A DNA stretch of 31,528 bases from a virus. The stretch lies in the IMG/VR virus record IMGVR_UViG_3300048759_000009, positions 1 through 31,528 of that record. One strand, 5' to 3'. A program made the position numbers and the translations under genes. This document shows, piece by piece, positions 1 through 31,528 of the stretch (position 1 is its first letter; the number at the start of each line of letters is the position of its first letter). Under the pieces are notes generated by a model that was given only the letters and a program-made list of their open reading frames with translations, was not told the origin of the DNA and made no database searches.

Positions 1-1
1 C

Positions 2-570
2 GACAATACTGTTGAGAACGTTGCGCGTGAGCTTGCATATCGCCTTGGCGAGAGTCTAAGCGCACTTGTCCGTGCTACAGCAGACGGTGCAAACGCAGTT
101 GATGCAAGCGTGCTTACGCAGCTTGGTGCAACAAGTCTTACTTCATTCACAACCTTGAGTCTTAACCAGATTCGTAACGCTGTTCAGAGTCTTGCTGGCC
201 GTTCGGTTCGTCCGTTCGACGAAGCATCAAAGACATTCTGCGGGGTCATTCATCCTTTCGGTGTAGGCGACGTTCTTGCTGACAACAGCAACGACTCACC
301 TATCGATATTTTGAAGCACACTCCCGTAGGCCAGTCTCGCATGGAAGACCTTCTTTCTGTTGATTTGACAGAGATGATCGAATTTCCTAGCTCTGGCGTT
401 CGTTTCTTCCAAACAAACCAAGTCACTCAGACAGCTACCTACAAGGGTGTTGCCGGTTTGACTGCACTGCGTACCTACATCTTCGGGCGTGATGGTATTT
501 TCTCTATCAAACTCGGTGCGCAAGGCGATACAGGCTTTGGTGACGGTGAATGGAGTAACATCAATTTGGT
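2..570 (+). CDS. Major capsid protein, exon 1 (5' end outside window)
   Basis: The open frame starts at base 2 and runs in from the left edge, so the N-terminus is missing. The product resembles N4-gp56-family major capsid proteins, which form the icosahedral shell: an alanine-rich helix followed by a region with HPFGVGDVLAD and the late beta segment RTYIFGRDGIFSI. The frame appears to stop at 578-580, but that stop lies inside a group I intron. The missing C-terminal motif (SVADPEG, then GWTSYKVHF) is found in frame after the intron. I place the 5' splice site after T570 because the last six exon bases pair with an internal guide at 596-601, with a U.G pair at the junction. Exons 2-570 and 1396-1546 together give 240 codons. 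Family assignment is by remembered pattern, not a search. Confidence 0.8.
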
Positions 571-614
571 GTCCCTCTAATCGAAAGATAGACGGGTTAA
601 AAAATCTTTTCTAA

Positions 615-643
615 TTGACTTGGAAGCTGAAATGTGCTACAAT
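615..643 (+). promoter_or_regulatory. Sigma70-like promoter inside the intron
   Basis: TTGACT (615-620) and TACAAT (638-643) are separated by 17 bases, close to the bacterial sigma70 consensus. It lies 120 bases upstream of the HNH gene and downstream of the intron guide, so a transcript from it could express the endonuclease but could not splice. It may be a chance match in AT-rich sequence. Confidence 0.5.
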
Positions 644-765
644 ATATTTGTAGTCGCTAACAGGGCGCAAGGATAACGAGGTTATCCAGCGTGAGAGACT
701 AAGTGAAAAGACACCCTTAGAAATTCGGGTGGTGCGATAGTCCGAACTTACGGGAAGGAATAAAA

Positions 766-1365
766 ATGGAAGCACACAATAAGACCAACATGGTTGGCAA
801 GCGATTCGGAAAATTATCAGTAATCGCTTCTACAGAATCAGAGAAAAACAGAGCGAGATGGGTCTGCCAATGTGATTGCGGAAGCAAATGCATAGCAACT
901 GGAAAAACCCTTCGTCAAGGCAAGAAACAAAGTTGTGGATGTATTAAGCGTGAGCAGTCAAGAGAATTAGTCAAAATTCTGCATAAGAATAATGAACTTT
1001 CGTTTGGCGAAGGCGCATGTAATCATCTAGCCTCAATTTACAAACTTGGGGCCGAGAAGAGAAAATTTCAATATAATCTAACAATAGAAGAATTTAGAAA
1101 ACTAACTTCTGATATTTGTTATTATTGCGGGAATTTACCAGCATTCTCACACAACGGAGTAACATGTTCTACATCATATATTTATAACGGTATCGACAGG
1201 GTTGATAATTCAATCGGCTACGTTATAGGAAATTGTGTCACTTGTTGCAGAATATGCAATTGGATGAAAAGAACACAGACTCAATCTGATTTTATAGCAA
1301 AATGTGAATCCATCGTAAACCATACCAACCGTAAGAAGTTAGCAGAAATGACTAACTATTACTGA
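766..1365 (+). CDS. HNH homing endonuclease of the intron
   Basis: A 199-aa DNA endonuclease expected to cut intronless copies of the capsid gene and so spread the intron. The N-terminal part has the zinc-type pattern often seen in phage HNH proteins: GKRFGKLSVI at 11-20, cysteines at 34, 36, 38, 57 and 59. The C-terminal HNH core has a CYYC knuckle (C118, C121), GIDRVDNS at 142-149 (D144, N148) and the closing cysteine group C157, C160, C161, C164 with N165. The ribosome site GGGAAGGAA precedes the ATG. It sits in the P9 part of the intron and resembles the HNH protein at 25476-26012 in architecture. Function is by family; the cut site is unknown. Confidence 0.88.
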   Translation: MEAHNKTNMVGKRFGKLSVIASTESEKNRARWVCQCDCGSKCIATGKTLRQGKKQSCGCIKREQSRELVKILHKNNELSFGEGACNHLASIYKLGAEKRKFQYNLTIEEFRKLTSDICYYCGNLPAFSHNGVTCSTSYIYNGIDRVDNSIGYVIGNCVTCCRICNWMKRTQTQSDFIAKCESIVNHTNRKKLAEMTNYY

Positions 1366-1395
1366 TACTAATTAGTAATTAACATAATGCAAATG

Positions 1396-1546
1396 TAATA
1401 TTGTACAAAATGCCGAACCTTCTGTTGCTGATCCTGAAGGGTTAATTCCTGGATGGACTTCATATAAAGTTCACTTCACAACTTCGTTAGGACCAGATAC
1501 TACTATCAGAATCAGAGAAATTGATGCTGCTTCTGCTATTAGCTAA
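1396..1546 (+). CDS. Major capsid protein, exon 2 (C-terminus)
   Basis: This stretch has no start of its own but continues the capsid protein: SVADPEG, GWTSYKVHF and IDAASAIS are what is expected at the end of N4-gp56-type capsid proteins. Joining T570 to T1396 makes a valine codon and gives the continuous sequence INLVNIVQNAEP ahead of SVADPEG. The stop is at 1544-1546 and a terminator follows at 1572. An annotation that ignores the intron would call the capsid protein truncated and miss this exon. Confidence 0.8.
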
Positions 1547-1571
1547 TAGCACTAACAATTAGTAATAAGAC

Positions 1572-1609
1572 AAAAGGAGAACTTAAAAACTCTCCTTTTT
1601 CTTTTAACT
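1572..1609 (+). terminator. Rho-independent terminator after capsid gene
   Basis: A perfect nine-pair stem (AAAAGGAGA at 1572-1580 with TCTCCTTTT at 1591-1599) with a 10-base loop is followed by a T-rich tract. It lies 25 bases after the capsid stop, a usual place to limit read-through from the highly expressed capsid gene. Confidence 0.75.
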
Positions 1610-1672
1610 TGGGTAACAAGTTTATCCAACACCTAGCAAGATGGGTGCTCTCATCTGCAAAAGGAGAAAATA

Positions 1673-2167
1673 ATGAGCTTGTTAAATCAAGTATTTCAAG
1701 GCAATCCCAACACTCTTGGACTAACCGTTTCAGGCGGGTCACCGATTGCTCCAAACGTAGGCATTGACACTGTTAACGGCGCTTTGTATGAAAGTGTCGG
1801 AAACGGCTGGAATGCACTGGGCGGGGCAGTAGTCAACAAGACTGTGCAAAGCGCGATTACAGCGGAAATGGCCAATGTGGTGTTTACAGTTCCACAGACA
1901 GGTCTTTATGACATCAGCGCATATGAAGTGGCCACAACGGCAACTCCTGGCACGCTTCCTACTATTTCTGCTACGTTTACTGACCCCGATTCCGCGACTT
2001 CTGAAACAAAAACAGTAGTCACAGGGAACACATCGTCCGCTGCTGGTACTACTTTTAGTGGACAGCTATTGGCCAACGCAACGGCGGGTACTACAATTAC
2101 ATTGTCAGGTGCATCTTATGCAACTGCTACATATACTGTAAAAACACGTATTCAGTTTTTAGGTTAA
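1673..2167 (+). CDS. Putative virion/head decoration-like protein
   Basis: A 164-aa protein rich in Thr, Ala, Ser and Gly with almost no charged clusters, typical of beta-sandwich virion proteins. The stretch MANVVFTVPQTGLYDISAY (about 64-82) resembles the jelly-roll domains seen in phage decoration and tail-associated proteins (TNF-like or C1q-like folds often contain FTVP..G.Y.IS.Y). It is the first gene after the capsid gene and terminator, with a strong ribosome site (AAAAGGAGAA) ahead of the ATG. A head decoration or spike role is inference from position and composition; no catalytic motif is visible. Confidence 0.6.
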   Translation: MSLLNQVFQGNPNTLGLTVSGGSPIAPNVGIDTVNGALYESVGNGWNALGGAVVNKTVQSAITAEMANVVFTVPQTGLYDISAYEVATTATPGTLPTISATFTDPDSATSETKTVVTGNTSSAAGTTFSGQLLANATAGTTITLSGASYATATYTVKTRIQFLG

Positions 2168-2183
2168 TAAGGAGAATAAGAAT

Positions 2184-3113
2184 ATGGCTTTTCAAGCTAC
2201 TACAGGTTTGGGCGTTGCAGCTAAGATCATCTCTCCGGGTAATGTGTCGTTAAAGACAACTCCCGGCTATAATGGAATCGTTCTATCACTTAGCGGGGTA
2301 AACGGACCAACTACATTCCAATTGGACCCATCTATCGAAGATGCTTTTGGAAACGAAATCACACCCGGCACAGCATATGTACTTACGGCGGTTGCTGCGT
2401 CCACACCGGGCGCATTGACGCTTACAGGCGTTGCTGCATCGACGGGCACCACAGCAGTTTACTCTGGCACCATTACAGGCGGAGGCTCAAACGCTTACAT
2501 CGGACAATCGTTCGTTATTGCTGGTTTTGTAAACGGCGTCAATAACGGATTGCTTATTTGCACAGCGTCCACTGCCAGCGCATTGACTCTTGAGAACGCA
2601 AACGCAATTGCGGAAACGCACGCTGCTACGGCAACTCCTGAAGAGGGCACAGCGGTCTATACTGGCACATTTACAGGCGCTACCACAGGTAGTCTCGTAG
2701 GGCAGACCTTTGTTGTGGCAGGGTTTACTAATGCGGTTAACAATGGCACGTTCATTGCTACTGCTAATAGTGGCACTACTACTGTGACTCTTGAGAACGC
2801 AGCGGCTGTTGTGGAAACGCACGCTGCTACGGCAACTTCTCAGGAAGCAGGGGCAAATGAACTTACCTATGTTGAGTACGGGTTTAAGACTCTTACAGGC
2901 AACACATATCAGCCATCTGGCACACCTACGCAGATTGTTACTGTATCTTCGACAGGTCTTATCACTGCGGTTGCCAAAGGAGAAGGTCAAGTAGAAACTT
3001 CATATCCTACATTCAATAACTCAATCGGAGATATCGTTTCTAGCGGTAACATTATGAACGGATTACCAATCAACAAGATTTACGCTGAAAATCGCGTAGT
3101 CGTGTTGGTCTAA
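2184..3113 (+). CDS. Virion protein with internal repeats and Ig-like (BIG2) end
   Basis: A 309-aa surface-type protein. Residues about 91-151 and 157-218 are two copies of one module: each has a VYSG/VYTG start, GQSFVIAGF or GQTFVVAGF, a VNNG turn, TLENA and a shared ETHAATAT end. Residues about 229-275 look like a bacterial Ig-like group 2 domain (TVSSTGLITAVAKGEG). Such domains decorate capsids and tails and bind carbohydrate weakly. The gene follows the previous one by 16 bases with an AAGGAGAA ribosome site, so the two are probably co-expressed. Its exact virion location is not shown by the sequence. Confidence 0.65.
   Translation: MAFQATTGLGVAAKIISPGNVSLKTTPGYNGIVLSLSGVNGPTTFQLDPSIEDAFGNEITPGTAYVLTAVAASTPGALTLTGVAASTGTTAVYSGTITGGGSNAYIGQSFVIAGFVNGVNNGLLICTASTASALTLENANAIAETHAATATPEEGTAVYTGTFTGATTGSLVGQTFVVAGFTNAVNNGTFIATANSGTTTVTLENAAAVVETHAATATSQEAGANELTYVEYGFKTLTGNTYQPSGTPTQIVTVSSTGLITAVAKGEGQVETSYPTFNNSIGDIVSSGNIMNGLPINKIYAENRVVVLV
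2454..2838 (+). repeat. Two tandem ~60-residue coding repeats
   Basis: Units at about 2454-2637 and 2652-2838 encode the duplicated module of the Ig-like virion protein. The ends are nearly identical in DNA as well (GAAACGCACGCTGCTACGGC occurs in both), which suggests a recent duplication or ongoing gene conversion. Confidence 0.75.
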
Positions 3114-3125
3114 ACAAGGAGAATT

Positions 3126-3401
3126 ATGCAGGATGAAGAGGAGCTTCTTGTAACAAGTCTCAAACGGAACAATAAGATTCGCCGCGCAGTAGAACGCAAG
3201 CTGCGCGGTGCTCTTAGAAAGATTACGGAGCACAATGACCAACTATTCGTTGAGTTGTGCGAAACAGAAAACGCGAAAGCAGCAGAATTAGCATTGGAAA
3301 AACTTTGGACGCTTGGGGGATTCAGTTGCGGTCCAAGGGATTATGAACAAATAGTCGAACGTTGCCTAGAGTGTCTAGGAAAAACGAAACCCATAGACTA
3401 A
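3126..3401 (+). CDS. Small charged helical protein, unknown function
   Basis: A 91-aa protein that I do not recognise. It is rich in Glu, Lys, Arg and Leu and looks fully helical, with a basic stretch (KRNNKIRRAVERKLRGALRK, about 13-32) that could bind nucleic acid or a partner. The ribosome site is AAGGAGAA. Its stop overlaps the start of a 31-codon ORF (TAATG at 3399-3403). Confidence 0.65.
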   Translation: MQDEEELLVTSLKRNNKIRRAVERKLRGALRKITEHNDQLFVELCETENAKAAELALEKLWTLGGFSCGPRDYEQIVERCLECLGKTKPID

Positions 3402-3496
3402 TGCCAATTTGCAAGCTCAGTAAACAATTTTTACCAACCAATGAACAACGTTACGGTGGATTACCAAGACGCTTAGTAGTTGTTTGGCTATTGTAA
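3401..3496 (+). CDS. Possible 31-aa leader ORF
   Basis: An ATG overlapping the stop of the gene before it opens a 31-codon frame starting MPICKLSKQF and ending VVVWLL. The stop codon (3494-3496) lies inside GTAACGA, the middle strand of two competing hairpins. The overlap would allow translational coupling. I have no family match; it could be a leader peptide, a gene remnant or chance. Confidence 0.25.
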   Translation: MPICKLSKQFLPTNEQRYGGLPRRLVVVWLL

Positions 3497-3525
3497 CGAG
3501 CAAGGACGGCCATCCACTTCGTTAC
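3449..3525 (+). promoter_or_regulatory. Mutually exclusive hairpins in leader of next gene
   Basis: Three strands can pair in two ways: CGTTAC (3449-3454) with GTAACG (3493-3498), or GTAACGA (3493-3499) with TCGTTAC (3519-3525). Both stems are perfect but cannot form together. The region is otherwise non-coding and precedes the gene at 3599. The layout resembles an attenuator or translation-controlled leader; it is also compatible with a structured non-coding RNA. Confidence 0.4.
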
Positions 3526-3575
3526 ACCCGGACTTTCTGAGAGTTATAGACTTCGATAGGAAGGGATACATTATC

Positions 3576-3591
3576 AGCTTTGAGGAGAGCT
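3576..3591 (+). promoter_or_regulatory. Hairpin with ribosome binding site in loop
   Basis: AGCT (3576-3579) and AGCT (3588-3591) flank TTGAGGAG, placing the ribosome site GAGGAG of the next gene in a hairpin loop. The stem is only four pairs, so its strength is doubtful, but the same design recurs at 4257-4273. Confidence 0.3.
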
Positions 3592-3598
3592 AATACAA

Positions 3599-4252
3599 AT
3601 GGCACTTACAGGGCAAGAGATACAAAAAGCACAAGGTACTCGTTTAAGCGACACTGCACCGTGGGAAAGTTATGGAAGTGAGTTGGGGGTTAAAATGACC
3701 CCCGAACTCGCCGCACAAGTAGATGAGTATGCTAAGAAACACTGGGTCAATGGAAAAGTAAGTTCTGAAACTCAAGAAATATTAGCCGAGCAGAAGGAAA
3801 TCAATGACGGCATTGCACAGCAATACCAGTGGGTAACTCTAGAAGAGTATGCTGACTATGAAGCTAGAATAGGAACTGTCATGACTCATGGGCAGCTTAT
3901 TACCAAGCTCCGTAGGATTGGTTTGAACTGTCACTATAAGCAACACCCTCACATCGACAAGGCGGTACTTTGGATAAGTAAAAATGCATTCACAGAACCT
4001 ATTAAAGGTCCGTGGGTCCAGCAAGGTCAGATGCCTGAGTTGTCAATGATGAATTTTGATGACCATGGGGCACCTTTAGCAGAGAGACGACGGGGGTGGA
4101 GGACGGTTTTACTTCAACTTCTGCTAAGTGGTTTTATTACGGAAGAAGCGGTAGACAAGGAATTTGGAAAGCCAAGACAAGATGCAGCATTCGATAGGTA
4201 CAACGGCCTACTAAAGGCATTTAGAGACGCCGGATCATCATTGGGCGAGTAA
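3599..4252 (+). CDS. Conserved-looking phage protein, unknown function
   Basis: A 217-aa soluble protein, mixed charge, no signal or membrane segment. I do not recognise a family. Notable features are an acidic helical N-terminal half, GQLITKLRRIGLNCHYKQH in the middle (about 99-117) and an RRRGWRTVLLQLLLSGFIT stretch (about 163-181) followed by a helical tail. It has no N-terminal methionine alternative nearby; the ribosome site GAGGAG lies 11 bases ahead of the ATG in a possible hairpin. Position between capsid and adaptor genes suggests a morphogenesis role, but this is inference. Confidence 0.65.
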   Translation: MALTGQEIQKAQGTRLSDTAPWESYGSELGVKMTPELAAQVDEYAKKHWVNGKVSSETQEILAEQKEINDGIAQQYQWVTLEEYADYEARIGTVMTHGQLITKLRRIGLNCHYKQHPHIDKAVLWISKNAFTEPIKGPWVQQGQMPELSMMNFDDHGAPLAERRRGWRTVLLQLLLSGFITEEAVDKEFGKPRQDAAFDRYNGLLKAFRDAGSSLGE

Positions 4253-4256
4253 GACA

Positions 4257-4273
4257 AGGCTAGAGGAGAGCCT
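4257..4273 (+). promoter_or_regulatory. Hairpin with ribosome binding site in loop
   Basis: AGGCT (4257-4261) pairs perfectly with AGCCT (4269-4273), leaving AGAGGAG as a seven-base loop. That loop contains the ribosome site of the gene at 4281. Translation may be tuned by melting or protein binding. Confidence 0.4.
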
Positions 4274-4280
4274 AGACAAC

Positions 4281-4919
4281 ATGAGTAATTTGAATGATAT
4301 TGCCGGGGGTTCGAACGGCTCAGAAGCACAGATTGTTACAAAACCACTAAAGGTAAAGGAAAGTTCCGCACAAGACGAACTTGTCAAGTTGCAATTGGAA
4401 GCGGCGCGTTTGGATGTTGAAACCAAGCGCCTCGCAATTGAGAACTCTGAATTGGAACTCAAAGAAAAGACATTTAACATTCAAGATTTGAAAGAGCGTT
4501 TGGAAGAGCGCGAGTTAAAGCGTGAAAGCCGCAAGCAGCGCAGTTTGACTAATGGAGCAACTCTCCGTCAGATTGACCGCACTGAATTAGCAGCGCAGAA
4601 GCGTTGTAATCACCGCAAGGGCGGAATGGGTGCGGCTGGAGTAGTGGCAGGACAGGGTGACTCGTCCAACATGGCAGTTATCAAGCATAAGTTTGCCAAT
4701 GGAGATACTTGGGTCCGTTGTCAGCGTTGTGGAAAGACTTGGAAGCCGCCTGTCAAGAATGCATTTAAGACTCAGGAAGAGTATATTACTGCTTTTACTG
4801 AATATCAAGCGGCAGTAAACTTCCAGACTACTAACACTTCTTCAAGTTCGTACTTGTTCCAGTTTTCAGACGGTGGTGAGTATTATAGGCAGGTAACTGA
4901 AAGTACGACATTGAGGTAA
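4281..4919 (+). CDS. Coiled-coil protein with zinc-ribbon-like segment
   Basis: A 212-aa protein. Residues about 30-85 form a strongly charged coiled coil (repeated LKEK/ERLEERELKRESRKQR pattern). A metal-site-like part follows: CNHRKGG (about 109-115) and, after a spacer with HKFANGDTWV, CQRCGKTWKPP (about 144-154), a pattern of a C-x-H knuckle and a C-x-x-C knuckle. The C-terminus is Ser/Thr/Phe rich. Zinc binding is predicted from spacing only. It may act as a scaffold or assembly factor given its place among head genes; this is not demonstrated. Confidence 0.65.
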   Translation: MSNLNDIAGGSNGSEAQIVTKPLKVKESSAQDELVKLQLEAARLDVETKRLAIENSELELKEKTFNIQDLKERLEERELKRESRKQRSLTNGATLRQIDRTELAAQKRCNHRKGGMGAAGVVAGQGDSSNMAVIKHKFANGDTWVRCQRCGKTWKPPVKNAFKTQEEYITAFTEYQAAVNFQTTNTSSSSYLFQFSDGGEYYRQVTESTTLR

Positions 4920-4922
4920 AAC

Positions 4923-5153
4923 ATGGCAGCAGGAGCAGCAGCTAGTATTCCATTTACAACACCCAATGCGGGAGATTTCACTTTAGCCCATAATCTAGGG
5001 TATCTCCCGCAAACTGTCATATTCGAGTTCACTAACGGAGGCACCGTCTGGTTTCAGCCTCAACGTTTCGATCTAGAGAACTTGTATTTAGTAGCATCAG
5101 ATGTAGGTGTCACCGGATGGGTTATTATTTGGGCCAGTTGTGCCGATTGTTAG
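4923..5153 (+). CDS. Small virion domain, first copy of a duplicated pair
   Basis: A 76-aa protein nearly identical in plan to the first 75 residues of the gene at 5702: IPFTTPNAGDFTLAHNLG, VIFEFTNGGTVWF and NLYLVASDVGVTGWVI. It looks like one small beta domain, of the sort used as an attachment or decoration module. An endonuclease gene sits between the two copies. It is either a free-standing small virion protein or the relic of a gene split by that endonuclease insertion. It begins 3 bases after the stop of the gene upstream. Confidence 0.65.
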   Translation: MAAGAAASIPFTTPNAGDFTLAHNLGYLPQTVIFEFTNGGTVWFQPQRFDLENLYLVASDVGVTGWVIIWASCADC

Positions 5154-5162
5154 AAAGGAAAT

Positions 5163-5705
5163 ATGAAAATTTGCTCTAAATGTGGAATTGAAAAGGAAGA
5201 TTTAGAGTTTTATGCAGATCAGTTATGTAAAAGACGGCGCGGAGCGCAGCGGTATTGTAAAGAATGTAAAAAGCAATACAGCAAAGAATGGTATAAAAAT
5301 AACGCCGATAGACAAAAAATAATAGCAGCAGAGTGGCGAAAGAACAACAAAGAGCACGATGATCAAAAGCGCAAAGAGTGGCACGAACGCAATAAAGACA
5401 AGATTAAATTAAAAGCAAAGGCAACTCGTTTGTCTAAATACTCATTAGCAGAGTCTTCATTTTTAGAAATACTGGAAAAACAAAATGGATGTTGCGCTAT
5501 TTGTGGCTTTAAGTTTATCTTTGGCAATGTGACAACTGCCCCGTGTATAGATCATGACCACACATGTTGTTCTGGTAATTCTAATAGTTGCGGAAAATGC
5601 ATTCGTGGATTACTTTGTGTGCATTGTAATGCCGGTTTAGGAAGATTTAAAGATAGCCTTGACCTGCTTAGCCGTGCATTTAATTACATAGAGGAAAGTC
5701 GATGA
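5163..5705 (+). CDS. HNH nuclease of endonuclease VII type
   Basis: A 180-aa nuclease. The N-terminal zinc knuckles are C4, C7, C32 and C35; a long basic helical linker follows; the C-terminal domain has C111, C114, the HNH histidine region IDHDHTC (D130-H133) and C152, C155, N156 followed by AGLGRFKDS. This is the recombination endonuclease VII (T4 gp49-like) Pfam pattern, a family used both for Holliday junction resolution and for homing in phages. It is placed between two copies of a small virion domain and its stop overlaps the next start (ATGA at 5702), so a homing role is more likely here than a resolvase role. Ribosome site GAAAGGAA. Confidence 0.88.
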   Translation: MKICSKCGIEKEDLEFYADQLCKRRRGAQRYCKECKKQYSKEWYKNNADRQKIIAAEWRKNNKEHDDQKRKEWHERNKDKIKLKAKATRLSKYSLAESSFLEILEKQNGCCAICGFKFIFGNVTTAPCIDHDHTCCSGNSNSCGKCIRGLLCVHCNAGLGRFKDSLDLLSRAFNYIEESR

Positions 5706-7051
5706 TACCTTCAGTCCAAATAGCATTTACTACCTCGGCACCCGGCCCGTTTACCTTGCCTCACAATCTTGGAGTTGTTCCGGGTTCAGTAATCTTCGAA
5801 TTAACTGCTGGCGGGGTGATTTGGTTTGCCCCAGTACGTTATGATGCTTCAAATTTGTATTTAGTAGCATCCGATACCGGCGTCACCGGATTCGCCATTG
5901 TGTTTGCAAGTTCAACACCGGCTTGCACGATGCAAGGCCAGAACTCCACAATTCGTTTACAGGAAGTCGTAGATGATGCAGCAACACTGGGAGATGTCGC
6001 ACCGGCCCTAGCAACGGGCGGGGCAAGTATGGCACCGGCTCTGAGTATCGCCAATGATGTGATGCAGGCGATCATCAACGGTGGTCCGGGTGCTCAACCA
6101 TACAACTGGAAATGGAATCGCTACAATCTTCCTGTGTTCTACACTAATAGTTTACAGCAAGACTATTTTATACCCAATCTATTTAACATCGGTTGGATTG
6201 AATCCGCATGGGCAGTTAACATAAATCAGACTTCGGTTCCGAAACAGAAGATTCCACTAGAAGTTGACAAAGATTTACTGGTGACATATCAGCAAGCTTG
6301 TTACACCGGCAAAGTTTCATGGTTACCTAACAAGATGTTGCTAACAGGGACATGGGGCGCATCCCCATTAGGCCCTACTCCGGGTTATCCATCTGGGCAG
6401 ACAATTGTAGCCGGGCCAAACCAGAGCGGTCAACAGAATCCGGGTCCAAACGTAGTATACACAAACCCACTTGGAACACTAATTACTCCATACAATGCTA
6501 CGACAGCAATCAAAGACCCTTATGGCAACTTATGGTGTTTGACAACTTATGGACAATGTGGGACTGTAGAACCAACGTGGCCTAGTAATCCAACTTATCC
6601 AACCATTAGAAACCCACAGATACTGCCTTCAACGGTAGTAGATGGTACTTGTGTATGGACAGCGATTAATCCTAACGGTCAAGGAATCCGATTAGCCCCA
6701 ATTCCACCACAATCAGGAGTTGTCTGGGCCATTCAAGTAGTCGGGCAAATGGTTGCACCTAGATTCTTTAATCTGACCCAATATTTGAACCCGCTTCCCG
6801 ACACAATGGAATGGGCTTTTCGTCAAGGTTTCTTTGCAGGATGCTTCAGACGAAATCCTGATCCAAAGGTCCGAGCCAAGTTTCCACAAGAACAACAGCT
6901 ATGGCTTGAGTCGTTAGATAAAGCTGTGCGTCAGTATGATCGGGAACCTGATGATTTTGGGTTCTACCCCGGTACAATGATCTTAGATACCGGCTTTGGA
7001 GTCCAACCTATACGTCCCGATTGGCCGTATGGCCCTTGGAATGGGTGGTAA
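5702..7051 (+). CDS. Putative head-tail adaptor/tail protein with duplicated N-domain
   Basis: A 449-aa protein. Residues 1-75 are the second copy of the small beta domain at 4923. The rest (about 80-449) has a helical start (VMQAIINGGPG) and then PYNWKWNRYNLPVF, QQDYFIPN and WIESAWAV, the same order as in the gene at 7155 (FAWRWNRAVIGF, QQDYTIFN, WIETASV). The C-terminal half has a helical segment (MEWAFRQGFFAGCF) like the adaptor's. I read it as a podovirus connector or tail-tube adaptor relative with an inserted Pro/Gly-rich region (about 220-330). Exact role is inference. The terminator at 7101 follows. Confidence 0.6.
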   Translation: MIPSVQIAFTTSAPGPFTLPHNLGVVPGSVIFELTAGGVIWFAPVRYDASNLYLVASDTGVTGFAIVFASSTPACTMQGQNSTIRLQEVVDDAATLGDVAPALATGGASMAPALSIANDVMQAIINGGPGAQPYNWKWNRYNLPVFYTNSLQQDYFIPNLFNIGWIESAWAVNINQTSVPKQKIPLEVDKDLLVTYQQACYTGKVSWLPNKMLLTGTWGASPLGPTPGYPSGQTIVAGPNQSGQQNPGPNVVYTNPLGTLITPYNATTAIKDPYGNLWCLTTYGQCGTVEPTWPSNPTYPTIRNPQILPSTVVDGTCVWTAINPNGQGIRLAPIPPQSGVVWAIQVVGQMVAPRFFNLTQYLNPLPDTMEWAFRQGFFAGCFRRNPDPKVRAKFPQEQQLWLESLDKAVRQYDREPDDFGFYPGTMILDTGFGVQPIRPDWPYGPWNGW

Positions 7052-7100
7052 GTTCTTAAGAATCATTTATTTATATATTTTATCCAATTAGTAAAACTTT

Positions 7101-7140
7101 AGACCCCTAGTAGGCGCTTTGCCGTCTAGGGGTCTTTTAT
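7101..7140 (+). terminator. Rho-independent terminator
   Basis: AGACCCCTAG (7101-7110) pairs perfectly with CTAGGGGTCT (7126-7135) and is followed by TTTATTTTT. It ends the upstream head unit, though the next ribosome site (AGGAG) starts only ten bases later, so some read-through may be intended. Confidence 0.85.
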
Positions 7141-7154
7141 TTTTAGGAGCTATA

Positions 7155-8081
7155 ATGGCCGCATCTTCAATCACGATTTTAGACACCATATATTGGGCGA
7201 AAAGGTTCATATTCCTTAGAAACTTAGCGAGTGGTAACAATAATGAACCCGCTTTGACCAATGCTAACACGATTTTACAGACCATTGTAGGCGCTCCGTT
7301 TGCATGGCGTTGGAATAGAGCCGTCATTGGATTTGTAGCTGTACAAGGCCAGCAAGATTATACTATTTTCAATTGGCAACAAACTACGGCTATCGGAATT
7401 GGTTATGTGCTCGTTGATACTAACGGATTTTCACAGCAAGTAACTACAGCCGGTGTAACTGGGGCAACCATCCCAACCCCATTCAACATCACTCCCGGAC
7501 AGAATACTACTGATGGCAGTGTAATTTGGACTAATATGGGAGCAATTGGCGTAGGAAATACATCTACTATTTATAACTTTGACTGGATTGAAACGGCGTC
7601 CGTGCAAGCTTATGATGCTAATACATGCTTGCCAACATGGAAAGAAATTTCAGTAAAGATGAATCTAGCGTTAGATTCGGCGCAGAGCCGTCCACACGAT
7701 GTATCGGCGCAATATGAAGACGCAAACGGCAACATCACATTTAGATTGATGCCAGCGCCTGATAAGGCTTATCCAGTAGTACTATCTATTCAGCAAAAGC
7801 CAACGACTATCACCAGTCTTAATCAGACATGGGGACCAATACCAGATGAGTACAGCAGATTGTACAATTGGGGATTTTTGGCTTTGTCGTATTTATATGC
7901 TGATGACGCAAGATTTACAGCCGCCAATCAAAAGTTTATCGCATCATTGTTGAGCACATCGCAAGGTTTGACACAAAGTGAACGCAACATCTGGTTGAAC
8001 AACTGGCAGGCAATTACTGGAGTTCCTATTGAGAATGCATCAAGAACTCAGCAAGGATTTCAGGGAAGGAGTAATCTATAA
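7155..8081 (+). CDS. Putative head-tail adaptor (connector) protein
   Basis: A 308-aa protein. I use the ATG at 7155 with its ribosome site TAGGAG; a longer reading would need a TTG inside the terminator loop. Features: helical N-terminus (ITILDTIYWAKRFIFLRNLA), ANTILQTIVGAPFAWRWNR, QQDYTIF, FDWIETASV, then FRLMPAPDKAYPVVLSIQQK and a helical end. The WxEISV..RLMPAPD..YPV pattern is common among podovirus adaptor/connector proteins of metagenomic phages (T7 gp11 or P22 gp4 position). It is a tandem relative of the gene at 5702. The stop overlaps the next start (TAATG). Confidence 0.6.
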   Translation: MAASSITILDTIYWAKRFIFLRNLASGNNNEPALTNANTILQTIVGAPFAWRWNRAVIGFVAVQGQQDYTIFNWQQTTAIGIGYVLVDTNGFSQQVTTAGVTGATIPTPFNITPGQNTTDGSVIWTNMGAIGVGNTSTIYNFDWIETASVQAYDANTCLPTWKEISVKMNLALDSAQSRPHDVSAQYEDANGNITFRLMPAPDKAYPVVLSIQQKPTTITSLNQTWGPIPDEYSRLYNWGFLALSYLYADDARFTAANQKFIASLLSTSQGLTQSERNIWLNNWQAITGVPIENASRTQQGFQGRSNL

Positions 8082-8365
8082 TGCCAAGTAGAGTAACACT
8101 GACAGTTAATACGTTCCAATTACCAAATGGCCTTCCAGTGGCATTGGGAACCATAACGATGCGATTAAATCAAATAGGCTCGGTAAATGTTACTCAGTTA
8201 GGAGTTCAGTTTACTGCCATCAAATTAGACGCAAACGGAATGATAACTGGAAGCCCTACTTTTTGGCACAATTCAGATATTAGTCCATCGGGAACGTATT
8301 ATATACAAACCGTCTATTCATCAACAGGACAAGTAGTTGCCGGTCCAAATGTGGTAACTGTTTAG
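8081..8365 (+). CDS. Small beta-sandwich virion protein (paralogue of 11489)
   Basis: A 94-aa protein with TVNTFQLPNGLPVALGTITM, FTAIKLDANGMI, SPTFWHNSDISPSGTYY and VYSSTGQVVAGPN. The gene at 11489 has the same order of motifs (TLNQD, IEIPLDNFGDI, SVWSNDVLTPSTTFY, VYSATGERVWGP). This pattern is typical of transthyretin/Ig-like modules preceding tail fibres. Coupled to the upstream gene by overlap. Structural role inferred. Confidence 0.65.
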   Translation: MPSRVTLTVNTFQLPNGLPVALGTITMRLNQIGSVNVTQLGVQFTAIKLDANGMITGSPTFWHNSDISPSGTYYIQTVYSSTGQVVAGPNVVTV

Positions 8366-8374
8366 GAGAACATA

Positions 8375-10963
8375 ATGAGATTTTTAAATAAGATACTAGG
8401 ACTGGCAGCTATCGGGTTAGCATTAGTTGCACCATTATTTGCACAGCAATATCAATCAACGTTAGCCCCAATTTTCGCAACGAACGCAAAGTATGTGAAC
8501 GGAGTTGCGCCGGGCTATGCTCCCACTAGCGGAACCGCTCTCGTGCTGAATTTGGGGCCGGGAACCGCCAATTGTGCCGGGACAATTGAAACTTATATCG
8601 GCGGCACTCTTTCGATGAGCGTGAGTACGGTTAATTACGTGTATCTGAACACGGCCGCGAGCTGTGCGCCGGCGGTTAAAAATAGCGCGTTCACATCCAC
8701 CGATATTCCCATTGCAATTGTGACCACAAACGGGGTGAGCATACTTCAAACTTGCAACAACAATGGCACGTCATCACCGGCGGGTTCTTATCCTTGCATC
8801 GTGGATGATCGAACGATGTTCAGCGTTCCAAGTTCTGGTGGCATGATTTACCCGGCCTCGGGTCTCGCCGCATCAACAGGCACGGCGTGGCGTACACCCA
8901 ACTTTAGTGATGTGGTGGCTTTATGGGCGTGCTCTGGTTTATTGAAATCTGATGGCACATGCTCTGCCGGTGGTGGCGGTAGTAATGCACAGACTATGCT
9001 TTTGCCCAATGGAACCGCCGGTACTACGCTTGGTAATATGGCATGTTGGCAGAACAGCGGGGGGTATCCCTCAACCGCCGGCATAGCCGATTGCCCGGCT
9101 ACTGGGTCAACAACGGAGGGCACGGATAATCCGCAGGGCATTGTCGGTGTAGTGATCGCTGGGGCTGGCAACACTGGAGTCGCGACAGTTCAATTCGGCG
9201 GGACCGTCAACTGGAATTGTGACACAACAGTAACCACCACTGCTTCGGTGTGGGTGTCTATGAGCCACACTATTCCGGGCCAGTGTAACCCCTACGCTGG
9301 TGGTTATGGCGCATCGCCAACGGAAGCAACAAACGTAGTGACGGTACTTGGTAGGGTGTTGGGTGGCAACACAGGTGCCGGAACAGCGGCATCAATCTCA
9401 CTTCAAACATTCCCCGGCTATTCAGCAGGATCACCAAATCTTGTTGTGACAGTTGGGCAGGGAAGCCCTTTTCTGTCGCAGACCCCTTGGAACATGCATC
9501 CATCAACCGATGCGATGCCTTATGCATTGCAGGGCAACGGCGTCTATATCTCACAATCGCCCATCAATGGAACGGTTCAGACAAGGTTCGGCTATAGTTC
9601 GACGGGAGCGAGTGGCGGCGATCTATTGTTGGACACCATTTCGCAGGGGTACCCCACGACCGGAACGCCGATGTTCAGGATTAATGCTTCGACATATTGG
9701 TTGCCCAATGTGCAGTCGGTGAGCGGGACGGTGAACATGGGGAATTCGTGCTGTTTTTTCATGAACGATTCGAGTGGAAATTTTATCTTCACGTTGTCAG
9801 GGAATTCCACGCCGAACACCATTTCCGGCGATAATGTGGGGCACATAAGCACATGGGATATCGTGCAAGCGGCCTCAGGGGGACCCTACACATGGACATG
9901 GCCAGCTAACTTCGTGAATGCGCCCGTCGTGACTTCGACGGCTGGTCTATCTACCGTGGCGTCGTTTCTCTACGACGGTGTGAATTACCAATGCGTCACG
10001 GGCTGCAACTCCAGTGGAGGCGGATCCGGGCTATCTGGAATGACTGCCGGTCAGGTGCCCATCGCGGCATCTCCAACGACCGTGACGAGCAGCAAAGCGC
10101 TGGCGGGATCAGGAGCGGGCATTGCGACCGGGCCGACAAGCACGACAAGCGGCGACTGTGTAGAGTTCACTGGGACTGCTGGGCAGGTTGCGGATGCCGG
10201 TGCGCCGTGTGGATTAGGTGGAAGTGGCGTGCCGAATGTCAATGGCATAACATCTGCGGTAACTTTGATTGGTGATAGCTCGATCACTGTGACTCCTAAC
10301 TCACCAAGTGCCGGCGATGTTCAACTTCATGCAACTGGCGGTGGTGGTGGGGGAAGCAGTTATCCGTTCACAGGATTTACAGCCCCGTCGATTAGCGGCT
10401 GGACTTGGATGAATCAGGGCAGCGGGACAGCGACCGTCAACGGTGGTGTGTTGACGCTGGCTGCTACTGGTACGGGTGGGGATAATATCCACTACATCTA
10501 CGAGTCCTTGCCGTCCACCCCATGGACGGTCATCGCAGCAGTAATCCCTGGAGTAGGAGTCACTTTTCCGAACGGTCAGAGTGAGTGGTCGCAGGGCATA
10601 TCGATCAGCGATGGCACAAAGCTGACTTCATTCAATGTCGGTATGGGAGTAGGGTCAAATCTACAGTTGAATGCGGCTTCTGTGACACAATACAATTCAG
10701 TCACATCATACAACACGAACTCCTATACTCTTTCTACCACTTCCTTTCCTTTGGTTGTCTGGTTGAGGATCAAGGACGACGGCACGACACGAACTTACTC
10801 TATGTCGAGTGATCCGACCAATTTCGGATGGCAGCAACTTTACAGTGAGGCTCATGCGGGCTTTTTGACTCCAACGACGGTGGGATTTTCGAATGACTAT
10901 TATGGCACGACAAACACTTTCCCAGGCGCGCCATTCGTATCTTTTAACGTGACGACGCCGTGA
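8375..10963 (+). CDS. Tail fibre/adhesin with signal peptide and lectin-like end
   Basis: An 862-aa protein. Residues 1-24 read as a classical signal peptide (basic start, hydrophobic core LAAIGLALVAP, FAQQ end), which is unusual for a virion fibre. The middle is glycine/threonine rich with GGGGS-type linkers at about 200, 550 and 660. Residues about 665-862 look like a concanavalin/LamG-type beta sandwich (SGWTWMNQGSGTATVNGG, VVWLRIKDDGTTRTYSMS, GWQQLYSE). Such domains bind host glycans. Base composition changes from AT-rich to GC-rich after about 8460, unlike its neighbours. It probably recognises the host surface; the signal peptide could also be a relic of a bacterial secreted protein. 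Confidence 0.7.
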   Translation: MRFLNKILGLAAIGLALVAPLFAQQYQSTLAPIFATNAKYVNGVAPGYAPTSGTALVLNLGPGTANCAGTIETYIGGTLSMSVSTVNYVYLNTAASCAPAVKNSAFTSTDIPIAIVTTNGVSILQTCNNNGTSSPAGSYPCIVDDRTMFSVPSSGGMIYPASGLAASTGTAWRTPNFSDVVALWACSGLLKSDGTCSAGGGGSNAQTMLLPNGTAGTTLGNMACWQNSGGYPSTAGIADCPATGSTTEGTDNPQGIVGVVIAGAGNTGVATVQFGGTVNWNCDTTVTTTASVWVSMSHTIPGQCNPYAGGYGASPTEATNVVTVLGRVLGGNTGAGTAASISLQTFPGYSAGSPNLVVTVGQGSPFLSQTPWNMHPSTDAMPYALQGNGVYISQSPINGTVQTRFGYSSTGASGGDLLLDTISQGYPTTGTPMFRINASTYWLPNVQSVSGTVNMGNSCCFFMNDSSGNFIFTLSGNSTPNTISGDNVGHISTWDIVQAASGGPYTWTWPANFVNAPVVTSTAGLSTVASFLYDGVNYQCVTGCNSSGGGSGLSGMTAGQVPIAASPTTVTSSKALAGSGAGIATGPTSTTSGDCVEFTGTAGQVADAGAPCGLGGSGVPNVNGITSAVTLIGDSSITVTPNSPSAGDVQLHATGGGGGGSSYPFTGFTAPSISGWTWMNQGSGTATVNGGVLTLAATGTGGDNIHYIYESLPSTPWTVIAAVIPGVGVTFPNGQSEWSQGISISDGTKLTSFNVGMGVGSNLQLNAASVTQYNSVTSYNTNSYTLSTTSFPLVVWLRIKDDGTTRTYSMSSDPTNFGWQQLYSEAHAGFLTPTTVGFSNDYYGTTNTFPGAPFVSFNVTTP

Positions 10964-11012
10964 GTCAATCCTTTGACAATCTCCCCCAACAAACGTGTGG
11001 GTAGTTCAGTAA

Positions 11013-11219
11013 ATGAGTACGAGCTTCCAAAACAAAAAGGCTCTCCGGTTCATCATCACTCTCGGAACGGGTAAGTTTGGTTCGTCCAACAACAACCAAA
11101 TTACTCTTCAGGGATTCCGCGCCACGGTGGATATCGACAAGGCTGGCGGAACTCAGATGGGAACCTTGAAAGCTCAGATTTTCGGAGTCAGTCAATCCGA
11201 TATGAATATGGAGAAATAG
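11013..11219 (+). pseudogene. N-terminal fragment of baseplate-like protein
   Basis: A 68-aa frame: KALRFIITLGTGKFG, NNNQITLQGFRATVDIDKAG and MGTLKAQIFGVSQSDMN. This is the first domain of baseplate or hub-type proteins of contractile or siphovirus tails, which usually run several hundred residues. Here it ends right after SQSDMN with MEK and a stop. It shares the GC-rich codon choice of the tail fibre upstream, not that of the genes downstream. The likely reading is a truncated passenger brought in with the fibre. A short independent protein remains possible. No clear ribosome site is visible ahead of the ATG. Confidence 0.55.
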
Positions 11220-11238
11220 AATATGGTAAGGAGAGATA

Positions 11239-11502
11239 ATGAACTTTTTTAAGTCAGTATTCAGCGAACCGGATGGAAGTGGTTCAACTTCTAGAGTAAT
11301 GATTGGTCTTTTGACAGCGTTCATTCTAGGTGTCGGAATCTCGTTCAGTGTTTTGGTTTGTAACAAGCATATTACGGTGGAGCAGTTCGAAGGATTTCTT
11401 TCGAACTCTTCAACTTTTCTCCTTACAACATGCGGACCTTTGTATGGCATTAACAAAGCAGCCGATGTTATGAAGGGAAGGGGAAACAATGTTAGCAGTT
11501 AA
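11239..11502 (+). CDS. Small membrane protein, holin-like
   Basis: An 87-aa protein with the opening FFKSVFSEPDGSGSTSRVM, a hydrophobic helix MIGLLTAFILGVGISFSVLV (about 21-40) and a weaker second hydrophobic segment (about 55-72, FLLTTCGPLYGI). Phage holin-like proteins often have this DGSGSS.RV start and one or two helices. It would sit in the inner membrane and could time lysis. It has a strong ribosome site (AAGGAGAG) and is far from the lysozyme gene, so the assignment is tentative. Confidence 0.6.
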   Translation: MNFFKSVFSEPDGSGSTSRVMIGLLTAFILGVGISFSVLVCNKHITVEQFEGFLSNSSTFLLTTCGPLYGINKAADVMKGRGNNVSS

Positions 11503-11827
11503 CGAGTTAGAAGGGGGAGCCTTCCAAGACTCCCTCGGAAACTTAATATCTCATGGAAAGTTGGTATTAACTCTTAACCAAGATGCCACTGTAAACACGA
11601 ATGTAATGGTGTGCTCTGGGTATGATATAGAGATACCATTAGACAATTTTGGAGACATTATAACATCACCGGCTTATAGTGTATGGTCGAACGATGTACT
11701 TACACCATCTACAACATTTTACACAGCAATTGTGTATTCAGCTACCGGGGAGCGAGTTTGGGGACCGGCTTACGTTCGCGTATTAAGTACGCCGTCTCCG
11801 TTCGGAGTCGGGGTTTGGGTTCCATAG
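11489..11827 (+). CDS. Small beta-sandwich virion protein (paralogue of 8081)
   Basis: A 112-aa protein related to the gene at 8081 (shared DxxGxI, WxNDxLxPSxTxY and VYSATGxxVxGP patterns). It has an extra C-terminal tail (STPSPFGVGVWVP). It overlaps the upstream membrane protein gene by 14 bases and uses GAAGGGAAGGGG as ribosome site. The two paralogues bracket the block 8375-11488, including the GC-rich module. Likely a structural module beside the tail; function not known. Confidence 0.65.
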   Translation: MLAVNELEGGAFQDSLGNLISHGKLVLTLNQDATVNTNVMVCSGYDIEIPLDNFGDIITSPAYSVWSNDVLTPSTTFYTAIVYSATGERVWGPAYVRVLSTPSPFGVGVWVP

Positions 11828-11839
11828 GAGAAATTTGAT

Positions 11840-14629
11840 ATGCCAAATAACTTGGGGCTGGCCGGAGCTTCAGCACAAAAACAAACTCGTTTTTCAAGTA
11901 TCTTTACGTCGCGCTTTTTTTCTGGATTATGGACGAATCGATCCCCGCTCAGAGATGCTACTACTTCTAGAATAGTAGAGAAGTTTTATGGACAAGCCGG
12001 GGATGCTATTATTGCAGGAACCAATGTCGAGGTAACAACCAAGCTAACCCTTGCTCGTAGGCCGGGAACTACATTATATGACGCTGTGAACACTTATAAC
12101 AATCCTGACAGATTCTATGAGTTTAAATTGTTCGGACCTAGTGCAGAGCAGATAAACATAATGATCGACCAAGCGAATGAGCTTTACTCACTGTTTGGTG
12201 GAGTGCGTACATCGGTTTTTGCAAAAAGTGCAGGAGCCGGTCAATCGTTCATGCAATCAGTTGGAAATATTCTGTACTTCGGAGACGGAAAAGATAACAA
12301 GAAGTGGCTACAGACATTATTCACTTGGACCGCACTAACCGCGCTCGGAACACCGACTACTCCATTCTTTACCACTTACTATTATGATTTTATTGGAAGC
12401 ATTCAGCAGTTAGTAGGAACGGCATTTCCTATCACCGGAACGACGCTGGCCGCACCATCTGGCAGCGTGGGGGAGACTTTAACCATATCGTCAAGCGTTG
12501 CTCTTAGTGCTTTAGTGCAAGTTGGTAATACAGTCACTTTTCCACCTACAATGTCTGCAACATGGTTACAAAATCAGATGGCAACGATTCTTAGTATCTC
12601 TGGAACATCAATGGTTGTTGAATATCCATTGCCATATATGGAAACTCCGGGAACTACTACGGAAACGGTTACAGGTATAGTATACAATGGAGGCACGCCA
12701 ACTACTGGCATAACAGAACCGAGTAGTACTGGAAATACGAACCACTCTGCTACGGTAAATGCTGTTGGCGGTGGAGTAACATTTGTAACCGCTACTTCTG
12801 GAAACCTTACAATAGACGGTTCGGCTGTGTGGGCAAATCGTAACAATCCAGTTGAGAATTGGGGATTAGCAAATGTCAATAATGCTCCGTTGATTCCGAT
12901 TGTTGAACCTAATAATTTTACTATTCACTATCCAGTGGCTACGACATTTGATGAACCCCCCACATACACCACTGTAACGGCAGGTAATCCATTGGGTACT
13001 ACAATCGCGGCACCAAACGTTCTCGCTGTAATTGACACGAACGGGAATTTACAACTAGCAACTACAGCCGGAACTACAGGACCGGGCGGTCAGAATCCAG
13101 CGTGGTCAACGATACTCGGAACCACAACCAATGACGGATCGGTAGTTTGGACTCTCATCTATATAAACACGTTAATAGCATCTAATGGAGGATATGATTA
13201 CTGGGTAGCATTGGTTAACACGTTAGACAATACAGTGTCTAATTGCTCTCAAGTTTCTCTACCTACTGGCAATTTCACATATAATCCGGGAGTATTTATT
13301 CCCCCCGGCGCGGGATTGCCCTCGAACTCATCAGGTCAAGTAAGTATTGATACTCAAGCAGATTACGTAGCGATATTCCGTTCCACGGATGGACAATCGA
13401 CCCCATTCTTGATACCAAATGCCAGCGGTATTTTGAGTACTACCATATCTCTTGTTGAGTACTTGCAATCTGGATTTTTAGATACTACTCCAGACACAGG
13501 ACTCAATAACTTAGTATCTGGGGCAATTGTAGGAGAGAATACCCCTCCTGTAGTTGGAGCAATAAACCTTACATTTCACTTAGGATCAATTTGGTACAGT
13601 ATTGGAAATGTAGTTTACTGGACTTCTGGACCGGCCACACCTGTTGGCAATGGTTTGAATGGTACTAATCCGTTGAATACCGATAGTATGCCATCACTTG
13701 TGAAAAGACTTGTTCCTACAACATCAGGTATGATAGTCTTTACTGTGTCAGATATTTATATCATTCCAGGTAATAACACGTCATCTAGTCCTATTCAACC
13801 GGCGCTCCCATTACTTCCCGGTATAGGATTGCTTAGTTATAATGCATTGGACACAAATGGTGCTCTTATTGGATTGTTTACCACAGATAATCAATTTCTA
13901 ATACTAGACCCATCATCAGGAACTACTTACGCCGGATTTCCAATTGGTGACCAATTGCTGCTTAACAATGGCAATCCCGGTCAAAGTTGGAATCCTGCCA
14001 ATGTGTATGTTGCATGGCACGTTCAAGGAATGGATCAAGCATGGTACGTCTGTGATGGGGTTAATGGATGGTATAGAGTAATTCCTACACCGTCACCAGA
14101 AGGTCCGGGGTATACCTGGGCACCATTTGCAGCTATAACAGGAGGAGTTAACGCTGTACAAAGCATTGAAATTACGCCGGGTGTACACAGACTACTATTA
14201 GGCCCAACCGGAGTCGGATATATTCAAGAGAGAAATTTGAATGTATTTATGGACAACGGAACAGCCTATCCAGCCAATGCTACAATAGGTTCAGCAGTAC
14301 TAGTACAGCCGGGACAAGTGGCAGAAGTAGCATTTATTACTGCTGATGCTGTGAAAATTGGTTCTCCAATTACTTTAGGAATCTTAGTCGATGAAGCGTT
14401 GCCTTATTATACTGGACCTATTGACTTGCTGACGGATTGGGTCAATGATCCTCCGCAGTTGAAGCCTAGTAGATCGTTTTGGAGTCAAAGATTTTACCTA
14501 TCTGAACTCGAAGACGAGACGGCAGCTATGCGTACTTGTCAGATTCAAGTTATCTTTAATCCATCCGACACCGTACAAAATGAACTGCTAACGCTTTCTA
14601 TATTTGGTGCCTTTAGTCAGGAGCTTTGA
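11840..14629 (+). CDS. Tail nozzle/tubular-B-like structural protein
   Basis: A 929-aa protein, the largest in the adaptor region. The N-terminus (FSSIFTSRFFSGLWTNRSPL, about 18-37) and the following RRPGTTLYD segment match the general opening of podovirus nozzle-type proteins (T7 gp12, P22 gp10-like), which begin by describing a plug and carry beta-propeller-like repeats. Supporting this, the C-terminal half has propeller-like blades such as TSDMP-like loops, IGLFTTDNQFLILDPSSG and GMDQAWYVCDGVNGWYRV. It would close the tail tip until ejection. The stop overlaps the next start (TGATG). Family call from pattern and gene order. Confidence 0.6.
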   Translation: MPNNLGLAGASAQKQTRFSSIFTSRFFSGLWTNRSPLRDATTSRIVEKFYGQAGDAIIAGTNVEVTTKLTLARRPGTTLYDAVNTYNNPDRFYEFKLFGPSAEQINIMIDQANELYSLFGGVRTSVFAKSAGAGQSFMQSVGNILYFGDGKDNKKWLQTLFTWTALTALGTPTTPFFTTYYYDFIGSIQQLVGTAFPITGTTLAAPSGSVGETLTISSSVALSALVQVGNTVTFPPTMSATWLQNQMATILSISGTSMVVEYPLPYMETPGTTTETVTGIVYNGGTPTTGITEPSSTGNTNHSATVNAVGGGVTFVTATSGNLTIDGSAVWANRNNPVENWGLANVNNAPLIPIVEPNNFTIHYPVATTFDEPPTYTTVTAGNPLGTTIAAPNVLAVIDTNGNLQLATTAGTTGPGGQNPAWSTILGTTTNDGSVVWTLIYINTLIASNGGYDYWVALVNTLDNTVSNCSQVSLPTGNFTYNPGVFIPPGAGLPSNSSGQVSIDTQADYVAIFRSTDGQSTPFLIPNASGILSTTISLVEYLQSGFLDTTPDTGLNNLVSGAIVGENTPPVVGAINLTFHLGSIWYSIGNVVYWTSGPATPVGNGLNGTNPLNTDSMPSLVKRLVPTTSGMIVFTVSDIYIIPGNNTSSSPIQPALPLLPGIGLLSYNALDTNGALIGLFTTDNQFLILDPSSGTTYAGFPIGDQLLLNNGNPGQSWNPANVYVAWHVQGMDQAWYVCDGVNGWYRVIPTPSPEGPGYTWAPFAAITGGVNAVQSIEITPGVHRLLLGPTGVGYIQERNLNVFMDNGTAYPANATIGSAVLVQPGQVAEVAFITADAVKIGSPITLGILVDEALPYYTGPIDLLTDWVNDPPQLKPSRSFWSQRFYLSELEDETAAMRTCQIQVIFNPSDTVQNELLTLSIFGAFSQEL

Positions 14630-15243
14630 TGCCTACACTAAATGATTCTATAAACATACCGTTAACAGGGTATCAGCCGGTACAATCCGGTACGAACCCG
14701 TTAGCGGCAACAAACGAAACAGACTTGCAACCGGGCCTGAGCGGATTCTCGCGTGGCCCGTTGCCTGTTGTGTCTAATTCGTCTCCAGATAGTCTCAGGA
14801 CATTTTATGTAGGTTCCAAGCTGCCCCAAAACAGAGTATACAATGTAACTCCAGTAACACCGTCTGTTACTACGGTAAACAACGTTACAAACACAACTGT
14901 AACTCCTACTGTATCTCAGTCTCCTACTACCGGGTTTACATCTGGATCAAATTCCAACGGGTACTGGGCGCAAGACCCTACTGGGTTGATTAGACAGTGG
15001 GGAACTTGTGCTAATACAGGGCCGGGAAGCACAAGCACACAGACATTCCCAAAACCATTTAGCAGTTCGACCGACATTGTTGTAATTATTGGACAAGTTA
15101 GACCGACAGGGCAAAACACATCCCTAGCATCGGTGATACCTTCGTCAGTGACTGCTAGTACATTTCAGTTTAACATTGCGAATGATAGTACTGGATCGAT
15201 TAATGGCAGCGCAGCACCGACATTTTTTGCAATAGGTTACTAA
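14629..15243 (+). CDS. Tail fibre with gp53-like C-terminal domain
   Basis: A 204-aa protein starting at ATG 14629 (MPTLNDSINI), coupled by TGATG to the upstream stop, with AGGAGC as ribosome site; the TTG three bases earlier is not needed. Residues about 1-80 are extended, followed by a Thr/Val stalk (about 80-110). The C-terminal part has GYWAQDPTGLIRQWGTC, TFPKPFSSSTDIVVIIGQ and ends in FFAIGY, the pattern of gp53-like tail fibre C-terminal domains (W-G-x with FP..F and a closing AIGY). This domain tips many phage fibres and probably meets the receptor. Confidence 0.75.
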   Translation: MPTLNDSINIPLTGYQPVQSGTNPLAATNETDLQPGLSGFSRGPLPVVSNSSPDSLRTFYVGSKLPQNRVYNVTPVTPSVTTVNNVTNTTVTPTVSQSPTTGFTSGSNSNGYWAQDPTGLIRQWGTCANTGPGSTSTQTFPKPFSSSTDIVVIIGQVRPTGQNTSLASVIPSSVTASTFQFNIANDSTGSINGSAAPTFFAIGY

Positions 15244-15252
15244 AAGGAATTA

Positions 15253-15702
15253 ATGATAACACACCGCTATATAGAAAATGGTGATTATGAGATGTTAGAA
15301 AAGAGTTTAGCAGTAGATGAATATCACCAAGGTACGACTATTGATTTCTTTAAAGAAGAAGGAACAAGTACAAGCATTTACTTCTTCGATGATGAACCAA
15401 TATTGTTTGTAAGAGGTAAGCCATTTTGGAATGGGAATGCTGCTGCTATACAATTAGACATTCAGTTCTTAAATAATGCCAGCAAAGCTAAGAATATGAT
15501 CGTCATGTTGAAAGGGTTTTATGAGTTGGAACAAAATGCCAGATCAGAAGGGTTTTCAGCATTCATATTTAACAGCACTGTTCCGTTGCTTAGAAAGTTT
15601 TGCACTCGCAGATTAGGATTCAGCGAGTGGGACGAGAACATCTTGGTAAAAGTTTTAGAACAAGTCCCCATTGACAACGGGCCGGGAGAAGTGATAGAAT
15701 GA
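15253..15702 (+). CDS. GNAT-like acetyltransferase fold protein
   Basis: A 149-aa protein resembling phage GNAT-type proteins encoded next to internal virion genes: FFDDEPILFVRGKPFWNGN (beta strands), AIQLDIQFLNN, a helix KNMIVMLKGFYELEQNARS and FIFNSTVPLLRKFCTRRLGF ending in a strand ILVKVLEQ. The last pattern (N-S-x-x-x-L-x-x-F-x-x-x-x-x-G-F) is the usual C-terminal GNAT arrangement, but the acetyl-CoA loop Q/RxxGxG/A is not visible. An enzyme activity is therefore uncertain. Overlaps the next gene by four bases (ATGA). Confidence 0.55.
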   Translation: MITHRYIENGDYEMLEKSLAVDEYHQGTTIDFFKEEGTSTSIYFFDDEPILFVRGKPFWNGNAAAIQLDIQFLNNASKAKNMIVMLKGFYELEQNARSEGFSAFIFNSTVPLLRKFCTRRLGFSEWDENILVKVLEQVPIDNGPGEVIE

Positions 15703-16415
15703 GAATACATACTAAGACGGTGTGGACTTGGGATATTGAGCGTAAACAATACGCGCTTGACACGGATGAATATTTTGAGTACAATGGAAAAGTTGAGCTA
15801 ATGTGTGGCTCAACGGGTCAGCAAAGTGACATTGCCGTAAGCCAGCAATCATTCATGAATCAAGCACAGTCTCAGGCCGGGGCAGTATTTGGAGATGCAT
15901 CACAAGTCTTCAAATCTTTAGTTAGCACATTTGCTCCTACAGTCGCAGCCGGTCCAAGTCAGCAAGGATTTTCGCAACAGCAACTGGCCAACCTTAATTC
16001 AGAGGCGATTACTCAAACTGGACAAGCGTACAAGAATGCTAAAGAAGCTGTTGGGGAATCCCAATCAGCAGTTGGTGGAGGTAACACAGCATTACCAAGT
16101 GGCACACAGACAGGTACAGATTTATCACTTGCTGAAAGTGGAGCCAATCAGACTGCTTCGGAACTCGGACAGATTACTCAAGCCAACTACCAACAAGGTA
16201 ATGAGAACTATAACGAAGCAGTAGCAGGGTTGTCAAATGCACCGAACGTGTTTAACTCATCAACTAATTCAACTAATGCAGCGACCGGATCAAGTACAGC
16301 AGCGGCCAATACAGCGAATCAAATCGCTTCACAGAACAATAGTTGGGTGTCCGCAGTCACCGGACTTGCCGGATCGTTAGGCGGGGCAGCGATAACAGGT
16401 CTGGAGAAACGTTGA
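15699..16415 (+). CDS. Internal virion (ejection) protein, C-terminus possibly lost
   Basis: A 238-aa protein. The N-terminus has a short well-formed segment (TKTVWTWDIERKQYAL, EYFEYNGKVELMCG), followed by Gln/Ala/Ser/Asn-rich helical sequence with no charge clusters, as in T7 gp14-type ejection proteins, and a hydrophobic Gly-rich end (VTGLAGSLGGAAITG, about 219-233). Then GLEKR and a stop follow. The stop abuts an inverted coding fragment, and a typical C-terminal segment in the same frame appears at 16602-16697, so the original protein may have been longer. It sits directly before two larger ejection proteins. Confidence 0.6.
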   Translation: MRIHTKTVWTWDIERKQYALDTDEYFEYNGKVELMCGSTGQQSDIAVSQQSFMNQAQSQAGAVFGDASQVFKSLVSTFAPTVAAGPSQQGFSQQQLANLNSEAITQTGQAYKNAKEAVGESQSAVGGGNTALPSGTQTGTDLSLAESGANQTASELGQITQANYQQGNENYNEAVAGLSNAPNVFNSSTNSTNAATGSSTAAANTANQIASQNNSWVSAVTGLAGSLGGAAITGLEKR

Positions 16416-16593
16416 CACTTACATCTTCTGAGTGTAGAACCACGCCCTTGATATAGGCTGCTTGTTCCGACACTAACTGTTGCGGCTGTCCAGCATCCGT
16501 TGGTGGAATAAACCACATCTTTAAATCTGCTTCAGATGGAAGCACCCAACCTTTCTTGTCAGGGTGATCTTCTGGTAATTCTGCTATGCCTCG
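16411..16593 (-). pseudogene. Inverted gene fragment of unknown protein
   Basis: Read on the minus strand from 16593, a continuous protein-like frame appears: RGIAELPEDHPDKKGWVLPS, then EADLKMWFIPPTDAGQPQ, then YIKGVVLHSEDVSVN. It has phage-like codon use and sensible composition, yet no start codon with a ribosome site, and a TGA lies just upstream in frame. It ends by running into the antisense of the ejection gene. I do not recognise the protein. It reads as a 180-bp piece of another gene, dropped in backwards. Assembly error is an alternative. Confidence 0.45.
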
Positions 16594-16601
16594 AAAGAGA
16601 G

Positions 16602-16697
16602 ATCATAAGTCCGGGTGCTTACGCAACCGCAATCACAAGCGGTCAACAGAATATAGGGAATATGAGTACTGGCGACGAAACGCTTTACCAGTTATAA
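16602..16697 (+). pseudogene. Displaced C-terminal segment of ejection protein
   Basis: A plus-strand frame without a start codon reads ISPGAYATAITSGQQNIGN then MSTGDETLYQL and stops at 16695. Its frame is the same as that of the gene ending at 16415. Endings such as STGDETLY are typical of small ejection proteins, so this may be the original C-terminus cut off by the inverted fragment between. The ribosome site of the next gene follows at once. Confidence 0.45.
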
Positions 16698-16709
16698 TAG
16701 GAGTTATTG

Positions 16710-19610
16710 ATGGATCAGACACAACCAACTAACACAAGCACGAGCACATCTCAGTATACAGGCACAGTAAGTTTACCAAATGATGGTCAAATTTTGGACC
16801 GTGATGAGCCTAGCACTGGGTCGCAACAGCCACAAACTCCTACTCCACAAGGACAAGCTGCGCCCACGCAGACTCCACCGGCAACTCCACAAGGACAAGC
16901 GCCGAATGCGCTTTCTGTAGAGCAAGGTCCAATGGGAGCCAAGACTCCTGATTTAAGCAAAGGACCGGCAGGGCAACCTCAAAGTGGACCTATTCAACCT
17001 CCAGTCCCACCGGCTGTACAAAAGGCAGGAATATTCCGTCAAGTAGCCGAGACGCTAGCTGGCGGTCCTAGATACAAATATAACGTAGATGAATATGGGA
17101 ACATGCAAAAGACCCCAGTTCCTGTTAGTAATGCTCATCTAGGTATGGCGATTGCTCTCGAATCACTACAAGGAGTCTTGACAGGCTTGAGTCAAAGAGG
17201 GCCTGAAGCTGCTGCGCGGGGCGGATTGCAAGCTATGCAGCAGAGTGAGCAGCAAGGAAAAAACCGCGATCAACAAGCAAGACAGCAAGCTAGTGATGAT
17301 TATGCCAGACGTGCACAAGTCGCAGAGACTAACATGCGTATGTACACAACGGCTCGTCAAGTTGGAAAAATGAATGAAGAGTCTACTGATTCTTATATTG
17401 GACAGTATCACGATTTAGCTACGAAACTTCAGACAGAGTTTCCCGGCTATGTGCAAGGGCCAATTAAGTATAGTGATTTTGCAAAATACAATGTCACACA
17501 AGATAATGCAATTCCCTTCTCTAAAGTTCCGAGACTAGACGCAAACGGAAAACAAGCAGTCGATGGTAGAGGTATCCCACAATGGGACGTTAACTACCTT
17601 ATTGTTGATCCTAAGTTAAAGGCTAGTGGTCTTTTTGATAAGGATACGATTACAACTTTGAAGAAGATGGGAAAGCTACCATCAGAGACGGGAGACATGT
17701 TGTTAAATACTCCTACATCTTTGATGATGGCCCTGAACTTGAAGTCGCAGGTGACACAATACAACTTGGCGGGACAAACGTTTGGTAACTTCTTCAAGAA
17801 AGTTGACGGAGCAAGTCAGACACCGGCCCCTAGTACATATGCGCCTACCAATGCGCCTACAATTCAGCCACAGTATGAACCATTAGTAGCGAAAGCTGCA
17901 ACTGACAACGGTATTAATCCTGCGTACATTAAAGGACTAATGTCGACTGAAGATGGTCCAGAAGACCCCAATGCAGTGAGTCCTACTGGGGCTACCGGGT
18001 TAATGCAACTGACCCAAAGTACTGCCAAGGACATGGGAGTAACTGACCGGAATGACCCACAACAAAACATCAATGGTGGGGCAAAGTATTTCTCCCAGTT
18101 GCTGAACAAATTCCATGATCCAAAGCTAGCAGCAGCGGCTTATTACTCTGGACCTGAAGCTATTGATGGTAAAGGGAACATTATTGCCACTGAGCGGCAC
18201 ACTGTTGAAGACACCCAGAATTATGTTAACAAGTTCTCTAATGTAGTTGGTCTAAATGAAACTAAGACAAACATTCCAACTGTTGATAAGAACGCACAAG
18301 CAGGAACGGTACAAGGTCAGAACAATCCCGATACTCGACTAAACCTAGACCAATGGACTTCTAAGTATAGTACTACTCCCGCAGATATTGAGAAATTTAA
18401 TGGTGTATTGGCGCAAACTGAAGACAACTATGGTCAAGCTATAGCGCACTTGAATGCTACCGGACAGCAAGCGGCTGCTGCTAATATAAGCGCATTTCTA
18501 GGCGGTCCAGATGCTATCCATCTTCACGATGATAGTATGGCCGTTCAGAGGCAGCAACGTACTTTTGATATGCAAACTGAGCAGGCTGAAAAGAAGGCGG
18601 CGGATAAGGCTAAACTTGACACAGACGCACAAGCCAAGAAACAGGGCATTCTCGGAACTCTAGAAACTGCCAACATACCGGCTGACGCGTTGAAACAAGA
18701 CCCAAAGCAAGTCATACAAACTTTACAAGGTCAAGGGGTAACTCTTCCGCCTGAAGCTATTAGAGATGCTATGGCAATTGCTAAGTACGAAGCACCAATC
18801 AACATTGCATCTAACAAACTTTGGTTCAAAGACGCATCGCTTAATCAGCAAGACTTACTGGACGTGGTTCGTCAATTCAATCCAACTTACGATGTAGGCA
18901 ATTATGGTCCACTGCATAGTGCGCTGGCTTCGAATAGTCCTGAATCTAAGACAATTTCGGCTGCTGCTGGTATTGCCAATCACTTGAATCAGCTTGAACA
19001 AGCGGCTCGTGAGATTGCTAACAAAGGTGACGGTGCAGGACAGTATCCTGCTCTGAATGCTGTTAAGAATTGGGTTAACTATCAAGGCGGCGGGGCAGAT
19101 TATGCAACACTACAAGCTCTTACTAATGCCGTTAATGGTGAGATTCCTAAAGTCTTGTCGGGCGGATTTGCTCCTGATAAAGCGCAAGTAGATGCTGTTA
19201 TGAAAAATATGACAGCTAATAACTCACTTGATCAGATTCACCAACTTGTCGGAATGTACACAGGTGTAATGCATGGTAAGATTGCCCCTCTAGATGAAAT
19301 GTATAATCAGAAGTCAGGAAATGCTGATAAGCATCTTACGATGATTCCTGAATCCCTAACGGCTCTATTCCAGAAACACGGGGAGAAAACGCCGTGGGAA
19401 CAAAGGAACACTGAGTTGCATCAGAACGTAAACAATACGCCATCTACACAAAGCTTTCAAAAACTTTCTAGTAATGGGAAATTTGGATGGGACGGCAAGC
19501 AATGGGTTCCGACACAACCTAGCCAGCCTAATCAAGCAGCACCACAAGCGCAGCCAAATCAAACGCAGCCAAACAAACTAGACCAACCGGCAACTCAAGG
19601 TATCACCTAG
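16710..19610 (+). CDS. Ejection protein with lytic transglycosylase domain
   Basis: A 966-aa internal virion protein starting at ATG 16710 (MDQTQPTNTS) after TAGGAG; a TTG three bases earlier is not needed. Residues about 10-110 are a Pro/Gln/Thr-rich disordered start. Residues about 390-505 form an SLT domain of the lytic transglycosylase (lysozyme-like) fold: LVAKAATDNGINPAYIKGLM, the catalytic Glu at E414 (STEDGPEDPNAVSPTGATGL), MQLTQSTAKDMGV and a closing YYSGPEAI. The rest is long helical sequence. Such proteins (T7 gp16 class) leave the virion at ejection and cut a local hole in peptidoglycan. Upstream and downstream genes are also ejection-type. Confidence 0.8.
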   Translation: MDQTQPTNTSTSTSQYTGTVSLPNDGQILDRDEPSTGSQQPQTPTPQGQAAPTQTPPATPQGQAPNALSVEQGPMGAKTPDLSKGPAGQPQSGPIQPPVPPAVQKAGIFRQVAETLAGGPRYKYNVDEYGNMQKTPVPVSNAHLGMAIALESLQGVLTGLSQRGPEAAARGGLQAMQQSEQQGKNRDQQARQQASDDYARRAQVAETNMRMYTTARQVGKMNEESTDSYIGQYHDLATKLQTEFPGYVQGPIKYSDFAKYNVTQDNAIPFSKVPRLDANGKQAVDGRGIPQWDVNYLIVDPKLKASGLFDKDTITTLKKMGKLPSETGDMLLNTPTSLMMALNLKSQVTQYNLAGQTFGNFFKKVDGASQTPAPSTYAPTNAPTIQPQYEPLVAKAATDNGINPAYIKGLMSTEDGPEDPNAVSPTGATGLMQLTQSTAKDMGVTDRNDPQQNINGGAKYFSQLLNKFHDPKLAAAAYYSGPEAIDGKGNIIATERHTVEDTQNYVNKFSNVVGLNETKTNIPTVDKNAQAGTVQGQNNPDTRLNLDQWTSKYSTTPADIEKFNGVLAQTEDNYGQAIAHLNATGQQAAAANISAFLGGPDAIHLHDDSMAVQRQQRTFDMQTEQAEKKAADKAKLDTDAQAKKQGILGTLETANIPADALKQDPKQVIQTLQGQGVTLPPEAIRDAMAIAKYEAPINIASNKLWFKDASLNQQDLLDVVRQFNPTYDVGNYGPLHSALASNSPESKTISAAAGIANHLNQLEQAAREIANKGDGAGQYPALNAVKNWVNYQGGGADYATLQALTNAVNGEIPKVLSGGFAPDKAQVDAVMKNMTANNSLDQIHQLVGMYTGVMHGKIAPLDEMYNQKSGNADKHLTMIPESLTALFQKHGEKTPWEQRNTELHQNVNNTPSTQSFQKLSSNGKFGWDGKQWVPTQPSQPNQAAPQAQPNQTQPNKLDQPATQGIT

Positions 19611-19619
19611 GAGAATTAA

Positions 19620-22223
19620 ATGTATCAAACGCAATCTACGCAAACAACAAAAGGAGCTATTCCGCCTCCCCCAGATGGAAGTAGCATTGTCGATAATCCC
19701 AATTATTCTCCGTCAAGTTCTTCAATCCCGCCGCCTCCAGACAATAGCGGGATTGTGGACAATCCAAACTACCAAGCTCCAACTCCCGCGTCTAACGAAA
19801 TTACTATCAACGATAGTGATAACTTGGGTACAAAAGCTGTAAAAGCAGTTGGCGGAACTTTGGAGGGTATAGGTGAAGGTGTATTTGGAACTATAAATGG
19901 TGCTGCTAAGTTAGCTGGAATTCATAGTGACGAATTATCTAAACTTGCGGGAGAGGATCAAGATCATGGCGGTGCCCAGAGTTTAGGTCGCGGTATCGAA
20001 CAGATTGGTGAGTTTGTCATGGGAGACGAAGCTTTGAAGGGTTTGTCATTTGCTGATAAACTAGCAAAGTGGGCACCTATTGCAAAACATTTAGAGCAGT
20101 TTCCTAGACTTGCCAAAGCGTTACAATTAGGCATCAATGTTGGAAAAGCAGGTGCAGAACTGACGCCAGAAGATCGGGCAGCTTTAAAAGCATCTCCTGT
20201 ACTTGCTAGATTAGTCGGCGCGGGGTATGATGCTATTAGAGCGGGAGTAACCCAAGCAGCCCAGACTGAAGTTAAGACGGGCGGCGATACTGGACAAGCA
20301 TTAAAAGAAGGCCTAGGTATGGCGGCAGGCGCAGGCATAACAGGTGGTGTTCTTGGAACTGCTGGAGGCTTGCTATCTAAAGGAGCAGACGCTGCCGATA
20401 CGATAGGAGAGCTTGGGAATCAGGCACAATCGGCCCCTACCGGAGCAGGTTTGACCGATCAATTAAAAACTCAAGTCAATGACACAGCCGGAACAGCCGT
20501 TACAAATGCCCAAGATCAGTTAACAGAAGCACAGGACCAATTAGACAAAGTTGGACAATTCGTTCAAAGTGCAGGCGCTAACGCTCCTGAAAACCAAGAG
20601 CTAATTGAAGCTGCACAAAAGGCAGCACAATCGGCTAAGGCTCAGTTAGGGACAGAATTTAACAACGCCGGTCAAGCTTTGATTAAAGCTGCTGGAGATG
20701 CCAATATACCATTAGAGAATAGCCCATTACAAAATGCGGCTAAGACTTTAACCCAAGCTGGTACTACAGAAGCTAAGCCGTTAGATGAAGCATTCTCAAA
20801 AACACGTCCCGGTTCTGTAGAAGCAAATAACAGATTGGATTTGATTATCAATCCTTATAAAAAAGAGACTGAAGCTGCTGAGGATGAAGCGGCGGCACAA
20901 GCTAAAAAGACTCCGGTTGCAGGTGCTGCTCCCGCTGCCACACCGGCGGCTGATGCACTTGCAAAGCTAAAAGCTAAACCTATCAATTTGAACATGAGTG
21001 AGTTGCTAGAGCGTAGAAAGCAACTGAATGAACTTCTGCGAAATACAGGTTGGCAAAGTGACGAGCAAAGAGCAGATCAAGATATTTACAGAAAACTAAT
21101 CGGCGGAGTTGATGATTCGATTGAGCAGTTAGTTACTAAGAGTGGAAATCCAGAAGCTCTACATACATTAGAATCAATGAACTCAAACTATAAGACTGGC
21201 ATCCAACGTTTTGAGAATCCCGATGTAAAAGCATTACTAGAAGGTCGAGTTAGCGGTAACGATCTTGTTAAGAAACTTACAAGCGGTGTAACAGGAAAAG
21301 GAGATGTTCAAGCTGTACATTCGGCGATAGGCGACAAGGCTTTCCAAAAACTAGCAGAAGGCGGATTAGGTCGCATGGCATCTGATGCAGTAGACAAGCA
21401 GACCGGAGAGTTCAGTCTACGCAACTTTCTTACAAAGTGGAATGGGCTAAATCCAGAAGCACGCGATGAGATGTTCAAGGATTCATTGGGCGCTGGAATG
21501 TTGAAGAAGGCAGTTGAGACGGCGCAAACGGCTAACTCCTCAATGCCCGAACTTACCAAGAACTTGAAAGATGCTACTGATACCGTTTCTAGATTGATCG
21601 GAAACGGAGACGTTGGAACTCTTTTGAAAGACCCGGAACGTGTGAAAAGTCTTGCCGCATCATTAGGACCAGATGGAATGCATGAATTGGGAACATCGAT
21701 CTTGCAGAATCAACTACGAGAAGCTGCAACAAATGCTGCAGGAAAAGTAAGAACTCCTGATACAGGAAAGGTGTTAAAGTTTATTGCTTCATTGAAAGAT
21801 TCACCAGAGGTTGTTCAATCATTATTCAGACCAACTCCCGAAGCTTCCCAAGCATACGATAAATTGCTAGGGCAATTACAAAATGTCCAGTCTGTGAAGA
21901 ACGCAGTTAAGGCTGGAGTTATCGCTCCTACGTTGGCGGCTGGCGCATCATTTGGTCCAATATCTGCCATTGCTGCGGGATTACTTACAGCCGGGGAAGT
22001 CGGGACACACGCAGGCAGAGAGTTACTTGAGAAGGTAGCCAATAACCCTACAACGTGGAATGCTTTGACGAATTTGAGCAAAGCTACATCAACTCCTTTG
22101 GCTAAGACGGTAGGTAGATCGATTCAATACGGAGCCGGTAAAGCGGGTGGAGCAATAGTAAAAGACTTCTACCCAAAGCAAAATGTATACTCAGGCGCAC
22201 AAGAAGCATTAGGAGGAAAATGA
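19620..22223 (+). CDS. Large ejection protein, helical
   Basis: An 867-aa protein. It opens with two copies of a short motif (IPPPPDGSSIVDNPNY at about 14-29 and IPPPPDNSGIVDNPNY at about 37-52), then Gly/Ala-rich hydrophobic helices (about 70-110, 235-255 and 775-800) and long Ala/Gln/Glu coiled coil (about 290-360 and 440-560). This composition fits podovirus internal core proteins (T7 gp15/gp16 place), which form a trans-envelope conduit during DNA entry. No enzymatic motif is visible. It ends with a four-base ATGA overlap with the next gene. Confidence 0.7.
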   Translation: MYQTQSTQTTKGAIPPPPDGSSIVDNPNYSPSSSSIPPPPDNSGIVDNPNYQAPTPASNEITINDSDNLGTKAVKAVGGTLEGIGEGVFGTINGAAKLAGIHSDELSKLAGEDQDHGGAQSLGRGIEQIGEFVMGDEALKGLSFADKLAKWAPIAKHLEQFPRLAKALQLGINVGKAGAELTPEDRAALKASPVLARLVGAGYDAIRAGVTQAAQTEVKTGGDTGQALKEGLGMAAGAGITGGVLGTAGGLLSKGADAADTIGELGNQAQSAPTGAGLTDQLKTQVNDTAGTAVTNAQDQLTEAQDQLDKVGQFVQSAGANAPENQELIEAAQKAAQSAKAQLGTEFNNAGQALIKAAGDANIPLENSPLQNAAKTLTQAGTTEAKPLDEAFSKTRPGSVEANNRLDLIINPYKKETEAAEDEAAAQAKKTPVAGAAPAATPAADALAKLKAKPINLNMSELLERRKQLNELLRNTGWQSDEQRADQDIYRKLIGGVDDSIEQLVTKSGNPEALHTLESMNSNYKTGIQRFENPDVKALLEGRVSGNDLVKKLTSGVTGKGDVQAVHSAIGDKAFQKLAEGGLGRMASDAVDKQTGEFSLRNFLTKWNGLNPEARDEMFKDSLGAGMLKKAVETAQTANSSMPELTKNLKDATDTVSRLIGNGDVGTLLKDPERVKSLAASLGPDGMHELGTSILQNQLREAATNAAGKVRTPDTGKVLKFIASLKDSPEVVQSLFRPTPEASQAYDKLLGQLQNVQSVKNAVKAGVIAPTLAAGASFGPISAIAAGLLTAGEVGTHAGRELLEKVANNPTTWNALTNLSKATSTPLAKTVGRSIQYGAGKAGGAIVKDFYPKQNVYSGAQEALGGK

Positions 22224-22531
22224 ACACCTTGAAAGTAATCGCAGTCACAGCCGGAATTATGGTCGTTGTGCTATGGAACGTAGGACTAACTTCAGTTGAT
22301 GTATCATTGCTAAAGCAAGTGCAGGACCAGAAGCAAGTAATTGAAGAACAAGATGCAGTATTGCTTAGACTTTACACAGCAGAGCATCAAGATAGGAAGG
22401 CCATTAAAGCCAGCGTTGATAAAGAACATCAGATCATCGTTGCGGTAAATTCCATTGTTGACGCTCTCACGCAAGGTCAACAACAATCAGCACCAGCAGA
22501 GGATCACACTAGCATCGCAAGAGGGAGGTAG
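22220..22531 (+). CDS. Small membrane-anchored coiled-coil protein
   Basis: A 103-aa protein: one hydrophobic helix VIAVTAGIMVVVLWNVGL (about 6-23) and then a charged helix (SLLKQVQDQKQVIEEQDAVL). The layout (short inside, one membrane helix, long periplasmic coiled coil) is that of inner-membrane spanins, but the length is shorter than many Rz proteins and no outer-membrane partner is seen. The ATGA overlap couples it to the ejection gene, and a hydrolase follows, which favours a lysis role. Confidence 0.55.
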   Translation: MNTLKVIAVTAGIMVVVLWNVGLTSVDVSLLKQVQDQKQVIEEQDAVLLRLYTAEHQDRKAIKASVDKEHQIIVAVNSIVDALTQGQQQSAPAEDHTSIARGR

Positions 22532-22533
22532 TC

Positions 22534-22941
22534 ATACTTCGTCCCGACGATTTCCTCAAAGGCCAGTTGGTCCTTTATGCATGGCGTCAAGGGAAAGATC
22601 ATGGTGGAATTCTTGCAGCAGAAATGATTATGCATGTTATGTCTAATCGAGTAAAAGCGGGATGGGGCAATTGGATGGATGTTCTTTCATCTGCCCCAAG
22701 CCGTTCGGCTACAATGGAACAACCAACAGATATTCCCCATATTTGGAGTCCTGAGTTCACAAGATTGCTTCACTCAGTAGAGGGAGCGTTTGATGGCTCA
22801 TCGAAAGATTTAAGCAACGGAGCAATGTATTTTTGTGATAGTAACAAAGTAGATAATCCGTGGTTCAAAGAGAAGATTCTTGGAAATCTAAGCGTACACA
22901 GAAAAGTTGCAGACATGAATTCCTTGATGTTCTTTATTTAA
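22534..22941 (+). CDS. SleB-like cell wall hydrolase, unusual start codon
   Basis: A protein of 135 aa if begun at ATA 22534, which has a strong ribosome site (AGGGAGG at 22522-22528) five bases ahead; no ATG or GTG fits, and the TTG at 22567 has no good site and would cut off residues that look genuine (LRPDDFLKGQ). The pattern AAEMIMHVMSNRVKAGWGNW, then GAMYFCDS, NPWF and the closing L.VH....LMFF resembles the SleB/Hydrolase_2 family of peptidoglycan hydrolases (NRV and GA.YF..W..... motifs). The usual catalytic Glu ahead of this is not clear (YAWRQGKD instead of YGEARGE). Activity uncertain. Confidence 0.6.
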   Translation: MLRPDDFLKGQLVLYAWRQGKDHGGILAAEMIMHVMSNRVKAGWGNWMDVLSSAPSRSATMEQPTDIPHIWSPEFTRLLHSVEGAFDGSSKDLSNGAMYFCDSNKVDNPWFKEKILGNLSVHRKVADMNSLMFFI

Positions 22942-22955
22942 GATTGAGGTAATAA

Positions 22956-23306
22956 ATGATTGATCCAATTATATCCCCGATTGTGCTAACTGCTTGCTAT
23001 GAGTTTGTCAAATTCTGGTTGCCCATCGGCGGTTTTTTTTTAGGAATCTACAAGGGTTGGGACTGGGTAAAGAGAAGTATAACCGGGATTACAGAAGACA
23101 TTAGGGATATCAAGACCAGTCTCAATAGCCAAACCGTAGCTTTGACAGCAGAAATGAAAGAGCAGAGAAATGACTTCAGAGCCTTCTTCTTGCCGTTGTT
23201 TACAGCTGCACAAGCTCAGACTCTTGCCGCTAGGCCAGCGCGTGCTAAACGAACTATAAAAACAGTTAATAAGAAGTCAGTTAAAAACGGCTTGACACGT
23301 AAGTAA
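22956..23306 (+). CDS. Small membrane protein, possible holin-like
   Basis: A 116-aa protein with a hydrophobic opening (ACYEFVKFWLPIGGFFLGIY, about 10-29) including aromatic residues, then a helical charged middle and a basic tail (RPARAKRTIKTVNKKSVK). It follows the SleB-like hydrolase by 14 bases. A membrane role in lysis is plausible; the single hydrophobic stretch and basic C-terminus fit a class III holin or an antiholin-like protein equally well. Its 3' end overlaps the promoter at 23292. Confidence 0.5.
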   Translation: MIDPIISPIVLTACYEFVKFWLPIGGFFLGIYKGWDWVKRSITGITEDIRDIKTSLNSQTVALTAEMKEQRNDFRAFFLPLFTAAQAQTLAARPARAKRTIKTVNKKSVKNGLTRK

Positions 23307-23320
23307 AGACGTGGTAGAAT
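23292..23320 (+). promoter_or_regulatory. Sigma70-like promoter
   Basis: TTGACA (23292-23297) and TAGAAT (23315-23320) with a 17-base spacer match the consensus well. Transcription would start near 23327, 24 bases before the metallophosphoesterase gene. It overlaps the end of the previous gene, showing that a new unit begins here. Confidence 0.8.
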
Positions 23321-23350
23321 GGTTCTAGTATTGAAATCCTAGGGAGGGAA

Positions 23351-24652
23351 ATGGGTGAGTCAAACGTATTATATACACTGGAAAGCGTTATAGAGAATAT
23401 GAGAGGATTTATCGAGCAGCACGGTAAGGCCACTCGAAATGAATATCGGGCAGCACAAGGGAAAGGAGCTTTACCAGAGTCAGCTTGGGGCAAGTACTTT
23501 AAGACTTTTAAGGACTTTAAGGCAGCGGCTGAATCAACTATCCCAAAAGTCGAATCTACTGCGACAGAAAAGCATGAATTTAAGGATGAAGTTTGGGAAG
23601 TTTCAATGCCTAAGACTTCCATTCACACGTTGGACGAGTTGCTAGCACATTGCAAGGTTGACCTAAGTATTTGGAAGGTCGAGCGTTTTATCGTGAACAC
23701 CTGGAATATGGGTGCGAAAATAAATGATAAAATTGAAGTGACCCCGCTATTTCAGGTCAAGGCTACTCTGGTAAAGAAGGAAGAAATTGTAGATGCAAAG
23801 GCCGAGATTGAAGCTCTGAAGTTTCATGCAGAGCATGTTGCGCTCATTCCTACGCCCGTGCTCAGAACAAATCGAGCAAGTGGCAACATGTTAGAGATTT
23901 CACTGTTCGACGCCCACTTCGGAAAAATGTCCTGGTCCAAAGAGACAGGCGGACCAGATTATGATTTGAAGATCGCTCAGAGCACTTTTCTAAAAGCTGT
24001 TGAAAGTCTTTTGGATAAAGCCAAAGGATATAACTTCGATTCGATTTTGTTAGTAACAGGAAACGATTTGCTGCATTCAGACGACCTTCAAGGACGCACC
24101 ACAAAAGGCACCGTCGTATCAACAGATACCAGATATCAAAAGACTTTCGAAGTTGTACGTGAAACGATTTCCAAGACGATAGAACGGCTTAGACAGATTG
24201 CACCTGTCACGGTAAAGATGGTACAAGGTAACCATGATGAGCTAAGTGTTTGGCATCTAGGAGATAGTTTGTCTTGCTTATACCGGAACTATGATGATGT
24301 GGTAATAGACAATGCTCCAACTCTTCGTAAGTATCATCAATGGGGAAATAACGGATTTTTGTTCTGTCACGGAGATAAGGGAAAACGCTCAGACTACCCT
24401 CTATTGTTTGCGACTGAACGTTCAGATATATTTGGGGTAACCAAGTTTAGAGAAGTCCACACAGGGCACTATCATCAGACTAAGACAGAAGAGTTTCACG
24501 GTGTACGTGTAAGGATCATCCCTAGCTTAAGCCCAAGTGATAGTTGGCACGCAGCCATGGGCTTCACAGGCCAGCAGAGAGTAGGAGAAGCATACGTGTT
24601 CCACAAAACTGACGGGTTGACTGCACAATTTTTCTACAACGCGGACGCATAA
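23351..24652 (+). CDS. Calcineurin-like metallophosphoesterase
   Basis: A 433-aa protein. Residues about 1-175 are a helical N-terminal part that may bind DNA (a KATRNEYRAAQ helix followed by a paired-helix region). Residues 180-430 carry the five metallophosphoesterase motifs: DAH (D187, H189), GND (N238, D239), GNHD (N294, H295), HGD (H340) and GHYH (H373, H375). Two metal ions would be bound and phosphoester or nucleic acid ends cleaved. Ribosome site AGGGAGGGAA with ATG at 23351. Its own promoter lies directly upstream. The substrate is not identifiable from sequence. Confidence 0.88.
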   Translation: MGESNVLYTLESVIENMRGFIEQHGKATRNEYRAAQGKGALPESAWGKYFKTFKDFKAAAESTIPKVESTATEKHEFKDEVWEVSMPKTSIHTLDELLAHCKVDLSIWKVERFIVNTWNMGAKINDKIEVTPLFQVKATLVKKEEIVDAKAEIEALKFHAEHVALIPTPVLRTNRASGNMLEISLFDAHFGKMSWSKETGGPDYDLKIAQSTFLKAVESLLDKAKGYNFDSILLVTGNDLLHSDDLQGRTTKGTVVSTDTRYQKTFEVVRETISKTIERLRQIAPVTVKMVQGNHDELSVWHLGDSLSCLYRNYDDVVIDNAPTLRKYHQWGNNGFLFCHGDKGKRSDYPLLFATERSDIFGVTKFREVHTGHYHQTKTEEFHGVRVRIIPSLSPSDSWHAAMGFTGQQRVGEAYVFHKTDGLTAQFFYNADA

Positions 24653-24685
24653 AGGCAGTTAAAGAATTATTAAACAGGAGGGCTG

Positions 24686-24871
24686 ATGCCAGTAACCGAT
24701 TGGAAAACAGAAACCGATCTATTTCCCTTGACTTACGCTAGACAAGGTGATATAGTGAAGTTAGATGGTCTTTGGTATCGCATCAACCGCAAGACGACTA
24801 CAGCGGTGTCACTAAGCCGGTATTACTGGTACGACAGGCTTTGGGACCGACTGACGAAAGGAAAGCAATGA
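24686..24871 (+). CDS. Small protein, paralogue of the next gene
   Basis: A 61-aa protein with an ATG after ACAGGAGGGCTG. It shares layout with the next gene: an opening turn-rich part, G-D/E-I/V-strand, WYRINRKTTTAV and RYYWYDRLWDRL near the end. Its family is not recognised. The TGA overlaps the next ATG, so the two genes are translated together. Confidence 0.55.
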   Translation: MPVTDWKTETDLFPLTYARQGDIVKLDGLWYRINRKTTTAVSLSRYYWYDRLWDRLTKGKQ

Positions 24872-25080
24872 GCGTACTTGATTTTTATCCATATCGGATT
24901 AACCATCCGATCCCATTCTCGGACATAAATGTAGGAGAAGTTTTCAGCATTGGTCCGGAACGGTACAAGCTCTTGAGACGTGACGCATTCAGTGTCACGG
25001 TTTTGAGATGGTTCAAGATTTATGATTGGGTGTTAGCACTATTCGGGAGGGTAAGTGTCCAGACGGGAAGAGAGATTTAG
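24868..25080 (+). CDS. Small protein, paralogue of the gene before
   Basis: A 70-aa protein with the ATG overlapping the previous stop (ATGA). The shared pattern is FSDINVGEVFSI, RYKLLRRDAFSVTVL and RWFKIYDWVLALFGR. It is a tandem duplicate of unknown function. An upstream TTG would lengthen it but lies inside the previous gene and is not supported. Confidence 0.6.
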   Translation: MSVLDFYPYRINHPIPFSDINVGEVFSIGPERYKLLRRDAFSVTVLRWFKIYDWVLALFGRVSVQTGREI

Positions 25081-25489
25081 TAGTCCATATCCAGATGGAT
25101 GGCCAAACGGTTCTCCAGTGTTATCAACGCCAGCTTCACTCGAACTAGTCGCGTCGATTGTGACGCACAAGGTAGACGGTAAGTATCTTCCAACTGATGC
25201 CGCAACGCGCAAAGCTACTCCCATCGCTACTGGAGTATTGGATTATTTCCCGAAAGCTTTGGCGGAGGTCGCCAAAGTAAGCCGCATTGGAAATGAACAA
25301 CACAACGGAGTCGGAACTCCTTTACATTGGGATAAATCAAAATCTTCCGATCATGCGGATTGTTTGATCAGACACCTACTAGAGCGCGGAACAACAGACA
25401 CAGACGGCGCTTTACATTCGGCAAAAGTCGCATGGAGGGCACTCGCACTTCTAGAACAGGAATTAGAACATAACGATGAAACTTCCTAA
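25055..25489 (+). CDS. DUF5664/dATP-dGTP diphosphohydrolase-like protein
   Basis: A 144-aa protein with a GTG start at 25055 after GGGAGGGT. Residues about 60-137 fit the N-terminal domain of dATP/dGTP diphosphohydrolases (DUF5664): YFPKALAEVAKVSRIGNEQH, then DHADCLIRHLLERGTTDTDG and HSAKVAWRALALLEQELE. This family, related in fold to MazG, removes pyrophosphate from purine dNTPs and is found in phage nucleotide clusters. The first 55 residues are disordered. It overlaps its neighbours at both ends. With MazG and NrdJ in the window it suggests pool control. Confidence 0.72.
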   Translation: MSRREERFSSPYPDGWPNGSPVLSTPASLELVASIVTHKVDGKYLPTDAATRKATPIATGVLDYFPKALAEVAKVSRIGNEQHNGVGTPLHWDKSKSSDHADCLIRHLLERGTTDTDGALHSAKVAWRALALLEQELEHNDETS

Positions 25490-26012
25490 GAAAGATTACA
25501 CTGGTCAAACAATTAACAACAGAACCGTAATACGGTTCTCGCATTGGAGCAAAGGAAACGACCCTTTGTGGTCAGTACGATGCAAATGTGGTACCGAGTT
25601 TGATTCATTGACACAAGATTTAAAACGTTCCGAATGTCGTGGATGCTGGAATATTAGCCATAGAAAACGACCGTTTGAATCGCTGTATAATGCATTTGTA
25701 CAGAAAGCTTCGAAAAGATATGAAGTTACTATAACTTATGCTGAGTTTGTAGAATTTACCGTTACCAAGTCTTGTTATTATTGTGACCACCCGGTAGAGT
25801 GGCTGGAATGGCAAACTCGTAAGAAAGGCAAGCTGTATAGAGGTCACGTTTACAACCTAGACCGGACAGATAACAGTATCGGTTATACAAAGGAAAATTG
25901 TGTCGTATGTTGCAAGCGTTGTAACTTCGGCAAAGGTACTGATTTTACACATGACGAGTGGAAACAATTAGGAGCCGTCATACGAACGTGGAAGGAGAAA
26001 GATGCCAGCTAA
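25476..26012 (+). CDS. HNH endonuclease, free-standing
   Basis: A 178-aa HNH protein. N-terminal zinc pattern: C36, C38 and C54, C57 (VRCKCG, SECRGCW). Core: SCYYC (C100, C103), YNLDRTDNSIGY (D129, N133), then NCVVCCKRCN (C142, C145, C149, N150). It is close in plan to the intron HNH protein at 766 but has no intron around it. The ATG at 25476 overlaps the end of the previous gene. It is most likely a homing endonuclease that has settled at a gene boundary. Confidence 0.85.
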   Translation: MKLPKKDYTGQTINNRTVIRFSHWSKGNDPLWSVRCKCGTEFDSLTQDLKRSECRGCWNISHRKRPFESLYNAFVQKASKRYEVTITYAEFVEFTVTKSCYYCDHPVEWLEWQTRKKGKLYRGHVYNLDRTDNSIGYTKENCVVCCKRCNFGKGTDFTHDEWKQLGAVIRTWKEKDAS

Positions 26013-26154
26013 GTCGCGCCAGCAAGAGAAATTTATCATGGCCAATCCTGGCAAGTTCGGCGGGAAGGCCAAAGCCAAGAAAGAATGGCTTGATCCGGTT
26101 AAGGGCAAAAAGTTGCCAAAGAAGGTGAAGAGTGGAAAAGCAAAAGGAAAGTAA
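26002..26154 (+). CDS. Small basic protein, DUF3008-like
   Basis: A 50-aa gene with ATG after AAGGAGAAAG: MPAKSRQQEKFIMANPGKFG, then KKEWLDPVKGKKLPKKVK. It is Lys-rich. Small phage proteins starting MPAKS..Q..F (DUF3008-like) are common near virion or DNA genes, function unknown. It overlaps the previous HNH gene by 11 bases. Confidence 0.65.
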   Translation: MPAKSRQQEKFIMANPGKFGGKAKAKKEWLDPVKGKKLPKKVKSGKAKGK

Positions 26155-26293
26155 GCCGGAAAAAGATACAACACTTAACGAGTGTGGATATTGGAGCCAC
26201 TTCTTTGAACGGTGGAGCGGTAAAGACTGGGCTGGTGACTTCTTCGAGTTAGGTTCCGATGTAGAGAAACTACCGGCCAAAAAGGAGAAGTAA
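26132..26293 (+). CDS. Small acidic/aromatic protein
   Basis: A 53-aa frame with GTG start at 26132 after GAAGGTGAAG: MEKQKESKPE, then YWSHFFERWSGKDWAGDFFE (about 20-39). It has no homologue that I recognise. Aromatic and acidic content and TAATG coupling to the next gene suggest a real gene. Confidence 0.5.
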   Translation: MEKQKESKPEKDTTLNECGYWSHFFERWSGKDWAGDFFELGSDVEKLPAKKEK

Positions 26294-27021
26294 TGGTTCT
26301 AACAGGAACAGAAGTAACTGGCGATATTGTAGCAGCAAAGAGTTGGCTACAAAAGCATGAGCGTTTGATAATTGTAGTATTAGTGCTAGGGTTGTTGACA
26401 TTTGCTACTCAGAAGACTTTCGATGTAATTGCTAATCGTGATAAACAACAAGCAGCAGTTGCTGCACAAACGTTAGCCGCACAAGTTCAAAAAGATCAGC
26501 AACTGAGCCAAGCCGTAGCAGCATCGACGGCACAGTATCAAGCGTTGGTTACGTCATTGTCGCAGCAGAATAGTCAGTTAATCAACAGCGTGCAAGCTCG
26601 AAATAGCGTATTAAATACGCAGCAAACTACAGACAAAGTGCTCACACAGCCTCAGTTGGCAACACGATGGCTAACCTTGATCAGTCAACAAGCCGGTGTC
26701 TTAGACAATGGGCAAACGATTGAAGTAACGCATGACGCCGCTTTGGATACCGTCCTACAACTAGAGCAAGTCCCAGTATTGACCGCCAATCTAAATGATG
26801 GCAAAGTAGTTCTACAGAACACGCAAGACGAATTGGCATCTGCTAATCAAGTGATTGTGATTCAGAAGGCCGATATTGATGGGTTGAATCAGCAGTTGAC
26901 AGACCAGAAGAAAGCTGATACAATAGAAATTGAATCAGTAAAGGCGCAAGCTCGGAAGTCAAAGCTCAAGTGGTTCGGCGCTGGCCTAGTCGTTGGATTC
27001 ATTGGGGGCAAGGTATGGTAA
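26293..27021 (+). CDS. Two-helix membrane protein with coiled coil
   Basis: A 242-aa protein coupled to the gene before (TAATG). A membrane helix at about 25-42 (LIIVVLVLGLLTFATQKT) is followed by about 150 residues of Gln/Ala/Asp/Ser helix (coiled coil; QKADIDGLNQQLTDQKK near the end), a basic stretch KARKSKLKW and a short hydrophobic end (FGAGLVVGFIGGKVW). The arrangement suggests a protein with both ends in the membrane and a long extramembrane coil. It may be a spanin-like or structural lysis protein, but no family is recognised. Confidence 0.55.
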   Translation: MVLTGTEVTGDIVAAKSWLQKHERLIIVVLVLGLLTFATQKTFDVIANRDKQQAAVAAQTLAAQVQKDQQLSQAVAASTAQYQALVTSLSQQNSQLINSVQARNSVLNTQQTTDKVLTQPQLATRWLTLISQQAGVLDNGQTIEVTHDAALDTVLQLEQVPVLTANLNDGKVVLQNTQDELASANQVIVIQKADIDGLNQQLTDQKKADTIEIESVKAQARKSKLKWFGAGLVVGFIGGKVW

Positions 27022-27024
27022 GTT

Positions 27025-27055
27025 TTGCCCGTACTTGGTTCCAATGGTATATAAT
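27025..27055 (+). promoter_or_regulatory. Probable promoter for tRNA cluster
   Basis: TATAAT at 27050-27055 is a perfect -10 box. The best -35 is TTGCCC at 27025-27030, with a 19-base spacer, so the match is imperfect. It sits just ahead of the first tRNA at 27093. Confidence 0.5.
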
Positions 27056-27092
27056 GATGCAATAAATGATGTATGTAAATCAGTTTAAATGT

Positions 27093-27168
27093 GGGTTGGC
27101 AGCTCAATCGGGAGAGCAATTCCCTTGCACGGAAAAGGTTGCAGGTTCGATGCCTGTCCGATCCACCA
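27093..27168 (+). tRNA. tRNA-Ala (TGC)
   Basis: A full cloverleaf: acceptor GGGTTGG/CCGATCC, D stem GCTC/GAGC, anticodon loop CTTGCAC (anticodon TGC), T stem GCAGG/CCTGT with loop TTCGATG, A73 and encoded CCA. The G3.U70 pair, the alanine identity mark, is present. The first anticodon-stem pair (A27-A43) is mismatched. Confidence 0.93.
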
Positions 27169-27176
27169 AAACTCAA

Positions 27177-27252
27177 GAGCCATTAACTCAATTGGTAGAG
27201 TGCTTGCCCTACAAGCAAGATGTTCTAGGTTCAAGTCCTAGATGGCTAACCA
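27177..27252 (+). tRNA. tRNA-Val (TAC)
   Basis: Acceptor GAGCCAT/ATGGCTA (G1-A72 mismatched), D stem ACTC/GAGT, anticodon stem CTTGC/GCAAG with loop CCTACAA (anticodon TAC), T stem CTAGG/CCTAG, A73, CCA encoded. It is 76 nt long. The outer mismatch is the only defect. Confidence 0.92.
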
Positions 27253-27258
27253 CATTAC

Positions 27259-27332
27259 TCCCGTTTCGTTTAATGGTAGGACCGTTGGCTTTGACCCAAC
27301 AGGCTGATGTTCGATTCATCACGCGGGAGCCA
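27259..27332 (+). tRNA. tRNA-Gln (TTG)
   Basis: Acceptor TCCCGTT/CGCGGGA, with the weak U1-A72 pair that is a glutamine identity mark; anticodon stem GTTGG/CCAAC with loop CTTTGAC (anticodon TTG); T stem TGATG/CATCA; G73, as expected for Gln; CCA encoded. It is 74 nt long. Confidence 0.92.
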
Positions 27333-27405
27333 ACAACACAAGGATATTGACCAAAGAGTTGATGAACAAATGCAAGATAGAAACTTGCGAGTAGATTACC
27401 TTTAA

Positions 27406-27480
27406 GCGGGATTAGTGTTAATGGTAGCACGTCAGTCTTCCAAACTGAAAGTATCCGTTCGACTCGGATATCCCGCTCCA
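27406..27480 (+). tRNA. tRNA-Gly (TCC)
   Basis: Acceptor GCGGGAT/ATCCCGC fully paired, D stem GTGT/GCAC, anticodon stem TCAGT/ACTGA with loop CTTCCAA (anticodon TCC), T stem ATCCG/CGGAT, U73 and CCA encoded. It is 75 nt long. Confidence 0.95.
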
Positions 27481-27487
27481 AACTTTG

Positions 27488-27556
27488 AATTGGCGACACA
27501 TGCCTAGTCCTTTGGACTAAAGTTGCGTGACACGGGTGAGAGAACTCGACCAAATT
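27488..27556 (+). other. Cloverleaf-like region between tRNAs
   Basis: Between tRNA-Gly and tRNA-Thr there are hairpins TAGTCC/GGACTA (27505-27519) and CGGGT/ACTCG (27533-27548), and outer bases TTGG (27490-27493) and CCAA (27550-27553) that could close them. There is no T-loop TTC motif or normal anticodon loop. It may be a decayed tRNA or a processing structure. Confidence 0.25.
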
Positions 27557-27560
27557 TAAC

Positions 27561-27637
27561 GCTAGTATAGCTCAGAAGGTTAGAGCGCCTGATTTGTAAT
27601 CAGGGGGTCGCAGGTTCAATTCCTGCTGCTAGCTCCA
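27561..27637 (+). tRNA. tRNA-Thr (TGT)
   Basis: Acceptor GCTAGTA/TGCTAGC, D stem GCTC/GAGC, anticodon stem CCTGA/TCAGG with loop TTTGTAA (anticodon TGT), T stem GCAGG/CCTGC, U73, CCA encoded. It is 77 nt long, with no mismatches beyond one wobble. Confidence 0.96.
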
Positions 27638-27691
27638 CATTCATCTCGTTGTATTTATATAACGGCCCCCCTTCTTTCGGGAAAGGGATTC

Positions 27692-27767
27692 GCGGGTGTA
27701 AGCTCAACTGGAAAACTGTCGGTCTCCAAAACCGAACTTGCTAGTTCGAACCTAGCCAGCCGCGCCA
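27692..27767 (+). tRNA. tRNA-Trp (CCA)
   Basis: Acceptor GCGGGTG/CAGCCGC with one G5-G68 mismatch, D stem GCTC near AACTGGAAAA, anticodon stem TCGGT/ACCGA with loop CTCCAAA (anticodon CCA), T stem GCTAG/CTAGC, G73 as in tryptophan tRNAs, and encoded CCA. The D-stem second strand is irregular, so folding efficiency may be reduced. Confidence 0.88.
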
Positions 27768-27785
27768 AATTATAAAGAGGTAATA

Positions 27786-28235
27786 ATGGAACTTAGTGAC
27801 AACGGAGCAAAGCTTATAGCAACGTTTGAGGGGTTAAGATTATTCCCTTACAACGACACGCGACAGTATGCGACCATCGGGATAGGGCATTTACTGCATC
27901 CATCTCCGGTGACTCAGAATGACGCTCCCATTACTGAGGCCGAAGCATACATACTTTTCAAGCACGATTCACAGTGGGCACAACAAGTAGTAGAATACAT
28001 GGTTCATGTCACCTTAAATCAGAATCAGTTCGATGGACTTGTATCTCTCATCTTTAACATCGGTGCTGGTAACTTTGCAAAATCACAAGTTCTTGCTCTG
28101 ATCAACTCAGAAGATTTTGCACAAGTAGGCGCACATTGGGTTCTCTATAACAAGTCAGCAGGAAAGGTATTAGAGCCTCTGACTCGAAGACGGCAAGCGG
28201 AGCTAGACCTATTCAACAAACCAGTAACGCAGTAA
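27786..28235 (+). CDS. Endolysin, T4-type lysozyme (GH24)
   Basis: A 149-aa muramidase that cuts the glycan chains of peptidoglycan at lysis. The catalytic triad of T4 lysozyme (E11, D20, T26) is seen here as E15, D24 and T30 with the same spacing: FEGLRLFPYNDTRQYATIGI, followed by GHLLHPSP. The end has the usual NQFDGLVSLIFNIGAGNF and LTRRRQAELDLF. There is no signal peptide, so it needs a holin. Ribosome site AGAGGTAAT ahead of ATG. It lies directly after the tRNA cluster and before a terminator. Confidence 0.93.
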   Translation: MELSDNGAKLIATFEGLRLFPYNDTRQYATIGIGHLLHPSPVTQNDAPITEAEAYILFKHDSQWAQQVVEYMVHVTLNQNQFDGLVSLIFNIGAGNFAKSQVLALINSEDFAQVGAHWVLYNKSAGKVLEPLTRRRQAELDLFNKPVTQ

Positions 28236-28253
28236 GCAGTAAGTAGTAATTTG

Positions 28254-28293
28254 ACCCCCAACCAGATTATAGGTTGGGGGTTGTTTTCTATTT
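28254..28293 (+). terminator. Rho-independent terminator after lysozyme
   Basis: ACCCCCAACC (28254-28263) pairs perfectly with GGTTGGGGGT (28272-28281), loop of eight, followed by a T-rich tract (TGTTTTCTATTT). It separates the lysozyme gene from the reductase gene. Confidence 0.9.
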
Positions 28294-28332
28294 GAAAGGC
28301 AGTCGGTACATAATACGGGGAAAATTAAATAA

Positions 28333-30198
28333 ATGAAGGAATGGAGTAATCTGGCGCGTATTGTATACCGCCGAACATACGCAAGGAAAGATTCTGGAAC
28401 GTTAGAAAACTGGGAACAAACGGTAGAACGGGCCATTATGGGGAATGTCAAGGGGAGAAATGTCTCGGAAGCCGAGATAAAAGAGTTACTAAGATTGGCC
28501 AATGAGCGCAAGGCCGGTCCAGCAGGACGAGGATATTGGTTTTCAGGCACACCTGCGCACACTCGATTTGGAGGAGCAGCCTTAAACAGTTGCTGGTTTG
28601 TTACATCGGAAGATTGGAACAATTTTGTAATAGCACAAGATTTGCTTATGTTAGGTGGAGGAGTCGGTTTAAGTGTTGAACAGCAATTTAGCAGAAATCT
28701 TCCTAAAGTTAAGAAAGATGTAGTAGTAATTCATAAACCAACGAAAGATGCTGACTTTATTATACCAGATAGTAGAGAAGGGTGGTGCGAATTAACGAGA
28801 CGTGTATTGGAAAGTTATTTCGTAACCGGAAAGTCGTTCTCATACTCAACAGTGTGTGTCCGAGGGTATGGGGAATCAATAGCCGGATTTGGCGGCACAG
28901 CGTCCGGTCCTTTACCATTGGTAAAATTTATAGGAATCTTGTGTGCTATTCTACTTAATAGAGTAGGCAAACAGTTAAGGCCTATAGATTGTGCTGACAT
29001 ACTAACGGCAACGGGTGAAATGGTTGTAGCAGGAAACGTTAGACGTTCGGCTATTATCATTCTTGGTGATTGTTGGGATAAAGAATACTTGAAGGCTAAG
29101 AGATGGGACTTAGGAGCAGTCCCTACACACCGAAGTTGCGCTAACTATTCCGTAATTTGTGAGGACATTCAAGACGTTCACCCTTTGTTCTGGAAGACCT
29201 ATGAGCACGGAGAGCCGTTTGGATTAGTAAACCGTGCAGCCATGCAGAAATATGGCCGGATGGGAGAGTTGAAGCCGGATACAGCTATAGGAGTTAATCC
29301 TTGCGGAGAAGCAACACTAGAGAATGGGGAGCCATGTAATCTAACAGAGATGGCCCTATGCAACATGCAATCCGAAGATGAGTTTGTGAAAGCATCCAGG
29401 CTGATGCAACGGTATTCCAAGCGTGTGACCATGGAGCATTACCACCATCCACTGAGCGCCAGCGTTATTGAGCGCAATCGACGGACTGGTAATGGAATCA
29501 CCGGGTGCCTAGCGTCACCGCTATTTGTTCCAGAGGTTCTTGATAAAGCGTATACAGCAATTCAAGAAGAAGACTTATTATATTCGAAAGAATTAGGAAT
29601 TCCTATTAGTAAACGAACTACAGTTGTGAAGCCTTCTGGAACTATGAGTAAAGTTTTGGATTGCGATGGGTACGAGGGTATTCATGCAGCATATAGTAGG
29701 TACATCATTCAACGTATACGAGTGGCGTCCAACGATCCATTGCTGCCTAAATTGAAAGCAGCCGGTCACCATGTAGAACCTGTGATACGATTTGATGGGA
29801 CAATTGATCCACAAACAATGGTGGTTGACTTTTATGTCGCTGCCCTTGATGGATCGCCGGTAGCAGATGAGGATTGGGATACATGGAGACAGTTAGACGT
29901 GCTCAAAATGTCGCAGAAGCATTGGGCTGATCAAAGTGTATCCGTCACGGTCTATTACAAGAAAGAAGATATACCCCAATTGAAGGAATGGTTAGACAAG
30001 AACTTACCCTATCTGAAATCGATTAGCTTTCTATGTCACAGTGACCACGGCTTCAAACAAGCCCCAAAGGAGCCTATTACTGCGGAACAGTATGACAAGC
30101 TATCACGCAAAATTAAACCCATTGATTTTGAAGATGTAGGGGACGGTCAAATGATTGACGGGATAGAATGCGCTGGAGGTTCTTGTCCCATTAGATAA
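28333..30198 (+). CDS. nrdJ: Adenosylcobalamin-dependent ribonucleotide reductase, class II
   Basis: A 621-aa monomeric class II reductase (RTPR type), converting ribonucleoside triphosphates to deoxy forms with vitamin B12 coenzyme. Key residues line up with the Lactobacillus leichmannii enzyme (C119, C408, E410, C419, C731, C736): C87 and C335 as the redox pair, C324 in NPCGE as the thiyl radical cysteine, E326, and C613/C618 in CAGGSCPIR as the shuttle pair. Spacings 324-335 and 613-618 are identical to 408-419 and 731-736. It is about 120 residues shorter than that enzyme. The ATG follows GGGGAAAATTAAATAA. Supplies dNTPs from a host with B12. Confidence 0.93.
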   Translation: MKEWSNLARIVYRRTYARKDSGTLENWEQTVERAIMGNVKGRNVSEAEIKELLRLANERKAGPAGRGYWFSGTPAHTRFGGAALNSCWFVTSEDWNNFVIAQDLLMLGGGVGLSVEQQFSRNLPKVKKDVVVIHKPTKDADFIIPDSREGWCELTRRVLESYFVTGKSFSYSTVCVRGYGESIAGFGGTASGPLPLVKFIGILCAILLNRVGKQLRPIDCADILTATGEMVVAGNVRRSAIIILGDCWDKEYLKAKRWDLGAVPTHRSCANYSVICEDIQDVHPLFWKTYEHGEPFGLVNRAAMQKYGRMGELKPDTAIGVNPCGEATLENGEPCNLTEMALCNMQSEDEFVKASRLMQRYSKRVTMEHYHHPLSASVIERNRRTGNGITGCLASPLFVPEVLDKAYTAIQEEDLLYSKELGIPISKRTTVVKPSGTMSKVLDCDGYEGIHAAYSRYIIQRIRVASNDPLLPKLKAAGHHVEPVIRFDGTIDPQTMVVDFYVAALDGSPVADEDWDTWRQLDVLKMSQKHWADQSVSVTVYYKKEDIPQLKEWLDKNLPYLKSISFLCHSDHGFKQAPKEPITAEQYDKLSRKIKPIDFEDVGDGQMIDGIECAGGSCPIR

Positions 30199-30216
30199 AA
30201 ACTTAATACCAATAAA

Positions 30217-30253
30217 AATAGACCCACTAGACTAATCATCTAGTGGGGCTATT
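30217..30253. terminator. Bidirectional terminator
   Basis: CCCACTAGA (30223-30231) pairs with TCTAGTGGG (30239-30247), extended by AATAG (30217-30221) with CTATT (30249-30253). The minus side is followed by TTTTTATT. It ends the reductase unit from the left and the minus-strand tRNA/MazG unit from the right. Confidence 0.85.
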
Positions 30254-30332
30254 CGGTTTGGAAGGCATGGCAAGACTTGAACCTGCGACTAACTGATTAG
30301 AAATCAGCTACTCGCTTTCCGTGGGGACCGGC

Positions 30333-30443
30333 CTTTACTTGATGGGTACTTGATGGATTTGCCCGATCCGGGGTGATCGGTCTTGCAAGATGTTGATTCT
30401 AGGAGCCATACTTGGCGAGCTTTACTTGATTGGTACTTGATGG
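30333..30443 (+). repeat. Two imperfect 24-bp direct repeats
   Basis: Copies at 30333-30356 and 30420-30443 read CTTTACTTGAT then G or T then GGTACTTGATGG, differing at one base. Each is itself a doublet of TACTTGATGG, so four such units occur in about 110 bases. They flank a hairpin in the insert. Confidence 0.7.
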
Positions 30444-30452
30444 GGAGAACGA

Positions 30453-30573
30453 ATGCCGACGAATATAACCGAAGCGGGCTTGGAATCGCTCATCGTGCGC
30501 CACATGACGGGCACCGACGGTTTGGCTGCCGCTCCTGGCACGGTGGCCGAAAGGCCAGATGTTCTTGGCACCG
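30453..30573 (+). pseudogene. N-terminal fragment of type I restriction HsdR-like protein
   Basis: ATG at 30453 with ribosome site GGGGAG (30442-30447) opens MPTNIT then EAGLESLIVRHMTGTDGL and VAERPDVLGT. This fits the start of type I restriction subunit R proteins (…E.GLE.LIV..MTG…). After GT the frame runs into the antisense of the tRNA and stops at 30597-30599, far short of the roughly 1000 residues expected. Codon use is GC-rich. It may be a captured host fragment. The identity is from remembered sequence patterns. Confidence 0.55.
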
Positions 30574-30584
30574 TATCCACTGAG

Positions 30585-30812
30585 CTACACGCCCTCTAAA
30601 GTTTGAAAATATACATCATCATGAATAAGTCCACATTGTTTTGCGCCTGCTTTGTTAGGTCGGAAGTGCCCATCACTTGTTAAGAAAGCAATTAACCACT
30701 TCTCTTGATTATCGGTGCGTCCAATAAGGTCAACATTTGTGTCATCAGATCGTCTAAGCACAAGATTTACAGTAGGCTCACCATCTTCGGTCCCATTCAG
30801 TATATACTTCAT
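30585..30812 (-). CDS. Small protein, stop codon inside tRNA-Arg
   Basis: A 75-aa protein: MKYILNGTEDGEPTVNLVLR, then DNTNVDLIG-like strands and GRTDNQEKWLIAFLTSDG. It looks like a small mixed alpha/beta domain; I do not recognise it. The ATG at 30812 follows GGAG and overlaps the previous gene by four bases. The stop TAG uses tRNA positions 8-10, so the gene and the tRNA overlap by ten bases. It is the last protein gene of the minus-strand unit. Confidence 0.6.
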   Translation of the reverse strand: MKYILNGTEDGEPTVNLVLRRSDDTNVDLIGRTDNQEKWLIAFLTSDGHFRPNKAGAKQCGLIHDDVYFQTLEGV

Positions 30813-31021
30813 CTCTCGTGGCTCCTTTCTTTCCTAATACAATCCAAGCACTTGCCGCATTCACCACACGGCAATGGAGGATCAGTTGTCAACTCTGTTA
30901 TAACCCGTTTTAGATTTCGCCAGTGGGCGTATGCTCCGGGAAGTTGTTTCTTTGTTTTTTCAAAATACTTCCAAGCATTGAACACATCTGCTGATTGAAT
31001 TTCTGTTAATTTTGCAGACAT
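30809..31021 (-). CDS. Small protein with Cys-rich end
   Basis: A 70-aa protein: helical N-terminal half (SADVFNAWKYFEKTKKQL) and a cysteine cluster CGECGKCLDCIRKE near the end (C52, C55, C58, C61), likely a zinc or other metal site. The family is not recognised. It lies between MazG and the 75-aa gene with four-base overlap (ATGA) downstream and its ATG adjoins the end of mazG. Confidence 0.6.
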   Translation of the reverse strand: MSAKLTEIQSADVFNAWKYFEKTKKQLPGAYAHWRNLKRVITELTTDPPLPCGECGKCLDCIRKERSHER

Positions 31022-31365
31022 TAACGGTTATCTCCTTCGCTTTTGATTACCCCACGCGCCTTTCGGTCTTGAAGCTTCTCAATATTCGTCCGCGCCACTT
31101 TCTCCAAGCTTACGTTTAGCTCATCTGCAAGGGCAGCAATATACCAAAGTACATCGCCTAGTTCTTTAACGAGTTCGGTTTTCTGTTGTTCTGAGTATCC
31201 GGCTGCGCTAGTTAGTCCTTCATTGCGCCATGTTTTTCCTACCTTTTCCGCTGCTTCCCCGGCTTCCCCGGCAAGTTTCAGAGCGGGATATATTAAGTTG
31301 TTACCACGATCAGGATAGCTAGCAGTAGACATTGCTAGTATTTGATATTCATTTAATGTCTTCAT
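31021..31365 (-). CDS. mazG: MazG-like nucleoside triphosphate pyrophosphohydrolase
   Basis: I start at ATG 31365 (MKTLNEYQILAMST), which follows AAAGGCG; a longer reading from 31437 would cover the end of the DHH gene. The 114-aa product has the MazG metal motif ExxE...ExxD as E34, E37, E68 and D71 (AGEAGEAAEKVGK, ELVKELGDVLWYIAALADEL). It hydrolyses dNTPs or alarmones to the monophosphate plus pyrophosphate. In phages it is thought to alter nucleotide pools or ppGpp signalling. It overlaps the upstream gene by 17 bases. Confidence 0.88.
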   Translation of the reverse strand: MKTLNEYQILAMSTASYPDRGNNLIYPALKLAGEAGEAAEKVGKTWRNEGLTSAAGYSEQQKTELVKELGDVLWYIAALADELNVSLEKVARTNIEKLQDRKARGVIKSEGDNR

Positions 31366-31528
31366 CGATTCGCCTTTCGAATCCAGCAGCGTGTTTATGA
31401 CCGCCGCCTCCAAATTTCTTTGCAATCTCAGATACATCTAGTCCGTTTTCGTCTGAGCGCAAGCTGTAAACTAGTTTCTGCTTAACGCCGTCATAGTAGT
31501 AACTGGCAGCAAACGGCTCTCCTTGGCA
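31349..31528 (-). CDS. DHH-family phosphoesterase, C-terminal part (partial)
   Basis: A frame enters from the right edge on the minus strand and ends at 31349. The visible part is the DHHA1 domain of DHH phosphoesterases: YSLRSDENGLDVSEIAKKFG, then GGGHKHAAGFERRI. The GGGGHKHAAG loop is the signature of this domain, which binds the nucleic acid or dinucleotide substrate of nanoRNase/RecJ-type enzymes. The catalytic DHH part lies outside. It is too short for the usual ORF cut-off and would be easily missed. It overlaps the mazG start. Confidence 0.85.
   Translation of the reverse strand, partial: CQGEPFAASYYYDGVKQKLVYSLRSDENGLDVSEIAKKFGGGGHKHAAGFERRIDEDIK

Follow-up and report, generated by a model that had tools for sequence, protein, structure and literature searches.

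Nucleotides 562–1389 of the 31,528-nt stretch of DNA analysed here (the window, IMG/VR record IMGVR_UViG_3300048759_000009) very probably represent a mobile group I intron, located in the gene for the major capsid protein of a soil phage, a relative of Tunturi_3. The features shown at the sequence level are those of a candidate intron of this type: a group I core, a terminal U (exon) and G (intron), a guide in which P10 is followed by P1, an intact HNH-like ORF, and an insertion point precisely where the intronless relatives show no additional sequence. An earlier, sequence-only reading of the same DNA had proposed that a group I intron splits the capsid gene and makes it look truncated. That proposal is upheld by intronless homologues, a covariance model built without the window, covariation and guide pairings. 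Its description of the intron as cellular was mistaken, as the record is viral.

The window is a 31.5-kb virus record, the gene content of which follows that of the Tunturiibacter phage Tunturi_3, a podovirus with an Acidobacteriota host (PMC11924767). When the 32 Tunturi_3 proteins were compared with the window (tBLASTn), gp6, the 'major head protein', was the only one found to be specified by an intron-like split gene: residues 106–292 matched nt 2–562 and residues 293–343 matched nt 1391–1543. The intronless capsid protein of locus L009 (344 aa) matched phrog_1357 ('major head protein', E = 2.8e-17). Residues 12–191 of the same protein matched the N4-gp56 model TIGR04387 (E = 7.5e-11) with a score of 41.9 bits, below the curated cutoff of 60, so that the suggested N4-gp56 identity can be retained only as a distant relationship and not as membership of the family. 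A Pfam search found no capsid family, and AlphaFold modelling of the full capsid protein returned no usable fold (mean pLDDT 30.9).

The 5′ part of the capsid gene precedes the start of the window, and the ORF at nt 2–580 is a fragment of this gene. It ends at the stop codon at nt 578–580, which the sequence-only reading expected to mislead annotation, and the missing C-terminus is found downstream of the intron (Table 1). The joined frame (nt 2–561 plus 1390–1546) specifies 238 aa plus stop. Relatives specify the protein with no such insert: in a search with the joined protein, 78 of 80 loci, among the matches listed, aligned across the junction without an insert. The remaining two (L066 and L068) are contigs from other metagenomes that hold an identical intron.

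Table 1. Coordinates of the predicted intron, its structural elements and the flanking exons (nt of the window).
Feature	Position	Strand	Basis
Capsid exon upstream of intron	2–561	+	ORF 2–580; homologous to L009 residues ~107–293
Group I intron, corrected boundaries	562–1389	+	Gapless join, P1 plus P10, match to model R1
P1: exon ACAU 558–561 / GUGU 569–572, U561·G569 at 5′ splice site	558–572	+	Guide-pairing test
P10 guide AUUUG, pairing with 3′ exon CAAAU 1390–1394	564–568	+	Guide-pairing test
P2 hairpin, GAAA loop	573–596	+	Read from sequence; RNAfold of ORF-less intron
Catalytic core	605–742	+	Covariation in 33 relatives; match to model R1 at 605–739
P3	605–611/705–711	+	Core helix
P4	619–622/661–664	+	Core helix
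P6	665–668/689–692	+	Core helix
P6a	671–676/682–687	+	Core helix
P7	697–701/738–742	+	Pairing in all relatives, invariant
P8	712–716/727–731	+	Core helix
P9 strands CUUACGG 747–753 / CCGUAAG 1329–1335, enclosing the start and most of the ORF	747–1335	+	Counterparts in L162 and L195
HNH/endonuclease VII-like homing endonuclease ORF, 199 aa, in P9 loop	766–1365	+	PHROG matches; L162 homologue at same place
P9.1 hairpin GUUAG/CUAAC	1338–1356	+	Matching hairpins in L195 and L162
Last capsid exon with stop codon	1390–1546	+	Missing C-terminus of capsid

Two candidate junctions were compared directly in the window. The sequence-only reading had joined T570 to T1396, with a P1 of its own, while the alternative joins T561 to C1390. 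Joining at 561/1390 gives the protein sequence NIKCNIVQ, the same as in relatives; at the nucleotide level, AACAT is joined to CAAATGTAAT, and the sequence across the junction (...SNIKCNIVQNAEP...) matches the relatives' own. This join outscored 570/1396 against all 74 distinct intronless capsids, and a gap near the junction was seen in none of the 74 comparisons. The 570/1396 join (AATTTGGT followed by TAATATT) also restores the frame, has a T before the intron and a G at its end, and allows a weak P1 of 6 bp to be drawn. It leaves, however, one residue too many relative to every one of the 74 intronless capsids, with a gap near the junction in 74 of 74 comparisons, and a 3-base gap against the intronless sequences. 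The guide pairings gave the same answer. At 561/1390, P1 plus P10 amount to 9 bp, a score reached by 0.7% of shuffled sequences (p 0.007), compared with 7 bp at 570/1396, reached by 36% (p 0.36), and of the two junctions only 561/1390 has guide pairings above chance. The P1 of the window is short (4 bp), while that of the same-site relative L085 has 7 bp (AGAACAU/GUGUUCU). U561 would end the 5′ exon in a U·G wobble, G1389 would end the intron, and the 5-bp P10 covaries in L195 and L162, where it reads AUUCG/CGAAU with one pair altered on both strands. The introns of L195, L162 and L085 all pair at the equivalents of 561/1390. As gapless joins and guide pairings agree, the predicted intron is nt 562–1389 (828 nt), with T561 joined to C1390. 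Splicing at 570/1396 is considered very unlikely, and relative to the predicted ends the earlier sites are off by 9 nt at the 5′ end and 6 nt at the 3′ end.

The core structure was assessed by comparison with related introns. Relatives were gathered by a P7 pattern, 33 core sequences were aligned with the window excluded, and the helices P3, P4, P5, P6, P6a, P7 and P8 were written down. Across the 33 relatives, 94.3% of cells were paired compared with 76% in shuffles, and 165 double-change cells were observed compared with 46; when the weakest pairs were dropped, 97.8% of cells were paired. The structure was drawn by eye from the same relatives and the pairing percentages lean towards it, so the safer evidence is provided by the control in which the partner strand was slid, which lowered pairing to 34–44%, and by RNAalifold, which recovered all helices except P7, a pseudoknot beyond its prediction. 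P3, P4, P5, P6 and P8 are supported by covariation, as expected for the core helices of a group I intron. The P7 pairing, pseudoknotted with P3, is present in 33 of 33 relatives and in the window, and every one of its pairs is invariant, hence it carries no covariation signal. Of the pairings pointed out in the sequence-only reading, P8 is real and P7 probably so. More peripherally, the P9 strands of L162 read CUUAAAG/CUUUAAG, and P9 is also found in L195, which is without the ORF.

A covariance model built from the 33 relatives without the window (R1) matched nt 605–739 (68.5 bits, E = 4.4e-13; 91.9 bits with default filters), and the next-best place in the window scored 12.4 bits. Searches with the Rfam group I model (RF00028, Intron_gpI), using either gathering or E-value thresholds, gave no match in the window, nor in nine loci that hold related introns. 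The whole intron family is missed, including relatives that clearly share the structure, and the negative result is therefore an uninformative blind spot of the model, a match to which does not define a group I intron. The lack of a covariance match, named in the sequence-only reading as a refuting result, accordingly does not refute the intron. Because Rfam misses this family, capsid genes of this kind have likely been recorded as truncated or absent.

The ORF within the P9 loop is intact and runs, at its 3′ end, through the 3′ strands of both P9 and P9.1. It matched PHROG 1035 (E = 9.7e-16) and PHROG 374 (E = 5.7e-13), which relates it to the HNH/endonuclease VII phage nucleases; a Pfam search of the ORF returned no family match. 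Relatives were found in 191 phage records, with 34–39% identity to the ORFs of named phages. An HNH gene could also have landed in the capsid gene without being spliced, leaving the gene truncated or dead, or its two pieces as separate proteins, and free-standing HNH-type genes do occur elsewhere in the window (nt 5163–5705 and 25,476–26,012). The ORF is, however, surrounded by a complete, conserved group I core, both exons are intact and gapless, the arrangement recurs unchanged in two more contigs, both from other metagenomes, and exon 2 has no start codon arrangement suggestive of a separate protein. An unspliced insert is accordingly judged to be highly improbable. A group II intron, an intein or ribosomal bypassing would each likewise leave a continuous capsid protein, but an intein is excluded by the in-frame stops from nt 578, a group II 5′ end (GUGYG) is absent from the junction, and bypassing does not accord with an 828-nt insert occupied by a group I core; such inserts have scarcely any likelihood.

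Under the favoured interpretation, a group I intron, the RNA would fold, bind guanosine at P7 and excise itself by guanosine-initiated splicing. Cleavage would occur after U561, and with the 3′ exon kept in place by P10, U561 and C1390 would be joined. Intronless capsid alleles would be cut by the HNH protein, and repair would copy the intron into them. These steps, and any influence of splicing on the yield of capsid protein, are predictions from the sequence. In unspliced RNA the frame stops at nt 578–580 and approximately the last 51 residues of the capsid protein would be lost, therefore virion formation should depend on splicing.

Introns occupy the same site in several relatives. Those of L162, L189 and L271 carry an HNH ORF, which in L162 is homologous and at the same place as that of the window, and those of L195 (218 nt) and L085 (196 nt) are without one. 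When mapped on a tree of 90 different capsid segments, these five rows require five changes, a number not below that for randomly assigned labels. The intron-bearing L271 shares 94.6% identity with L211 and L056, neither of which has the intron. This patchy distribution is the pattern expected of homing, as far as sequence comparison can indicate. Near-identical alleles with and without each intron provide ready material for homing experiments.

Capsid introns are already known from the mycobacteriophage LittleE (Cluster J), in which splicing of an intron of ~820 nt in the major capsid gene was proven by RT-PCR and N-terminal sequencing of the capsid protein (PMC3706429), and from the lactococcal phage Tuc2009 (as cited in PMC3706429), so that the intron in the window would add to a known kind. 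As in the window, a U ends exon 1 of LittleE, a G ends the intron, a homing endonuclease ORF lies inside, and intronless homologues are known (PMC3706429). The phage and capsid are different, however, and the endonuclease ORF of LittleE, for which a resemblance to LAGLIDADG was noted, lies on the opposite strand (PMC3706429). The type of the LittleE intron was inferred ('most likely a group I'; PMC3706429), whereas in the window the core and its covariation have been worked out and splicing is predicted from sequence.

A longer, near-identical contig (L066) does not differ from the window in the capsid exons and intron that were compared. Upstream of the position at which the window starts, it has two further inserts in the capsid gene, L066:2888–3897 (1,010 nt) and L066:3966–4846 (881 nt), each with a LAGLIDADG ORF. 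These gave sub-threshold matches to RF00028 (E = 0.0004 and 0.0085), and the first has no G at its 3′ end under the junctions tested. In a set of 171 loci, in which some contigs are represented by more than one overlapping segment, 74 distinct inserts were found at about 15 capsid sites, with five inserts each in L146 and L111. Junctions in these other loci were placed by a script with a bonus for inserts preceded by T and ending in G, and small shifts were allowed in the P1/P10 test, hence both the precise positions and the p-values are less firm there than in the window. Going by these predicted inserts, the capsid gene of this phage group is an unusual hotspot for introns. Group I introns and homing endonucleases repeatedly interrupt genes of Jug phages, in which metatranscriptome reads support splicing; the examples reported are terL, nrdD and DNA polymerase (PMC12363816), whereas here the hotspot is the major capsid gene. 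Since few phage proteins are made in such quantity as the capsid protein, a requirement for one to five splicing events in each mRNA would put the efficiency of phage ribozymes and the timing of virion production to the test.

Outside the window, eleven distinct mini-inserts of 40–97 nt, none a multiple of three, were found in the capsid genes of L032, L035, L076, L102, L111, L146, L170, L203, L233 and L242, at sites 21, 23, 53, 55, 308 and 314 of the 344-aa capsid protein. A pattern scan for more mini-inserts at site 53 returned only the two known contigs. Each mini-insert ends in G and has, besides a P10, a P1 with U·G at the 5′ site, a score that is reached by at most 0.6% of shuffles. All are too short for a conventional group I core, and all are followed, later in the capsid gene concerned, by an insert of full size. 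Contigs that are ~97% identical but without the mini-insert and its neighbours exist for L233 (L228) and L242 (L253). Ribosomal bypassing is a less likely explanation, since the last triplet of most mini-inserts (TTG, ATG) mismatches the take-off codon (TAT, GAT, CCT) and a paired P1 and P10 guide would not be expected. Introns of 63–75 nt in Phialophora rRNA genes, one of which (PaSSU, 67 nt) splices in vitro, resemble the mini-inserts in having P1 and P10 splice-site pairings and in missing most of the core (PMC3160393). They differ in that P7 is present and the one tested ends in U (PMC3160393), whereas the phage mini-inserts, which are mostly shorter, interrupt a protein-coding gene and have a terminal G; the comparison covered P1 and P10. 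It is conceivable, although the chances are put at somewhat below even, that the capsid gene of this clade is a splicing mosaic of up to five inserts, in which the mini-inserts, if spliced, would either be helped by a neighbouring ribozyme or be the smallest group I introns known. Splicing of inserts without a core would, if true, raise the question of the source of catalysis.

Several other features were seen in the related loci and in the window. In L058 an intron (nt 2584–2824) lies near the end of the capsid gene, and its 5′ end encodes LRTIDAASAIS-stop where the spliced exon gives IREIDAASAIS-stop, so that unspliced RNA would also yield a complete capsid protein. Related group I introns are present in L071–L075, L009 and L001 (nt ~430–750), and in L071–L075 and L009 they are located upstream of the capsid gene, close to where the portal gene begins. 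In the window, the free-standing endonuclease VII-like (HNH-type) ORF at nt 5163–5705 is placed between similar short ORFs (nt 4923–5153 and the start of 5702–7051) that look like a duplicated domain. At the second such HNH/endonuclease VII-like ORF (nt 25,476–26,012) no intron was found by the model. Six tRNA genes (Ala, Val, Gln, Gly, Thr and Trp; nt 27,093–27,767) are situated just upstream of a phage lysozyme gene.
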